Program-made: the position numbers and the translations under genes
The notes under the pieces: generated by a model
What the model was told of the DNA's origin: nothing
The model's database searches: none
Seen by the model: the letters and a program-made list of their open reading frames with translations, nothing else
Part shown: positions 1 through 64,000 of the stretch, piece by piece
Numbering within the stretch: the stretch's first letter is position 1
Layout of the letters: the number at the start of each line of letters is the position of its first letter
From: Alphaproteobacteria bacterium
GTDB taxonomy: Bacteria; Pseudomonadota; Alphaproteobacteria; Rhizobiales; JAKIUO01
Assembly (NCBI GenBank): GCA_024280895.1
Contig: JAJRPI010000086.1
Span: 1-64,000, forward strand
DNA: 64,000 nucleotides
Direction: 5' to 3'

Positions 1-60
1 AGCTTTCCCGGCACGCATGCCTTTTCCAGCGGCAACGATCAGAACGATTGTTTTTGTCAT
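1..60 (-). CDS. ispD: 2-C-methyl-D-erythritol 4-phosphate cytidylyltransferase (IspD or IspDF), N-terminal fragment
   Basis: The reverse strand from position 60 to the window edge reads MTKTIVLIVAAGKGMRAGKA (20 codons, no stop). The AAGKGxR loop is the CTP-binding start of IspD cytidylyltransferases, which convert methylerythritol phosphate to CDP-methylerythritol in the non-mevalonate isoprenoid pathway. In many alphaproteobacteria this gene is an IspD-IspF fusion next to dusB-ntrBC. The divergent dusB-ntr genes fit that, but whether the IspF part is present cannot be seen here. The 5' end is complete; the rest lies outside the window. Confidence 0.8.
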   Translation of the reverse strand, partial: MTKTIVLIVAAGKGMRAGKA

Positions 61-241
61 ATACAGCTTTCCAAATCTAGCGAAGGGCTGGAAGCAGAAT
101 AGGGGGTTGATCACACTATTCCAAGAACGTTTTGTCGCATAAGCCGTGCTATATTTGCATTTTTCAAGTGTTATGCTTAAAGATTGAGCAGGCCAAATAA
201 CCTGCACAGAAATTATGCACATTACCTGATTGACTGAATTT

Positions 242-1228
242 ATGATCAAGTTGAAAAACCGGGCGCTGTTGGCCCCCATGTCTGGCATAACAGACCTGCC
301 TTTTCGGCGCATCGTGCACCAGATGGGGGCTGGATTGGTGATCGCTGAAATGGTCGCCAGTAAAATGCTGGCTGGTGAGCACAAGCAAACATTGCAGCGG
401 GTCATGGGATCGGCCGATATTTCCCCGTATGTGATCCAGATATCAGGCCGCGACCCCATTGAAACAGCGCAAGCGGCCAAGGTCGCTGCGGACCTTGGTG
501 CCGATATGATAGATATCAATATGGGCTGCCCGGCGCGCAAGGTGGTCAAAGGCCTGGCTGGTTCGGCTCTCATGAAAGAGCCTGATCTGGCGCTTTCCAT
601 CATTGAGGGGGTGGTTGGCGCAGTCGATGTACCGGTCTCGCTGAAAATGCGTCTTGGCTGGGACGAACATCTTCTCAATGCGGGGGATATTGCCATACGG
701 GCCGAGCAGGCAGGTATCCAGATGTTTACGGTACATGGGCGCACCCGCAATCAGTTTTACAAGGGGCAGGCGGATTGGCTGGCCATATCGGATGTGGTGA
801 AAGCCGTCAGTGTTCCTGTTATCGCCAATGGCGATATTATCAGCTTCGAGGCCGTCGAGGAATGTTTGGCGCGCTCACAAGCGCATGGCGTGATGATTGG
901 ACGTGGAGCGCAGGGGCGCCCCTGGATTGTCGGGCAATATGGCGCGCGGTTGGCAACCAATACTCTTCCAGCTGAACCCTCCCTTGACGAAAAACAGGCG
1001 ATCATTCTCGAGCACTATGAGGACATGTTGAGCTTCTATGGCACAGAACTTGGATTACGCAATGCTCGCAAGCATTTGGGCTGGTATGTGGACGATCTGT
1101 TTAAGCGCCAAAGCGAGGCATTGATCTGGAGGGCCAGACTATGTCGCGAAGATGTGCCAGCAAATGTCCTCAAGTCCATAAATGAAATGTTTGTGACGAT
1201 TAATGGCGAGCGCGAGGCAGCCGCATGA
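242..1228 (+). CDS. dusB: tRNA-dihydrouridine synthase
   Basis: An FMN-dependent enzyme of 328 aa that reduces specific uridines in the D-loop of tRNA. The N-terminus (NRALLAPMSGITDLPFRR) is the flavin-binding opening of the Dus TIM barrel. DINMGCPARKV carries the conserved cysteine that acts as proton donor, and VHGRTRNQFYKG and ANGDI are further family signatures. I chose the ATG at 242; an in-frame TTG at 230 is possible and neither has a clear ribosome-binding site. The last four bases overlap the ntrB start (ATGA), so translation is probably coupled. A dusB-ntrB pair at the head of ntrBC is usual in this group. Confidence 0.93.
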   Translation: MIKLKNRALLAPMSGITDLPFRRIVHQMGAGLVIAEMVASKMLAGEHKQTLQRVMGSADISPYVIQISGRDPIETAQAAKVAADLGADMIDINMGCPARKVVKGLAGSALMKEPDLALSIIEGVVGAVDVPVSLKMRLGWDEHLLNAGDIAIRAEQAGIQMFTVHGRTRNQFYKGQADWLAISDVVKAVSVPVIANGDIISFEAVEECLARSQAHGVMIGRGAQGRPWIVGQYGARLATNTLPAEPSLDEKQAIILEHYEDMLSFYGTELGLRNARKHLGWYVDDLFKRQSEALIWRARLCREDVPANVLKSINEMFVTINGEREAAA

Positions 1229-2388
1229 CACCGCAAAAACGCAAATCAACCAAAGGCGTTTCTTCGAGCCTGCAAATCCAATTGTTGCATGCTCTGCCGC
1301 AAATTGTATTGGCGGTGGGCGAGAACAATCACATTCAATATGTCAATGCGCGCGCCGAGCTATATTTTAACACCAGCAGTTCGACCCTGTTGCGGATGGT
1401 GCTGGAGGATTTGTTTCATTTCGATAGTCCTATTCTCTCTCTTGTCAATCAGGTGCAAAGAGGAAAGAGCGGTATCAACGAATATAATGTTGAAATTGGC
1501 GGTATCAAGCATAAGGCCAATGAGTTGATGGATTTGCAGGTGGCCCCCATGTCCCTTGACGATGAGACCGTGATTGTTGTTATGCAGCCACGGACCATAG
1601 CCCAAAAAATTGAGCGCCAGCTTGCCCACCGCGGCGCAGCAAGGTCTGTGACTGGTCTGGCCTCCATGCTAGCTCATGAAATCCGCAATCCGCTTTCGGG
1701 GATTAGAGGTGCTGCACAACTACTTGAAAGCTCCATCGTACATGAAGACCGGCCCCTTACGACTTTGATTGTTGATGAAACAGACCGGATTTCCCGGCTC
1801 GTTGGGCGCATGGAAGTATTTGGCGATAATAATCTCGCGGACCACAAGATGATCAATATTCATGAAGTGTTGGGCCATGTGTTGCAGGTGGCAAATAAAG
1901 GATTTGCTCAAGATATAGAGCTGGTCGAAAATTATGACCCGTCGCTGCCTAAGCTGTTGGGAAGCCGTGACTTGTTGGTGCAGATGTTTATCAATCTGGT
2001 CAAAAATGCCGCTGAAGCGGTTTCTGGAGCGCGCACTCACGCTAAAATATGGGTCACGACCTCTTATCGGCCCGGGGTCAGCTTTACCGTTCCTGGCTCG
2101 CGTACAAAGACCAATCTGCCTTTGCAAATCACGATTGAGGATAATGGCCCGGGGGTTCCTGAAGATATCCGATCCTTTTTGTTTGATCCCTTTGTGACCA
2201 CCAAAGCAAGTGGCACGGGCCTGGGTCTCGCATTAGTCGCCAAGACGATCAAAGATCATGGCGGTATCATTGAATATGATCGCGTCAACGAACGCTCCAT
2301 ATTTAAACTTTTATTGCCGCATCAAAAGCCGGTACGAGCTGCTAAAAGCAAATCGCAAGTGCTTGAGAAGGATAAGTCAAAACTATGA
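1225..2388 (+). CDS. ntrB: nitrogen regulation sensor histidine kinase NtrB
   Basis: A cytoplasmic histidine kinase/phosphatase of 387 aa that controls NtrC in response to nitrogen status, normally through PII proteins. A PAS-like sensor covers about residues 20-130. The H-box [16 protein letters not shown] places the phosphorylated histidine at residue 151. It is followed by the N-box ([10 protein letters not shown]), the G1 box (DNGPGVP) and the G2 box (GTGLGLAL) of the ATPase domain. There are no membrane segments. The gene overlaps dusB and ntrC by ATGA junctions at both ends, a tightly coupled three-gene unit. Confidence 0.95.
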
Positions 2389-3830
2389 GCAAAGGTCACA
2401 TTCTGATTGCCGATGATGATGCTGCGATCCGCACGGTTTTGCAGCGCGCCTTGGCCCGCGCTGGTTTCGAGCCACAGATTACCAGTAATGCAACAACGCT
2501 CTGGCAATGGGTGTCGCGAGGCGAGGGAGATGTGGTTGTCACTGATGTTGTGATGCCGGATGAAAACATCTTCAATCTTTTGCCGCGCATTAAGAAAATA
2601 CGCCCTGAATTACCAATCATTGTTATGAGCGCGCAAAATACGCTCATGACGGCGATCACCGCGACCGAGCTTGGAGCCTATGAATATTTACCCAAGCCGT
2701 TTGATCTCAACGAGTTGTTGGCAATTGTTGATCGTGCCATGTCAGATATCAAAAACAATGTAAGCGTCAAACCGCCCGAAGCCAATGAAATGGATGTGTC
2801 ACTGATTGGTCGCTCGAGCGCTATGCAAGAAATTTACCGCGTGCTTGCCCGATTGACGCAAACGGATCTGACGGTGCTGATAAATGGCGAGTCTGGTACC
2901 GGCAAAGAACTGGTGGCGCGCGCCCTTCATGATTACTCCAAACGAAAAAACGGGGGGTATGTGGCCATCAATATGGCGGCCATTCCCAAAGAGTTGATCG
3001 AATCAGAATTGTTTGGGCATGAAAAAGGTGCTTTTACTGGCGCCGCGACCCGAAATTCAGGACGATTTGAGCAGGCCAAGGGAGGCACATTGTTCCTTGA
3101 TGAAATCGGTGACATGCCTATGGATGCGCAGACACGTTTGTTGCGGGTTTTGCAAGAAGGAGAATATATGACGGTGGGCGGCCGCACTCCTATCAAGACT
3201 GATGTCCGTATAATTGCAGCAACTCATCGCGATCTGCGTAGCCTCATTTCGCAAGGCCTGTTTCGTGAAGATCTGTTTTATCGCTTGAATGTTGTGCCGT
3301 TGAATTTGCCGCCTTTGCGCAATCGCAAGGAAGATATACCCGACCTCATTAATCATTTTCTTGGCAAGGTTGCTGAAGACGGGGGCAATGCCCAGACTAG
3401 AACATTCACGACGGGGGCCATCGAAAAGCTGCAAGCCTATGATTGGCCTGGCAATGTACGTGAGCTTGAAAACCTCATTCGGCGGATCGTTGCGCTTTAT
3501 GCTCATGATGTGATCACGCAAGATCTGGTTTTGCAAGAATTTTCCTCGCAGACCACTGGACAGCCACACGCGGCCAAGGACGAATATGATATTTGCGAAG
3601 CCGTCGAACATTACCTTGCTGGCTACTTTCAGGGGTATGGTAATGAACTGCCACCAGCCGGGCTTTATCAGCGCGTTTTGCAGCAAATGGAAAAGCCACT
3701 GCTGACGGCTTGTCTGACCGCCACCAGGGGGAATCAGTTGCGGGCCGCCGAACTGCTTGGTCTCAATCGAAATACCCTGCGCGACAAAATCCGCAAATTG
3801 GATATCAAAGTCATAAAAACCAGTGAATAG
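2385..3830 (+). CDS. ntrC: nitrogen regulation response regulator NtrC, sigma-54 activator
   Basis: A protein of 481 aa with three domains. The receiver (about 1-125) has the phospho-acceptor aspartate in [12 protein letters not shown]. The AAA+ sigma-54-interaction domain has Walker A GESGTGKE, the sigma-54 contact loop GAFTGA, and Walker [14 protein letters not shown]-terminal Fis-type helix-turn-helix ends in [19 protein letters not shown]. It activates nitrogen-assimilation promoters when phosphorylated by NtrB. The intact GAFTGA loop means it should remodel sigma-54 RNA polymerase, unlike the NtrX encoded downstream. It overlaps ntrB by 4 bases and is followed by a 205-base gap before ntrY. 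Confidence 0.95.
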
Positions 3831-3867
3831 TCCTGATAGCGTGCGCATGGGACTAATTCTGCAAAAT

Positions 3868-3924
3868 GACAATTTGTCTCATAAATGTCACATTGTCGTT
3901 GCTTGTCTGTGCCAAACAGGACAA
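3868..3924. promoter_or_regulatory. cluster of TTGTC/GACAA half-sites upstream of ntrY
   Basis: The ntrC-ntrY gap holds a perfect odd palindrome GACAA-T-TTGTC (3868-3878), a lone TTGTC (3893-3897), and a second inverted pair, TTGTC at 3903-3907 with GACAA at 3920-3924. The second pair can also fold as a stem-loop (TTGTCTGT with ACA-G-GACAA). So five half-sites of one pentamer lie within 57 bases, 110-170 bases ahead of the ntrY start. This suggests an operator for the ntrYX promoter. CAA-N-TTG cores resemble sites I recall being proposed for NtrX, so autoregulation is one possibility. Confidence 0.4.
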
Positions 3925-4035
3925 TATGAAAGTCCGAGATGTTTTCTGTTGCACGCTGGTTACAGTTTGTAAGCGGCAGGCCGATCACCCTTTTGGATAA
4001 TGTTCTCTCATTTCGCGCATTTAGATGGAGCCTCA

Positions 4036-6390
4036 ATGACCAGTGTTGATGACACCAACCGCTTTTATAAAGAGCCGGGAGAATCCTCTGACGGACCATT
4101 TAGCAAGAACAGAAAACTGCTATTTTATGTCGGCCTTGTTCTGGTTTCGCTGTCTTTGGTCTTTGGAATAACCACCTATCTCATCTTAACCGGGTTGACG
4201 CCTATACAACCGCGCCACAGCGTCGTTGTGACCGTGCTTTTGATCAATAGTTTCTTGATTGGTGGCATGATTTTGCTGATTGCCTGGCATGTGATTGAAC
4301 TCTGGATGAATTTTCGTAGCGGCAAGGCTGGTTCGAAACTGCATGTAAAATTTGTCTCGCAGTTTAGCCTTGTGGCGGCCCTGCCAGCTATTCTCCTTGC
4401 CATCTTTGCCAGCATCTCGCTTGATCGAGGTCTTGATCATCTGTTTTCCACCCATACCAAAGCGCTCGTGAGGGACAGTCTTGAGGTGGCGACAACCTAT
4501 ATCAAAGAGCATAGCGAGGTGATCAGGGCTGATATGATTGCTGTTGCTGGCGCCGCTGAAAAGCAATTGCCAAAAATCGGCAGACGCCCTGAAAAACTGG
4601 AGAAAATGCTGCGCTTTCAATCTGCCTTACGCGCGCTGCCCAGCCTTTATCTGATCCGTAAAAATGGCAAGTTGATCGCCAAGGGGGGGAGCGCTCCAGA
4701 TGCCTACCAAAAACCCCAGGCAGGTTCATTGGGAGCCGCGCAAGATGGCACGGTTATCATTATACCACCCACAAAGACCAACAAGATCGGGGCGATCAAG
4801 AAGCTATTCAAATCAGCAGATATTTATTTATATGCGTTGCGTCCAGTTAATCCCAAAGTGATACGGCATTTCCAGCGGGCGCAGGCGAATGTATCGGAAT
4901 ATGAAGAACTGGAGGAGCGTCGCACAGGTGTGCAAATTGCCTTTGCTCTGACATATGTGGCCATTGCCCTGACGCTTCTTCTGGCGGCAATATGGCTTGG
5001 ATTGTGGTTTGCAAACCGGCTGAGTGAACCGATTAGGCGCTTGATCGTTGCGGCCCAAAATGTACAGCAAGGGGATCTTGAGACTGTTATCAATTTGAAA
5101 TCTCATCACGGCGAACTTGCTCAGCTTGGATCGACCTTCAACAATATGACGGCCGAGTTGAAAAGCAATCAGAACGAACTGATTGATACCAACCTCATGC
5201 TTGAAGAACGTCGCCGTTTTATCGAGGCGGTGCTTTATGGCGTAAGCGCGGGGGTCATTGGGCTTGATGCTTTTGGTATCGTTGATCATGTCAATAGATC
5301 GGCTGAACAAATGCTTGGACGCACTGGTGCAGAATTAAACGGCAAGCGGCTTGAGATCGCTGTCCCTGAATTCTTGCCATCGATTACGATGGCCAAGCAA
5401 GGCGATGACGATTCTGATACTCTTATACAAGATGACATCGACATGACCGTCAACGGCGTCGAGCGACATTTTGCTGTCAGGTTGACCAGGGAAAGCAGTG
5501 TCGACCATGAATATGGGTTTGTTCTGACCTTTGATGACACGACGGAACTTGTCAAAGCTCAAAGATCGTCAGCGTGGGCCGATGTGGCGCAGCGGATTGC
5601 CCATGAAATGAAAAACCCTCTTACTCCTATTCAGCTTTCCGCCGAACGTATTCGCCGTAAATATGGAAAAGTCATAGGGAGTGATCGAAAAGTACTTGAT
5701 GACTGCACTAATACCATTATTGGCCGAGTAGCAGATATCAAACGCATGGTGGATGAATTTTCCGATTATGCCCGGATGCCGGAGCCTGTGATGGAACTTT
5801 ATGATATTCGCGACATAATTCATGAAGTCGCCACTCTTTACGAGAACCCTAAGCAAAAGATTTCGCTGATCGTTTCGGTTCCAGATAATCCGGTGATTTC
5901 TCTTTGTGACAAAGGATTGATCTCGCAAGCGCTTATAAATCTGGTGAAAAATGCCACGGAAGCGGTGGTTAGTGCCTATCAAGCAAAACCTCTGTTGAAA
6001 ACTTATCAAGGGCATATCGAGATAGGTTTGAAAGGGGGTACCAATAAGTATAGAATCACTGTGACGGATAATGGGTGCGGTTTGCCAAAAGAACAGCGCA
6101 ACCGACTTCTCGAACCATATATGACAACAAGGGATAAAGGCACTGGCCTTGGATTGGCTATCGTTCAAAAAATCACAGAGCAGCATGATGGTCACATCGT
6201 GTTGGAAGACGCCCCTATCACAAACAAGAACAGGTCTGGCGCTCGGGTCAGATTGATCATTCCCTACAAGAAGAAAAATCGTTCGAAAGTGAAGCCCACG
6301 ACAATATCAGTTACCACCCAGAGTCTGGGAAGCGTTAACAAGAATTCAGACACAGACTCGCGGCATGAGGGAGAGAATTACGGTGTATGA
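4036..6390 (+). CDS. ntrY: membrane sensor histidine kinase NtrY
   Basis: A protein of 784 aa. Several N-terminal transmembrane segments (first about residues 16-40, others to about 115) precede a periplasmic loop. A last membrane helix (near 295-320) leads into a HAMP domain, then a PAS domain (from ERRRFIEAVLYGVSAGVIG). The H-box is IAHEMKNPLTPIQLSAERI, the N-box LINLVKNATEAV, and the G boxes DNGCGLP and GTGLGLAIV. NtrY with NtrX responds to nitrogen or redox state in alphaproteobacteria. I prefer the ATG at 4036, preceded by GGAG, over the upstream ATG at 4000. The 3' end overlaps ntrX. Confidence 0.93.
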   Translation: MTSVDDTNRFYKEPGESSDGPFSKNRKLLFYVGLVLVSLSLVFGITTYLILTGLTPIQPRHSVVVTVLLINSFLIGGMILLIAWHVIELWMNFRSGKAGSKLHVKFVSQFSLVAALPAILLAIFASISLDRGLDHLFSTHTKALVRDSLEVATTYIKEHSEVIRADMIAVAGAAEKQLPKIGRRPEKLEKMLRFQSALRALPSLYLIRKNGKLIAKGGSAPDAYQKPQAGSLGAAQDGTVIIIPPTKTNKIGAIKKLFKSADIYLYALRPVNPKVIRHFQRAQANVSEYEELEERRTGVQIAFALTYVAIALTLLLAAIWLGLWFANRLSEPIRRLIVAAQNVQQGDLETVINLKSHHGELAQLGSTFNNMTAELKSNQNELIDTNLMLEERRRFIEAVLYGVSAGVIGLDAFGIVDHVNRSAEQMLGRTGAELNGKRLEIAVPEFLPSITMAKQGDDDSDTLIQDDIDMTVNGVERHFAVRLTRESSVDHEYGFVLTFDDTTELVKAQRSSAWADVAQRIAHEMKNPLTPIQLSAERIRRKYGKVIGSDRKVLDDCTNTIIGRVADIKRMVDEFSDYARMPEPVMELYDIRDIIHEVATLYENPKQKISLIVSVPDNPVISLCDKGLISQALINLVKNATEAVVSAYQAKPLLKTYQGHIEIGLKGGTNKYRITVTDNGCGLPKEQRNRLLEPYMTTRDKGTGLGLAIVQKITEQHDGHIVLEDAPITNKNRSGARVRLIIPYKKKNRSKVKPTTISVTTQSLGSVNKNSDTDSRHEGENYGV

Positions 6391-7774
6391 TATCCTAATA
6401 GTTGATGATGAACCTGATATCAGGGAACTCATCGCAGGCATATTGGAAGATGAAGGTTATGAGACCAGGCAGGCTTCCAACAGCGATGATGCGCTAATAG
6501 CGATTGAAGAGCGGCGCCCCTATCTCGTCATTCTTGATATCTGGCTACAAGGGAGCAGGCTTGATGGGCTGGAAGTCCTTGATCGCATCCAAAAAATGCA
6601 TCCAGATATTCCTGTGGTGATCATTTCGGGCCATGGTAATATTGAAACAGCCGTGACAGCGATCAAGCGGGGCGCCTATGAGTTTATTGAAAAGCCCTTT
6701 AATACCGATAATTTGATTAATATTACCGAGCGGGCAATCGAATCATATCGATTGAAAAAAGAAGTCGAACAATTGCGCGAGCAAAGCCCAATCAGTCAAG
6801 AAATGATTGGCAACTCGGCCGTTATCAACCAGCTACGCCAGTCCATAGAAAAAGTCGCGCCGACAAATAGCCGTGTTCTGATTACCGGCCCCTCTGGCTG
6901 TGGCAAGGAATTGACTGCGCGCATGTTGCATTTGCTGTCTCATCGCACCAATGGTCCATTTGTGGCTCTGAACGCTGCTGCCATCACACCAGATCGCATG
7001 GAGTTGGAGCTGTTTGGGACCAACGAGCAAAAAGGATCTCCCAGCAAGGTGGGCGCTCTTGAAGAGGCGCATCTTGGCACGCTCTATATTGATGAAATAG
7101 CCGAAATGCCACTTGAGACCCAAAGCAAGATATTGCGCGTGCTTGTCGAACAAAAATTCCAGCGACTTGGCAGTGGCACCAAGGTTGAAGTCGATGTCCG
7201 CATCGTCAGCTCCTCCAGCCGTGATCTGGAGGCTGAGCGCCGTGGCGGGAACCTGCGCGAAGACTTGTTTCATCGCCTCAATGTTGTGCCACTTGAAGTT
7301 CCAGGTTTGTCAGAGCGACGCGAAGACATCCCGACCCTTGTGGATCATTTCATTGCCCAAATCTCCATTTCCACTGGCCTCGTACCGCGCATTATTGGCG
7401 AGGATGCTATGGCCATTTTACAGTCTTATGAGTGGCCGGGTAATGTGCGCCAGCTGCGCAATATCATTGAGCGCCTCATGATCCTTTCTGAAGGGGATGC
7501 AGATACAGTTATCACCGCTGAAATGCTGCCCGAAGAACTGGGGGGAGCTGTTAATCTCAATCCTGATGGCAGTGGTGGCGAGCATTTGATGTCTCTGCCA
7601 TTGCGAGATGCAAGAGAGATTTTCGAACGGGAATATCTAATGGCGCAGATTAATCGGTTTGGCGGCAATATTTCGCGAACCGCCGAGTTCATAGGCATGG
7701 AAAGATCGGCTTTGCATCGCAAATTGCGCGTGCTTGGCGTTAATTCCTCAGATCGCAAGAAAGAAGCGATCTGA
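6383..7774 (+). CDS. ntrX: response regulator NtrX (AAA+ type, lacks GAFTGA)
   Basis: A protein of 463 aa: receiver domain (YDILIVDDEPD, acceptor aspartate in LVILDIWLQG), AAA+ domain (Walker A GPSGCGKE, Walker B GTLYIDEIAEMP) and a Fis-type HTH (AEFIGMERSALHRKLRVLG). The sigma-54 contact loop GAFTGA is replaced by a sequence around NEQKGSPSKVGA, as is usual for alphaproteobacterial NtrX, so it probably does not work through sigma-54. I chose the GTG at 6383, which follows GAGGGAGAG and gives the family's usual short N-terminus; an ATG at 6365 is the alternative. It overlaps ntrY by 8 bases. Confidence 0.93.
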   Translation: MYDILIVDDEPDIRELIAGILEDEGYETRQASNSDDALIAIEERRPYLVILDIWLQGSRLDGLEVLDRIQKMHPDIPVVIISGHGNIETAVTAIKRGAYEFIEKPFNTDNLINITERAIESYRLKKEVEQLREQSPISQEMIGNSAVINQLRQSIEKVAPTNSRVLITGPSGCGKELTARMLHLLSHRTNGPFVALNAAAITPDRMELELFGTNEQKGSPSKVGALEEAHLGTLYIDEIAEMPLETQSKILRVLVEQKFQRLGSGTKVEVDVRIVSSSSRDLEAERRGGNLREDLFHRLNVVPLEVPGLSERREDIPTLVDHFIAQISISTGLVPRIIGEDAMAILQSYEWPGNVRQLRNIIERLMILSEGDADTVITAEMLPEELGGAVNLNPDGSGGEHLMSLPLRDAREIFEREYLMAQINRFGGNISRTAEFIGMERSALHRKLRVLGVNSSDRKKEAI

Positions 7775-7797
7775 TCAAGCTCACCTTCGGACAATAA

Positions 7798-7848
7798 ACA
7801 CCCCAAACAAAGGATTTAATTCCTATAAAATCCATTCTTTTGGGGTGT
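7798..7848. repeat. inverted repeat in ntrX-trkA gap
   Basis: A perfect 10-bp inverted repeat, ACACCCCAAA (7798-7807) and TTTGGGGTGT (7839-7848), flanks 31 bases. Those 31 bases hold a smaller pair, GGATTT and AAATCC. It lies 24 bases after the ntrX stop. As RNA it would form a long-looped stem; there is no following T-run of intrinsic-terminator type. It could be an RNA-stabilising or rho-assisted end of ntrYX, or an operator upstream of trkA. The remaining 180 bases up to trkA show nothing else I can name. Confidence 0.4.
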
Positions 7849-8025
7849 GGTCCCATTTTGTGACGATCTACCACTAAAATTTTATGACATGGATACGTCT
7901 TTATTATATTTGTCTGCTATAACAATCCGTTAGATATGGAGTGCTTGGTGCCAAACTGTCAGCCAGTTTTTACGGATAAGCACGGCTTACCAATGTTTTA
8001 GACACACCGCTAATGGGAGCGTGTC

Positions 8026-9402
8026 ATGAAGGTCATTATATGTGGTGCCGGCCAGGTGGGGTACGGGATTGCCGAACATCTTGCCACTGAAGGTAATGAC
8101 GTGGCGGTCATCGATACCGAACCAGATCTTGTTCAACAGATTAGTGATAATCTGGATGTGCAGGGGTTTGTCGGTCATGGTGCCCATCCCGATATGCTTG
8201 ATCGCGCTGGCGCGAACGAATGCGATATGCTGATTGCTGTTACCTATCATGACGAAGTGAATATGGTGGCCTGCCAAATCGCTCATACGATGTTCAATAT
8301 TCCCCAAAAAATTGCCAGGATCCGGGCGCAAAGTTATCGTGAGCCGCACTGGGCGGATTTGTTTACTCGCAACCATATGCCCATTGATGTGATTATCTCG
8401 CCTGAGATTGAGGTCGGGGAAGCGGTGTTACAGCGGCTTAATCTGCCAGGAGCGCTGGACGCTTTTAGTTTCGATGAAGGGCGCATAACGGCGATTGGCA
8501 TTAGTTGTGCGGATGAATGTCCTATTCTTGACACGCCTCTTGATCAGTTGACCGACCTGTTTCCCGACCTGTTTGCGATGATTGTTGGCATTTCGCGCAA
8601 TAATGAATTGTTTGCAGCGGGGCGCCAGGATCAATTGCAAGCTGGCGATAGCGTTTATTTGATCGTGCGAGCTGATCAGGTTGAGCGCACCATGAAAATT
8701 TTTGGCCACAAGAAGGATCGTGCGAACCGCGTGGTCATAGCAGGAGCTGGTAATATCGGTCTTTATGTTGCGCAAAGGCTTGAGCAACTACATCCCTTTA
8801 CCAATCAAAAACTCATTGAAATCAATCGTCCCATCGCCGTCAATGCTGCAGAGCAGCTTGATCGCACGATCGTCTTGAATGGCAGTGTCCTCAATGAAGA
8901 TATTCTCAATGAGGCAGATATCAGGGATGCTGACATGATGATTGCCGTGACCAACGATGATCAGGTCAATATTTTGTCTAGTGTGCTGGCCAAACGGCTG
9001 GGCTGCCGGCACAATCTGTGTCTCATCAATAATAGAAGCTATATGACCATTGTTGATGGTCTGGGAATTGAAGCTCATCTTAATCCGCGATCCATTACGA
9101 TTTCGCGTATTCTCGAACATGTTAGAAGAGGGCGCATCAAAGGGGTTTATTCCATCGAAGATGGGGCCGCAGAGATCATCGAAGCTGAGGCGTTAAACAC
9201 ATCACCTCTGGTTGGCAAGCCTTTGAAAGAGCTGGATCTGCCTGATGGGGTTCGTATAGGGGCGATCATTCGAGAAAATGAGATGATATTGCCGCAAGGG
9301 CATTTTACGATTAAGCAAGGGGATCGCGTGATTATATTTGCACTTGGCGAGAATGTGCACGAGGTCGAACAATTATTCCGGGTCAGTCGTGATTATTTTT
9401 AG
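8026..9402 (+). CDS. trkA: Trk potassium uptake system NAD-binding regulatory protein TrkA
   Basis: A protein of 458 aa with duplicated TrkA-N/TrkA-C halves. The first Rossmann motif is ICGAGQVGYGIAEHL at the N-terminus, with an acidic nucleotide-binding strand end (VAVIDTEPD). The second is VIAGAGNIGLYVAQRL near residue 235. Each is followed by a RCK-C type domain. It binds NAD(H)/ATP on the cytoplasmic face and gates the TrkH channel. trkH follows 40 bases downstream, giving a complete two-gene potassium uptake unit. Confidence 0.95.
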   Translation: MKVIICGAGQVGYGIAEHLATEGNDVAVIDTEPDLVQQISDNLDVQGFVGHGAHPDMLDRAGANECDMLIAVTYHDEVNMVACQIAHTMFNIPQKIARIRAQSYREPHWADLFTRNHMPIDVIISPEIEVGEAVLQRLNLPGALDAFSFDEGRITAIGISCADECPILDTPLDQLTDLFPDLFAMIVGISRNNELFAAGRQDQLQAGDSVYLIVRADQVERTMKIFGHKKDRANRVVIAGAGNIGLYVAQRLEQLHPFTNQKLIEINRPIAVNAAEQLDRTIVLNGSVLNEDILNEADIRDADMMIAVTNDDQVNILSSVLAKRLGCRHNLCLINNRSYMTIVDGLGIEAHLNPRSITISRILEHVRRGRIKGVYSIEDGAAEIIEAEALNTSPLVGKPLKELDLPDGVRIGAIIRENEMILPQGHFTIKQGDRVIIFALGENVHEVEQLFRVSRDYF

Positions 9403-9442
9403 GGCGAGCGCAGTTTTGATAGAGTCGAAGGGACCCTAAGAT

Positions 9443-10909
9443 ATGCTGGCCACGACATATATTCTGGGTTGGTGTCTGGGCGGCTTGTCCCTGTCGATGA
9501 TGATTCCAGCCTTTTTTGCTTTGATCATCGGTGAAGAAACGCAGGCGATGGCGTTCATGAACTCCTCGGTATCGCTTTTCTTTCTGGCTGGTGGTCTGAT
9601 ATTTGCTCTTCATCAAGAAAAGCTAGCCATTGGCCGCAAACAGCAATTACTGATTGTGCTGGGCATCTGGTTCTTGCTACCGGTCGGGGCCGGATTGCCC
9701 TATTATCTGAGCGGCGTGAATAGTGAGTTTTCCGGGGCTTATTTTGAAGCGGTGTCAGGGTTTACGACCACAGGATCATCGCTGATACAAAACCTGTCCG
9801 ATATCCCGAAATCCATAATATTGTGGCGTGCCATGCTGCAATGGCTCGGGGGATTGACGACGTTGTTGATGTTGTCCTTCATAATTGGCAAAATCATGGG
9901 GGTTGAGCTATTTGGTCGTGACACGAGATCGATCATTCAATCAAACAGCGGCAGCTCGGCGGATCTGGAGAATACCGTGAGGACTATCCTGCCACTTTAT
10001 CTTGGCCTGACGGTACTTTGCTATCTGCTTTTAATGTTGTTCGGCATTGCTTCTTTCGATGCGCTTTGCCTGTCTTTGTCGACGCTGTCGACGGGGGGAT
10101 ATATGCCTAGAGAAGGATCAATTTCTCTGTATGGTAGCCCGATGGCGGAGATAACTCTGGCCATATTTATGTTTCTTGGTGCCGTTAGTGTCATTTGGGT
10201 CAAGGCACTGCTTGAGCGCAATAAAAACGTTCTGGCACGTACCAATGAACCATTGTGGATCGGTCTGATTATCCTTGTTTTGGGGGGCACTCTGGCAGGG
10301 GTAAGCATGTTTAGAAACTTGCCTCCTGACCTTTGGGCGATCATTGATAGCTTGACCCTGGGGCTGGCAGGCGCCGCTTCCTTGATCACCACGACGGGGT
10401 TTATATTTGGCAATCCCAATCAGGTTGTCGTGCCATATCTTTTACTCTTGGTCATTGCGCTGATTGGCGGTGGGCGCTATTCAACGGCTGGGGGACTTAA
10501 AATAAGCAGGGTGCTTGCCATGCTTAATCTTTCGATGCGAGAGCTGCAAAACCTCCTCTATCCTCACGGCGTACATCCCACTTTATATGGCAATAAGAGC
10601 CGCGACGAGACTGTGCGTCGGTCCATCTGGAGTATCTTCTCAATTACAATATTGTTTCTTGTATTCATGATATTGTTTTTGTCATATCTTGGTATACCGC
10701 TGAACGCGGCGTTGATGGTTTCTGTCAGCTCATTTAGTAACTTTGGTCCAGCATATGAAATGGCGCGCCCCGTCGATCCTGACAGTTTTCCGATCATTGC
10801 CTCGATGGGATATAAGGCACAATTGCTATTGTGTGTGGCAATGATCATTGGACGTGTGGAAACATTGATTATTCTAGGGCTGCTCAATCTGGCGATTTGG
10901 CGCAAATAA
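9443..10909 (+). CDS. trkH: Trk potassium uptake channel protein TrkH
   Basis: A polytopic inner-membrane protein of 488 aa. It carries the four degenerate selectivity-filter loops of the Trk/Ktr/HKT family: SGFTTTGSS, STLSTGGY, TTTGFIFGNPNQ and SSFSNFGPA. The third loop lies close to the conserved GGGRYSTAGGLK region. It imports potassium together with TrkA, encoded just upstream. The length is normal for TrkH. The start is the ATG at 9443. Confidence 0.94.
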   Translation: MLATTYILGWCLGGLSLSMMIPAFFALIIGEETQAMAFMNSSVSLFFLAGGLIFALHQEKLAIGRKQQLLIVLGIWFLLPVGAGLPYYLSGVNSEFSGAYFEAVSGFTTTGSSLIQNLSDIPKSIILWRAMLQWLGGLTTLLMLSFIIGKIMGVELFGRDTRSIIQSNSGSSADLENTVRTILPLYLGLTVLCYLLLMLFGIASFDALCLSLSTLSTGGYMPREGSISLYGSPMAEITLAIFMFLGAVSVIWVKALLERNKNVLARTNEPLWIGLIILVLGGTLAGVSMFRNLPPDLWAIIDSLTLGLAGAASLITTTGFIFGNPNQVVVPYLLLLVIALIGGGRYSTAGGLKISRVLAMLNLSMRELQNLLYPHGVHPTLYGNKSRDETVRRSIWSIFSITILFLVFMILFLSYLGIPLNAALMVSVSSFSNFGPAYEMARPVDPDSFPIIASMGYKAQLLLCVAMIIGRVETLIILGLLNLAIWRK

Positions 10910-10941
10910 GGGAAGTGACCATCATGCACAATCCATGTAGC

Positions 10942-10959
10942 ACTTGATCATGATCAAGT
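10942..10959. promoter_or_regulatory. FNR/FixK-type binding site in an 18-bp perfect palindrome
   Basis: ACTTGATCATGATCAAGT is a perfect 18-bp palindrome. Its core TTGAT-CATG-ATCAA (10944-10957) matches the consensus box of the FNR/ANR/FixK branch of the CRP family at all ten defined positions. The centre (10950/10951) would sit at -41.5 for a rightward start near 10992, where CAGAAT (10980-10985) could serve as a -10. No gene with an obvious oxygen-linked role lies next to it; hfq begins 370 bases downstream. No T-run follows, so a terminator is unlikely. Confidence 0.55.
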
Positions 10960-11017
10960 TGATGATGCACCATTCGTAGCAGAATTGCGGCTCAAAGCAG
11001 AACGTTACCCTCTCCAT

Positions 11018-11031
11018 TTGAATGCATTCAA
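11018..11031. promoter_or_regulatory. second TTGA-N6-TCAA palindrome
   Basis: TTGAATGCATTCAA is a perfect 14-bp palindrome with the same TTGA-N6-TCAA outer core as the site at 10942-10959. The two centres are 74 bp apart, close to seven helical turns, so two dimers of one CRP/FNR-family regulator could bind the same DNA face. The inner bases differ from the FNR consensus (TTGAA instead of TTGAT), so it would be a weaker or different-specificity site. Confidence 0.4.
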
Positions 11032-11195
11032 CGCCCCTGTGAGCTGGCCAGTGGGGGGATATATCTAGACATTTGAATATTAATGATCTAAAAATAGTGA
11101 CACTTACAATATGTTTTGACGCGAGCAATGGCGAATGATGTCATCGGTAGTCTTGCACAGACCTTTGGTTCGTGTTGGATTTACTAGACAAATTT

Positions 11196-11224
11196 TTGTG
11201 TGGGAATTGTATTTTATATATTAT
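11196..11224 (+). promoter_or_regulatory. candidate hfq promoter
   Basis: TTGTGT (11196-11201) and TATTAT (11219-11224), with a 17-base spacer, form a reasonable sigma-70-like promoter about 100 bases ahead of the hfq start. The region is very AT-rich, so chance matches are likely. A TTGACT at about 11237 lacks a good -10 at normal spacing. Confidence 0.28.
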
Positions 11225-11329
11225 TGTGTCATTTCTTGACTATATTAATCGAGATTTGGACGGAATAACTAATAAAGTACTCAAACAGGTATGTTTAGGG
11301 TGCAGAAGAAGATCATGAACGGATAAATA

Positions 11330-11584
11330 ATGGCTACGGACCGAACGAAAAACTTACAGGACACCTTTCTCAATCACATTCGCAAGCAAAAAACCCCGGT
11401 TACAATCTTTCTTGTTAACGGCATTAAGTTACAAGGTGTTGTAACCTGGTTTGATAGTTTTTGTGTCTTGTTGCGTCGCGATGGTCAGTCGCAACTCGTG
11501 TACAAACATGCTATCTCAACTATTATGCCAGGACAGCAGATCCAACTTTTTGACAAGCTGGAAAATGAAGATGATGACGAGTAA
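11330..11584 (+). CDS. hfq: RNA chaperone Hfq
   Basis: A hexameric Sm-like protein of 84 aa that pairs small RNAs with mRNAs. Sm1 ([31 protein letters not shown]) and Sm2 ([12 protein letters not shown], with the YKH motif) are complete. [18 protein letters not shown] forms the central strand region. The C-terminus is short and acidic, as is common in alphaproteobacteria. hflX follows 66 bases downstream, the usual hfq-hflX pair. Confidence 0.97.
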
Positions 11585-11650
11585 GTATTGCGCACGAAAT
11601 CAATGTTTTAAGGGTAAGGTGCTATAGGGATCAAGGATCAAATCGCTGCC

Positions 11651-12985
11651 ATGGTGTTGGCGCCTGTCATACCCTATCAATCCAGTGTTAGACACCCGTT
11701 GGACCAGCGCAAGGATGTCATTGCATCTGTACAAAAACATTCACCACAAGCCAGACTGGAAGAAGCAATTGGTTTGGCCCACGCGATCTTTCTTGAGATC
11801 TGCCATAGTGAAATTATTACCCTCAAAACTCCCCGACCAGCCACTTTGTTTGGCGAAGGCAAGATAACTGAGCTGCAGGCAATCATCGATAGTGAAGAAA
11901 TTGAGCTTGTGATTGTCGATCATATTTTGACTCCGGGGCAACAGCGAAATCTTGAAAAAAAATGGGACCTGAAAGTGCTGGATCGCACCGGGCTTATTCT
12001 CGAGATATTTGGCGAACGGGCGCGTACCAAAGAAGGGCGCTTGCAGGTCGAATTTGCTCACCTGGAATATCAGAAAAGCAGATTGGTACGTTCTTGGACG
12101 CATTTGGAGCGGCAAAGAGGTGGTTTTGGTTTTCTGGGCGGCCCTGGTGAAACCCAGATCGAGTCTGATCGTCGGCAAATTCGTAACCGTATTGATAAAA
12201 TCAAACGCGAAATTGATAAGATAAAAAGAACGAGAGATCTGCACCGCAAGGCCCGCAAAATGGTGCCATATCCGATTGTGGCACTGGTTGGCTACACGAA
12301 TGCTGGTAAGTCGACCCTATTCAACTATCTCACTGGGGCTGATGTCATGGCCCAGGATATGTTGTTTGCGACGCTTGACCCAACCATGCGTGAAGTGAAA
12401 CTACCAAGCTTTGGCAAAATTATTATATCTGACACGGTGGGCTTCATATCGGATTTGCCAACCACATTGGTGGCCGCTTTTCGCGCGACGCTTGAAGAGG
12501 TTCTGGAAGCCGATGTACTATTGCATGTACGCGATATTTCTCACCAAGACACTGAAGCACAACGAAATGATGTGATTGACGTTTTGCGCGAACTTGGTAT
12601 CGACGCACTGGGCGAAGAGACCCCGCTCATTGAAGTCTGGAACAAGGTCGACCTTTTGGATGATGAGAGCAAGCAGGCCTGTCTCAATGAAGCGTTGGTG
12701 CACCCGGACCGAACCGTCGCAATATCGGCCGTAACGGGAGATGGCCTGGAGGATCTGTTGGCGCTGGTAGAGCGCCGATTGACGCAAACTTTTAAGGAAG
12801 TCCGGATCAGTGTTGCACCAGAAGATGGCGCCTTGCTGCATTGGATCATTGAGCATACACAGCTTGTTTCAAGGCAGATTGATGAAGAAACCGGTTTTAG
12901 TGATTTGGTGCTTCGGGTATCGCAGCAAAGTGTCGGGCAGTTGGAAAACCGTATTCACGGATTGCGGTCCAGGAAGACCGGCTAA
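11651..12985 (+). CDS. hflX: ribosome-associated GTPase HflX
   Basis: A protein of 444 aa. An N-terminal HflX domain includes a nucleotide-binding glycine-rich stretch (GGFGFLGGPGETQIE) and a helical linker. The G domain has G1 GYTNAGKSTLFN, G3 SDTVGFI and G4 NKVD. HflX binds the large subunit and splits stalled ribosomes, mainly under stress. The start ATG at 11651 has no strong ribosome-binding site, and GTG or TTG codons follow at once. It ends 17 bases before the convergent mazG. Confidence 0.94.
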   Translation: MVLAPVIPYQSSVRHPLDQRKDVIASVQKHSPQARLEEAIGLAHAIFLEICHSEIITLKTPRPATLFGEGKITELQAIIDSEEIELVIVDHILTPGQQRNLEKKWDLKVLDRTGLILEIFGERARTKEGRLQVEFAHLEYQKSRLVRSWTHLERQRGGFGFLGGPGETQIESDRRQIRNRIDKIKREIDKIKRTRDLHRKARKMVPYPIVALVGYTNAGKSTLFNYLTGADVMAQDMLFATLDPTMREVKLPSFGKIIISDTVGFISDLPTTLVAAFRATLEEVLEADVLLHVRDISHQDTEAQRNDVIDVLRELGIDALGEETPLIEVWNKVDLLDDESKQACLNEALVHPDRTVAISAVTGDGLEDLLALVERRLTQTFKEVRISVAPEDGALLHWIIEHTQLVSRQIDEETGFSDLVLRVSQQSVGQLENRIHGLRSRKTG

Positions 12986-13002
12986 GCCGTAATTATACTG
13001 GA

Positions 13003-13824
13003 TCAGGATTTTTCGCGCTGTTTGGCGACCTGCCAAAACTGTTCCATTTCTTCAAGGTCCGAGTCTTGCGGGGCTTTGCCAGCCTTGGCCAATAGCTCTT
13101 CGATGACTTTGAAGCGACTTGTGAACTTGTTGTTGGCGCGGCGCAGAGCCTGTTCGGGGTCCAGTTTTAAATGGCGACCCACATTGGCAATGACAAATAA
13201 TACATCACCAAACTCATCTTCTATCCGATCAATGTCGAGGGGCTGATCGCGCTCGCTTAGCTCACATTCGAGTTCGCCAATTTCTTCGCGCATTTTGTCA
13301 AACACGGGCGCCAGAGAAGGCCAGTCGAATCCAACACGTGCTGCCTTGTTTTGCAGTTTGATAGCGCGGCTTAACGCTGGCAGAGTGATCGGCACACCAT
13401 CAAGGATACTATCAGGCTCATGAGCGCCTTGTGGTTTGGCATCAGCCTTCTCGCGCTCCTTGATGCGTTCCCATTGCCCCGCGATCTGGTCGTTGGAGAG
13501 GGGGGCTTTTTGATCCCCAAAAACATGGGGGTGTCGGCGGATCATTTTTGCATTGATAGCGTCGACAATATCAGCGAAATCAAACAGCTCTTGCTCTTGT
13601 GCCAAGCGGGCATAAAATACCACTTGAAAGAGCAGATCACCCAATTCTGATTTAAGCCCCACCATGTCATCATTCTCAATGCTTTCGGCGACCTCGTGGG
13701 CTTCTTCCAGCGTGTAGGGAACGATGGATTTAAAGTCTTGCTCAAGATCCCAGGGGCAACCGGTATTTGGTGTGCGTAGCGCGCCCATGATCTCAAGCAG
13801 CTTGTTGATATTGTTGGATGCCAA
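13003..13824 (-). CDS. mazG: nucleoside triphosphate pyrophosphohydrolase MazG
   Basis: A protein of 273 aa that hydrolyses (d)NTPs to monophosphates and pyrophosphate. Two MazG repeats are visible: the first around CPWDLEQDFKSIVPYTLEEA with EEAHEVAE and ELGDLLFQVVF, the second with EIGELECEL and DEFGDVLFVIANVGRH. The acidic residues of these helices bind magnesium. I propose the TTG at 13824, which has GGAGGG seven bases upstream and gives the family's usual N-terminus; a GTG at 13854 adds ten residues. Confidence 0.92.
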   Translation of the reverse strand: MASNNINKLLEIMGALRTPNTGCPWDLEQDFKSIVPYTLEEAHEVAESIENDDMVGLKSELGDLLFQVVFYARLAQEQELFDFADIVDAINAKMIRRHPHVFGDQKAPLSNDQIAGQWERIKEREKADAKPQGAHEPDSILDGVPITLPALSRAIKLQNKAARVGFDWPSLAPVFDKMREEIGELECELSERDQPLDIDRIEDEFGDVLFVIANVGRHLKLDPEQALRRANNKFTSRFKVIEELLAKAGKAPQDSDLEEMEQFWQVAKQREKS

Positions 13825-13972
13825 TGCAAAACCCTCCGGAGAAAACCAGTGCACAAATGCAGATATCTGCTGATTGATTGGTTTATTTATTGTTTTATAT
13901 CAGTATGATAGGCGCACCATCACCGTTCGCATAAGAGATATTATGTAAAGCGAATGATCTACTATATCCGAT

Positions 13973-15070
13973 CTATTCGTAGTTTTGAGCAATAAACTCA
14001 TTGAGCAATTGTACGCCAAAGCCTGAGCCCCAGCTTGCGTTGAGGTCGGTTTTCGGCGATCCCATTGCGGTACCGGCAATATCGAGATGTGCCCATGGCG
14101 TATCGCCGACATAGCGTTGCAGGAATTGTGCTGCGGTGGTTGAGCCAGCCAGTCGCCCACCGGTGTTTTTCATGTCGGCAATGCGCGAATCAATCAACTT
14201 GTCATAGGTCTTGCCAAGTGGCATCCGCCACAGCTTCTCACCACTTTTCTCACCCGCCTTCAAAAGGCGGTTGGCCAGCCGGTCATTGTTGGAAAACAAG
14301 CCCGCATATTCCTTGCCAAGAGCGACAAGAATAGCTCCGGTGAGCGTTGCCAAATCAATCACCAGTCTCGGTTTGTACGTGTCGATTGTAAAGGTCAGCG
14401 CGTCGGCGAGAACGAGCCGTCCCTCGGCATCAGTGTTGATCACTTCTATGGTTTGTCCAGACATGCTCGTGACGACGTCGCCAGGTCTTTGTGCTTTGCC
14501 ATCTGGCATATTTTCTGTGAGGCCGATGACGCCGATGACATTCGCCTTTGCTTTGCGTAGAGCCAGGGTCTTCATGAGACCGGTGACGCATGCCGCGCCT
14601 CCCATGTCGCCCTTCATGTCTTCCATGCCACCAGATGGCTTTATGGAGATGCCGCCACTGTCGAATGTTACACCTTTGCCAACAATCGCCAGTGGCTTGT
14701 CTTTGCTGTTATCGGCCCCGCTCCATTGCATGATGGCCAGACGTGATTCGCGTTCGGATCCTTGTCCAACCGCAAGCAAGGCGTTCATACCCTTGGCAGC
14801 CATTTCGCTCTCGTCGAGGATCGTAACACTAACACCCAGCTTTTCGAGTTCTCTGGCGCGCAGGGCAAATTCAACGGGTCCCAATATATTGCCAGGCTCA
14901 TTGACAAGGTCACGTGCCGTGAATACGCCAGCGCGCAAGGCATCAAAAGAGCGATAGGACAGCGCCGCTTTTTTATGATCGCGACAAGCCATGGCAAGGG
15001 TTTTGATTTCGCCTTTTGTCTCAGTGCTTTTGCTCTTGGTTTTGTACAATTTAAAATCGTAGCGCTTCAT
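13973..15070 (-). CDS. pepA: leucyl aminopeptidase, catalytic domain (separate frame from its N-terminal part)
   Basis: This 365-residue frame begins with ATG at 15070 and encodes the complete M17 catalytic domain. Metal and active-site residues are in place: [15 protein letters not shown] (Lys, Asp), [11 protein letters not shown] (Asp) and [14 protein letters not shown] (Asp, Glu, Arg). It removes N-terminal amino acids as a hexameric two-metal enzyme. The frame is -1 relative to the N-terminal domain at 15070-15477. The junction reads TTTTTGATG, so the upstream stop overlaps this ATG and translation could restart here. Joined, the two parts give about 501 residues, normal for PepA. Confidence 0.88.
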
Positions 15071-15477
15071 CAAAAACCGGTCGCAATGGCCGCTATATCG
15101 TTGGCTGAGAACGCGAAATCTTTGCCAATATCCTCGACAAGTACCGTCACGACGCCTGTGGGGTCGCCTTTGACAAGGCCGCAAATACGGCCTCCGACCT
15201 TCATCCAATCGCTTGTCTCATCAATGGTGTCATCGCCAAGTCCAAGGATTATCAATCGTGACAGTTTAAGATTGGCTGGTGAGACTATTTCAATCGTCTC
15301 ACTTTTGCCTCCTTCAAAAGAGGAAATACTCATGGCATTACCGATGTGCCCACCGCTTTGCTTGTCCAGCTTTTTTAAGCTGGCACCCCATTTTTTTTTA
15401 CTGGCGGCCAACAGGACGATGGTACCGGTTTCGGGGATGGTTTGACCAAGGAATTTAACTGCGATTTGGGTTTCCAT
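15070..15477 (-). CDS. pepA: leucyl aminopeptidase, N-terminal domain, ending at a T5 frame change
   Basis: A frame of 135 aa from ATG at 15477 to TGA at 15070. It matches the non-catalytic N-terminal domain of M17 peptidases (SRLIILGLG and a domain end at [11 protein letters not shown]). The last sense codons are GGT TTT, then TGA. The T-run covers 15072-15076 on this strand. One extra T, or a -1 slip of the Phe-tRNA from TTT to TTT, would read on as Leu-Met-Lys-Arg into the catalytic frame. A sequencing or assembly error, a real mutation, and programmed slippage or re-initiation all remain possible. Confidence 0.85.
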
Positions 15478-15654
15478 ACTGTCTCCAGTTTGAGTGCTTT
15501 ACGGGCTTGGTGCCGGTTGGGAGGAATATTTTTCATTGTTTGACATTGATAGCGTTTGAACATCTAATTTAGAAGAGTTTTAAATCCAAATTGAACGTCA
15601 GACTAATGCTTTGCTATTTTGATGCAAGTTGAAATAAGCAGTTTCGTCCAATTT

Positions 15655-15677
15655 CCAACAACTTGTCGTGTTGTTGG
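15655..15677. repeat. 8-bp hairpin in the pepA-lptF divergent gap
   Basis: CCAACAAC (15655-15662) and GTTGTTGG (15670-15677) form a perfect inverted repeat with a 7-base loop. It sits between the divergent pepA and lptF starts, about 100 bases before lptF. No T-run follows on either strand. It may be a regulator site or a leader structure. The rest of the 298-base gap is AT-rich, and I could not assign a promoter with confidence. Confidence 0.35.
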
Positions 15678-15775
15678 CTAGAGGAGCAAGTCTTGGCTTG
15701 ATCAGCTTTGTTTGTGTTTGTAAACTTAAGGATCAGCGCGGTCCCGCCCTGTTTTGAGATGCAAAAGGTTTTTTG

Positions 15776-16927
15776 ATGGGTGTCTATAGCCGATATGTAT
15801 TTCGCCAGACCGGCGGCGCTGTTGTCATGATCTTGGCGACCCTCATGGTGATCATCTGGGTCTCTGTAGCGCTTAAAGATATCAAATTGATGACCAGTGA
15901 GGGCCAAACACTGGGTATTTTTCTCAAAATGACCATGTTGGCGATGCCGCAGATTATAGGCATTGTCATGCCGATGGCACTGTTGATTGCCTGTGTTCAT
16001 AATCTCAACAAGTTAAGCGGGGACAGCGAAATCATCGTCATGGCCGCGTCAGGCGCCGGGCGTTGGAAATTTGCCTCTCCCATGCTGATTCTGGGGGCCA
16101 TAATCATGGTTCTGATAATGGCCAATAACGCCTATGTGCAACCAACGGCGCAGCGAGAATTACGTAGCTATATCATCAAGGTGCGCACAGATCTGATTGC
16201 CCATGTGTTGCAACCTGGCCGGTTCACGACCCCTATCACCAATTTGACCTTTCACATTCGGGCACGAGAGGAGAATGGTGATATTCTGGGGTTTATCATG
16301 CACGATACCCGAGATGAAAACCAGATGATGTCTTATATGGCCAACCGGTCGCAGCTCATCAAGCGAGACGGAAACGCCTATATGGTGATGTATGATGGTC
16401 ATATTCATCGACGCACATCTAAAAGCCCCGATGTGCAGGTGATTGCTTTTGACCAGTATATATTCGATTTATCGCGGTTCGAAGGCGGTAAGGGCGGCAA
16501 GGTGCATTTCAAGACATATGAGAGCTATATAGGCGAGCTTTACGCTCCGTCCCCCGACAACCCTCATTTCAAAAGCCGGCCCGGCAGGTTTCGCGCGGAA
16601 CTGCATGATCGTTTGTCGAACCCGCTTTATCCCATACTTTTTGTACTTGTTTCTCTGGCCTTGCTAGGGTTTCCCCGCACCACAAGAGAGGACCGTATGC
16701 TCAGCATTGTTGCGGCCCTTGGTCTGGCAGCCGGGGCGCGGCTTGGAGGCTTGTTATCGGTCAATCTGCTGGCCAAAAATGAGGCCGCCATATTTCTTGT
16801 CTATGGTATCCCCATTGGAGGCATTATTTTGGCAGCCTATTTTATTCCAACTCGTGGGACGGGGTTTAAATTACGTATGCCCAAGTGGGTACCTAACGAT
16901 GGTTCTCATCAAGGACCAGTATCATGA
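15776..16927 (+). CDS. lptF: LPS export ABC transporter permease LptF
   Basis: An inner-membrane protein of 383 aa of the YjgP/YjgQ family. N-terminal hydrophobic helices (about 15-35, 55-75, 95-120), a periplasmic beta-rich domain in the middle (about 130-260), and C-terminal helices from NPLYPILFVLVSLALLGFP onward match the LptF/G fold. With LptG and the LptB ATPase it pulls LPS from the inner membrane to LptA/LptD. The start is the ATG at 15776; a TTG directly before it is unlikely. The stop overlaps the lptG start (ATGA). Confidence 0.92.
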   Translation: MGVYSRYVFRQTGGAVVMILATLMVIIWVSVALKDIKLMTSEGQTLGIFLKMTMLAMPQIIGIVMPMALLIACVHNLNKLSGDSEIIVMAASGAGRWKFASPMLILGAIIMVLIMANNAYVQPTAQRELRSYIIKVRTDLIAHVLQPGRFTTPITNLTFHIRAREENGDILGFIMHDTRDENQMMSYMANRSQLIKRDGNAYMVMYDGHIHRRTSKSPDVQVIAFDQYIFDLSRFEGGKGGKVHFKTYESYIGELYAPSPDNPHFKSRPGRFRAELHDRLSNPLYPILFVLVSLALLGFPRTTREDRMLSIVAALGLAAGARLGGLLSVNLLAKNEAAIFLVYGIPIGGIILAAYFIPTRGTGFKLRMPKWVPNDGSHQGPVS

Positions 16928-18003
16928 ATACCCTATCGCGCTATATATTTCGCACATTCATGACTACGATTTTATCGGTGTTTTTTCTGTGCCTTGGCCT
17001 GATTTTTTTGATCGATTTGATCGAGGTGATGCGTATCGTGCTGAAAAAGGGTGGCACTTTGATTGATGCCATGCTTATTTCCATGTTGCGGGTCCCGTCA
17101 TTTGCGGAACTATCATTGCCATTTGCCGTCCTGATTGGCAGTATCGGTGCGTTTTTAATGCTCTCGAAAAGCTCGGAGCTGATTATCGCGCGGTCCTCTG
17201 GTATGAGCGTTTGGCAATTTACGCGCCCAGCTATCCTTGTTGGCGTGCTGATTGGCGTGTTTGCCTCCACGGCATATAATCCGCTTGCTGCCAATTTCCG
17301 GGCCTATTCTGAAGTGCTGCAAGCTGATCTCAGTAGTAAAAAGAAGGGCTTATTGTCTACAAAAAGCGCAGCATGGCTGCGCCAGGATGGTCCAGATGGG
17401 CAATCAATTTTAACCGCGCAACATGTCTCACGGCAGGGTTCTTTCTTGGCAGATGTGACGTTTTTTCAGTACGATAATCTGAAATTGTTCAATGAGCGCA
17501 TTGATGCTCGATCGGCTTTGTTGAAGGATGGGCGCTGGGTTTTGACTGATGCCAGGGTCTCGGCTGTGAATCAAAAAACGCAGCATTTTAAAAAATATCT
17601 AATTGGCACTTACCTAACCCGCACGCAGATTGAGGATTCGATTGGTACCGCGGAGAATATCTCGTTCTGGGATCTGCCTAAATTCATCAAAATTGCCGAA
17701 AAAGCGGGCCTTCCCGCCCGGCAATTTCGACTTCAATTTCAAACATTATTGTCTCGCCCCTTATGGATGGTTGCCATGGTTCTGCTGGCAGCCACCTGCT
17801 CCTTGCAATCTTTTCGATTCGGAAATGTGCAAAAGAAAATATTCTTTGGTCTGATTTCAGGGTTCATTTTCTTTGTTTTCGCCCAAATGTCGAGGAATAT
17901 GGGGCTATCAGGACACACTTCGGCAATACTTGCGGCCTGGGGGCCTGCCACTATTGCATGTTTGGTCGCTGCAAGCGTATTAATACACCAAGAAGATGGT
18001 TAG
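16924..18003 (+). CDS. lptG: LPS export ABC transporter permease LptG
   Basis: A partner permease of LptF, 359 aa, with the same plan: three N-terminal helices (YIFRTFMTTILSVFFLCLG, then about 55-80 and 100-120), a periplasmic jellyroll region, and C-terminal helices (from LWMVAMVLLAATCSLQSF). SFAELSLPFAVLIGSIGAF and the short helix after it are typical. It is translationally coupled to lptF by ATGA, and lptD starts 18 bases downstream, so three parts of the LPS transport route sit in one unit. Confidence 0.93.
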   Translation: MNTLSRYIFRTFMTTILSVFFLCLGLIFLIDLIEVMRIVLKKGGTLIDAMLISMLRVPSFAELSLPFAVLIGSIGAFLMLSKSSELIIARSSGMSVWQFTRPAILVGVLIGVFASTAYNPLAANFRAYSEVLQADLSSKKKGLLSTKSAAWLRQDGPDGQSILTAQHVSRQGSFLADVTFFQYDNLKLFNERIDARSALLKDGRWVLTDARVSAVNQKTQHFKKYLIGTYLTRTQIEDSIGTAENISFWDLPKFIKIAEKAGLPARQFRLQFQTLLSRPLWMVAMVLLAATCSLQSFRFGNVQKKIFFGLISGFIFFVFAQMSRNMGLSGHTSAILAAWGPATIACLVAASVLIHQEDG

Positions 18004-18021
18004 AATGCGTGGGGCATTTAG

Positions 18022-20346
18022 ATGAATTTGAAGATTACCAACCAGACCGTATCTGGTCTCAAGGTCGGAGGAGTGTTTTCGCGCATGCGAATGTTTGCAC
18101 ACTTGTGCCTTGCTATAGGTATACTCGCTTCAGTTGCCCTGCTAGCTTCGCCGTCTCATGCTCAGCAAAATCCTCTGCTCGATCCCTCCCTGAATTCCAA
18201 TCCAGATGCCCCCATGCTTCTGCAAGCGGACGAGTTGATCTATGATAATAAAAACAACAAAGTACGTGCTCAGGGCAATGTGGAAGTTTTTTACAACAAG
18301 CACACTCTTCTAGCCGACCAGATTATCTATGACCGTAACGAGAATGTTTTGATTGCTGAAGGCAATGTGAGGATCAAGGAGCCTGGTGGTGCCATCATCA
18401 AGGCGGATCGTATACGCCTCACCGATGACTTCCGTGAAGGTTTTATCAATTCTCTGAAAATCCGCACCAGTGAAGATGCGACCATTACCGCTGATCGGGC
18501 AACGCGCGTTGCCGGTAATACGACGATCTTTGAAAATGGATCTTTTACCCCGTGTAAAATCTGTGAAAAGCATCCTGAAAAAGCGCCAATCTGGCGGATC
18601 AAAGCCGAGCGGGTCATACACGACAAGAATGCAAAGACCATTGAATATGAAAATGCGGTCTTCGAATTTCTCGGTGTACCGGTCGCTTATGTGCCTTATT
18701 TCAAACATGCCGACCCCAGCAAGAAACGGCAATCTGGATTCTTGACCCCGTCCGCCTCCTACTCAGGTGATCTGGGTTATATTCTTGAGACCCCTTATTT
18801 CATTGCCTTGGCTCAAAACTATGACGTAACGGTCACGCCAGTTGTGACCACAATCGCTGGTCAGATGTTGAAGAGCGAATGGCGTCACCGTCTGGCCAAC
18901 GGTTCATACACCATCGATCTTGCAGGTGCCTATGATGATACCCCGGATATTGACACACCTAATGATCGCAAATTCAGGGGCAGTATTGTCACCAAAGGCA
19001 ATTTTCAGCTCGGCAGCTTCTGGAATTTTGGATGGGATGCAACTCTCGAAACTGATGATCAGTTCCGCCGCTTCTATAAGCTTGATGACGTCAAAGCGAC
19101 TGACCGCGTTTCGCAAGTCTATCTAACAGGTCAGAGCGAACGCAACCATCTGGCGGTAAGGACTTATAGGTTTGGTGGTCTCGTTCAAGACGATACCGCT
19201 GATTCAAACTCCTGGGTGCATCCGGTTGTAGACTATAATTATATTTTGAACAGCCCTATTCTTGGTGGTGAATTGAGTTTCAATGCAAATGCTGTCTCCC
19301 TGACGCGTGATAGTACCCCCACTTTGAATGATGGTTGGAGAAAAGTTGCGACAAATTCAAATCGGGTGAGCGCAGATCTTGGCTGGCGACGTGAATTGGT
19401 TGATCGTATGGGGCAGGTCTTCACACCCTTTGCGCAGGCACGTGGTGATATCTATCATTATACCGATGCCGATGCTGACAATGCGGAGAATACTGAAACC
19501 AGAGGAACAGCACTAGCTGGCCTTGAATATCGCTATCCATTTATCGCTAATTTGGGCCGCGGCACGCATATTATTGAGCCCATAGGTCAGATTATTTATC
19601 GTCCGGACAATAAAAAACTGCAAAACAGACTGCCAAATGAAGATGCTCAAAGTCTCGTCTTTGACGACACTCTCTTGTTCAACAGCAATAAATTCTCTGG
19701 CTATGATCGACTTGAAACAGGCACCCGAGCCAATGTGGGGCTGCGCTATACCGTTAACCTCCCTGATGGCGGCAATGTGCGTACCGTGTTTGGCCAAAGC
19801 TATCAGTTGTACGGTGCCAATCCTTTCAAGGAAGCAGAAGCCAGCGGACTTGATACCACTCGCTCTGACTATGTCGCGGGTTTCTATTTTGAACCCTCTT
19901 CAAATTTTGGTCTCATAGCGCAGGCGCGGTTTGATCAAGATAATTTTGAACTCAGACGTACAGACATTCATTCCTGGATGAGTTATGGACCGTTCTCGGC
20001 AAGTGCTAACTATGTCAAGCAAACACCAAAACTTGGTATCGACCAACTTGATCCTAATAATTTGATCGGTGAGGAAATTTCTGGTGTCGCTGGTATCAAG
20101 CTCAGCCAGGACTGGTCATTGACTGGTAAACTTCGATATGACCTTGAAGAATCACAAGTTGATCGCCACGGTGCTGGTCTGACTTATGCCGATGAGTGTT
20201 TCTTGTTTGGTGTCAATTATGACCATACAACGCCGGTTGATGGAGCTGTTGATTCAGATACAACCATTTCTTTCAGATTTGAATTCAAGCATTTGGGCGG
20301 AGCTGAAACGTCGACGGATGTAAGTGACTTGGTTTCCGACAAATAA
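18022..20346 (+). CDS. lptD: LPS-assembly protein LptD (outer membrane)
   Basis: A protein of 774 aa. An N-terminal signal sequence (hydrophobic core near residues 26-42, cleavage likely after SHA) precedes an OstA/LptA-like beta-jellyroll (ADELIYDNKNNKVRAQGNVE). A long C-terminal beta-barrel follows, full of alternating aromatic strands. A CKIC pair lies near residue 180, as in many alphaproteobacterial LptD, and a further cysteine sits near the C-terminus (YADECFLFG). LptD with LptE inserts LPS into the outer leaflet. Its place before surA fits, since SurA chaperones LptD folding. Confidence 0.93.
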   Translation: MNLKITNQTVSGLKVGGVFSRMRMFAHLCLAIGILASVALLASPSHAQQNPLLDPSLNSNPDAPMLLQADELIYDNKNNKVRAQGNVEVFYNKHTLLADQIIYDRNENVLIAEGNVRIKEPGGAIIKADRIRLTDDFREGFINSLKIRTSEDATITADRATRVAGNTTIFENGSFTPCKICEKHPEKAPIWRIKAERVIHDKNAKTIEYENAVFEFLGVPVAYVPYFKHADPSKKRQSGFLTPSASYSGDLGYILETPYFIALAQNYDVTVTPVVTTIAGQMLKSEWRHRLANGSYTIDLAGAYDDTPDIDTPNDRKFRGSIVTKGNFQLGSFWNFGWDATLETDDQFRRFYKLDDVKATDRVSQVYLTGQSERNHLAVRTYRFGGLVQDDTADSNSWVHPVVDYNYILNSPILGGELSFNANAVSLTRDSTPTLNDGWRKVATNSNRVSADLGWRRELVDRMGQVFTPFAQARGDIYHYTDADADNAENTETRGTALAGLEYRYPFIANLGRGTHIIEPIGQIIYRPDNKKLQNRLPNEDAQSLVFDDTLLFNSNKFSGYDRLETGTRANVGLRYTVNLPDGGNVRTVFGQSYQLYGANPFKEAEASGLDTTRSDYVAGFYFEPSSNFGLIAQARFDQDNFELRRTDIHSWMSYGPFSASANYVKQTPKLGIDQLDPNNLIGEEISGVAGIKLSQDWSLTGKLRYDLEESQVDRHGAGLTYADECFLFGVNYDHTTPVDGAVDSDTTISFRFEFKHLGGAETSTDVSDLVSDK

Positions 20347-20533
20347 TAGAGCACGTTCCGGCCATATTTTCTGAATAGATATTATTGAGTCTCGAGAATT
20401 TTCTTGGTCTCGATTGCTATTCGATCAAAGCCTGTTCAAATAGAATCATTGTGGTTTCCTATTTTTATAGTCTGAAGGATAGATCATCATTAATTCGCTG
20501 CGTCACTGCAATGAACAGGTCTGAAATATCACT

Positions 20534-21652
20534 ATGATCATACGCTTTACTAAATCTGCTTTGAGTTGCTTTAGCGCTATCTTGTTAGCTTCGCTTGCCA
20601 TAGGCATTCCGGCTATGGCGCAAAACACGACATCCATCGTCGCCCTGGTCAATGATGAGCCTATTTCAAATCACGATATCAATATGAGAATCAAGCTGTA
20701 TCTCGCCAATTCCAAAGAGATGCGTACACGCCTGCAGAAGAAGCTAAAGAGTGAAAGCACGAAAAAAAAATGGCGTAAATTGATCGATGAATATCGCCCC
20801 CAAAGCCGGGCTGAAGCAGCCGATTTGCAAAAGAAACTGGTCAAAAGTATCAAGGCAGAAGTTCAGGCTTCCATGAAGGGAAAACTGAAAAAGAAAATTC
20901 TCAAGGAACTTGTCGACGAACGAATTCAATTGCAACAGGCCAACAAGCTGGGAGTAGCGCTAACAGACGAAGATCTGGACGCGCGACTGGAAAGTATTGC
21001 CAAAAGAAACAAGAACACGAAGACCGGAAAACCTCTGACTAGAGTTGAGTTTACGAAATCTCTTCGGAGTATGGGCATTCCTATTCGCGAGTTTAGAAGT
21101 CGCATGAAGGCGAAAAGCTCGTGGATACGCGTTGTCAGACGTAAGTTCCAATATCAAATCACTATTGGTGACCAAGATGTTGATCGCCTGATCGATACCC
21201 AAAGCGATTCCACCATAAAGATGAAAACAGTATATAAAATCCAACGTATCAGATTATCACTGGCATCGAGTGCCAGCGAAGTAAACAAGGCACGGCGTCT
21301 GGTGAAAGCAGACCAGTTGAGACAGTCCATTACCTCTTGCAAGCAGCTGCAAAAAGCAGTGGGGCGCATTGACGGAGCTTCGCTTAAGTCGCTTGGCACA
21401 AAGCCTGCGGACACGTTCCCCCATACAATGCGTAGCTATCTAAATAATACCAAGGATGGCCACTTAACACCCGCGACTTTGACCTCATCTGGTGTCGAAC
21501 TTTATGCTGTATGTGAACGCAAGAAGCGTAGAATTGCTGACAAGACCAAACGGCGGGCTGTGAAGGAAAAATTGCGCCAGGAGGAATTCCAGATTCTGGC
21601 GCGCAGACACCTGCAAGATCTGAGGCAAGACGCTTCCATTGAATATAGATAG
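20534..21652 (+). CDS. surA: SurA-like periplasmic chaperone / peptidyl-prolyl isomerase with a basic insertion
   Basis: A protein of 372 aa with a signal peptide (cleavage near AMA-QN), then the SurA N-terminal signature IVALVNDEPISNHDINMRI. Between about residues 50 and 115 there is an unusually Lys/Arg-rich helical stretch (LQKKLKSESTKKKWRKL, MKGKLKKKILKEL). A single parvulin-like region near 230-335 has weak conservation of the catalytic residues. The neighbours (lptD upstream, pdxA and rsmA downstream) are the classic surA setting. It should escort outer-membrane barrels; isomerase activity is uncertain. Confidence 0.85.
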   Translation: MIIRFTKSALSCFSAILLASLAIGIPAMAQNTTSIVALVNDEPISNHDINMRIKLYLANSKEMRTRLQKKLKSESTKKKWRKLIDEYRPQSRAEAADLQKKLVKSIKAEVQASMKGKLKKKILKELVDERIQLQQANKLGVALTDEDLDARLESIAKRNKNTKTGKPLTRVEFTKSLRSMGIPIREFRSRMKAKSSWIRVVRRKFQYQITIGDQDVDRLIDTQSDSTIKMKTVYKIQRIRLSLASSASEVNKARRLVKADQLRQSITSCKQLQKAVGRIDGASLKSLGTKPADTFPHTMRSYLNNTKDGHLTPATLTSSGVELYAVCERKKRRIADKTKRRAVKEKLRQEEFQILARRHLQDLRQDASIEYR

Positions 21653-21660
21653 ATCCATCT

Positions 21661-22722
21661 ATGTCGTCATCTCAATTTCAAAAACCTGCTCTTCCTATTG
21701 CGCTGACGATGGGAGATCCAGCCGGCATTGGCCCCGAAATAACGGCTCTTGCTTGGAAGCAGCGTCAGCATCATGGTTTGTCGCCCTTTTTTGTACTCTC
21801 TCGTAAATCACTATTTAGCAAGCTTGCAAGCCTTGATGGCTTCAAAATCCCGCTTGCCACGATCAGCTCGCCTGCCCAAGCTACTGAAGTGTTTTCAAAC
21901 GCTTTGCCAATATTGGAGCTTCCTCAAGAAGTTGTCGCAATGGCTGGCAAACCGGACCCTTCAAATGCTGACATGATCATTTTTTCTATTTCGCAAGCCG
22001 TTGATCTGGTCAAAAAGGGCGAGGCCGCGAGCGTTGTGACTAACCCTATCAACAAGCATGTGCTCTATGAGGCAGGGTTTGAGTTCCCCGGCCATACCGA
22101 ATATCTTGCAAAACTTGCTGAACAATGGGGCAAACAGGCTGTGCGACCAGTGATGATGTTGGCTTCAAAACAATTGCGAACCGTACCGCTGACTATTCAC
22201 ATACCGCTTTCAAAGGTTGCCGAACATCTAACGGGAGCTTTGATCAAGGAAACTGCACGCATCATTTCAAATGACCTGATCCGGTATTTTGGCTTGAAAT
22301 CCCCACGGATTTCCGTCGCGGGATTAAACCCGCACGCCGGAGAAAATGGCGCCATGGGTACGGCGGAAATGGACATAATAGAGCCAGCTATTAGCACCCT
22401 GAAAGCAGAAGGGATCAATATTTCTGGTCCCCATCCTGCTGATACTTTGTTCCATGCCGCAGCGCGGAAAACCTATGATGTGGTTATTGGCATGTATCAT
22501 GACCAGGCTCTCATACCCATTAAAACCCTCAGTTTTGACGAGGGAGTCAATACCACCCTTGGGCTACCCTTCGTGAGAACGTCGCCGGACCATGGTACCG
22601 CTTATGATATTGCGGGTAAGGGTTTGGCCAGGCCAACAAGTTTGATTGAAGCCTTGAAGCTTGCTAGTGAAATGTCGCGCCAGTCTCAGATTTTTGATAA
22701 CGCCACGGAGCGCGCGGAATGA
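21661..22722 (+). CDS. pdxA: 4-hydroxythreonine-4-phosphate dehydrogenase
   Basis: A protein of 353 aa that oxidises 4-phosphohydroxy-L-threonine in DXP-dependent pyridoxal phosphate synthesis. [12 protein letters not shown] is the N-terminal family signature. Metal-binding histidines are in [21 protein letters not shown] and the region of [13 protein letters not shown]. It starts 9 bases after the surA stop and overlaps rsmA by 4 bases (ATGA). The start is the ATG at 21661. Confidence 0.95.
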
Positions 22723-23567
22723 TAGATGATCTGCCCCCATTGCGGGACGTCATTCGCACACACGATCTGGCAGCACGCAAATCATTGGGTCAAAATTTTC
22801 TGCTCGACTTGAACCTCACGGCCCGAATCGCCCGTTTTGCTGGACCGTTGGAACAAAGCACGGTGGTTGAAATTGGACCAGGTCCAGGTGGACTGACCCG
22901 TGCGCTTTTAAGCGCTGGCGCAGCCAAACTTATCGCCATTGAGCGCGATGCTCGCTGTTTGCCGGCTCTGCAAGAAGTTTGCGACCATTATCCCGGCAGA
23001 CTTGAGGTGCATAATAGCGATGCTCTGACCTTTGATTACAAGCCGTTGAGTACCTATGAGAACGTCAAAATCGTCGCTAATCTACCCTATAATATTGCCA
23101 CTAAATTGCTCATTGACTGGTTACGTGTGCCCCAATGGCCGCCCTTTTATCAGTCCATGACATTGATGTTTCAAAAAGAAGTAGCTTTGCGTATTTGCGC
23201 TGATTTTGGTTCCAAAGCCTATGGCCGTCTTGCTGTTATTTCACAATGGCGCACTCATCCCGAAATCGCTATGAAGCTCCCTGCCCGTGCTTTTACTCCG
23301 CCGCCAAAAGTTGATTCAGCCGTTGTTCATTTCACGCCTATCGATCCTATCGGTGAAGAATGTAGGCTGGAGGATCTGGAAGTCGTGAGTGCCGCCGCAT
23401 TTGGGCAAAGACGAAAAATGCTCCGCAGTTCGTTGAAGCAGATCAGTAAAACACCTATTGAGCTGTTGAAACAAGCTGGCATAGAGCCAGAAAAACGCGC
23501 AGAGCAATTATCGATTGTGGAGTTCACTAGGCTCGCACGGGCATTTGGTGATTCGCGAGCAATTTAA
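22719..23567 (+). CDS. rsmA: 16S rRNA dimethyladenosine transferase RsmA/KsgA
   Basis: A protein of 282 aa that dimethylates the two adjacent adenosines near the 3' end of 16S rRNA. SAM-binding motifs: [10 protein letters not shown], motif [16 protein letters not shown], an acidic motif II (AIERDARC), and the catalytic [11 protein letters not shown]. The C-terminal helical domain includes [13 protein letters not shown]. It overlaps pdxA by four bases and ends 12 bases before the convergent gmk. Confidence 0.95.
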
Positions 23568-23579
23568 ATGATCATACTC

Positions 23580-24224
23580 CTAGAGACTTTTCAGCATATC
23601 ATCGACAAAATCTTGCAAAAATAGCATGCGTTGCCTTTGTGCGCGCTCGGCGATGAGGATGGCATTGATCTCCTCTTGTGCTTTGTCCAGATCATCATTG
23701 ATGATGATATAGTCATATTCCGGCCAGTGGCTGATCTCGTCGGCGGCTTGCGACATGCGTTGGGCGACCACTTGGGTGGTGTCCGTGCCGCGCCCACTTA
23801 GGCGCTCGCCCAAGGCCTTGGCGGAAGGTGGTAAAATAAACACCCGGCACAGCTCATCACCGCATGTTTGCGATAGTTGCGAAGCGCCCTGCCAATCAAC
23901 ATCAAACAAGATGTCTTTGCCTTTTTCCAAAAGCTTTTCCACCGGACCTTTTGGAGTGCCGTATTGGTTACCAAAGACACTGGCAGATTCCAGCAATTCG
24001 CCATCGGCTTGCATTTTATCGAATTCATCATTCGAGATAAAAAAATAGTCCTCGCCATGGGTCTCACCGGTACGCGGTTTGCGAGTGGTGACAGAAACGG
24101 ACATCATAAGATCACGATGAGCTTTGAGCAGTCCATCGCACAATGTTGTTTTGCCAGCTCCAGAGGGCGATGAGACAACCAGCATCACTCCGCGGCGGTC
24201 CTTTTTGGTGTTCTCTTTATTCAA
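23580..24224 (-). CDS. gmk: guanylate kinase
   Basis: A protein of 214 aa that phosphorylates GMP to GDP. The P-loop is SSPSGAGKTTLC, and the GMP-binding region includes VTTRKPRTGETHGEDYFF. The lid and the C-terminal helix are complete. The start (ATG 24224) overlaps the end of yicC by 8 bases, so the two are probably co-transcribed with the upstream fab/mltG genes on this strand. Confidence 0.95.
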   Translation of the reverse strand: MNKENTKKDRRGVMLVVSSPSGAGKTTLCDGLLKAHRDLMMSVSVTTRKPRTGETHGEDYFFISNDEFDKMQADGELLESASVFGNQYGTPKGPVEKLLEKGKDILFDVDWQGASQLSQTCGDELCRVFILPPSAKALGERLSGRGTDTTQVVAQRMSQAADEISHWPEYDYIIINDDLDKAQEEINAILIAERAQRQRMLFLQDFVDDMLKSL

Positions 24225-25104
24225 TATTCTGGACCTGTTCTTTCATCTGATCAATGACCGTTTTTAACTCAAGGCCAGCATTTGTTACGTCAATTGCAGT
24301 TGATTTTGAACAGATTGTATTGGCTTCTCGGTTAAATTCCTGCGTCAGGAAGTCAAATTTGCGGCCCACCGCCCCGTCGACAAGTAGCAGCTCGCGAGCT
24401 GAAACAATATGAGCTTTGAGTCTGACGACTTCTTCTTCAAGATCGGCTTTCGTGGCCAGTAAAACTGCTTCTTGATGTAGGCGTTCCTGACTTAGCCCAG
24501 TATCGGTATCAAGTAATTTTTTCACCTGTTCATGCAGGCGTGCCTGAATGGCCTCAACCGATCTAGCTTTCGAATTTTCGATGATCGCGAGATGAATTTC
24601 GATTTGCTCAATATGCGAAGATATGGCCTCAAACAAATGCTGGCCTTCGTCGTTCCGTGCCTTGACGACATTGTCCATCGCGATATTCAAGCTGGCAAGA
24701 AGCGCTTCTTCAAGCTCTGCAAGCTCAGTTGGGCTGTGATCTGGTTCAACGACCTCTAAGACACCGCGCAATGCCAGGATGCCATCAATGCTAGGCTGGC
24801 CCGCATCTACAAACATCTCGGCTTTACGGATGGCTCTTGCCACCTGTTTGAGACCGTTCTCGTTGATCTTGATCTCTTGATTGCCGGTTATGCGATCGAC
24901 TTTCAGGGTGAGGTTGCAGTTGCCCCTAATGATGTTTTTAGAAACCAGAGAACGCGCTTGTGCTTCAAGTTTATCGTAACCAGGTGGCAGGCGCATACGG
25001 ATATCGCGCCCTCGGCCATTGACGGTACGGATTTCCCAATACCAGTTATAGCGCCCAATGGCCCCATCATCTCTCGCAAAACCAGTCATGCTTTTGACAG
25101 CCAT
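24217..25104 (-). CDS. yicC: YicC family endoribonuclease
   Basis: A protein of 295 aa. The N-terminal signature is KSMTGFAR, and the C-terminal block EEVVRLKAHIVSARELL with FLTQEFNREANTICSKS matches the YicC/DUF1732 family, described as a manganese-dependent endoribonuclease. I start it at the ATG at 25104, which places MTGFAR at the family's usual position; the frame is open upstream to 25209. yicC directly before gmk is a widely conserved pair. Confidence 0.92.
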   Translation of the reverse strand: MAVKSMTGFARDDGAIGRYNWYWEIRTVNGRGRDIRMRLPPGYDKLEAQARSLVSKNIIRGNCNLTLKVDRITGNQEIKINENGLKQVARAIRKAEMFVDAGQPSIDGILALRGVLEVVEPDHSPTELAELEEALLASLNIAMDNVVKARNDEGQHLFEAISSHIEQIEIHLAIIENSKARSVEAIQARLHEQVKKLLDTDTGLSQERLHQEAVLLATKADLEEEVVRLKAHIVSARELLLVDGAVGRKFDFLTQEFNREANTICSKSTAIDVTNAGLELKTVIDQMKEQVQNIE

Positions 25105-25224
25105 AGTGTTTTGAAACCTTTGGAATCGAACAAAAACGCGTTTGTTCGGGCACAATTGCACAAATTGAAGGGGCTTGCCAAATCGAGGATTGGCAATGGT
25201 GGAAAACACAATAAACTTAGGAGA

Positions 25225-26595
25225 CTAGCGTGGTTTGCGGGTTGGTAACGGGATATTGTTGCCCCAGCCATTGGCGCTTTTGGCTTTTGTTGGTGTTTGA
25301 GCGCTCACGGTCAGTCCTGGAATGGGTTTTTCCATTTCTTTTGGGGAGGGTTTTTGTTTATTCTCTAAAGCGGCAAGGCGTGCCTGTTCTGCTTCTTTGC
25401 GTTTTTTGTCGGCCCGGCGCTTTGCTTCGATTTTGCGCCATTTGCGCACATTATTATTGTGACCTTTGATGGTCGGCGCAAAGGCATGCCCACCGGTCCC
25501 GTCCGCGACAAAATACAGATCCTTTGTATCGGCTGGATCTAGAACAGCTTCGATCGCTTTACGGCCGGGATTGGCGATAGGTGTCGGTGGCAGACCATTG
25601 ATCTGGTACGTGTTGTAGCCGGTTTTCTTGGCCATCTCACTGCGCCGCAAAGGATGTCCCAGTTTACCTTTGCCACCTACCAGCCCATAAATAATGGTGG
25701 GATCTGATTGCAATTTCATACCTTTGCGCAACCGATTGACAAATACACCGGCAACCCGTTTGCGCTCGCCCGCGTGCCCTGTTTCCTTCTCCACGATGGA
25801 GGCCAGAATGAGCGCTTCTCTGGTTGTTTTAAATGGCAGGTTCTTTTGACGGCTGGGCCACAGCTTGTTGATATATTTTTCTTGCGCTGCTGCCATTGTC
25901 GCTAGCAGCTCCCGTCGGTTGGCTCCTTCTGAAAACTGGAATGTGTCAGGCATCAAGCTGCCTTCTGGTGGAATGGCATCAATACTGCCAGCCAATTGGG
26001 GATGAGCCTTTAGTGCATTGACGACCTGCTCACTGGTCCAGCCTTCTGGCAAAGTCACTTGATAAAAAATTGCTTTGCCTTTTACCAGGATATTCAAGAC
26101 ATCTTGCATACTGGCGCCCTTCGGGATTGCGTATTTTCCAGCTTTCAATTTTTTTGAGGTTTTGCTGGCAACAGCATGCAACGCAAAAATACGCCGGTTA
26201 CTGATAATGCCGTCCTTTTGTAATCGCGAAGAGATTGCATTCAGCCCCTGTCCTTTGCCGACTGTGAACAAAACCTCTTTGCCCAAAGGACCCGGTTTGT
26301 CGACTTGCAGACGTGTAAACATGTAAAAGCCAGCGATGCCAATGGCGGCAAAGAAGGTCAGGCTCATTAACATCTGCATCAGTTTGAGAGTGCGACTGCG
26401 TTTCTTTTTGGTTTTTAGAAACTCTTGCGGTGGTTCTGATTGCACTATAACGGGTTCGAATTGCTGCGGCTCAGGGACTGGCTGAGCGTGCGGATCCTGG
26501 ACGTGAGATTGAGGAGGCATTTGCCAGTCACGCTGCTGCGGCGGTGGGCCTGGTTGGGTGCCTGGCGGTCGGCCATTGTTCGAATGATCAGTCAT
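25225..26595 (-). CDS. mltG: endolytic murein transglycosylase MltG
   Basis: A protein of 456 aa, longer than the enterobacterial form (about 340). A Pro/Gln-rich cytoplasmic N-terminus (about 60 residues) precedes one membrane helix (SLTFFAAIGIAGFYMF). A LysM-like subdomain follows, then the YceG catalytic domain with the active glutamate in SIVEKETG and the family block YNTYQINGLPPTPIANPGR. The C-terminal 80 residues are Lys/Glu-rich and appear unstructured. It cleaves nascent glycan strands and sets their length. The fab-mltG-yicC-gmk order is typical. Confidence 0.93.
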   Translation of the reverse strand: MTDHSNNGRPPGTQPGPPPQQRDWQMPPQSHVQDPHAQPVPEPQQFEPVIVQSEPPQEFLKTKKKRSRTLKLMQMLMSLTFFAAIGIAGFYMFTRLQVDKPGPLGKEVLFTVGKGQGLNAISSRLQKDGIISNRRIFALHAVASKTSKKLKAGKYAIPKGASMQDVLNILVKGKAIFYQVTLPEGWTSEQVVNALKAHPQLAGSIDAIPPEGSLMPDTFQFSEGANRRELLATMAAAQEKYINKLWPSRQKNLPFKTTREALILASIVEKETGHAGERKRVAGVFVNRLRKGMKLQSDPTIIYGLVGGKGKLGHPLRRSEMAKKTGYNTYQINGLPPTPIANPGRKAIEAVLDPADTKDLYFVADGTGGHAFAPTIKGHNNNVRKWRKIEAKRRADKKRKEAEQARLAALENKQKPSPKEMEKPIPGLTVSAQTPTKAKSANGWGNNIPLPTRKPR

Positions 26596-26795
26596 TGGTT
26601 AGATCGTGGTTCCCAGATCAGCTGGTTGGACCACTCAGGCCTCGCTGAGTTTCAGTTCAATAATTCTTACACTATGCCCTACAACGTATCATGGAATATG
26701 GCCAAAGCGTGAGTGAATTGGCTAGGGTGGTAAAAGCAACTCTTTGGACGTTGCATAATTTCAACGATTCGTAGCGCAAAAGTGCTCCCAAGAGC

Positions 26796-28061
26796 CTAGT
26801 CCTCAATATTTCGAATGATTATAGAGGCGTTGGTACCACCAAAACCAAAGGAATTACTAAGTACAGTATTTATTTGCATGGGTTTTTTGGTGTGTGGCAC
26901 CAGATCAATGCTGGTTTCTACCGATGGATTGTCCAGATTAAGCGTTGGCGGAGCGACATTATCGCGAATGGCAAGTGCTGAGAACACGGCTTCAACTGCC
27001 CCTGCTGCGCCAAGCAAATGGCCAATGGCGGATTTCGTCGAAGACATTGTGAGATCGCTTGCAGCATCGCCAAATACACGTTCAACAGCTCCGAGTTCGA
27101 TTTCATCCCCCATGGGCGTTGATGTACCGTGGGCGTTCACATGATCGATATCCGATGGTTTGATATTGGCGCGCTTGATCGCGGCTTGCATACAGCGATA
27201 GGCACCGTCTCCGCTGGCGGCCGGAGCGGTAATATGAAAGGCGTCGCCCGAAAGCCCGTAGCCAATGATCTCACCATAGATCGTGGCACCGCGCGCTTTT
27301 GCATGTTCCAACTCTTCAAGAACCATGGCTCCTGCGCCTTCACCCATAACAAAACCATCGCGCCCTTCATCATAGGGGCGCGAAGCTTTTTCTGGACTAT
27401 CATTATAGCCTTTTGAGAGGGCCTTTGCCGAGGCGAAGCCTGCGATCGCGAGGCGACAAATCGGTGATTCAGTACCGCCAGCGACCATCACATCGGCATC
27501 ATCAAGGGCAATTAATCTTGCAGCATCGCCAATGGCATGTGTGCCTGTTGAGCACGCGGTGACAACGGCATGATTGGGACCTTTGAGACCATGTTTGATG
27601 GAGATGTAGCCACCAGCCAGATTGATTAAGCGTCCAGGAATAAAGAACGGGCTAACACGGCGCGGTCCTTTTTCTTCCAATAGCAAAGAGGTGCTGGCAA
27701 TGCCTTGCAGCCCACCGATCCCTGAACCAACGAGGACGCCAGCGCGAACGGCTTCTTCTTCATTGGCTGGCTGCCATTTGGAATCACTGATCGCCTGATC
27801 GGCAGCAGCGATGGCATAGATGATAAAATCATCTACTTTTCGCTGGTCCTTTTTGGGCATCCAGTCGTCAGGATTGAAAGTGCCATTGGTGCCATCACCC
27901 CTTGGAATAACGCCGCCGATCTGACATGACAGATCATCAACCTTAAATTCATCGATGCGCTTGATACCGGTTTCACCCGCTAGCAGGCGCTGCCATGTTT
28001 CGCTGACGCCGCACGCCAGAGGGGTAACAAGACCAAGACCAGTAATAACGACTCGACGCAT
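26796..28061 (-). CDS. fabF: beta-ketoacyl-ACP synthase II
   Basis: A protein of 421 aa that condenses malonyl-ACP with acyl-ACP. The active cysteine is in VTACSTGTHAIGD. The two catalytic histidines are in VNAHGTSTPMGD and SAIGHLLGAAGA. The N-terminus MRRVVITGLGLVTPLA is standard. I chose the ATG at 28061, preceded at good distance by AAGGA; a GTG (28079) and an ATG (28070) just upstream are in frame. It is encoded after acpP in a fabD-fabG-acpP-fabF cluster read leftward. Confidence 0.96.
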   Translation of the reverse strand: MRRVVITGLGLVTPLACGVSETWQRLLAGETGIKRIDEFKVDDLSCQIGGVIPRGDGTNGTFNPDDWMPKKDQRKVDDFIIYAIAAADQAISDSKWQPANEEEAVRAGVLVGSGIGGLQGIASTSLLLEEKGPRRVSPFFIPGRLINLAGGYISIKHGLKGPNHAVVTACSTGTHAIGDAARLIALDDADVMVAGGTESPICRLAIAGFASAKALSKGYNDSPEKASRPYDEGRDGFVMGEGAGAMVLEELEHAKARGATIYGEIIGYGLSGDAFHITAPAASGDGAYRCMQAAIKRANIKPSDIDHVNAHGTSTPMGDEIELGAVERVFGDAASDLTMSSTKSAIGHLLGAAGAVEAVFSALAIRDNVAPPTLNLDNPSVETSIDLVPHTKKPMQINTVLSNSFGFGGTNASIIIRNIED

Positions 28062-28124
28062 TGGAACCATCCTTTGCACTCAATGGATGTGGCAATATAT
28101 TTAGGGATTTTGGCAAGTAGTGGA

Positions 28125-28173
28125 ACGTAAACACCTAAGGGTCACCCAAATGGTTTTCCAACGGTGTTTACGT
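28125..28173 (-). terminator. 11-bp intercistronic hairpin between acpP and fabF
   Basis: ACGTAAACACC (28125-28135) and GGTGTTTACGT (28163-28173) are perfect inverted repeats, 27 bases apart. They lie between the acpP stop and the fabF start. The loop itself contains GGGTGACCC on the reverse strand. No long T-run follows in the direction of transcription, so it may be a partial terminator, an RNase-processing site or an mRNA 3'-end protector rather than a full stop. It could explain how more ACP than FabF is made from one operon. Confidence 0.5.
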
Positions 28174-28200
28174 GTTTATTCTACTCGAAATATAAAAACG

Positions 28201-28437
28201 CTAGGAAGCATTCTTTTCGAGGAATTTGACCGCATCACCGACTGTCAGAATTGTTTCGGCAGCATCATCAGGGATCTCGCAGCCAAACTCTTCTTCAAAA
28301 GCCATAACAAGCTCAACTGTATCAAGGCTATCAGCGCCAAGATCATCGATAAAACTGGCATTATCTGCGACTTTGTCTTCATCGACGCTTAGATGTTCGA
28401 TTACGATTTTTTTCACTCGGCTGGAAACATCACTCAT
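28201..28437 (-). CDS. acpP: acyl carrier protein
   Basis: An acidic four-helix carrier of 78 aa. The phosphopantetheine attachment serine is in [19 protein letters not shown]. The ATG at 28437 has GCGAGGA upstream and gives the exact length of the family; an in-frame upstream codon at 28461 would add eight residues. It sits between fabG and fabF in the fatty-acid cluster. Confidence 0.97.
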
Positions 28438-28666
28438 TTGCAATTCCTCGCTATAGTTCAACGGTAAAGGTTATGTCCAGGGATCTCATCAGAGTGCCTT
28501 GGACGAAAGAACGGTTAAGGGCTGATACAATGAATGGCCCCGTTGGGAAAGTCTTTTTCATTTCTGTTGAAAACTTCCTCAATCACGGGCCTTCGTGACG
28601 TAAGCCCAGTTATATCAGTTTTATCGATCCGTGGTCGTTAGTGGTTAACAAGCAGGACCTGCATAG

Positions 28667-28695
28667 GTTATTCCCGCATATTTGGCTCAGGTCAA
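28667..28695 (-). promoter_or_regulatory. candidate acpP promoter
   Basis: On the reverse strand TTGACC (28695-28690) and AATAAC (28672-28667) are 17 bases apart, directly behind the fabG stop. The 236-base fabG-acpP gap is unusually long for a cluster of this kind, which suggests that acpP has its own promoter. The -10 match is only fair. Confidence 0.3.
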
Positions 28696-28697
28696 GG

Positions 28698-29435
28698 CTA
28701 GATCATGGCCATTCCGCCATTAATATTGAGAGTCTGGCCCGTTATGTAGCCTGCTTCGTCGCTGGCAAGGAATAAAACAGCACTGGCGATGTCATCTGGT
28801 TCTCCAAGTGAGCCGGCCGGAATGATTTGCGTGATGGCTGTTTTTTGCTTCTCATTGAGCATGTCGGTCATGGGAGTGGTTATGAAACCAGGTGCAATAC
28901 AATTGACTGTAATGCCGCGAGGAGCGATCTCACGGGCCATGGCTTTTGACATGCCGATCATGCCAGCTTTTGAGGCAGAATAATTGCCTTGTCCGGGATT
29001 GCCGACGATGCCACTGATTGAACTTATATTGATAATGCGCCCATAGCGACGGCGCATCATGCCTTTTAGCGCGCCCCTGCATACCGCGAAGGCGGCTGAC
29101 AGGTTGACATTGATCACATCGTCCCATTCCTCGTCCTTCATGCGCAGAAATAAATTGTCCTTGGTGATCCCGGCATTATTGACAACGATATCGATCTGGC
29201 CAGCCAGTTCTTCGGCTCTGGCATAAAGAGCACTCACCGCAGCGCGGTCCATCAAATTACAAGGAGCGGTGAAAACATTGTCGCCAAGCTCGCTTGCCAG
29301 TTCAGCCAGTTTTTCTTCGCGGGTACCAGATATGACCACCTTGGCGCCTTGTGCATGCAATAATTTGGCGATAGCGCCGCCAATACCGCCTGTAGCGCCC
29401 GTGACCAAGGCCCCTTTACCGCTTAAATCAAACAT
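28698..29435 (-). CDS. fabG: 3-oxoacyl-ACP reductase
   Basis: An NADPH-dependent short-chain dehydrogenase of 245 aa in fatty-acid elongation. The Rossmann motif is VTGATGGIGGAIA, NNAGITKDN follows, and the catalytic Ser and YSASKAG (Tyr, Lys) are in place, as is the C-terminal GQTLNINGGMAM. The ATG at 29435 has AGGGAA upstream; a TTG two codons earlier is less likely. It lies 50 bases after fabD. Confidence 0.95.
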   Translation of the reverse strand: MFDLSGKGALVTGATGGIGGAIAKLLHAQGAKVVISGTREEKLAELASELGDNVFTAPCNLMDRAAVSALYARAEELAGQIDIVVNNAGITKDNLFLRMKDEEWDDVINVNLSAAFAVCRGALKGMMRRRYGRIINISSISGIVGNPGQGNYSASKAGMIGMSKAMAREIAPRGITVNCIAPGFITTPMTDMLNEKQKTAITQIIPAGSLGEPDDIASAVLFLASDEAGYITGQTLNINGGMAMI

Positions 29436-29485
29436 ACTCAATTCCCTGCTTTGTTACTTGTTTTGGTTCTTGTAATGATACCAGC

Positions 29486-30421
29486 TCATTTGCTGGAAAA
29501 TTCTTCGATTTCGGCCGGTGTGCCGATTGATGGTGATTGCAGGCTGCGCTCAATGCGCCGGGCCAAACCGCTCAAAACTCTGCCTGCCCCTACTTCATAT
29601 AAAGTATCAACGCCGTTTGTGGCCATATAAGAGACTGATTCGCGCCAACGCACAGTGCCAGTGACTTGTTCGACCAGTCGTTGCCTGATCTCATCTGGTG
29701 AGGTGATGGGTGTCGCCAATACATTGGCGATCAATGGCACTGCTGGTTCATTGATGGTGACATTGGCCAGCGCTTGCGCCATGGCATCGGCGGCTGGTGC
29801 CATCATCTGGCAATGAAAGGGAGCGCTGACGGGCAGCAACATAGCGCGGCGAGCTCCCGCTTCGCTGGCTAATGCCATGGCGCGCTCTACAGCTGCTTTA
29901 CTGCCGCTGACAACGACTTGCCCGGGAGCATTGTCATTGGCCGCCGCGCAGACATCATCTTGTGCCGCTTGTTTGGCAATATCGATGACAGGTTCAAAAT
30001 CAAGCCCAAGCATTACAGCCATGGCACCGACGCCCACCGGCACCGCCTGCTGCATGGCCTGTCCTCTGATTTGCAGCAGTTTGGCTGTATCGGTCAGGCT
30101 GATGGCACCACTGGCCGCAAGAGCTGAATATTCGCCCAGAGAATGGCCTGCTACAAATTTGAGACTTGCGGCCATATCAAAGCCCTTGTCCTCAAGGACG
30201 CGCATGACAGACATCGAAACCGCCATCAAGGCTGGCTGAGCATTTTCGGTCAGGGTCAGCTCTTCGATGGTGCCGTCCCAGATGATTTTCGAGAGCTTTT
30301 TACCAAGCGCCTCGTCCACTTCATCAAACACACTTTTGGCCGCTGGATATTGCTCGGCCAGTTCCTGGCCCATACCAATTTTCTGACTGCCTTGTCCTGG
30401 AAAGGTGAATGCGGTGCTCAT
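29486..30421 (-). CDS. fabD: malonyl-CoA:ACP transacylase
   Basis: A protein of 311 aa that moves malonyl groups from CoA to ACP. FTFPGQGSQKIGMG is the oxyanion-hole opening. The active serine is in AGHSLGEYSAL, the arginine in LQIRGQAMQQA, and the catalytic histidine in VSAPFHCQMM. The start at 30421 is supported by AAGGA upstream and by the standard N-terminus; the frame is open further upstream. It is the first gene of the leftward fab cluster and divergent from rpsF. Confidence 0.95.
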   Translation of the reverse strand: MSTAFTFPGQGSQKIGMGQELAEQYPAAKSVFDEVDEALGKKLSKIIWDGTIEELTLTENAQPALMAVSMSVMRVLEDKGFDMAASLKFVAGHSLGEYSALAASGAISLTDTAKLLQIRGQAMQQAVPVGVGAMAVMLGLDFEPVIDIAKQAAQDDVCAAANDNAPGQVVVSGSKAAVERAMALASEAGARRAMLLPVSAPFHCQMMAPAADAMAQALANVTINEPAVPLIANVLATPITSPDEIRQRLVEQVTGTVRWRESVSYMATNGVDTLYEVGAGRVLSGLARRIERSLQSPSIGTPAEIEEFSSK

Positions 30422-30466
30422 GGGTCGTTCATTCCTTGTAGTGCTGCGATGATTGGGGATCTTGAA

Positions 30467-30494
30467 CTGATAGCGCATCTGATTATCGTGTCAA
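30467..30494 (-). promoter_or_regulatory. candidate fabD promoter
   Basis: On the reverse strand TTGACA (30494-30489), a perfect -35 hexamer, is followed after 16 bases by TATCAG (30472-30467). The predicted transcript start is about 40 bases before the fabD start codon. The position and the -35 match make it the best leftward promoter in the 419-base fabD-rpsF gap. Confidence 0.5.
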
Positions 30495-30642
30495 GAACAT
30501 AGGTTTGCTTTGCGCCAAGGATGCGGGCGCTGGGCCCTATAGATAGATAAAGGTTTTCCTTGCCAAAGGCCGGTATATTCCTATATATAACCTGCTTTAC
30601 GGTTATTGGCCGGTTGGAGGCTGAACGGAAGCGTTATATTCC

Positions 30643-30672
30643 TTATTGTTGCAAAGGGCAGCAAGATATAGT
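30643..30672 (+). promoter_or_regulatory. candidate rpsF operon promoter
   Basis: TTATTG (30643-30648) and TATAGT (30667-30672) with an 18-base spacer precede the rpsF start by about 170 bases. That leaves a leader long enough to hold the structured element described at 30711-30824. Confidence 0.35.
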
Positions 30673-30710
30673 TCATCCCGTGTCTTCACTCTTTACGGAA
30701 CTGATTTAAT

Positions 30711-30824
30711 GAGCCTTTTCCCTTCGGGAAGCAGTTGCTCTAAGAGGCTCCGCACCGGACATTAGCTGTTTTGACAATCGTGTCACCCAAATATCTGACG
30801 AACCTCGCGTTCGTTGGACATTAG
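30711..30824 (+). promoter_or_regulatory. structured leader of the rpsF-rpsR operon
   Basis: GAGCCT (30711-30716) pairs with AGGCTC (30745-30750), enclosing a small hairpin TTCCC/GGGAA (30718-30730). A second hairpin, ACGAAC with GTTCGT, lies near 30798-30814. The nonamer GGACATTAG occurs twice, at 30757-30765 and 30816-30824, the second just before the ribosome-binding region. Leaders bound by the S6:S18 complex are known for rpsF operons in many bacteria. This one may be such a feedback element, but I cannot match it to a defined covariance model by eye. Confidence 0.4.
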
Positions 30825-30840
30825 AACAAGGCTCATTTCC

Positions 30841-31287
30841 ATGCCATTATACGAGCATGTTTTCATCGCGCGCCATGATATCTCGGCCCAGCAGATGGAA
30901 GCTCTGACAGAAAAATTTACCGGTGTTTTGAAAGAAAACGGCGGCAAAGTCCAAACGTATGAATATTGGGGCCTGAAAAACCTCTCCTATCGCATCAAGA
31001 AAAACCGCAAAGCTCACTATGGTTATTTTCAGCTCGAAACGCCGCATGCAGCGCTTGCTGAAATGGAACGTCAGATGACACTGACCAATGATGTGTTGCG
31101 GTTTATGACGATCCGCGTTGACGAGCATGAAGAAGGTCCATCAGCCATGATGCGTAAGTCTGATCGCGATGATCGCAAGCCTCGCGGCGGTGCTCGGTTT
31201 GGCGGCGGCGGCGGTCGCGACGGATCACGGGGCGGTCCTCGTGAGGACCGACGCCCACCGCGTTCAAACAATAGCGACGATAAATAG
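30841..31287 (+). CDS. rpsF: 30S ribosomal protein S6 with an Arg/Gly-rich tail
   Basis: A protein of 148 aa. The first 95 residues are S6 ([47 protein letters not shown]). The last 50 form a low-complexity tail rich in Arg, Gly and Asp ([17 protein letters not shown]). S6 binds 16S rRNA with S18, encoded next. The ATG at 30841 gives the conserved N-terminus. The tail takes the place of the glutamate tail found in enterobacteria; RNA binding or ribosome assembly are possible roles. Confidence 0.96.
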
Positions 31288-31296
31288 GGATTAATC

Positions 31297-31542
31297 ATGA
31301 GAATCGAACAATTACCAGTCCGACGCCCTTTTCATCGTCGGCGCAAGACCTGCCCTTTTTCTGGGGATAATGGTCTAACCATCGACTATAAAGACGTTAA
31401 ACTTCTGCAGCGCTATATCTCAGAGCGTGGCAAAATCGTTCCAAGCCGTATCACGGCAGTGACAGCCAAAAAACAGCGTGAACTGGCCAAAGCCATCAAA
31501 CGCGCTCGTTTTCTTGGTTTGTTGCCTTACGTGATTGGCTAA
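31297..31542 (+). CDS. rpsR: 30S ribosomal protein S18
   Basis: A protein of 81 aa. [36 protein letters not shown] and the basic C-terminal helices ([16 protein letters not shown]) match S18, the partner of S6 on the platform of the 30S subunit. It starts 10 bases after rpsF and is followed by an intrinsic-terminator-like hairpin. Confidence 0.97.
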
Positions 31543-31550
31543 ATCCAAAT

Positions 31551-31581
31551 AAAGAGCTGCTGTTTTGCAGTGGCTCTTTTT
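31551..31581 (+). terminator. terminator/attenuator after rpsR
   Basis: AAAGAGC (31551-31557) pairs with GCTCTTT (31573-31579), with an inner TGC/GCA pair, and the element ends in a run of T. It has the form of an intrinsic terminator. Because the DUF2232 and rplI genes follow on the same strand, it may act as a partial terminator that lets S6/S18 be made in excess. Confidence 0.7.
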
Positions 31582-31660
31582 ATGACAAGTGTTGGGATGA
31601 ACAAAAGAGGCTCAAACATTGAGCCTTCATCTCTAACCGCAAACCAGCGGGACAGCGAAA

Positions 31661-32635
31661 GTGACAAAGAACCCATATATTGCGGGATTAGCCGCAGGCG
31701 GCGTTGCGGCGTTGCTCTACCTATCCCTTGCCACAGGTTCGGGTATGGGCCTATTGCTGTTCTATCTTGCGCCGTTACCTGGTTTTATCGCGGGATTTGG
31801 CTGGGGTGTGCGGGCGGCAGGTGTTGCTGCTTTAGCTGGTACTGGGCTTATTGCGGCAAGTCTTGGCCTTACACCAGCAATGGCATATGGCGTTTCACTT
31901 GCCATTCCCTCGGTCATCATTACTCATTTCGCGTTTCTTTACCGGGTCGCGGATGAGACAGGCCAACAACAAGATGAATCAGATCAGCCGCAAGTAGAAT
32001 GGTATCCGGTGGGCAATCTCATGCTCGTTGTGGCCCTGTATGGCGGTCTTCTTGCCATGATGACGGTACTTTTACTGGGCCCTTCTTATGAAGCATATCT
32101 CGCTAAAGTTGGATCGCAGCTTGATTTGATCATTTCCAAGGCTACAGAGGCGGGCTTTTTCAAGAAACTGAAACCGGTAGAAATCGGTCATTATAAGAGT
32201 GTTGTGCAGTCTATACTGCCAGCATCAACAGCCGTTTTGTGGTGTCTGCTGGCTTTCATAAACATGTGGATTGCCGGCCATATCGTGCGTCTTTCAGAAA
32301 AGTTGAGCCGACCCTGGCCTGATCTTACGCGTATCGAATTCCCTTATAAAAGCTCGCTCGCTCTGATTGGCCTGTTTTTATTGTCGCTTGCCATGCCCGG
32401 GATCGGTGGGCTCATCCTGTCTGGTTTTGTTGGCGCGATGATGATCGCCTTTTTGCTATTGGGATTGGCGGTCGTGCATTATCTGACGCGCCCCTATCCA
32501 GCACGCGGCCTCATTTTATTTGGCACCTATATTGCCGTTTTTTTCATCGGCTGGGGCGCGATCATCTTGATCATTCTTGGTGTCGTAGAACCGCTGATAC
32601 AGATACGAAGACGTGCCAATAACGAAACTTCGTGA
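31661..32635 (+). CDS. DUF2232 family integral membrane protein
   Basis: A hydrophobic protein of 324 aa with about seven or eight membrane segments (for example GLAAGGVAALLYLSLATG, LMLVVALYGGLLAMMTVLLL, SSLALIGLFLLSLAMPGIG, LILFGTYIAVFFIGWGAII). It begins with GTG at 31661. Its place between rpsR and rplI is the conserved setting of the alphaproteobacterial DUF2232 membrane proteins. I know no proven function. The location inside a ribosomal operon may only be expression coupling. Confidence 0.85.
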   Translation: MTKNPYIAGLAAGGVAALLYLSLATGSGMGLLLFYLAPLPGFIAGFGWGVRAAGVAALAGTGLIAASLGLTPAMAYGVSLAIPSVIITHFAFLYRVADETGQQQDESDQPQVEWYPVGNLMLVVALYGGLLAMMTVLLLGPSYEAYLAKVGSQLDLIISKATEAGFFKKLKPVEIGHYKSVVQSILPASTAVLWCLLAFINMWIAGHIVRLSEKLSRPWPDLTRIEFPYKSSLALIGLFLLSLAMPGIGGLILSGFVGAMMIAFLLLGLAVVHYLTRPYPARGLILFGTYIAVFFIGWGAIILIILGVVEPLIQIRRRANNETS

Positions 32636-32701
32636 GGTTTAACTCACACTTGTAGACACTGACAATTTTTGAAAAATTCAAACAACCAAGGAGTATGTAT
32701 T

Positions 32702-33361
32702 ATGAAAGTTATATTGCTGGAGCGCATCAAGCGGCTGGGACAAATGGGTGATGAAGTCACCGTCAAACCTGGGTTTGCACGCAACTATCTGTTGCCAGTT
32801 GGCAAAGCGTTGCGGGCAAATAAAGCCAATCGCGCCCTTTTTGAAACGCAGCGCGTTCAGTTGGAAGCGCGGAACCTTGAAGCTAAAACGGAAGCTGATG
32901 CTGTTGCCCAGAAGATTGACGGCAAATATTTCGTTGCTATTCGCCAGGCTGGCGATACAGGACAGCTCTATGGATCAGTTGCCACCAGAGACATCACTGA
33001 TGTGATTACCGACAATGGTTACACCATCGCGCGTAACCAGGTCATGCTTGATCGTCCAATCAAATTGCTGGGTCTGCATGACGTGCGCCTTAGTTTGCAT
33101 CCCGAAGTCGATGTTAAGGTGATCATCAATGTGGCTCGTACCGAAGAAGAAGCCAAACGCCAGGAACGCGGTGAGGACGTCACAGCCATTGATGATGGCG
33201 GTGATGAAGAAGAAGTGATCGCGGCTGAAGATATTTTTGAAGATGAAGAGCACGCAGAACAGGCTGCCGCTGAATTGAGCGACGAAACATCAAAAGATGC
33301 GGACGGCAAATCGGCGAAATCCGGCTCAGATGAGAATGAAGACGACGCAAAAGACGACTAA
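32702..33361 (+). CDS. rplI: 50S ribosomal protein L9 with a long acidic tail
   Basis: A protein of 219 aa, against about 150 in E. coli. [19 protein letters not shown] and [16 protein letters not shown] form the N-terminal rRNA-binding domain. A long helix and the C-terminal domain follow to about residue 150. The final 65 residues are highly acidic ([20 protein letters not shown] and a Ser/Asp/Glu-rich end). AAGGAG precedes the ATG at 32702. Alphaproteobacterial L9 proteins often carry such extensions. Confidence 0.95.
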
Positions 33362-33384
33362 GTCTCTTTGTACCTGTGACAGTT

Positions 33385-33424
33385 AAAAAACCGGCCATGC
33401 TCACGTAGTATAGCCGGTTTTTTC
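33385..33424 (+). terminator. intrinsic terminator of the rpsF-rplI operon
   Basis: AAAAAACCGGC (33385-33395) and GCCGGTTTTTT (33413-33423) form a perfect 11-bp stem with a 17-base loop and a T-run, 24 bases after the rplI stop. Confidence 0.92.
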
Positions 33425-33623
33425 GTATCTCGTGGCATGAAGCGATTCGATAATTGCCTCGGTGTTGTAGCTGGGACATTGTCAAGCGCGCCTACCCCAA
33501 CTTGGTCACGGATCTGCAAATAAATAAATTCATGCACAGGCAGCTTGTGGATTGCGGGCATAGCTATACACATCTCGAATTGAGCTTTTGAAGCACAACA
33601 CGAATCGCTTCACAGTCTGTTTC

Positions 33624-35153
33624 ATGACACAGACAAATCCCCAGGACATCTCGTCCCCGGCCGCGCCGGGCACGGATGACAATGTATTGCCGTTTCGCAT
33701 GGCACCACATAATATTGAAGCTGAGCAGGCCCTGCTTGGTGCCATATTGGTCAATAATGAAGCTCATGATCGGGTTTCCTCCTTTCTCGAGGTCGATCAT
33801 TTCTTCGAACCTTTGCATGGGCGGATCTTTCAGGTCGCCGCGCGATTGATCCAAAGCAGCAAACCGGCAACACCGATCACGCTGAAAACCTATTTTGATC
33901 ATGAAGAGCCGATTGATGACAATCTGACCGTGCCGCAATATCTTGGACGGCTGGCGGCCGGCGCTACTACCATTATCAATGCCAAGGAATATGGCCAGAC
34001 CATTTATGATCTGGCACAAAGACGCTCCTTGATCATCATTGGCGAGGATATGGTCAATACGGCCTATGTGTCATCAGTGGAGGAGCCTCCCGGTCTGCAA
34101 ATCGAAGATGCAGAACAAAAGCTTTATAAGCTGGCGGAGACAGGCAAATATGGCCAGGGGTTTGAGAGTTTTTCGTCTGCCCTTCGCGGCTGTATCGAGA
34201 TGGCGGACGCCGCTTATCGTCGTGGCGGTGGGCTGTCGGGGGTTTCAACGGGACTGACAGACCTTGATCGTCAGATGGGCGGCTTGCAGGGCTCTGACCT
34301 GATCGTTCTGGCCGGTCGCCCCAGTATGGGTAAAACGGCGCTTGCCACCAATATCGCGTTCAATATTGCCAAAGCACATAATATGGCGGCAAAACTGCCA
34401 GAGGGCCCTGATGGAACTCCAGCTCCTGAAGATGGCGCGGTTGTCGGATTTTATTCTTTGGAGATGTCATCAGAACAACTGGCAACGCGTATTGTTTCTG
34501 AGCAATCACTGGTGCCATCCGAAAAAATTCGCCGCGGCATGATCTCGGATGATGATTTCAGGGAGCTGGTGCGTGTCTCTCAAGATCTTCAGGAAATCCC
34601 GTTCTTTATCGATCCAACCGGTGGTATTTCCATTGCGCAACTGGCAGCGCGTGCAAGGCGTTTGAAGCGCCAGCACAATCTGGGAGTGATCATAGTTGAT
34701 TATCTGCAGCTATTGACCGGATCCGGTAATTCGAACGCCAACCGTGTGCAGGAAATCACCGAGATTACCACGGGCCTCAAAGCATTGGCCAAGGAGCTGG
34801 CTGTGCCGATTATTGCTCTTTCCCAGCTTTCGCGCCAAGTCGAGTCACGAGAAGACAAGCGGCCGCAACTATCTGACCTTCGCGAATCAGGCTCCATTGA
34901 GCAAGACGCCGATGTTGTATTGTTTGTGTATCGGGAGGAATATTATGTGTCGCGCGCCGAGCCACGTGAAGGAACCCCCGAGCATCTCACCTGGCAAGAT
35001 GAAATGGATCGCACCATGGGGCTTGCTGAAGTGATCGTTGCCAAACAACGACATGGTCCGGTGGGCACGGTAAAAATGCAATTTACTGGTGAATTCACTC
35101 GTTTTTCCGACTATATAGACAATGATCACGTGCCAGAGCGACGCGATTTTTAG
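33624..35153 (+). CDS. dnaB: replicative DNA helicase DnaB
   Basis: A protein of 509 aa. The N-terminal primase-interacting domain (APHNIEAEQALLGAILVNNE) precedes the RecA-like helicase domain with Walker A AGRPSMGKTALA, GFYSLEMSSEQLATR, Walker B VIIVDYLQLL and the sensor LSQLSRQVESR. The hexamer unwinds DNA at the fork. I chose the ATG at 33624; the frame opens at a TTG at 33588. No strong ribosome-binding site is visible. alr, radA and purF follow, the usual order in rhizobia. Confidence 0.95.
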   Translation: MTQTNPQDISSPAAPGTDDNVLPFRMAPHNIEAEQALLGAILVNNEAHDRVSSFLEVDHFFEPLHGRIFQVAARLIQSSKPATPITLKTYFDHEEPIDDNLTVPQYLGRLAAGATTIINAKEYGQTIYDLAQRRSLIIIGEDMVNTAYVSSVEEPPGLQIEDAEQKLYKLAETGKYGQGFESFSSALRGCIEMADAAYRRGGGLSGVSTGLTDLDRQMGGLQGSDLIVLAGRPSMGKTALATNIAFNIAKAHNMAAKLPEGPDGTPAPEDGAVVGFYSLEMSSEQLATRIVSEQSLVPSEKIRRGMISDDDFRELVRVSQDLQEIPFFIDPTGGISIAQLAARARRLKRQHNLGVIIVDYLQLLTGSGNSNANRVQEITEITTGLKALAKELAVPIIALSQLSRQVESREDKRPQLSDLRESGSIEQDADVVLFVYREEYYVSRAEPREGTPEHLTWQDEMDRTMGLAEVIVAKQRHGPVGTVKMQFTGEFTRFSDYIDNDHVPERRDF

Positions 35154-35217
35154 GGAGTGAGTGTAAACGCAGCGCAGCTAGACTTTTAAAATCACTGTAT
35201 TGGTGCAATAGATATTC

Positions 35218-35256
35218 AGCCTCACCCTTATGCCAATGAGGGTGAGGCTATATTGT
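35218..35256 (+). terminator. terminator after dnaB
   Basis: AGCCTCACCCT (35218-35228) and AGGGTGAGGCT (35239-35249) form a perfect 11-bp stem with a 10-base loop, followed by a T-rich but interrupted tail (ATATTGTTATT). It sits 65 bases after the dnaB stop and 38 bases before alr, so alr would need its own promoter or readthrough. Confidence 0.75.
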
Positions 35257-35286
35257 TATTCACATCATGAGTCAGGATTTGAGTTT

Positions 35287-36423
35287 ATGTCATTAAAATC
35301 CACACCTGATATTGCTTCTGGATCACCGGCGTTGCTAACGATTGATCTCTCGGCGATTGGGGAAAATTATGCGCAATTGCGTTCGCTGGCCAAGGGCGCG
35401 CAATGTGCTGCCGTTGTAAAGGCGAATGCTTACGGGCTTGGCGTAGATCGTGTGGTGCCTACTCTCTATGATCGGGGTTGCCGCACGTTTTTCGTGGCTA
35501 CCGTGCACGAAGGGATAGCCTTGCGCAAACTGCATAATGATACCAAAATCTATATTTTGGATGGACTGTTCGCTGGTTCGGAGAGTTTGTTTGCAGAACA
35601 CAAACTTGCGCCGGTGCTGGGATCCTTAGCGATGCTGAAGCGGTGGGCGGCCTTGTCTGCCTTGATGGATTTTAAACACCCAGCAGCTTTGCATCTGGAC
35701 ACGGGAATGAATCGCTTGGGCCTAGACGCCGCCGACCTTAAGGAATTTGTCGAGCATCAAAATTCAATCCTGTCTGATATTAACATTGATCTTGTTATGA
35801 GCCACCTGGCGTGTGCGGACGAGCCGTCCCATCCCGCAAATCAAAAACAACTCGATGATTTCTCCGGTTTTTTGTCGCAATTGCCATTCAGACCTGCGTC
35901 GCTGGCCAACTCCTCCGGTATATTTCTGGATCCTGATTTTCATCTGTCTCTGGTGCGACCCGGAATTGCCTTATATGGTGGACAGCCTAATATGTATGCA
36001 TCGAGTGCGATGCGTCCTGTCGTTTCCCTAATCACTCATATCTCTCAGGTGAGGAAGGTGGAAAAAGGCGCCGCAATTGGCTATGGGGGCGCGTATATTG
36101 CGCAGCGTCCGACCGTTCTTGCAACTTTGCCCGTCGGGTATGCCGATGGTTATCACCGGGCACTTGGATCCACAAATGACAAAAACGGGGCAAGCGTCTA
36201 TATCGGCAATTATGAAGCGCCGGTGCTGGGACGTGTTTCTATGGATCTCATTACCGTGGATGTCACGGATACTCCCCATGAGCTGATAGCCGTCGGGGCA
36301 CCAGTTGAGCTTTTGGGTCGCCAAATCCTCATTGATGATCTGGCAAAAGCTGCTGGAACGATCAGCTATGAAATTCTAACGTCGCTCGGAACGCGATATG
36401 AGCGGCAATATATAGGTGAGTAA
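35287..36423 (+). CDS. alr: alanine racemase
   Basis: A PLP enzyme of 378 aa that supplies D-alanine for peptidoglycan. The PLP lysine is in AAVVKANAYGLG. HLDTGMNRLGL and the catalytic tyrosine region AIGYGGAYIAQ are in place, and VSMDLITVDVTD is a further signature. The ATG at 35287 has AGGA upstream; the open frame extends to 35230 without support. radA begins 3 bases after the stop. Confidence 0.95.
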   Translation: MSLKSTPDIASGSPALLTIDLSAIGENYAQLRSLAKGAQCAAVVKANAYGLGVDRVVPTLYDRGCRTFFVATVHEGIALRKLHNDTKIYILDGLFAGSESLFAEHKLAPVLGSLAMLKRWAALSALMDFKHPAALHLDTGMNRLGLDAADLKEFVEHQNSILSDINIDLVMSHLACADEPSHPANQKQLDDFSGFLSQLPFRPASLANSSGIFLDPDFHLSLVRPGIALYGGQPNMYASSAMRPVVSLITHISQVRKVEKGAAIGYGGAYIAQRPTVLATLPVGYADGYHRALGSTNDKNGASVYIGNYEAPVLGRVSMDLITVDVTDTPHELIAVGAPVELLGRQILIDDLAKAAGTISYEILTSLGTRYERQYIGE

Positions 36424-36426
36424 TAA

Positions 36427-37848
36427 ATGGCCCGTGAGAAAAATAGTTTTGCCTGCCAAAGTTGCGGAGCGTCCAGTGGGCAATGGGCCGGTCGCTGCAA
36501 TGCCTGCGGGGAATGGAATACCATTGTCGAGGAAGTGTCAAAAAACAGCGGCATTGCCGGTGGGCCGTCCAAAAAGCAAGCCAAGGGGCTCACCCTTGAA
36601 CTTGAAAGCCTCGATACTGAGGTTGCCGATGTCCCTCGTCTCCTGACGGATATCGCGGAATTTGATCGGGTCACAGGTGGCGGATTGGTTCCAGGTTCTG
36701 CCATTCTGGTTGGCGGCGAACCTGGGATCGGCAAATCAACCCTTCTATTGCAGGTAGCAGCCGTGCTGGCCAACAAGGGACATCGTGCGCTCTATTTTTC
36801 GGGAGAAGAAGCAACCGCTCAGATTCGTCTGCGTGCCAAGAGACTGAAAGTGACCGATGCGCCGGTTGGTTTGGCAGCCGAGACCAATGTTGCCAATATT
36901 TTGTCGACGCTCGAAGCTGATGATCCCCCTGCCATGGTCATTATCGATAGTATTCAGACGGTGTGGTCAGATAGTCTTGACGCTGCCCCTGGTACGGTTT
37001 CGCAAGTGCGTGCCTGCTCGCAACATCTCGTACGCTACGCAAAGCGTTCGGGAGCAGTATTATTGATTGTCGGCCATGTCACCAAAGACGGGCAGATTGC
37101 TGGGCCAAAAGTTGTCGAACATATGGTCGATACGGTGCTTTATTTCGAAGGTGACAGCGGCCACCAGTTTCGAATTTTACGAGCTGTTAAAAATCGTTTT
37201 GGGGCCACTGATGAAATCGGCGTGTTCGAGATGAAAAACGAAGGCTTGGCAGAAGTTGCCAATCCGTCCGAAATGTTTCTTGGAGACCGTAATGATGACA
37301 GCCCGGGAGCTGCTGTTTTTGCTGGGATCGAAGGGTCGAGACCGGTGCTCGTCGAGATACAGGCTCTGGTTGCGGCGTCTTCCCTAGCTACCCCTAGACG
37401 GGCGGTGGTTGGTTGCGATTCTAATCGCCTTGCCATGATCATTGCTGTGTTGAGCGCCAGGTGTGGCCTCCGGTTCGGGGCTCATGATGTTTACCTTAAT
37501 GTGGCGGGCGGCTTGCGGATTACAGAACCGGCGGCAGATGTGGCGATTGCAGCTGCGCTTATTTCTGCGCTATCTGGTATCGCCCTGCCCATTGATCGTG
37601 TATTCTTTGGAGAGATATCCTTGTCAGGAGCGGTACGCAATGTGGGGCATATGGGCGCGCGTCTGAAAGAGGCACGGAAACTTGGCTTTAAATCCGCCAC
37701 AATGCCGATGCCAGTAGATGGAGAAACACCAGATAAAAAGATGTTGGTCGAAAATCTGCCGCATCTTAGTGCTTTAACAGCAAATATACTCGGGTCTGAA
37801 GGCGCAAAAACGCAAGATTCGGATGATAAAGAAACAAAAAACAGTTGA
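36427..37848 (+). CDS. radA: DNA repair protein RadA
   Basis: A protein of 473 aa. The N-terminal C4 zinc finger has CQSCG and CNACG. The RecA-like domain has Walker A GGEPGIGKSTLLLQ and the RadA-specific KNRFGATDEIGVF. The C-terminal Lon-protease-like domain lies in the last 160 residues (DVYLNVAGGLRITEPAADVA). RadA drives branch migration and helps process recombination intermediates. It follows alr by 3 bases. Confidence 0.96.
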   Translation: MAREKNSFACQSCGASSGQWAGRCNACGEWNTIVEEVSKNSGIAGGPSKKQAKGLTLELESLDTEVADVPRLLTDIAEFDRVTGGGLVPGSAILVGGEPGIGKSTLLLQVAAVLANKGHRALYFSGEEATAQIRLRAKRLKVTDAPVGLAAETNVANILSTLEADDPPAMVIIDSIQTVWSDSLDAAPGTVSQVRACSQHLVRYAKRSGAVLLIVGHVTKDGQIAGPKVVEHMVDTVLYFEGDSGHQFRILRAVKNRFGATDEIGVFEMKNEGLAEVANPSEMFLGDRNDDSPGAAVFAGIEGSRPVLVEIQALVAASSLATPRRAVVGCDSNRLAMIIAVLSARCGLRFGAHDVYLNVAGGLRITEPAADVAIAAALISALSGIALPIDRVFFGEISLSGAVRNVGHMGARLKEARKLGFKSATMPMPVDGETPDKKMLVENLPHLSALTANILGSEGAKTQDSDDKETKNS

Positions 37849-37943
37849 TAAACACTGTGATAGTATGTCCTTTACGAAGCGTGAGGGGCTTTCTATATAC
37901 ATGGTGCGAACGCTGATAAATATTGAGAGGGGCAGGGAAACAA

Positions 37944-38486
37944 ATGCCATCATTAACGGTTCTTGATTTGGTTTTGGCTTCGGTCATGCTGATATCGGGC
38001 TTTTTGGCCATGATCCGCGGATTAACACGCGAGCTGCTTTCAATTGCAGCCTGGATCGCCGCCGCTGGCGCTGCGGGTATTACTTATTTCTTCTATCAAG
38101 AGGAAATCAAGCAACTTGTGCCCATTCAACCAGAAATAGCAGCCATTGGCGGCGTATCTGCGCTGGTTTTTCTTGTCGTTCTTATTGTTGTCAGCCTATT
38201 GACGATCAAGGTCGGAGATTGGGTGCTCGATAGTAGTATTGGTGCCCTTGACCGGACCCTTGGTCTTTTGTTCGGGCTTGCACGCGGCATGATCCTGGTG
38301 GGTATTATATTCTGGTTCTTTATCAAGTTTACGGATGACAAAAGCCGTCCCGACTTCATTGAGGATGCCTATTCGCGCGATGCGATTGAATGGACCAGTG
38401 ACAAGCTGGAAAAAGTCGGTCACCGTTTTGCGGTCAAAATTATGGGTGTGCTTGGCAAAGGTGAGCCCGAGGACGAACCACAATAA
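37944..38486 (+). CDS. cvpA: CvpA family membrane protein
   Basis: A protein of 180 aa with four hydrophobic segments (TVLDLVLASVMLISGFLAMI, AAWIAAAGAAGITYFF, GVSALVFLVVLIVVSLLTI, GLARGMILVGIIFWFF) and the family's RGLTRELLSI and LDRTLGLLFGL. CvpA is named for colicin V production; its general role is in the envelope and is poorly defined. It lies directly before purF, its conserved neighbour. The ATG at 37944 follows CAGGGA; a TTG at 37923 is in frame. Confidence 0.9.
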   Translation: MPSLTVLDLVLASVMLISGFLAMIRGLTRELLSIAAWIAAAGAAGITYFFYQEEIKQLVPIQPEIAAIGGVSALVFLVVLIVVSLLTIKVGDWVLDSSIGALDRTLGLLFGLARGMILVGIIFWFFIKFTDDKSRPDFIEDAYSRDAIEWTSDKLEKVGHRFAVKIMGVLGKGEPEDEPQ

Positions 38487-38593
38487 ACTGTGGATCATCA
38501 AAATAGGCTAAAGTGTCGCGATTCTTGGGTCTCGCCATAAATTCTGGACTGTGCTAAGAATTCGACTTCATTGGTCACGCAGAGGATGCTTGC

Positions 38594-40105
38594 ATGTCAC
38601 ATCTTTTTGAAGATAACGGGGCTGGGCAAGCCGCTATGGCAATAGACCGTCATTCGCAATCTTTCATTGATGACGACAAGCTGCATGAAGAATGTGGGGT
38701 GTTTGGCATTTTCGATCATGATGATGCCGCCGCCTTTACGACGCTGGGGCTACATGCGCTGCAGCACCGTGGTCAAGAAGCTGCCGGCATCATAACTTTT
38801 GATGGTAAAAGATTTATATCAGAGCGACATCTTGGCAAAGTCGGTGATCATTTCACCTCTTCAAAAGTCATTAAAAAACTGGTTGGCAGAACAGCAATAG
38901 GTCATGTGCGCTATTCGACCACCGGCGATACCATCTTACAAAACACCCAGCCGCTTTATGCAGACCTTGCGACAGGCGGTTTTGCTATTTGCCATAATGG
39001 CAATCTCACCAATGCCATCACTTTGCGCGAAGAACTGATCAAGGACGGGGCCATTTGCCAAACGACCTCGGATACAGAGGTCTTGTTGCATCTTGTCGCC
39101 CGCAGTCGCGAACGCAAGTTCATTGATAAATTCATTGAGGCCCTGAAACAGATTGAGGGCGCTTACGCCTTTGTGGGGCTTACCAATAAAAAGCTGATTG
39201 GCGCGCGTGACCCCTATGGCATTCGGCCACTGGTACTTGGCAAACAGGGTAACTCTTACGTACTGGCATCTGAAACCTGCGCCCTCAATATGATTGACGC
39301 CGAGTTCGTGCGTGAGATTGAAAATGGCGAAGTGGTGATTATCACCAAAGATGGCATCCAGTCCTATAAACCGTTTGGCAAGACAAAATCACGACCTTGT
39401 ATTTTTGAGTATATTTATTTTGCGCGCCCCGATTCAGTTGTCGGTGGGCATTGCGTATATGATGTTCGTAAAAAAATGGGCGCCGAGTTGGCAAATGAAT
39501 CGAGCGTAGAGGCGGATGTGGTGATCGCTGTTCCAGATAGCGGTCTTCCCGCAGCGATTGGGTATGCTCAAAAATCCGATATACCGTTTGAACTTGGTAT
39601 TATTCGCAATCACTATGTCGGGCGCACCTTTATTGAACCAGCTCAGAAAATTCGCGAACTTGGAGTGCGCTTGAAACATAGTGCCAACTGTCACTCTATC
39701 GCTGGCAAGCGCATCATATTGGTGGATGACAGTATTGTACGCGGTACGACCAGCATGAAAATCGTCAAAATGATGTATGAAGCTGGGGCCAAAGAAGTTC
39801 ATATGCGGATATCCAGTCCGCCAATTACCCATCCTGATTTCTATGGAATTGATACGCCCCGGCGTTCTTCTTTGATTGCAGCGGGAAGAACAGTTGACGA
39901 GATAAACGAGTTTATCGGCGCAGACAGCCTGGCCTTTTTGTCCATTGAGGGCATATACAAGGCCATGGGGCACAAGAGCAGAAATAGCGAAAACCCACAA
40001 TTTACCGACCATTGTTTTACGGGAGATTACCCCACTAGATTACTGGATCGTTCGGGTCAAGCCATTGATAAACAACTATCATTATTGGTTGAAGAGAGCG
40101 TTTGA
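38594..40105 (+). CDS. purF: amidophosphoribosyltransferase
   Basis: A protein of 503 aa that makes phosphoribosylamine, the first step of purine synthesis. A 33-residue propeptide precedes the catalytic Cys34 (ECGVFGIFDHDDAAA), which would be exposed by self-cleavage. Glutaminase motifs include HRGQEAAGI and GHVRYSTTG. The PRPP site is IILVDDSIVRGTTS in the type I phosphoribosyltransferase domain. AGAGGA precedes the ATG. Confidence 0.96.
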   Translation: MSHLFEDNGAGQAAMAIDRHSQSFIDDDKLHEECGVFGIFDHDDAAAFTTLGLHALQHRGQEAAGIITFDGKRFISERHLGKVGDHFTSSKVIKKLVGRTAIGHVRYSTTGDTILQNTQPLYADLATGGFAICHNGNLTNAITLREELIKDGAICQTTSDTEVLLHLVARSRERKFIDKFIEALKQIEGAYAFVGLTNKKLIGARDPYGIRPLVLGKQGNSYVLASETCALNMIDAEFVREIENGEVVIITKDGIQSYKPFGKTKSRPCIFEYIYFARPDSVVGGHCVYDVRKKMGAELANESSVEADVVIAVPDSGLPAAIGYAQKSDIPFELGIIRNHYVGRTFIEPAQKIRELGVRLKHSANCHSIAGKRIILVDDSIVRGTTSMKIVKMMYEAGAKEVHMRISSPPITHPDFYGIDTPRRSSLIAAGRTVDEINEFIGADSLAFLSIEGIYKAMGHKSRNSENPQFTDHCFTGDYPTRLLDRSGQAIDKQLSLLVEESV

Positions 40106-40262
40106 CCCGATTTTCACATGGTCTTTCATTTTTATCTGGACTATGATCTGATTAAATCTATCTATACTGATTAAGTTCGGTTTGAAATAATGCTGCCTAA
40201 TTTGGCTACTATAACATTTCTATAACGTCCCAATCTTCTGGTTTGATGCTGGAGATGACAAC

Positions 40263-40299
40263 ATGTGCTAATACGAGGATAGGCTTGTTTAGCGCACAT
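40263..40299 (+). promoter_or_regulatory. stem-loop just before the ribosome-binding site of the 40314 gene
   Basis: ATGTGCTAA (40263-40271) can pair with TTAGC-gc-ACAT (40289-40299): nine base pairs with a two-base bulge and a 17-base loop. The Shine-Dalgarno AAGGAG (40301-40306) follows at once. A structure this close could affect ribosome access to the GTG start. The rest of the 208-base purF gap shows nothing clear. Confidence 0.35.
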
Positions 40300-40313
40300 T
40301 AAGGAGAATAATT

Positions 40314-41447
40314 GTGTCTAGATCGAACGTTGCCTTCCTTGTGGCCGCCGGCCTTACAATGGCAATAACGGGTATTGCCCATGCGAGCAAAATTCATACG
40401 GGTGGCGCGCGCGGTGCTTATAATGGGGACTTTTGTCCGCCATTGGCAAAAGAGCTTGAAACGGCAAAATTTAACTATAAATGTGCCCTCTCGCTGGGCT
40501 CCAATGATAATATTGGCAAAGTAAAAGCTAATCCTGATGATTTGGGTTTTTCGCAATTTGACGTATTCGCCCTGAATGCCTCGAAGCAATATCCAGCTCA
40601 ACCATTTCACGTCATTCGTAATGATATCGCCCGTGAATGTCTGTTTATGGTGACAAAGAACAAAGAACTTTTGAGTTTTGGTGATGTAGCAGCGCGCGCC
40701 GCCGATTTGCACTTTGTATTGCCGCCACAAGGTAGCGGTAGTGCCTCGACATTTGATTATCTGCGCCGCATCGATCCAGAAGGACTGGGACGCGCGCTTG
40801 ATGTGACTTATGCAGAAAGCACCGATATTGCCTTGAAGAAGGCGCTGGCAGGTGACAGTAAATCGGTTGCCCTGTTTGTCCAGTTTCCTGACCCTAATAA
40901 TGATCGCTTCAAATTGATTGCCAAGGAAAAGGGTCTGTTCATTCCCGTCATTGATCGTAATATTTTACGCCAGACAATCGATGATCAGAAGGTCTATTTC
41001 GCGCAGGAAACAGATGTTAGCAATGGCAAATTTTGGAAAAAAGGCGCTAAGGTAACCACCGCTTGTACACCAATGGTGATCTTTACGGGTAACCCGAAAT
41101 TGATGACCGACAATGATCAAAAACTTGATCACAAGGACATGATCAGTACGGTCAATGATATTCCTGCGGAAAAATTATTGCCCAAGCAGGGTTTCTTCAA
41201 AAAAATGTGGTCTAAAACCAGAGCTCTTTCTGCGGATGCCGTGGATAAAATGATGGTGGCTTCCGAAAAAGCGCGTGAAAAAGCAGCGCCCATGCTCGAA
41301 AAGGCCAAGGAAAAAGCCCTCGAATTAAAGGAAAAAGCAGCTCCCATGCTGGAAACAGCCAAAGAAAAAGCTAAAGAGCTTGGCGAAAAAGCCATGGATA
41401 AGGCCAAAGACCTTGGTGAAGCGGCAAAAGAAAAAATGCAGCAATAA
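40314..41447 (+). CDS. secreted binding-protein-like protein with an 18-residue repeat helical tail
   Basis: A protein of 377 aa beginning at GTG with AAGGAG seven bases upstream. A signal peptide (cleavage likely after IAHA) precedes a domain of about 280 residues. Its TGGARGAYNGDFCPPLAKEL and DLGFSQFDVFAL resemble TAXI-type periplasmic solute-binding proteins. Four cysteines in that domain could form disulphides. After a linker (FFKKMWSKTRALS) the last 72 residues are almost only Ala, Lys, Glu, Leu and Met. They hold two 18-residue repeats (EKAAPMLEKAKEKALELK and EKAAPMLETAKEKAKELG) and related shorter units, an amphipathic LEA- or apolipoprotein-like helix. No transport genes lie next to it. 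The function is unknown; the domain call is by motif resemblance only. Confidence 0.75.
   Translation: MSRSNVAFLVAAGLTMAITGIAHASKIHTGGARGAYNGDFCPPLAKELETAKFNYKCALSLGSNDNIGKVKANPDDLGFSQFDVFALNASKQYPAQPFHVIRNDIARECLFMVTKNKELLSFGDVAARAADLHFVLPPQGSGSASTFDYLRRIDPEGLGRALDVTYAESTDIALKKALAGDSKSVALFVQFPDPNNDRFKLIAKEKGLFIPVIDRNILRQTIDDQKVYFAQETDVSNGKFWKKGAKVTTACTPMVIFTGNPKLMTDNDQKLDHKDMISTVNDIPAEKLLPKQGFFKKMWSKTRALSADAVDKMMVASEKAREKAAPMLEKAKEKALELKEKAAPMLETAKEKAKELGEKAMDKAKDLGEAAKEKMQQ
41277..41384 (+). repeat. 54-base tandem repeat coding for the helical tail
   Basis: Two consecutive 54-base units encode 18-residue repeats (residues 322-339 and 340-357 of the protein starting at 40314). The protein copies differ at a few positions and the DNA at more, mostly third bases. 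This suggests selection on the helix rather than a fresh duplication. Confidence 0.7.
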
Positions 41448-41470
41448 GCTTTTACGCAAATGATGAGTTT

Positions 41471-41498
41471 AAAAGGCAGCCCACGGGCTGCCTTTTTT
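41471..41498 (+). terminator. intrinsic terminator after the 40314 gene
   Basis: AAAAGGCAGCC (41471-41481) pairs with GGCTGCCTTTT (41486-41496) around a 4-base loop, followed by further T. It lies 24 bases after the stop and separates this gene from the SDR gene, so the 40314 gene is likely a single transcription unit. Confidence 0.93.
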
Positions 41499-41572
41499 GT
41501 TTGCGGTTTTTGCTATCCATTCGAGCGCGCAATTATTATAACAGATCAAATTAATGCAAGAGAGTAATCCAC

Positions 41573-42289
41573 ATGACTGATTCCAATCCCCTCGCTGGCC
41601 GTGTGGCTCTGGTAACCGGGGCTTCTAGAGGTATTGGCGAAGCAGCGGCGCTGGCGCTTGCAAAGGCTGGGGCACATGTGGTGGCGGTTGCGCGCACCAC
41701 CGGTGGGCTAGAGGCGCTTGAAGATCAAATTCTGGGTATTGGCGGAGAGGTTACGCTAGTACCGTTTGATCTGCTGGAGCTTGATCGCATCGACGATCTG
41801 GGGGCAGAAATTTTCAAACGCTTTGAGCGCCTTGATATTCTCGTTGGGAATGCCGCTATTCTTGGTCCCTTGTCCCCTGTTGGTCATGTTAGTCCCAAGG
41901 ATTGGGGCAAAGTCATGGATCTAAATCTCAATGCCAATTGGCGCTTGCTGCGCATTTTTGATCCCTTGTTACAGCGCTCCAGTGCAGGGCGGGCTGTTTT
42001 TGTGACATCTGGTGCCGCTGCTAACAATCGGGCCTATTGGGGCCCCTACTCCACCTCCAAGGCCGCTCTTGAAGCTCTGGTTCGCACCTATGCGCAAGAA
42101 AGCAAGGCAACCAATGTGCGGGCTAATCTTTTGGACCCTGGTATTGTCCGAACTGCCATGCGGATGAAAGCGTTTCCTGGTGAAGATCCCCAGTCATTGC
42201 CAGCCCCTAGTGAGCTTGGACCCTTGTTCGTGCAGATGTGTTGTGCTGAATATGAGAAAAATGGTCACACGGAAAAATTTAGTCGTTGA
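41573..42289 (+). CDS. short-chain dehydrogenase/reductase
   Basis: A protein of 238 aa. The NAD(P)-binding motif is VTGASRGIGEAAALAL, NAAILGP replaces the usual NNAG, the catalytic serine is in VFVTSGAAA, and YSTSKAAL holds Tyr and Lys. The substrate is unknown. It follows the purF region, where rhizobial genomes also place an SDR gene. Its last 11 bases overlap the convergent hydrolase gene. Confidence 0.88.
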   Translation: MTDSNPLAGRVALVTGASRGIGEAAALALAKAGAHVVAVARTTGGLEALEDQILGIGGEVTLVPFDLLELDRIDDLGAEIFKRFERLDILVGNAAILGPLSPVGHVSPKDWGKVMDLNLNANWRLLRIFDPLLQRSSAGRAVFVTSGAAANNRAYWGPYSTSKAALEALVRTYAQESKATNVRANLLDPGIVRTAMRMKAFPGEDPQSLPAPSELGPLFVQMCCAEYEKNGHTEKFSR

Positions 42290-43079
42290 TGTTAAAATGC
42301 AATCCGTCATAGGACGGTTCGACATGATCTGGCAGTTGCTTCTTTAATTCCTCATAATCCAGATCATGGTGCATGTTGGTTAAGAAGGCTCGCTCCGGTT
42401 TGATGCGTTTGATCCATGACAGGGCTGTTTCCACATCGAAATGGGTCTTGTGTCCCTTGAAACGCAGTGCATCGATGATCCAGATTTTTGTGCCTTGCAA
42501 ATGTTGCACGGTTTCATCTGGAAACGCGTGAACATCCGTTGAATAGGTAAAATCTCCAAATCGAAACCCCAGCGACAAGATTGATCCGTGATGCTGGTTC
42601 ATGGGTAAGATATCAATGGCGCCGCCTGCACCCTCAATGGTGAAAGCCTTGTAAGGCTCGATCTCGCACGGGTTGAGAATGGGGGGATAAAAACTTCCCG
42701 GTGGACATTTGAAGCAATAGGAAAATTTTGGCACGAGATGCTCAATGACCGGGGCGCTCATATAAACATCTGTGCGTTTCTTGGTGTTAAACGCGACTTG
42801 GCGCAAATCATCGATGCCATGAGTATGATCGGCGTGTTCATGAGTATAGATCACCGCATCAATCTCACTAATTCCCGCATCAAGTAATTGCATGCGAAGA
42901 TCTGGCGAGGTGTCGACTAACACGCGGGTCGTGCCACTATTTGATGTTTTTTGTACGAGAATGGAGCAGCGCCGGCGGGTGTTTTTCGGGTTGCTGGGGT
43001 CGCAATTACCCCAGTGGCCACCTATGCGTGGTACACCGCCAGAGGCGCCGCAACCCAGTATCGTGACGCTCATACTCAT
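42279..43079 (-). CDS. metallo-beta-lactamase fold hydrolase, PhnP-like
   Basis: A protein of 266 aa. The N-terminus TILGCGASGGVPRIGG and the zinc motif YTHEHADHTHGIDD are those of the PhnP/RNase Z branch of the MBL fold. Later ligands lie around MNQHHGS and YSTDVHAFPD. CDPSNPKNTRRRCSILV matches PhnP-like phosphodiesterases. The substrate (a cyclic nucleotide or phosphate diester) is not known. The ATG at 43079 overlaps the tatD stop (ATGA), so it is the last gene of a metG-tatD-mbl unit. Confidence 0.88.
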   Translation of the reverse strand: MSMSVTILGCGASGGVPRIGGHWGNCDPSNPKNTRRRCSILVQKTSNSGTTRVLVDTSPDLRMQLLDAGISEIDAVIYTHEHADHTHGIDDLRQVAFNTKKRTDVYMSAPVIEHLVPKFSYCFKCPPGSFYPPILNPCEIEPYKAFTIEGAGGAIDILPMNQHHGSILSLGFRFGDFTYSTDVHAFPDETVQHLQGTKIWIIDALRFKGHKTHFDVETALSWIKRIKPERAFLTNMHHDLDYEELKKQLPDHVEPSYDGLHFNIND

Positions 43080-43885
43080 ATAAGAGCACTTTCGGCACGA
43101 TCTTCCAGTTTTGGTACTTTGGTGAACAATCGGTAGAAGTTCTCAGTGGTGGCGGCGGCGACTTCTTCCAGTGAGCGCTGTTGCAGGTCGGCAAGCTTTT
43201 GCGCGGTATGCACGGTAAAAGCTGGTTCATTTGTCTTGCCACGATGGGGCATGGGAGCAAGAAATGGCGCATCCGTCTCCACGAATAACCGATCGAGCGG
43301 CAAGGTTTTGGCGATGTCTTGCAGGTCCAATGAGTTTTTAAACGTCAAGACACCCGACATGGAAATATAAAGCCCCAGATCCAGCACCTCTTTGGCAAGT
43401 TGACGAGACGCTGTGAAGCAATGGATAAGAGCTGGAAAAGCGCCAATCTGCATTTCTTCTTTCAAGATCGAGACGGTGTCTTCATCGGCGTCGCGCGTAT
43501 GGATTACCAATGGTAAACCGGTCTGGCGTGCCACTTCAATATGGCGCCGAAAAACCGTTTGCTGTTCGCCGCGTGGGCTGTTGTCATAATGATAGTCCAG
43601 CCCGGCTTCACCAATTGCTACGACCTTTGGGTGTTGTGAAAGAGCGATAATCTCTTCAACCGTGATATCCAGTTCGTCTTGTGCATAGTGAGGATGAGTG
43701 CCCACCGAGCAAAAAATATTGTCATGGCTCTCAGCAATTTTGACGACCTCATCAAATTTGCGGACCTTGGTACAGATCGTTACCATTTGCTTGATATTGG
43801 CCTGCTCTGCACGGGCCAGCACATCGTTGAGTTGATCGCCAAGCTTTGGGAAATCGAGATGACAGTGGCTATCGATTAGCATCAT
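43076..43885 (-). CDS. tatD: TatD family metal-dependent DNase
   Basis: A protein of 269 aa with the TatD barrel motifs: [42 protein letters not shown] and [10 protein letters not shown], which bind two metal ions. TatD-type enzymes act as 3'-5' exonucleases on DNA or as quality-control deacylases. The start overlaps the metG stop by ATGA. An ATG one codon later is equally possible. Confidence 0.93.
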
Positions 43886-45432
43886 GGGCCTTCTCCCTCT
43901 GTTTCTATATAGCGGGGGAAAACCCCTTCTGGTTTGGGCAATGAAGTCCCAGCGGTTAATCTAGCAGCATCTCCCAAGGATGAAAAGCTGCGCTGATCTT
44001 GCGGAATAACCAGCAGGTCGAGCAGCTTTTGCGCCGATTGGGGCATGATCATCTGGCATAGAATTGATACATTGCGGATCACTTCAGCAGTGACATAGAG
44101 GATCGTCCCCATGCGGGCCGGGTCATCTTTTCTACGCGCCCAGGGTTCTTGCCCGGCGAAATATTTATTGGCATTGGCGACGACATCAAAAATGGCATCT
44201 AGCGCCTTGTTGATGGCTTGTTGGTCCATTTGCGCACTTGCTTTGGCATAGATTGCATCGGCTTGAGCGATGATATCGCGGTCTTCGCTGGTGAGCTCTC
44301 CAGGTTGTGGAATTGCACCGTCGCAGTTCTTGGCGATCATTGACAAGGAGCGTTGGGCCAGATTGCCAAGGTCATTGGCAAGGTCTGCATTGATGCGATT
44401 AACAATGGCTTCATGGCTATAGCTGCCATCTTTGCCAAACGGCACCTCTCGCATGAAGAAATAGCGCATCTGATCAAGGCCGTATTGCTCAATCATGGTA
44501 AAGGGATCGACGACATTGCCCACCGATTTAGACATTTTTTCACCCTTGTTGGTCAAGAAACCATGGGCAAAAACCCGTTTGGGCAAAGGTAATCCTGCTG
44601 ACATCAAAAAGGCGGGCCAGTAGACACCATGAAAGCGCACAATGTCCTTGCCGATCATATGGATATTGGCGGGCCAAAAATGTCGCCGTTCATTATCGTC
44701 CGGCCATCCTGTTGCCGTCACATAATTGGTCAAGGCGTCAACCCAGACATACATGACATGATCATCATCGCCTGGAACTGGTATACCCCAGTCAAATGTG
44801 GTGCGTGATATGGAAAGATCGCGTAGGCCAGATTGCACAAAACTTGTCACCTCGTTACGCCGCGCATCTGGACCGATGAAATCGGGGTGGTCACTATAGT
44901 GCTTTAACAAAGGCTCTTCATAGGCTGACAATTTGAAAAAATAGCTTTCTTCTTCCATCCATTCGACGGGGGAGCCAAGAGGTTCGCGGCGCACCCCATC
45001 ATCGCCAAGCACAGTTTCGGATTCTTCAAAATAGGCTTCTTGACGGACAGAATACCAGCCGCCATAGGTATCGAGATAAATATCGCCATTTGCTTGCATG
45101 CGGGTCCAGAGTTCCTGGCATGTTTTGCGATGGCGGTCTTCAGTGGTGCGGATGAAATCGTCATGTGAGCAATTCAGCGCTTCGACCATGTGACGAAAAA
45201 CGGCCGCGTTTTTATCTGCCAACTCGATGGTCGTGATACCTTCGCTTTGCGCCGTTTGTTGCATTTTTTGACCATGCTCATCTGTGCCGGTCAAAAAGAA
45301 TACGTCCTTGCCATCAAGACGTGCAAATCGCGCCAGAACGTCGGTTGCAATGGCTGTGTAGGCATGGCCGATATGAGGCACACCGTTTGGATAGAAGATC
45401 GGCGTGGTGATATAAAAGCTGTTATCGCTCAT
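43882..45432 (-). CDS. metG: methionyl-tRNA synthetase
   Basis: A class I synthetase of 516 aa. [20 protein letters not shown] holds the HIGH signature and [10 protein letters not shown] the KMSKS loop. The zinc-knuckle insertion lacks obvious CxxC pairs, and the C-terminal dimerisation domain of the E. coli enzyme is absent, as in many alphaproteobacteria. It charges tRNA-Met. The order holB-metG-tatD-mbl on this strand suggests an operon. Confidence 0.95.
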
Positions 45433-45476
45433 ATCTGTACATTTATCCTTTTTAGGGCGGTTTTCCCCTGGTGTTT

Positions 45477-46577
45477 CTAGGATTGAGAGATTTTCAATCC
45501 GCCATTGAGGCGAGCAATCTCTTCAATATTGGCAAACAGATCGAGAATGAAATTGCCACGATCGAGATTTAGCAGATCCGTTTCTGCTTTTTTCGAAGTG
45601 ATTGTTTCCCATAGCTGTGTCCATTGTGCAAGCTTGTGTTTGTTTCCACTGTCCGCAAGAACGATCTGTTTGATCCTGTTTGAGATCTGCGTAGACAAGA
45701 GGTGCAAGAAATTATGATAGTCCTGCTCAGCAGTGCGCGCGGATAATCGCTCGGCCAGCGCGCAGATGGCTTGGGGATCCATGCGTGGTAGCAGATCAAG
45801 CATGTGCTTGATCTCGGTATAGTCGTCTAACGTTCGGCCACTGGCAAACAAAAGAGCGGCGCGCACGCTGCCATCAGCGAGTTCAAATATCACCCTGAGC
45901 TGATCGCCAGTGGGCAAAGTGATCTGTGATTGTTCGGCAATATGGTTGGTGCAAGCCCGCAATGTTGGCTCATCAAGGCCTTGCAGACGTAATTTCTGGC
46001 ACCGGGATATGATAGTTGTGGGAAGTTTGCCCTGTTCAGCAGAGATCAACAAAAACAGGCAAAATGCTGGCGGTTCCTCCAGCATTTTCAATAAAGCATT
46101 GGCGGCGTTCATATTGAGATCATCGGCGCGGTCAATAATGACCACCCGCCATTTTCCCATGCCAGCAGTATTGCCCAAAAAGCGTTGTAGCTCGCGCACA
46201 TCATCAACCGATATCTGGGTTCGGAATTTCTTCGTTTTAGCGTTCCAGCTACGACGTAGTACCAGAAGATTGGGATGCGCGTCAGAGCGTATGAGCTGCG
46301 CCCCTGTGGTTGAAAAATCGAGTATTCGCCCCGGCGAAATTTCGCTACCATTATTGTCGCCATGCGCCAGCACCATTTGAGCAAAGCGATAAGCAAGGGT
46401 CGCCTTGCCGATACCTTCCTTGCCCTGGATCAGCCAGGCATGATGAAGTTTGCCAGCACACATTGCCTCTTGGAATCCGAGATCAGCAGTTTCGTGCCCA
46501 AACAAAACGGTACTCAGCCTGGGGTGTGGGGTGCCATCCAGTTGGTCAGGATTTGGTTTTTCATGATCAACAGCCAC
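45477..46577 (-). CDS. holB: DNA polymerase III delta-prime subunit
   Basis: A clamp-loader subunit of 366 aa. [20 protein letters not shown] is a variant P-loop, and [17 protein letters not shown] and LISRCQ-like residues (ISRCQKLRL) match the delta'/gamma AAA+ family. I start it at the GTG at 46577, preceded by AAGG; an earlier in-frame GTG at 46664 would add 29 unsupported residues. It lies between tmk and metG, the common arrangement. Confidence 0.92.
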
Positions 46578-46673
46578 ATGAATAGCCCTTTGTTTGAAGT
46601 CTGATGGAGGGATTGTACAACATATTGAAGATTTGGATATGCGCAACTTAGCCCTTTTTGGCACAGCCCATCG

Positions 46674-47336
46674 TCAACTGGCAACCTTTGGGATCAGTGA
46701 ATAGCGCTGAGATACAAGTTCCCAAATTCGGTTGGCGAGTTCATCTGGCGGGACCTGACCGTCAAATACTACACAGCGATCAGGGTTACTTTTGGCAATA
46801 TCCAGAAATGTCTGACGCAAGCGGGTATGAAATTTCATGTCCATCGCTTCAAACCGGTCCGGGGCGCCTCCTGTGCTTTGCCTCTGACGGGCTTGTGCGC
46901 GGCCGATGCCTATTTCGGGGGGAAGATCTATCAAGATGGTCAGGTCAGGTGTGGTATCGCCAACTACTGTGCGCTCCAGCGCGCGGATGAGTGACGCTGG
47001 CAGATTGCCCCCAGCACCCTGATAGGCCATGGTCGAATCCATAAAGCGATCACATATCACCCAACTACCCTTTTTGAGGGTGGGCCTGATGACGCTTTCA
47101 AGATGATCGTCTCTGGCGATAGAAAATAACAGCGCTTCGGCAAAGGGGCCAAATTTAGCGACACGACCTTCGAGTAGCAATTTTCGAATTGATTCTGCCT
47201 TTATGGAGCCACCGGGTTCTCTGGTCATGACCACTTTTTTGCCAAGGCGTTGCAGCGAACTGGATAACAGACGTACCTGTGTCGACTTGCCCGCGCCCTC
47301 GCCGCCTTCAAATGTGATAAATTTTCCTGTGCTCAT
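46674..47336 (-). CDS. tmk: thymidylate kinase
   Basis: A protein of 220 aa that phosphorylates dTMP. The P-loop is FEGGEGAGKSTQVRLL, the substrate site includes TREPGGS and CDRFMDSTMAYQGAGG, and a lid region follows. Its ATG is directly next to the stop codon of the upstream D,D-carboxypeptidase gene, so the two are likely coupled. Confidence 0.95.
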   Translation of the reverse strand: MSTGKFITFEGGEGAGKSTQVRLLSSSLQRLGKKVVMTREPGGSIKAESIRKLLLEGRVAKFGPFAEALLFSIARDDHLESVIRPTLKKGSWVICDRFMDSTMAYQGAGGNLPASLIRALERTVVGDTTPDLTILIDLPPEIGIGRAQARQRQSTGGAPDRFEAMDMKFHTRLRQTFLDIAKSNPDRCVVFDGQVPPDELANRIWELVSQRYSLIPKVAS

Positions 47337-48521
47337 TTAGAATAGCCAGCCAAATGTCTGAAATAATAATGTATCGATACCGCGCCAAAGGATTCCGGCT
47401 TGGTCTATATCTTCCGCCGCGTAAAGGGGGATTTTGTTGACCACGGACCCTTGTCCTTTCACTTCCAGAAAAGCAATTTTCTGGCCGGCTTTGACCGGAG
47501 CTTGTAACGGCCCCAGGTAGATAATTTTGGCTGGTATTTTTTTGGATGCCATATGGCGAGGCAACAGAGCATTGGCGCCTTTTTGTGCTTCCCCGACAAG
47601 AGAAACATAACTGCTTGAACCGCCAATGACGCGGGCATAACCCACCACCTCATCTGGGGCAAAAAGTTTATATTGCTTAAATCCGTTGAACCCCCATTCA
47701 AGCAGTTTTTGCGCTTCGGTACGCCGGTGGCTTTTTGATTTCAAACCATTCAGCACTGCAACGAGGCGGCGCCCGTTTTTGACTGCCGAAACCGTCAGCC
47801 CGTACCCGCTCTGCTTGGTAAATCCTGTCTTTAACCCATCAGCCCCATATTTACAAACCAGAGGGTTACGATTGAAAAACCGGAACCTGCGGTATTTGAA
47901 CTTCTTTTGCGAAAAATAATGGTAATATTCCGGATATTGCCGGATCAGATGCAACGACAGTTGGGCCAGTTCGCGAACGGTCATGAGTTGTTTGGGATGA
48001 GGAAGCCCTGTCGCATTGCCAAAAGTAGCTTGTTTAAGGCCTATTCTTCTTGCCTCTTGCGTCATCAAGGTGGCAAAAGCATCTTCGCTCCCCGCCAAAC
48101 CTTCAGCGGTTATGATGCAAGCATCATTGCCAGACTGAATGACAATGCCTTGCAACAGATCTGACACCAGGATCTGTTTGCCAAGGGGCGCGAACATGGC
48201 AGCGGTGCCAGAGGGCCCCCCACCTGTTCGCCAGGCATGTTCAGAAACACGGTAAGTATCTTCCAGCTTCAATCGGCCGCTTTTAAGCTCTTTGAATAAA
48301 AGCGCTGCGGTCATGAGCTTGCTCATGCTCGCCGGCGCCATTAGTTCGTCAGGTTTCTTTGCGTAGAGAACGGCTCCGGTATCAGCATCGATCAATATCG
48401 CGAAGGTCGCCTTGGTGGCGAATAAAGGTTTGGCGACAAGTGGCAAAATTATAGATAGTTTGAGGACAGCTGAAAACGTGATTACAGCTAAAAGTGCGAG
48501 GGCAATCTTTTTGGGGGTCAT
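47337..48521 (-). CDS. dacC: D-alanyl-D-alanine carboxypeptidase (PBP5/6 type)
   Basis: A protein of 394 aa. An N-terminal hydrophobic export signal (about residues 5-35) precedes the penicillin-binding domain with SMSK (active serine), SGN and KTG motifs (APASMSKLMTA, IQSGNDA, DGLKTGFT). A beta-rich C-terminal domain ends in an amphipathic stretch (LLFQTFGWLF) suited to membrane anchoring. It trims the terminal D-Ala of peptidoglycan stems. It lies between rlpA and tmk, all leftward. Confidence 0.92.
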   Translation of the reverse strand: MTPKKIALALLAVITFSAVLKLSIILPLVAKPLFATKATFAILIDADTGAVLYAKKPDELMAPASMSKLMTAALLFKELKSGRLKLEDTYRVSEHAWRTGGGPSGTAAMFAPLGKQILVSDLLQGIVIQSGNDACIITAEGLAGSEDAFATLMTQEARRIGLKQATFGNATGLPHPKQLMTVRELAQLSLHLIRQYPEYYHYFSQKKFKYRRFRFFNRNPLVCKYGADGLKTGFTKQSGYGLTVSAVKNGRRLVAVLNGLKSKSHRRTEAQKLLEWGFNGFKQYKLFAPDEVVGYARVIGGSSSYVSLVGEAQKGANALLPRHMASKKIPAKIIYLGPLQAPVKAGQKIAFLEVKGQGSVVNKIPLYAAEDIDQAGILWRGIDTLLFQTFGWLF

Positions 48522-48672
48522 GTGCTCGTTTGTCCAGAAACAGATGTTTTGTTTGATAGATGACTATTGTCAATGAACCATCCAGGGTCAACTATTGCGG
48601 CAAATAATTGGATAAATCAACTGTGGACGAAATGAGCTTTAGTACCTATAGGTCAGCAATTAATTCAAAACC

Positions 48673-49428
48673 TTATTGATTGCCGGTAAATTGCTCAAAA
48701 CCAAAAGCTTGTTCAGGGCCAAAATCGCGCCCCAAACTGAATTGATTGTGAGTACTCTTTACACGTTGATGTTCGATCGTATCATGGCGCCGACCAATGG
48801 TTGAGAGACGTCCATAGCGCTGTTTGTTAGCCAATATCCGTTTCTCGAACCGGTCATCTCCATTCATGGGAGCTCGGCCGATATATTTGACCCGTACGCG
48901 TGCTGTGCCGTTTTTCTTGAAGCCCAAAATGAGAGCCGCCTTGCGAGACAAATCAATGAGTCGGTTGTGTCGATAAGGCCCACGGTCGTTGACGCGCACA
49001 ATCACGGTGCGCTGGTTAGCAAGGTTTGTGACTTCAACCAGCGTTGGCAAGGGCAGTGTTGGATGAGCCGCTGTCAGCGCATCCATATCAAACACTTCAC
49101 CGTTGGCGGTTTTGCGGCCATGGAACAAGTCACCATACCAGGACGCCATGCCGACGCGATCATAGCGTGTGTCGACGCGCGGGCGATACCATTTATTGGC
49201 GATCTTATAAGGTCTGCCAACCTTGTAATGGCCACCACCTTTGGGCACGCTCTGACCGTAATTGACCACTTTTTTGCTTAGGTTTAATCGATTGTTTTTC
49301 TTGCCGTTGGGACTGACGCAGGCGCTGACCAACAAGCAAACCGCGAGGGCAACCAGTGTTTTTGGAGTGATCAGCGAAGCGAGGCTGTGTGTGAGCTGTT
49401 TTGGAGCTTGAAGGTCACGCATTGTCAT
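48673..49428 (-). CDS. rlpA: septal ring lytic transglycosylase RlpA, lipoprotein without SPOR domain
   Basis: A protein of 251 aa with a lipoprotein signal (lipobox LVSAC near residue 36). A double-psi beta-barrel follows: GMASWYGDLFHGRKTANGE, then VIVRVNDRGPYRHNRLIDLS with the catalytic aspartate. The C-terminal 75 residues are polar and show no SPOR domain, unlike the E. coli protein. RlpA cleaves naked glycan strands at the septum. An ATG two codons later is also possible. Confidence 0.9.
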   Translation of the reverse strand: MTMRDLQAPKQLTHSLASLITPKTLVALAVCLLVSACVSPNGKKNNRLNLSKKVVNYGQSVPKGGGHYKVGRPYKIANKWYRPRVDTRYDRVGMASWYGDLFHGRKTANGEVFDMDALTAAHPTLPLPTLVEVTNLANQRTVIVRVNDRGPYRHNRLIDLSRKAALILGFKKNGTARVRVKYIGRAPMNGDDRFEKRILANKQRYGRLSTIGRRHDTIEHQRVKSTHNQFSLGRDFGPEQAFGFEQFTGNQ

Positions 49429-49801
49429 ATATCAGCCTTGGGTCAGATTGTTTCTTGCACTGTTTCATTCGTGTTTCATTGTCCCAAACCTTTATGGCTA
49501 GGCAATAATCAGATCGGCCCTTTGGCAATTTCTGGGGTATGGGCAAATTTGATCATTTACGGCGCGCCCTAACAAAAGCTTAACAAGATGCACTGCTATG
49601 TATTAGTGCCAGCTAATTTGGAGAAATTGGGGAGGAATTATGCTCATGAAAGGGCTATATTCGTGATCAGCAATGAAAATGGAATAATTTTTGTTTGTAA
49701 CAGCCATCAAATGCAAACTGGTGATTGATTATTGCGGACTTTACCTATATTCATCGCCAAGTCTTATGCGCCTGAAGCGAATAGCTTTGGCTTAAAGACA
49801 A
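49429..49801. other. 373-base gap between rlpA and tRNA-Ser
   Basis: AT-rich, with no protein gene that I can support. It should carry the leftward rlpA promoter and the rightward tRNA promoter; TATATT near 49745 with TTGATT 15 bases before it is the best tRNA candidate, but the spacing is short. An eight-codon frame (49640-49666) follows a strong Shine-Dalgarno (GGGGAGGAATT) but leads into nothing recognisable. Confidence 0.4.
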
Positions 49802-49891
49802 GGAGAGGTGGCCGAGCGGTTGAAGGCACCGGTCTTGAAAACCGGCAAGTGTGCAAGCATTTCGTGGGTTCGAATCCCACCCTCTCCGCCA
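49802..49891 (+). tRNA. tRNA-Ser (anticodon UGA)
   Basis: A 90-base gene including an encoded CCA. The acceptor arms GGAGAGG (49802-49808) and CCTCTCC (49881-49887) pair perfectly. The anticodon stem CCGGT/ACCGG encloses the loop CTTGAAA, with anticodon TGA at 49836-49838. The long variable arm is typical of serine tRNAs, and GGTTCGAATCC forms the T arm. Confidence 0.97.
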
Positions 49892-49937
49892 TTTTCCATA
49901 TCTCACGGCTATTCTTCGCTACGCTCAGGCCTGCGTT

Positions 49938-49970
49938 GGCGCGGCCTTTTCGGCCGTCGCCCGGTCGGGC
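49938..49970. repeat. GC-rich palindromic block after tRNA-Ser
   Basis: Two adjacent hairpins: GGCC-centred arms around TTTTC (49938-49961) and GCCC-GGTC-GGGC (49959-49970). The block from about 49915 to 49990 is much richer in G+C than its surroundings and starts 25 bases after the tRNA. It resembles extragenic palindromic (REP-like) sequence and may also end the tRNA transcript. No second copy is apparent in this window. Confidence 0.45.
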
Positions 49971-50053
49971 TCTGTTCGAGTGCTTCCAATTCAATTAAAT
50001 TTTTGAAATCACAGCTGTGAATTTTTGCATGGCTGCGTTTTTGGGCGGGGCCA

Positions 50054-50329
50054 TTAATGGTTGTTTTGATCGTTTTGGCGGTTTTGGCGCGCTTGTTCCA
50101 GCTTCTTGCCCCTGCCATTCCATTTGAGGGTTATATTGCGGCGCCAGCGGCGCACAGATGGCAGGTCATGGGAGAGAACCAGCAAACCTAGGGGGATCAT
50201 CCAAAAACCCAGAATCGGTAAAAATCCCAATATTCCGCCGATCACCAAAAGAACACCGATGCTCATGCGGGCGATTTGTGATTTTGGTAATTTGAACTCC
50301 TTGCTGCCAATGCGGATTTTGGGGCTCAT
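50054..50329 (-). CDS. small membrane protein, PGPGW-like
   Basis: A protein of 91 aa with one or two membrane helices (MSIGVLLVIGGILGFLPILG and FWMIPLGLLVLSHDLP) followed by a basic tail (VRRWRR, Arg/Asn/Gln-rich end). The loop between the helices resembles the PGPGW family of putative membrane proteins, whose function is unknown. The ATG at 50329 follows AAGAAGGA; an ATG at 50338 is the alternative. Confidence 0.7.
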   Translation of the reverse strand: MSPKIRIGSKEFKLPKSQIARMSIGVLLVIGGILGFLPILGFWMIPLGLLVLSHDLPSVRRWRRNITLKWNGRGKKLEQARQNRQNDQNNH

Positions 50330-50464
50330 AGGGTCCATCCTTCTTCATCAATTTTCACGATATAATTCTCGCATCATAGACCTGAATATGGTCTTTAACA
50401 GGAAAACTATTGGATAGACCGATTTGCACTGACCATTCGTTGTTAAAGTCAGGGAGACAAGCTT

Positions 50465-51613
50465 TTGAAAACCCCCACTAAACTATGCCATTTGGGTCGC
50501 CATGAAAAACATCAGGGTGGATTCGTTAATCCCCCCGCCTATCGCGGTTCAACCATGCTGTTTTCATCACTCAAGGAACTCCATAATCCACCGCTTGGAT
50601 ATGGCTATGGTCGCGGTGGATCACCGGCGCAAGATGCTTTGTCTGAACTCATGTGTGAGCTTGAACAAGGCAGCTATTGCAAGCTCACATCTTGTGGGTT
50701 ATTGGCGATTACTGGCACCCTTTTATCTCTCGTGAAAGCGGGCGATCATATTCTTGTGCCAGATTGCGTGTTTTATCCCACACGCCATTTTTGTGATCTG
50801 ACCTTGTCGGCGCTGGGCATCGAAATTACCTATTATGACCCCCTTATTGGCGCGGGGATTGGCGCACTCATTCGCCCGGAGACAAGCGTGATTTATACCG
50901 AGTCACCCGGATCTGATACGTTCGATATTCAAGATATTCCAGCGATTGCTGCCGAGGCAAAAAAGCATGATATTTTCTTGGTGATGGATAATACCTGGGC
51001 GACGCCGCTATATTACAAACCCCTGACGCAAGGTGTGGATGTGTCCATACATTCGGCGACTAAATATATCACCGGTCATTCCGACGCGCTGCTGGGTATA
51101 ATCGTTGCCAATGAGCGGGCCGCCAAAAAACTAAAGCGCGCGCAAGGGGCCCTTGGTCTATGCCCAGGATCAGAAGAAGTGTTTTCAGCTCTCAAAGGTT
51201 TGCGGACCTTAGAACTTCGTTTGAAGCAGCATCAAGAAACCGCATTGCAACTGGCGACATGGCTGGAAACGCGTCCTGAGATACAAGAGGTCTTGCACCC
51301 TGCACTGCCATCATTTGCCGGGCATAAGCTTTGGAAAAGGGATTTTACCGGGTCTTCAGGATTGTTTTCAATTATCCTCAAGCCTTGTTCAGATGAGGCG
51401 CTGGCAGCCATGGTGGATCATCTCGAGCTGTTTGGTATTGGCTGGTCGTGGGGAGGCTATGAAAGCCTGATCGTGCTGTTAAATGCCAAGGGTGCTCGAA
51501 CAGCCACCAACTGGCAGCCAAATGGGCCATTTCTTCGCATTCATGCGGGGCTGGAAGATGTTGAGGATTTGAAAGATGACCTCACTGAAGGGTTTGCCAG
51601 ACTTAATGCCTGA
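50465..51613 (+). CDS. metC: cystathionine beta-lyase / Cys-Met metabolism PLP enzyme
   Basis: A protein of 382 aa starting at TTG, with AGGGAG eight bases upstream. The PLP lysine is in HSATKYITGHSD. YGYGRGGSPAQDALSE, VMDNTWATPLYYKPL and the C-terminal GIGWSWGGYESL match cystathionine beta-lyases, which release homocysteine from cystathionine for methionine synthesis. Related enzymes (gamma-synthase, gamma-lyase) cannot be fully excluded by eye, but the Trp-rich C-terminal motif favours MetC. Confidence 0.88.
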   Translation: MKTPTKLCHLGRHEKHQGGFVNPPAYRGSTMLFSSLKELHNPPLGYGYGRGGSPAQDALSELMCELEQGSYCKLTSCGLLAITGTLLSLVKAGDHILVPDCVFYPTRHFCDLTLSALGIEITYYDPLIGAGIGALIRPETSVIYTESPGSDTFDIQDIPAIAAEAKKHDIFLVMDNTWATPLYYKPLTQGVDVSIHSATKYITGHSDALLGIIVANERAAKKLKRAQGALGLCPGSEEVFSALKGLRTLELRLKQHQETALQLATWLETRPEIQEVLHPALPSFAGHKLWKRDFTGSSGLFSIILKPCSDEALAAMVDHLELFGIGWSWGGYESLIVLLNAKGARTATNWQPNGPFLRIHAGLEDVEDLKDDLTEGFARLNA

Positions 51614-51859
51614 CTACCAACGATATTCAATTTTGTCGCCATAGATGTCGTCGTCATCATCGCCGTTACTCTCGCGCTCGAAAGGCGCTGGGCCTGAGCG
51701 GATCGGGAGAAAGATCAAAATTAACAGGAACGGGGGGAAAAATATGCAGATGATCCCCCATAGGAGCCAGGTACGGTTCTTTTTATGAGCAAGCGCCGTG
51801 GCTACTGTTGCGCTAAGCAGGGAAGCGATCAGAAAAATAGTGAAAATGGCTAGTGTCAT
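51614..51859 (-). CDS. small two-helix membrane protein with acidic tail
   Basis: A protein of 81 aa: an N-terminal hydrophobic helix (LAIFTIFLIASLLSATVATA), a short basic loop (HKKNR), a second helix (LLWGIICIFFPPFLLILIFL) and a tail with five consecutive aspartates. No family is recognised. It directly abuts the end of metC (convergent). The start ATG at 51859 has no convincing ribosome-binding site. Confidence 0.55.
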   Translation of the reverse strand: MTLAIFTIFLIASLLSATVATALAHKKNRTWLLWGIICIFFPPFLLILIFLPIRSGPAPFERESNGDDDDDIYGDKIEYRW

Positions 51860-51920
51860 ATCGTTTGACCGGGGCCTTGTTTAGCTTGTTGGACTGTGAG
51901 TTATATAGCTGGGTGTTATT

Positions 51921-52769
51921 CTAGCTAAAATCAAGACCAAAGTCGAAAACTGGTGCGGAATGGGTGAGCGCCCCCACCGAGATGAGATCGACGCCCGTTT
52001 GGGCAATTCTTTTTACTGTTTGCAAATTGACCCCGCCTGACGCCTCCGTAATCGCGCGGCCATCGACGAGCGCCACGGCTTTTTCTAGTTGAGCTGGTTT
52101 CATATTGTCGAATAGCACGGCATCAACTTTGTAGTTCATGACGGTTTTCAGCTGGGCCAATGTATCGACTTCTATTTCAATGGCCACCATGTGACTGGCC
52201 AGTTTATTGACCTGCTCCAAAACCTGTTTGATGCCGCCAGCGCTGGCAATGTGATTGTCTTTGATAAGCACTGCCTGATCAAGCCCATAGCGGTGGTTTT
52301 GGCCACCACCAGCACGCACGGCATATTTTTGAAAAGCGCGCAGGCCAGGCAAGGTTTTGCGCGTACAGCATATGGCGGCATTTGTGCCTTTGGTTTGTTG
52401 GACAAATTTTTGGGTCAAGCTGGCGACACCGCTTAGATGGCATAGATAGTTAAGCGCCACTCGTTCTGCGGCAAGGATGGCGCGGCTATTGCCATTTATG
52501 GTGAGCACCACATCTCCCGCTTTCACATTGTCGCTATCGCTCATCGTTTGGGTAAGATTAATCGAGGGATCCAGCATTTTAAAAGCGGCCACAGCCAATG
52601 GCAGGCCGGCAATCGTGCCTGTTTGTCTGGCCGTAATGCTTCCAGACATGGTTTCATTGGCGCCAAGCACGGCATTGCCGGTAATATCGCCTGCCAGTCC
52701 AAGATCTTCTTGCAGAGCCGTCTCAATGGCTTTTTTCACGAGATGATTGGGAAATGTTGCTTCAATCAT
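51921..52769 (-). CDS. nadC: nicotinate-nucleotide pyrophosphorylase (carboxylating)
   Basis: A protein of 282 aa that converts quinolinate and PRPP to nicotinate mononucleotide. ALQEDLGLAGDIT, ERVALNYLCHLSGVAS, CTRKTLPGLRAFQKYAV, GGGQNHRYGLDQAVLIKDNH and EASGGVNL are the family blocks, with the substrate arginines and histidines in place. The ATG at 52769 overlaps the nadB stop (ATGA); the frame is open upstream inside nadB. Confidence 0.96.
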   Translation of the reverse strand: MIEATFPNHLVKKAIETALQEDLGLAGDITGNAVLGANETMSGSITARQTGTIAGLPLAVAAFKMLDPSINLTQTMSDSDNVKAGDVVLTINGNSRAILAAERVALNYLCHLSGVASLTQKFVQQTKGTNAAICCTRKTLPGLRAFQKYAVRAGGGQNHRYGLDQAVLIKDNHIASAGGIKQVLEQVNKLASHMVAIEIEVDTLAQLKTVMNYKVDAVLFDNMKPAQLEKAVALVDGRAITEASGGVNLQTVKRIAQTGVDLISVGALTHSAPVFDFGLDFS

Positions 52770-54361
52770 TGCATCGAGCCTCTGTTTGGTTTTAAAAAAT
52801 CGCGCGCAGCCTGTTCGGCCTGCTCTAAAGAAATATAGGTGCGGTGCGCCCACTCTTTACGAGGGTGATCAAAGTCCGTGCGGTAATGACCGCCGCGGCT
52901 TTCTTCGCGCATCAATGCGCTGATGGTAATGATCCGAGCCGTCGTCAACATATTTGACAAGGTTAGGTGATTTCGATGTTTAGTGGCCATTTGTGTGAGG
53001 CGCGCCAGAGCATGTTTTAGCCCTTGAGCGTTGCGTTCAATCGCAACATAATGATCCATCAATTCACGCATTTCCTTGATGTCTTTACGGTGGGTATTGC
53101 TGAGGATGACCTTTGCTCGATCTATTTCCTCTATCTGGTCTTTTTTGTTTCGTTTGGAGGCAGTGGAAAAGACGGTATTTTGGGAAAGGTCTTCAGCAAC
53201 ACGGGCGGCAAAAACGACCGCTTCCAGGAGCGAGTTTGAAGCCAGCCTGTTGGCGCCATGGGCTCCGCTAGAGGCAACTTCTCCACATGCCCACAGGCCA
53301 TTGAGTGTTGTTCGTCCAAAGGCATCTGTGTGGATACCGCCCATATGGAAATGAGCGGCTGGTGCAACCGGTATGGGCTCTGTAACGGGATCTATGCCAG
53401 CGTCGCGGCATTTCTTATAGACCGAGGGAAACAGCGTTTCAAAATCAGCACCGATGGCATCGCGGCAATCCAGAAACGCCCCTCGCCCGTCCCTGTTTTC
53501 GCGAAAGACTGCTCGCGCCACAATATCCCTTGGTGCCAGTTCCGCGTCCGTATTCAGGTTTGCCATGAACCGCGTACCGTTCTTGTTGATGAGCGTTGCA
53601 CCATCCCCGCGCAGGGCTTCTGTAGCGAGGGGCGCTGGATCTGTATCGGCATTGATGGCAGTTGGGTGAAATTGCACAAATTCAGTGTCAGCCAGGTAAG
53701 CCCCAGCTTTGGCGGCCATCGCAAGGGCTTCCCCGTTAGCCTGTTTGGGGTTGGTTGTGATCTTGTAAAGAGCGCCAATGCCACCCGCTGCCAGGACCAC
53801 ATTACGCGAGCGCAGAAAAAGATGTTGTCCTTTGCCGGTCCAGCAATGAACGCCGGTAATCGCATTGTTCTTAGTCGCTAGTTTCTTAGCGGTATATCCT
53901 TCAATCACCTGGATGTTTGATTTTGCGCGTACAGCAGATATCAGCGCTTTCATGATGGCCCAGCCAGCTTTGTCGCCTTTTACACGGACAACACGGCGCG
54001 CGCTATGGGCAGCTTCTTGCGACAACAGCAGATCGCCTTCCAGATTGCGATCAAAGGGCGTGCCGTATGAGAGAAGATCTTCGACCCTTGAAGCGGCCTG
54101 GCTGGTCAAAATATGAGCGATATGCGCGTTGACAATGCCGGCTCCCGCCGCGATGGTGTCCATCGCATGAGCGAAAGCGGTGTCACCCTTCTCGATGGCC
54201 GCCGCAATACCGCCCTGCGCCCAGCTACTTGAGGCACCCTTGCCAAGGGGGGCCGAGGTCACAATAGTCACAGGGGTCGGAGACAGCTTAAGGGCTACAA
54301 ATAGCCCAGCAAGCCCCGCCCCGACGATGACAATTTCATTCTGTTGCCAGTCTGAACTCAC
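52766..54361 (-). CDS. nadB: L-aspartate oxidase
   Basis: A protein of 531 aa that oxidises aspartate to iminoaspartate. The FAD-binding N-terminus is IVIVGAGLAGLFVAL, followed by SSWAQGGIAAAI, HFHMGGIHTDAFGRT and GANRLASNSLLEAVVFAARV. The C-terminal helical domain holds LTTARIITISALMREESRGG. It starts with GTG at 54361, 14 bases after nadA, with GAGAGG upstream. The order nadA-nadB-nadC on the reverse strand forms one operon. Confidence 0.95.
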   Translation of the reverse strand: MSSDWQQNEIVIVGAGLAGLFVALKLSPTPVTIVTSAPLGKGASSSWAQGGIAAAIEKGDTAFAHAMDTIAAGAGIVNAHIAHILTSQAASRVEDLLSYGTPFDRNLEGDLLLSQEAAHSARRVVRVKGDKAGWAIMKALISAVRAKSNIQVIEGYTAKKLATKNNAITGVHCWTGKGQHLFLRSRNVVLAAGGIGALYKITTNPKQANGEALAMAAKAGAYLADTEFVQFHPTAINADTDPAPLATEALRGDGATLINKNGTRFMANLNTDAELAPRDIVARAVFRENRDGRGAFLDCRDAIGADFETLFPSVYKKCRDAGIDPVTEPIPVAPAAHFHMGGIHTDAFGRTTLNGLWACGEVASSGAHGANRLASNSLLEAVVFAARVAEDLSQNTVFSTASKRNKKDQIEEIDRAKVILSNTHRKDIKEMRELMDHYVAIERNAQGLKHALARLTQMATKHRNHLTLSNMLTTARIITISALMREESRGGHYRTDFDHPRKEWAHRTYISLEQAEQAARDFLKPNRGSMQ

Positions 54362-54374
54362 CGATTACTGCCTC

Positions 54375-55469
54375 TCAATTGTTGAGATTGATCATGCGTT
54401 CAATCGGCTTGCGAGCTGCTGCTGCTATTTCGGGGTCAACACAGACCTCGTCCTTAAGCTCGAGAAGCGCGTCCAGAATAGTTGGCAAGGTAATGCGTTT
54501 CATATGCGGACAAAGATTGCAGGGCCGAATGAACTGCACATCGGGATTTTCTACGGCGACATTATCGCTCATGGAACACTCCGTCACCAGCATGACTTTT
54601 TCGGGCTGATTGTCTTGGACCCAACTAATCATACCTGCAGTTGATCCTGAAAAATCAGCTTCTTCCAGAACATCCGGGGGACATTCGGGATGGGCAATGA
54701 TTTTCATATCTGGTTCGGCGTTACGGAACGAGCGCATCTGTGGACCAGAAAAGCGTTCATGCACTTCACAATGTCCCGCCCAGGTCAGAACTTCGACATC
54801 CGTCTGCTTGGCGACATTTTGTGCCAGAAACTCGTCTGGGATCAACAAGACCTTGGAACTGTTATGCTCGTTGGCCATGGTTTCAACGACCTGCACGGCA
54901 TTGGCTGACGTACAAGTAATATCGCATTGTGCTTTCACATCAGCTGAGGTGTTGATGTAAGTGACAATGGGCACACCTGGGTGTTTCTCCCTCAGATGTT
55001 TGACATCTTGCGCGGTAATGCTGTCAGCCAGCGAACATCCTGCACGCTGATCTGGTATCAGCACCATTTTGCTCGGATTGAGAATTTTTGAGGTTTCGGC
55101 CATGAAATGGACACCTGCCTGAATAATCACATCGGCGTCAGATTTGGCAGCTTCACGCGCCAAAGCCAGACTGTCACCTGCAAAATCAGCGACACCATGA
55201 AAGATTTCCGGGGTCATATAGTTGTGCGCCAGCAATACCGCATTGCGCTGTATCTTAAGCTCGTTAATGGCTTTGATATAGGGGGCATGGACACGCCATT
55301 CCTGCGGCGTGATGACCTTTTTGAGCTTTTCATACAGTTCTGCCATTTCCGCTTCAAGCGCAGGCGTAAATTCGAGAGATGGCTTTGGCAGTGGTGCCGG
55401 TTTGGCGCTAGCACAGCTATTTGCACTGGTATCAGTTTTTGGTGTTTCAAGACTATTCATATAGGCCAT
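54375..55469 (-). CDS. nadA: quinolinate synthase
   Basis: A [4Fe-4S] enzyme of 364 aa that condenses iminoaspartate with dihydroxyacetone phosphate. Candidate cluster cysteines are in [20 protein letters not shown] and [22 protein letters not shown] and [17 protein letters not shown] are family blocks. The first 35 residues are Ser/Pro/Ala-rich and not conserved, so a later start is possible. It is the first gene of nadABC, downstream of an operator-like inverted repeat. Confidence 0.95.
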
Positions 55470-55542
55470 GTTACATCACCCCTCAATTAAAACGCGTTCA
55501 AGCGCGACAACAGTTTGGCGCTTTTTGACTGCACTTACGGTA

Positions 55543-55559
55543 ATGCTCAATGTGAGCAT
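55543..55559. promoter_or_regulatory. candidate NadQ operator upstream of nadABC
   Basis: ATGCTCA-ATG-TGAGCAT is a perfect 7-bp inverted repeat with a 3-base centre. It is located 74 bases before the nadA start, in the 233-base gap between nadA and the regulator gene. Size and symmetry suit a dimeric winged-helix repressor. As the regulator encoded just upstream belongs to the NUDIX-type NAD regulators, this is its most likely site. Confidence 0.65.
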
Positions 55560-55702
55560 AAATAAGGCCTTAAAATAACCGGTGCGAAAACCGGTCAATT
55601 TTGATCATCATTACTCTTAATCGGCGTCTATAGCAATAGTTCCGCTCAAGACGAGTATAAGATAGGCACTGTTGGGTCCAATTTCAAGTTGTGGCTTGAT
55701 CT

Positions 55703-56689
55703 TCAGGTGCTTTTTGGCGCACTGACGTGCCGATTTGGCGAGGGGCGCTCAACCAGTGCTGCTCTTCTGAATGTGAATAGTTTTGCAGGTCTGCCCCCGG
55801 TGGATTTTTTCATCTCACCGGTTGCCTCGACAAATCCCCCGCCTTCGACAAGTCGGCGAAAGTTTTGTTTGTGCAAAGGGCTGCCAGAGATAGCCTCAAC
55901 GACCTTTTGCAATTCATACAGAGTGAATATGGGGGGGAGCAGCTCAAACACCAGAGGCCTGTATTTGAGCTTGCCACGCATCCGGCTCATGGCGGTTGCC
56001 AGTATCCGGCGATGGTCATGGTTCATGGGGCGACCAAGTTCAGGCAAAACATCCCAGGCTTTTGCAGCGGTCCGCCCGTCAATAGCTGCCTCTTCCAGCA
56101 AGCCAGCTTCATAAAGAAGCTCATAGCGGTCCAAAACTTTCTCTTCGTCCCAAATGCTACCGTTCAAGCCAAACAGGAACCTGATGCGTTCTGTGCGACC
56201 AAGAGGGTGCTCGCGGGCCGTGCTATCAAGTGTTTGTTCGCACCATTCGAGCAATAATGGCTCGATCAATGTTTCGATAATCTGGGGGCGACCATGGCGC
56301 CAGTCTTCCCAAGGGAAAAAGTCATACCAGCGACGTTGTCTGACATGCTTTTTTGCGATGTCGGTTTGCAGAGTTAGGGCCAGATAGCCAATCGACACCA
56401 TATGCGGGCCGCGATCTCCTTCTCGTGCATGGCGACCACGGTCTCCAAATGTATAAAGCTGCTCGACATAGCCAAGCGAAAGCCCTGTTTGTTCCTCCAC
56501 CCAGTTACGCAAACCAATTTCTAGAGTGCGGTGGGCCAATGGCGTAAAGATGCCAAACGGCAGGCTATCGCGCCCTTTTGGATCATCTGGCGCGGTCACG
56601 CAAACCACATGTGGTTCGTTGCGATGCACGGAGACAATCGAGGCATGCAAGCCAAGCTCAATACCGGCCTGTTGAGGCGTGTCACTCAT
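55703..56689 (-). CDS. nadQ: NUDIX-domain transcriptional regulator of NAD synthesis (NadQ/NrtR-like)
   Basis: A protein of 328 aa. An N-terminal NUDIX-like domain (LGLHASIVSVHRNEPHVVCV, YVEQLYTFGDRGRH) has a degenerate catalytic box (LRNWVEEQTG), so it should sense rather than hydrolyse a nucleotide. A C-terminal winged-helix domain (FELLPPIFTLYELQKVVEAI, GRPAKLF) matches NrtR-type regulators. COG4111 proteins of this plan are predicted NadQ repressors of nadABC in alphaproteobacteria, and the operon lies next door. The ATG at 56689 overlaps the stop of the phosphatase gene (ATGA). Confidence 0.85.
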   Translation of the reverse strand: MSDTPQQAGIELGLHASIVSVHRNEPHVVCVTAPDDPKGRDSLPFGIFTPLAHRTLEIGLRNWVEEQTGLSLGYVEQLYTFGDRGRHAREGDRGPHMVSIGYLALTLQTDIAKKHVRQRRWYDFFPWEDWRHGRPQIIETLIEPLLLEWCEQTLDSTAREHPLGRTERIRFLFGLNGSIWDEEKVLDRYELLYEAGLLEEAAIDGRTAAKAWDVLPELGRPMNHDHRRILATAMSRMRGKLKYRPLVFELLPPIFTLYELQKVVEAISGSPLHKQNFRRLVEGGGFVEATGEMKKSTGGRPAKLFTFRRAALVERPSPNRHVSAPKST

Positions 56690-57237
56690 TCCTCGCACGC
56701 CTTTGTCTCACTTTTCTCCATGATAGCGGGCATTGAGAACGGCGCACCCGATGAGGCCATATTCCCTCTACCAATCGCTTCTATGGCGCTCGTCATTTGT
56801 CCGCGGCGCCCAAGCACTTGATCAGCACACGAGACCAACAGGCTGTTGGGGGTCGCAGTCGCCGATTTTTGCCTCATGGAACGGGCGATTTGTAGCTCGC
56901 TAATTTGCGGATTGAGTGCGCATAATGTGATGAAGGCGGCGGCCGTTGAGCGAGAAATGCCAGCCCAGCAATGAATGACCAAAGGGTTCATCTGATCCCA
57001 TTGCAATGCAAACGCGATAAGCTGCTCAACATGCTGGTTTGACGGGGTGACAAATCCAGAAGCAGGACTTTCAATGTCGTTCATGGGGAGCTTTAAATGG
57101 TGGCTTTGATCTAGCGAGGCCGGTGTTTGCGGCATCATCTGGTCATTGATCAAAGAGATGACATGACCGGCTGCATTGTCTGATACGACCGTCTCCATGG
57201 CATCCAGAGAGCAGACAATGATCTTTGCGGACGTCAC
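56686..57237 (-). CDS. tyrosine-phosphatase-like protein
   Basis: A protein of 183 aa with the CX5R phosphatase loop in LVIHCWAGISRSTAAAF, preceded by the short acidic segment PMNDIESP that may supply the general acid. This is the plan of small dual-specificity or inositol phosphatases. I propose the GTG at 57237, seven bases after AGGAG; the frame also opens at a TTG (57258). It overlaps nadQ by ATGA and follows the HD hydrolase gene by 41 bases. The substrate is unknown. Confidence 0.8.
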   Translation of the reverse strand: MTSAKIIVCSLDAMETVVSDNAAGHVISLINDQMMPQTPASLDQSHHLKLPMNDIESPASGFVTPSNQHVEQLIAFALQWDQMNPLVIHCWAGISRSTAAAFITLCALNPQISELQIARSMRQKSATATPNSLLVSCADQVLGRRGQMTSAIEAIGRGNMASSGAPFSMPAIMEKSETKACEE

Positions 57238-57278
57238 GACTGCACTCCTAATGGTCAATGGGTCCCAGGAACTTGATC

Positions 57279-57926
57279 CTAGTCACCAGCGAATAAATTT
57301 TCAAAGCGCTTTAAAAATTTGTGCTGCGCTTCTGGCACTGGCATCGGTCTTAGCTCGGAAAATTGTTCATGGAAACAAGGATCGAGCTCCCCGGGGTCAC
57401 CAAACAGGGTTGCCGCTTCTTTTTTGTCAAATCCAGCTAAGGCGGTGGCTTCAAAATAGGCTGATATGTGATCCGCCTGCTTGACTAGTTTGGTAACGGT
57501 CATGGGGGGATTGGCAGGCAGTCCGAATTTTAAATGGATGGTTTCAAGCAAGCGCTTTTCGACCGTTTGGTAGTCAAACCCGATGATCGCTTTAAAGGGG
57601 CTGATAAGATCGCCGATGACATATTCGGGGCTATCGTGCAAGAGCGCCACTAATCGCCAAGTTCTGGGAGCTTGGGGATATAGCAGGCCCAATAGTTCTT
57701 CGACAACAAGGGAGTGCTGGGCTACTGAAAATGAATGATCGCCAGAAGTCTGGCCATTCCAGCGCGCTAGCCTGGCAAGGCCATGAGCAATATCTTCAAT
57801 TTCTACATCAACGGGGGACGGCGAGAGTAAATCGAGACGGCGCCCCGATAACATACGCTGCCAGACGCGGGCTTTTTTTTCATTCATAGCTGGCATTCCC
57901 AGTTCTGGTTCCGATATTGAATTCAT
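57279..57926 (-). CDS. HD domain phosphohydrolase (YfbR-like)
   Basis: A protein of 215 aa. Metal-binding histidines and aspartates are in HSFSVAQHSLVVEELL and LVALLHDSPEYVIGDLISP, the pattern of HD hydrolases related to the 5'-nucleotidase YfbR. MLSGRRLDLLSPSP and IEDIAHGLARLARWNG are typical of the rhizobial family. It probably acts on nucleotides. It is the first of three genes (HD, phosphatase, nadQ) read leftward into the NAD locus. Confidence 0.83.
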   Translation of the reverse strand: MNSISEPELGMPAMNEKKARVWQRMLSGRRLDLLSPSPVDVEIEDIAHGLARLARWNGQTSGDHSFSVAQHSLVVEELLGLLYPQAPRTWRLVALLHDSPEYVIGDLISPFKAIIGFDYQTVEKRLLETIHLKFGLPANPPMTVTKLVKQADHISAYFEATALAGFDKKEAATLFGDPGELDPCFHEQFSELRPMPVPEAQHKFLKRFENLFAGD

Positions 57927-57996
57927 GGCACTGGCCTATTTATGTTTATGTATGAACTATACGCAATTCTCAATTAACTAGCTAATCACTCGCATG

Positions 57997-58602
57997 TTAT
58001 TTTTGTGGCGCTTCAAACTTTTTTGCAAGCTTCCGGCATGGTTCATATCTATGGCAGCTGACGATATGATCATTGACCAGCCCGGCTGATTGCATAAGTG
58101 CATAGACGCCAACCGGTCCACAAAAACGAAACCCTTTTTGTTTGAGGGCTTTTGACAATTGTTCGCTGACCGCTGTTTTCGCGGGAATATCGCAGCTTTG
58201 AGCAACAGCATTGTCAATTGTCTCGCCATCCACGAAATCCCAGAAAAAGGATCCCAGACTTTGGGTTTGTGCCAGTTCCAGATAGGCCTTGGCGTTGCCA
58301 ACGACGGCTTCGATCTTGGCTCTGTTGCGGACAATACCTGTATCGAGCATCAGCTCTTCTATCTTTTGCTGCCCATATTGGGCGATTTTGTGCGGATCGA
58401 ACTCATCAAAACAGTGAACGAATCGCTCTCTCTTGTTTAGGATTGTGATCCAAGATAGCCCCGCTTGGAACCCCTCAAGCATGAGTTTTTTAAATAATGT
58501 GCGATCATCTTTGATAGGCACGCCCCATTCCTCATCGTGATAGCGAATATAGATATCTTGCGCTCCAACCCAGGGGCAACGGTTTATATCATCATCACTC
58601 AT
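57997..58602 (-). CDS. tag: DNA-3-methyladenine glycosylase I
   Basis: A protein of 201 aa that excises 3-methyladenine from alkylated DNA. RCPWVGAQDIYIRYHDEEWG, FKKLMLEGFQAGLSWITIL and the C-terminal GFRFCGPVGVYALMQSAGLV with CHRYEPC match Tag. The zinc ligands (N-terminal Cys and His, C-terminal Cys and His) appear to be present. It lies 18 bases after ygfZ on the same strand. Confidence 0.94.
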   Translation of the reverse strand: MSDDDINRCPWVGAQDIYIRYHDEEWGVPIKDDRTLFKKLMLEGFQAGLSWITILNKRERFVHCFDEFDPHKIAQYGQQKIEELMLDTGIVRNRAKIEAVVGNAKAYLELAQTQSLGSFFWDFVDGETIDNAVAQSCDIPAKTAVSEQLSKALKQKGFRFCGPVGVYALMQSAGLVNDHIVSCHRYEPCRKLAKKFEAPQK

Positions 58603-58619
58603 GTCAATTCGTCCTATGT

Positions 58620-59477
58620 TTATTGAGCTTTGGGGAATTCATCGCCATAGCTTGCCCATGCAGGGCAAAATAGCTCGACCTGCGTGCCGCTGACATCAAA
58701 TGACTTGCCAGCCTCAAGGGCCTTTACAGCGCGATCAAGGCGAATTTCAGCCAGGCCTTGTTGGTCAAAAGCCGAGCCGAGCCGTCCTATGGTTACGCCG
58801 TCCGATTTTATATCAGTGGGTACGTCAAGGAGCTCTCCTTGCGCTTTGACAATCATCGGGCGTTTGCGAGCGGTGCCGCGGTGCTGCATGCGACTCACCA
58901 CTTCTTGCCCGACATAGCAGCCCTTTTTGAAGCCAATGCCGTTGAGTTGGTCCATCGCAATATCATGGGGGAAGCAGCTGCCATGCACAAAATCAACTGG
59001 TGCTTCTGGCAGGCCATGGCTGATACGGTGGGCTAACCATTTGTCGTTGTTTGAAGCACAGTTTTCATCGCCGCCACCGTCGAGCATCATGACGCGTGAG
59101 CCCATTTTCTCATATCGGGGATCAGCATAGCTGATGGCACCATTGATGGCCTCCGTGTTTCCCTCAACACTGGCACAGATTGTGGCCTGGGGAAGCGCAT
59201 TCAGATCTACCTTGGCGCGCAGTTTGTAAAACATCAATCGTTTGAGCAGATCATCCACCTGACTTTTTTCAACATCAACAAGGTAGGGGCCATCATGTTT
59301 GACGATCATAAAATCAAATAACAGCTTACCTTGAGGCGTTAAAAGCCCCGCATAGATGGCGGCCCCTTGATTGGTGCCATCGATATCATTTGTGAGTATG
59401 CCTTGTAAAAAATCGCGTGCTTCCTCGCCGCCTATTTCAATTACTGATCTGTTTTCCAGTCTGATCAATCCGCTCAT
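58620..59477 (-). CDS. ygfZ: folate-binding protein YgfZ (iron-sulfur cluster maintenance)
   Basis: A protein of 285 aa of the GcvT-like fold. The signature GFKKGCYVGQEVVSRMQHRG contains the conserved cysteine. RDFLQGILTNDI and GKLLFDFMIV are N-terminal family blocks. YgfZ helps assemble or repair certain Fe-S proteins in a folate-dependent way. The ATG at 59477 has AAGGA upstream and the conserved N-terminus; the frame opens further upstream. It is divergent from pyrC. Confidence 0.92.
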   Translation of the reverse strand: MSGLIRLENRSVIEIGGEEARDFLQGILTNDIDGTNQGAAIYAGLLTPQGKLLFDFMIVKHDGPYLVDVEKSQVDDLLKRLMFYKLRAKVDLNALPQATICASVEGNTEAINGAISYADPRYEKMGSRVMMLDGGGDENCASNNDKWLAHRISHGLPEAPVDFVHGSCFPHDIAMDQLNGIGFKKGCYVGQEVVSRMQHRGTARKRPMIVKAQGELLDVPTDIKSDGVTIGRLGSAFDQQGLAEIRLDRAVKALEAGKSFDVSGTQVELFCPAWASYGDEFPKAQ

Positions 59478-59600
59478 CCATTTGCATCCTTCCCAGTTCT
59501 GCAATTTGACACCTCATGCCCCTTGCATGGCATGAATAGTACCGCTATCTCCTAACGAGCACATGATTTACCTGTCAATCAAGATAAAGGGTCATAAAAT

Positions 59601-60935
59601 ATGTACGACCTCCTTATAACCGGCGGCACAATCGTCAATCACGATGGTAGTAATAAAGGTGATATCGGCATCAAGGACGGCAAGATTGCCGCCATTGGAG
59701 CGCTTGCTGGCCAAAAGGCTGATAAAACTCTCAATGCTGACAATCTGCATGTCCTGCCAGGGGTTATTGATACACAGGTACATTTTAGAGAGCCGGGCCT
59801 CACACATAAAGAAGATCTGGAAACTGGTAGTCGCGCAGCCGTCAAGGGGGGCGTCACGGCGGTTTTTGAAATGCCGAACACCAACCCGTCGACAACAACC
59901 GTTGAAGCGATCGCCGACAAGGTGTCGCGCGGCCGCAATCGCATGTTTTGCGATTTTGCCTTTTATGCGGGAGCCAGCACAGACAATCTCGATCAGCTTG
60001 CTGAACTGGAACGCGCTCCTGGCGTGTGCGGCATCAAGGTCTTTATGGGGTCTTCAACTGGCAACCTGCTGGTCGCAGAAAGTGAAGAGCTTGAACAATT
60101 GTTTAAAACGATACGTCGCCGAGCGGCGTTTCACTCCGAAGACGAAGAACGCCTGCAGCAACGGCTTGAAAAACGCGTTATGGGAGATGCTTCCAGTCAT
60201 GCCGTCTGGCGGGACAAAGACACAGCCCTCAATAGCACCAAGCGCTTGTTAAAACTGGCGCGTAAACATGCAAAGCGCATTCACGTACTGCATATCACCA
60301 CGGCAGAGGAAATGGCACTGCTGGCAGATTACAAGGACCTGGTTAGTGTGGAAGTTCTACCGCAGCATCTCACCTTGTCAGCACCTGAAGCCTATGAACG
60401 TCTTGGCTCGCTTGCGCAGATGAACCCGCCGATCCGCTCACAACGACATCAAGATGGCCTTTGGGATGGTCTGCGCGTTGGAACTGTGGATGTTATCGGC
60501 TCTGACCATGCTCCCCATACAATTGAAGAAAAGCAAAATACCTACCCGGCTTCTCCGGCTGGATTGCCCGGAGTACAAACGCTGGTTCCGCTAATGCTCA
60601 ATCATGTCAATAAGGGGCGTTTAAGCTTGCAACGCTTTGTCGACCTCACATCCCACGGCCCCAATCGATTATTTGGGCTGGCTGGCAAAGGGCGTCTTGC
60701 CAAGGGCTATGATGCAGATATTACCATTGTCGATATGAGTGCACGCCGAACGATCACCAATGAACAGCAAGAAAGCCGCAGCGGATGGACGCCGTTTGAT
60801 GGCATGAAGGTAACGGGCTGGCCGGTGGGCACGATTGTGCGCGGCCAACAGGTCATGAGCGACGATGCGATCATCATACCGGCCATTGGCCAGCCGATCC
60901 GGTTTCAAGAAACGTTGGAACCAGTGGCAAGTTAG
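59601..60935 (+). CDS. pyrC: dihydroorotase (class I)
   Basis: An amidohydrolase of 444 aa that closes carbamoyl-aspartate to dihydroorotate. GVIDTQVHFREPGLTHKEDL carries the HxR metal site. IKVFMGSSTGNLL holds the lysine that is probably carbamylated. HVLHITTAEE and DVIGSDHAPHT provide the later ligands. The length and HFREPG type match the bifunctional-like AllB/PyrC class I enzymes; dihydroorotase is preferred over allantoinase because of its neighbours in related genomes. The last 4 bases overlap the convergent hydrolase gene. Confidence 0.92.
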   Translation: MYDLLITGGTIVNHDGSNKGDIGIKDGKIAAIGALAGQKADKTLNADNLHVLPGVIDTQVHFREPGLTHKEDLETGSRAAVKGGVTAVFEMPNTNPSTTTVEAIADKVSRGRNRMFCDFAFYAGASTDNLDQLAELERAPGVCGIKVFMGSSTGNLLVAESEELEQLFKTIRRRAAFHSEDEERLQQRLEKRVMGDASSHAVWRDKDTALNSTKRLLKLARKHAKRIHVLHITTAEEMALLADYKDLVSVEVLPQHLTLSAPEAYERLGSLAQMNPPIRSQRHQDGLWDGLRVGTVDVIGSDHAPHTIEEKQNTYPASPAGLPGVQTLVPLMLNHVNKGRLSLQRFVDLTSHGPNRLFGLAGKGRLAKGYDADITIVDMSARRTITNEQQESRSGWTPFDGMKVTGWPVGTIVRGQQVMSDDAIIIPAIGQPIRFQETLEPVAS

Positions 60936-62095
60936 GATCGTTTGCCCGTTATATAGCGTGGATAGGTTGCGGTCACAGAAACCTTGGGTGCCTTGTAGAA
61001 TATATGGCGACCAATTTTCTTGAGCCGACGCATTTTTCGGCGCCAGCGAGGGGCCACATAGTCCGCGTGATAATGGGTGGCATGGCCAATGCTTTTCAGC
61101 CAGGTCTGACCGGTCAGAACCTGATTGGCGAGGCGCTTGGAGCGCTCCCATTGGCTCTTATTGTTCGGCTTGTCTACTTTACCATCACAAGTGAAAGAAA
61201 ACTGACAACCCGTACGCCGATGCGAACCTTGATAGACCACTCCGCAAATCGTATCGGGATAGTCGGGGCTTCGTACCCGGTTCATGACCACCTGACCAAC
61301 GGCAATCTGTCCGGTTTCTGGTTCACTTCTGGCTTCAAAATAGAGGGCTGTTGTCATGCAGCGGCGCTCACGCTTCTGGAATTCTCGTTCCGCAAGGCCT
61401 CCAAATGCCTTGCCGGTACGAAATGTACGAGGCACGAGCGGCGACCCACTGGTGCTTCTGGCATAGCGCCCGGGCAGTGATGGCATGCGTCGTCCTTGCG
61501 TGCCGCTAAAGACCAATTTGGCAGGTAACGGCATATCGGCTGCAAACAGCGCAATATCGGTGCTATCAGCGATCGGTGACAGGTGTGCTGGGGCTGCTTT
61601 TGCGACCACTGGTGCAATAACGGGTTTTGGCAGCACCTTCTTTGCCACAGGCTTGGGCTTTTCTATTTGCTTGGCAGCTTGTTGAATGGAGTTGAGGGCA
61701 TCGCGGTAACGATGGTCATTTGCAGCTCCGCGATCCCGTTTTAGTGCACGATTGACGATGGGACCATTTTTGGTCACCGGTGTCGCTACTTGTTCGTGCT
61801 GCGGTTCGGGGTTTTGGATGAGGCGGGTGAGCTTTTGTGGGGTGGGAGCCGTCTTGTTTTGTTTTAGGGAAGCATTGATCAACTCGTCAAGAGCGCTAAC
61901 CTGGCGATTGATCGCGTTATGAGAGCGCACAGCTGCGGGCTGTACTATAATGGATTGTTCGGGACTTGCGGGCGTTTTATCTGACATTGCGAGATCAAAG
62001 CCCTGAAAACCGGCAATCAATCCTGTTGAAACGATCATCAGACCGGTCAACATACCCGATTTGCTTCGTGCTTTTTTCTTGTCGTTACTACTCAT
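60932..62095 (-). CDS. cell wall hydrolase, SleB domain
   Basis: A protein of 387 aa. A basic N-terminus and a hydrophobic segment (GMLTGLMIVSTGLIAGF) suggest membrane anchoring or export. A long Pro/Lys/Ala-rich linker (about 60-190) precedes the SleB-type Hydrolase_2 domain: ALYFEARSEPETGQIAVGQV with the catalytic glutamate, NRVRSPDYPDTICGVVYQG and CQFSFTCDG. The C-terminus is strongly basic. It should cleave peptidoglycan glycan strands. In rhizobia this gene stands next to ppdK, as here. Confidence 0.9.
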   Translation of the reverse strand: MSSNDKKKARSKSGMLTGLMIVSTGLIAGFQGFDLAMSDKTPASPEQSIIVQPAAVRSHNAINRQVSALDELINASLKQNKTAPTPQKLTRLIQNPEPQHEQVATPVTKNGPIVNRALKRDRGAANDHRYRDALNSIQQAAKQIEKPKPVAKKVLPKPVIAPVVAKAAPAHLSPIADSTDIALFAADMPLPAKLVFSGTQGRRMPSLPGRYARSTSGSPLVPRTFRTGKAFGGLAEREFQKRERRCMTTALYFEARSEPETGQIAVGQVVMNRVRSPDYPDTICGVVYQGSHRRTGCQFSFTCDGKVDKPNNKSQWERSKRLANQVLTGQTWLKSIGHATHYHADYVAPRWRRKMRRLKKIGRHIFYKAPKVSVTATYPRYITGKRS

Positions 62096-62504
62096 GCCTG
62101 CAACACTCTTTGTTTGACGCCGTCCCTAAAATTTAATGTGAGCGCGTTTGTATTTTTTATGCACTCGCAATTCTTCTAGGTACAGAAAAGCAAACATTCT
62201 TTACACAGTAGTTAACTTGCCGATATTGCTATGTTTTTCGAAGTTTAATGGTAAATATCTTGATAAGAAAAAGGTTCTCAGACGCCAAAATGAAGCATTT
62301 ATGGGTGATTTCCCTTCCTATTGATCAGTATACGCTAAATATCTGCGACCTCTAATATTTCACATTAAAATGAGTTTGAGGTCAGGTCCGGGTTAATATT
62401 TGGAGGATAACATCTGTCATTATTAACAATTTTTGGTCATTTTCTGACATTTAAAAGAACTGTTATTAGCCTTACTTGCAGGAATAGATGATCTCTATAT
62501 TTTT
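62096..62504. other. 409-base gap between the PPDK-like gene and the SleB hydrolase gene
   Basis: AT-rich, with no supported gene. Read leftward from the PPDK-like stop, no frame holds the PEP/pyruvate barrel motifs expected after the phosphohistidine domain, and the gap is too short to encode them. It should hold the promoter of the hydrolase gene. I see no strong terminator. Confidence 0.5.
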
Positions 62505-64000
62505 TTACTGGTCGAGCAGCGCTTTGAACCTTGTACCATATTCCCCCAATTCTGGTGTTAGCAGCTCAACCCGGCCTGAAAGGACAATGCCGTTTGAGCC
62601 ATCAATGGTGATCTCGTCTCCCTCGCTGAAGGTCTGGTGCCCGACTTTCATGATTTTTTGCTCAAGGTCGAGTTCAATAAACCGGGCATCGACGATACAG
62701 GGGCGGCCAATGTCGCGGGCAAATTCGGCTGCATGGGATGTCACCCCTCCCCGACGGGTCAAAATGGCAGCGGCGGCATTCATGCCCGCGACGTCATGGG
62801 GGCTGGTTTCATTGCGCACGAGGATCACAGATGTGCCGTTTGCTGCGTGCTCAATGGCATCTGTTGGGGAAAACACGATTATTCCAGATGCGGCCCCCGG
62901 GGATGCTGGCAATCCTCTGGTGATAATCTCGGCCTTGATATCAGGGTTGAGAACCGGTTGCATCAGTTTGCTGAATTTCTTGCGAGTAACCCGATTAATT
63001 GCTTCATGTTCCGTGATGAGACCCTCATCAAGTAAATCTAGCGCCACCCGAATGGCCACCTCGATGGTGCGTTTGGCGGCTCTTGTTTGCAATATATAGA
63101 GCCGCCCCTCTTCAATGGTGAACTCTATTTCCTGCATGTCGCGAAAGCGTTGTTCCAGCTTGTGGGCGATTGTCACGAGCTCATCAAATTGCGCTGGCAT
63201 ACGCGTTTGCAGGCTGGCAACTCTATCGCCGCGCTCAGCTCGCGCATGATCGCTCAAGGCGCGCGGCGAGTGAAACCCATCGACTATATCTTCCCCCTGC
63301 ACTTTAGGCAGATATTCTCCATAGAGCCCTGGTTCGCCATCGGCAGGATTGCGGCTAAAGGCAACACCAGAAGCGCTATTACTGGAGCGGTTGCCATAGA
63401 CCATCAACTGAACGGTAACCGCTGTGCCTCCATTATCTCCGAGTTCTTGAATGGCGCGATAGCTGATGGCTCGTGGCGAGTACCAGGAGCGAAAAACGGC
63501 GCCAATCGTGGTAAAAAACTGTTCCTCGATGGCTTGTGGATAGCCAGCACCAGTTTTTGAGGTGATCGCCTGTTTGAAGTGCTCGATGATGCTCGCCCAG
63601 CCAGAGTCCACTATATCAATATCTTTTTTGAGCCCCTGCTGGATGCGAAACTCCTCGATAATGTCTTCAAACGGCTCGTCATCAAGGCCCATGACGATGG
63701 ATCCATACATGGCGATCAAGCGGCGATAGCAATCAAGGATAAAGCGTTTGCTTTTAGTCGTTTTTAGCAACTGAGCAACGATTTCGTCATTGAGGCCAAC
63801 ATTCAATACAGTATCCATCATACCGGGCATGGATTGGGCAGCGCCGGAGCGAACAGATACTAATAGAGGGTTGAAGGGATCGCCAAATGAGCGGCCAGAT
63901 TGCTCCTCAAGCCAGCTGATACCGCTTTGGATCTGCTCAATGATCTCATCTGGTAGCTGGTTTTGATTTTCAAGATAGATGCGGCAGGCATCCGTAGTGA
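62505..64000 (-). CDS. ppdK: pyruvate phosphate dikinase-like protein lacking the C-terminal PEP/pyruvate domain (5' end outside the window)
   Basis: 498 codons are visible, running off the right edge. FGDPFNPLLVSVRSGAAQS, SMPGMMDTVLNVGLND, GTAVTVQLMVYGN and GVAFSRNPADGEPGLYGEYL are PPDK ATP-grasp signatures. The swivelling domain has GLPASPGAASG and TRRGGVTSHAAEFARDIG, with the phosphohistidine codon at 62733-62735. The protein then stops 20 residues after VELLTPELG, where normal PPDK (about 880 aa) continues into the PEP/pyruvate TIM barrel. The variant loop (usual form MTSHAAVVARG) and the missing barrel suggest a special paralogue or a truncated enzyme. Confidence 0.85.
   Translation of the reverse strand, partial: TTDACRIYLENQNQLPDEIIEQIQSGISWLEEQSGRSFGDPFNPLLVSVRSGAAQSMPGMMDTVLNVGLNDEIVAQLLKTTKSKRFILDCYRRLIAMYGSIVMGLDDEPFEDIIEEFRIQQGLKKDIDIVDSGWASIIEHFKQAITSKTGAGYPQAIEEQFFTTIGAVFRSWYSPRAISYRAIQELGDNGGTAVTVQLMVYGNRSSNSASGVAFSRNPADGEPGLYGEYLPKVQGEDIVDGFHSPRALSDHARAERGDRVASLQTRMPAQFDELVTIAHKLEQRFRDMQEIEFTIEEGRLYILQTRAAKRTIEVAIRVALDLLDEGLITEHEAINRVTRKKFSKLMQPVLNPDIKAEIITRGLPASPGAASGIIVFSPTDAIEHAANGTSVILVRNETSPHDVAGMNAAAAILTRRGGVTSHAAEFARDIGRPCIVDARFIELDLEQKIMKVGHQTFSEGDEITIDGSNGIVLSGRVELLTPELGEYGTRFKALLDQ

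Follow-up and report, generated by a model that had tools for sequence, protein, structure and literature searches.

Gene, expression signals and export

In this work, a window of 64,000 nucleotides (the whole stretch of DNA analysed) from a member of the Rhizobiales was examined around an open reading frame at 40314..41447 on the forward strand. The frame starts with GTG at 40314, runs for 377 codons and has its stop at 41447. The frame itself, its homologues and an AlphaFold2 (AF2) model describe the whole gene as encoding a TAXI-type binding protein of 377 aa with an amphipathic tail. It is a genuine gene, and an intact copy was found in each of the four congeneric genomes searched, at 78–92% identity. 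The strong Shine-Dalgarno and the terminator proposed in an earlier sequence-only reading are both in place. The motif AAGGAG (40301..40306, forward strand) lies 7 nt 5' of the GTG, and a terminator-like intrinsic hairpin with an 11-bp stem and a T-run follows the gene at 41471..41496 (forward strand), although such sites are no more numerous across the whole region than in shuffled sequences. The proposed signal peptide also held. Residues 1–24 (40314..40385, forward strand) form a predicted Sec signal peptide of the signal-peptidase I type which, as read from the sequence, has n-, h- and c-regions, AHA before the cleavage point (AHA-S) and no lipobox cysteine. Residue A24 is invariant in the core alignment A2, and the AF2 pLDDT is low over residues 1–21.

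The TAXI binding domain

The N-terminal domain (residues 25–293; 40386..41192, forward strand) is a TAXI-type solute-binding fold and is well supported as such; the predicted structure and the comparisons of fold and of profiles agree on the TAXI-like periplasmic domain suspected earlier. In the AF2 model, built with 19 homologues, the core is confident and most 10-residue blocks of residues 31–290 have a pLDDT of 86–96. By comparing the fold with the PDB, the top six matches were all TAXI proteins (Z 19.1–20.4), and the next were other binding proteins (13.5). The core profile A2 was aligned by hhalign with 16 canonical TAXI proteins (A4) at a probability of 97 and E of 8.6e-11. Every Pfam and NCBIfam match of the window protein alone was sub-threshold, including against the Pfam NMT1_3 cut-off, yet with homologues added the TAXI case is clear. 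The TRAP_TAXI profile matched 13 of 19 members at E ≤ 0.1 (best E 1.9e-4), and short-tail members (G488, G072) passed the NMT1_3 cut-off unaided.

The glutamate contacts of Vibrio VcGluP, Y45, S75, Q93, and E125 (PMC11574862), map by profile alignment to Y36, S63, Q81, and E108 of the window protein, where Y36, S63, and Q81 were placed by one profile alignment and E108 only by the hhalign comparison with canonical TAXI proteins. These predicted ligand residues span 40419..40637 (forward strand). Among 18 core sequences, Y36, Q81, and E108 are invariant and S63 is nearly so. The four cysteines recorded by the sequence-only reading, C41, C57, C109, and C251, are likewise invariant or nearly so among homologues. 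C109 and C251 are jointly absent from L019, L080, and L083, and C41 and C57 from L020, L084, and L085. Because the cysteines vanish in pairs, in two lineages, the alignment suggests two disulfides, C41–C57 and C109–C251. The former matches the position of the α1–β2 disulfide C53–C67 of VcGluP, with an offset of two on the strand.

Extent and repeat structure of the tail

The tail comprises ~84 residues (294–377), in which the repeats make up the last ~52. It had been described as 72 residues long with an exact 18-residue period; the repeat is real, but an exact period of 18 was too strong a statement, since units of 11, 18, 22 or 29 residues occur. A conserved aromatic junction and the first tail helix (residues 294–325, FFKKMWSKTRALSADAVDKMMVASEKAREKAA; 41193..41288, forward strand) are conserved in alignments A1 and A3, with a pLDDT of 78–86 at residues 301–320, and the first 33 tail residues (FFxxxWxKTKxLSAxxxEKMxxxSEKAR) are common to long-tail members. 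The repeat part (residues 326–377; 41289..41444, forward strand) was defined by repeat, autocorrelation and charge analyses and consists of 18- and 11-residue units. Repetition at the DNA level was also confirmed, as a 54-nt tandem repeat of 2.1 copies (41277..41392, forward strand; Tandem Repeats Finder score 127) that is visible in direct repeats too.

At the protein level, autocorrelation of the window tail peaks at lags 18 (0.39) and 11 (0.37), values reached in none of 2000 shuffles, and two 18-residue copies are followed by an 11-residue register. The homologue tails mix units of 11, 18 (11+7), 22, and 29 residues, and beyond the first 33 tail residues their autocorrelation lags are 11, 18, 22, 29, 33, and 36. 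Fifteen of the 17 long tails lie above all 2000 shuffles (p 0.018 for L014 and 0.109 for L007). The composition of the units can be read off directly in L076, as 11+7 for 18 residues and 11+11+7 for 29. This homologue has the longest tail of the set (L076:2350-3015), 222 residues of near-perfect 29-residue repeats.

Every homologue extends past residue 293, and the survey proposed earlier found a tail of 72–222 residues in 21 of 28 rows, kept across ~12 families of the same order. Short tails occur in the f17 and f27 relatives (32–33 residues) and in one f2 member (58 residues), and the tree of the 28 cores needs three changes between long and short tails. The sequence-only reading had named two outcomes that would count against it, a prediction without a binding-protein fold and a tail absent or random in homologues. 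Neither occurred, as the fold is predicted and the tail is conserved.

Amphipathic geometry of the tail

AlphaFold predicts a helical tail in both the window protein and L078, with low confidence over the repeat. The maximum of the hydrophobic signal lies at 98.5–99.5 degrees per residue in 16 of 17 tails (97 in L007) and at 99–99.5 in most of them, and the periodicity is 3.62–3.64 residues per turn. In 16 of 17 tails, the first proline is 33 residues from the start of the tail. Within the helical parts, all 35 proline-proline spacings equal 11, 18, 22 or 29, so the hydrophobic stripe never slips; the significance of these spacings is descriptive, because the accepted values were picked after the lags had been seen, the non-helical C-terminal ends of some rows were trimmed and the rows share ancestry. 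With the helix axis fixed from uncharged residues only, all 13 D/E residues of the window tail fall on the polar centre and 13 of its 16 K/R residues at the interface, and none of 5000 permutations was as extreme. The same bias was significant by permutation in 15 of 17 tails (p ≤ 0.0002), weaker in L014 (p 0.005) and absent from L007. Lys/Arg flanking the stripe with Glu/Asp opposite defines the class A helix of apolipoproteins, and by its geometry the tail belongs to this class of amphipathic helix.

In profile searches, Pfam Apolipoprotein (PF01442) gave sub-threshold matches in five of six tails tested, the best being L076 with 33.8 bits, followed by L009 (28.0) and the window (16.6), all below the curated cut-off of 90. 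LEA_4 (PF02987) matched none of the six tails at E ≤ 1. The tail had been called LEA/apolipoprotein-like; the apolipoprotein side of this comparison has the better support, from class A charges, proline punctuation and sub-threshold Pfam matches, and the LEA side found no such profile match. Tail matches to Pfam YtxH, Phasin_2, ATP-synt_B, and DUF883 were judged compositional.

Genomic context and distribution

The gene follows radA, cvpA, and purF in 10 families of the order. On its 3' side, where the contig permits, there is an SDR gene, often followed by MBL-tatD-metG-holB. These conserved neighbours reveal little on function because they are housekeeping genes. No transporter gene adjoins the gene in the window, as had been stated before, and by neighbour identity no fused DctQM or other transporter neighbour was found at 13 syntenic loci of the 10 families. 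The short-tail f27 members are located elsewhere, in locus L092 beside dnaG, and the adjacent genes scanned next to short-tail homologues likewise contained no transporter. A caspase-domain (Peptidase_C14) protein is encoded at L092:11033-12502, near the short-tailed homologue and dnaG.

DctM genes were found elsewhere in all 16 genomes searched; since every genome tested has them, their presence is uninformative as a clue to the partner. No PF03616 match to gltS was found in the protein's own genome, so the gene does not qualify as part of a TAXI-GltS pair. Two canonical TAXI genes of this genome (G000), C81:99904-100791 and C77:3824-4690, adjoin DctM-family permease genes, and thus canonical TAXI-TRAP systems exist in this organism as well. 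Three more NMT1_3 matches of the same genome are on contigs without a DctM match (C49, C46, and C56). In the complete genome G028, the long-tailed protein is present together with just one weak canonical TAXI match. A second protein with such a tail was not found in the own genome.

Across the order, matches at 1e-10 were found in 31 of 297 genomes, including four of the distant f17 type. Apart from the window gene, the class-wide search returned just N-terminal TAXI matches and, outside the order, no subfamily member of full length. The only named homologues on plasmids were TAXI proteins at 26% identity.

Discussion

We hypothesize, with roughly even confidence, that the product of the gene is an orphan periplasmic binding protein of the TAXI type whose amphipathic tail docks reversibly on the membrane. 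The fold, the conservation of the ligand site, the geometry and conservation of the tail and the absent transporter neighbour were computed, and from them membrane docking, a ligand and a partner are proposed. The two-lobed N-terminal domain would be exported by Sec and would close on a ligand that is small and either acidic or an amino acid, probably glutamate-like. The C-terminal class A helix of 11- and 18-residue units would dock reversibly on the membrane, and docking would raise the local concentration of the binding protein around permeases or receptors whose genes lie elsewhere. The tail would thereby replace the lipid anchor carried by many TAXI proteins. Such an alternative tether is plausible because TAXI proteins are often lipoproteins (PMC12344293) but the window protein has no lipobox. 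Between lineages, the tail would grow or shrink in units that hold the hydrophobic stripe in phase. Of the two roles suggested in the sequence-only reading, membrane tethering would fit this picture, but nothing specific to envelope stress was seen.

Several properties of the repeat count against docking. It is Ala-rich and weakly hydrophobic, with a hydrophobic moment of 0.24–0.33, whereas the model peptide 18A, which binds lipid, has 0.565. The lipid-discrimination factor is low for the most part (0.3–0.9); a value of 1.07 is reached only at the start of the tail, in its initial 18 residues. The net charge is only about +5, and the pLDDT of the window repeat is 51–69. Because the repeat is weakly hydrophobic, reversible docking fits better than permanent binding. 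Soluble LEA-like or coiled-coil behaviour would be expected to give a similar sequence appearance.

Coiled-coil oligomerisation is the main rival, because BP0403 of Bordetella pertussis (TAXI-GltS), a TAXI protein that is likewise atypical and has no TRAP permease, forms dimers via a helical domain (PMC12344293). At least two copies would pair through the tail into a multivalent binding protein in the manner of BP0403, and the large hydrophobic residues on the junction helix and weak matches to ATP-synthase b and designed-bundle profiles point the same way. The periodicity of the tail is not the heptad value of 3.5 residues per turn, though hendecad coils near 3.67 would still be compatible. 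Moreover, the stripe is mostly Ala, the polar side carries regular prolines and an occasional glycine, and the central D/E with flanking K/R is the class A pattern, so we consider oligomerisation doubtful. Both proteins are atypical TAXI proteins with an added helical part. BP0403, however, is a lipoprotein in which an N-terminal domain and the helical dimer domain precede the SBP and gltS is adjacent, whereas the helix of the window protein is C-terminal, its lipobox is lacking and no GltS was found in its genome.

The tail might instead be a LEA-like protectant of the periplasm: unstructured in water, it would turn helical when dried or salt-stressed and would protect membrane or protein during osmotic stress. 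Its EKAKEKALEL-type units resemble the 11-residue LEA-3 pattern, and group 3 LEA proteins (PF02987) likewise have Ala/Lys/Glu 11-residue units of weak amphipathicity. Weak hydrophobicity and a low lipid-discrimination factor, as in the tail, are typical of group 3 LEA proteins (PMC10808001), and the hydrophobicity of the repeat is nearer the values reported for them than those of apolipoproteins (compare PMC10808001). Unlike group 3 LEA proteins, however, the tail has no LEA_4 match and is fused to a folded, conserved periplasmic binding domain; the gene is single-copy per genome and has housekeeping neighbours only, which makes this role unlikely. A rigid spacer or envelope linker, running like the TolA helix across the periplasm to a peptidoglycan or outer-membrane partner, would be served by a straight helix of ~50–190 residues whose length differs between lineages, but it is quite improbable given that the helix ends without a terminal domain or anchor, that length varies about threefold inside one order and that a spacer has no need for a strict amphipathic stripe. 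That the tail is a functionless, slippage-driven neutral extension of an ordinary orphan binding protein is hardly credible, for despite the duplication evident in the 54-nt repeat and relatives with tails of 32–58 residues, the phase-preserving units, the 35 proline spacings and the charge geometry persist over ~12 families whose sequences have diverged.

Alongside BP0403 and the group 3 LEA proteins, two further systems are the nearest known counterparts. The TAXI-TRAP binding proteins (VcGluP, PDB 8S4J; Thermus thermophilus, PDB 1US4) share the fold, the core length and the Y/S/Q/E ligand residues, but the window protein is only ~12% identical to them, has no adjacent TRAP membrane gene and carries the extra C-terminal amphipathic tail. 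TAXI proteins are described as having 300–350 aa and no parts other than their two globular lobes and hinge (PMC12344293). The exchangeable apolipoproteins (PF01442) share proline-punctuated class A units with the tail and are its best recurring sub-threshold Pfam match, whereas their units are 11/22 and those of the tail 11/18/29, and the hydrophobic face of the tail is weaker; this likeness need not reflect common descent. The binding fold is thus known, and what is new is the type of tail, which is undescribed for the TAXI fold in the open-access literature searched; no account of a binding protein that has a tail of this kind was found there. More tentatively, a lipid-surface helix of the apolipoprotein type may have arisen independently in a bacterial lineage, attached to a periplasmic solute-binding protein, as a lipid-free, length-tunable tether (or as a lipid-carrying or lipid-sensing binding protein) serving permeases encoded elsewhere.

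TAXI proteins are described as two globular lobes that work with an adjacent fused TRAP permease; the conserved branch studied here lacks that neighbour and carries a helix of apolipoprotein geometry. Should the tail dock on the membrane, a third means of keeping a binding protein there would exist, besides free diffusion and lipid anchoring. The tails change by phase-preserving units and, if docking is true, would provide a clean natural series for the evolution of repeat helices.
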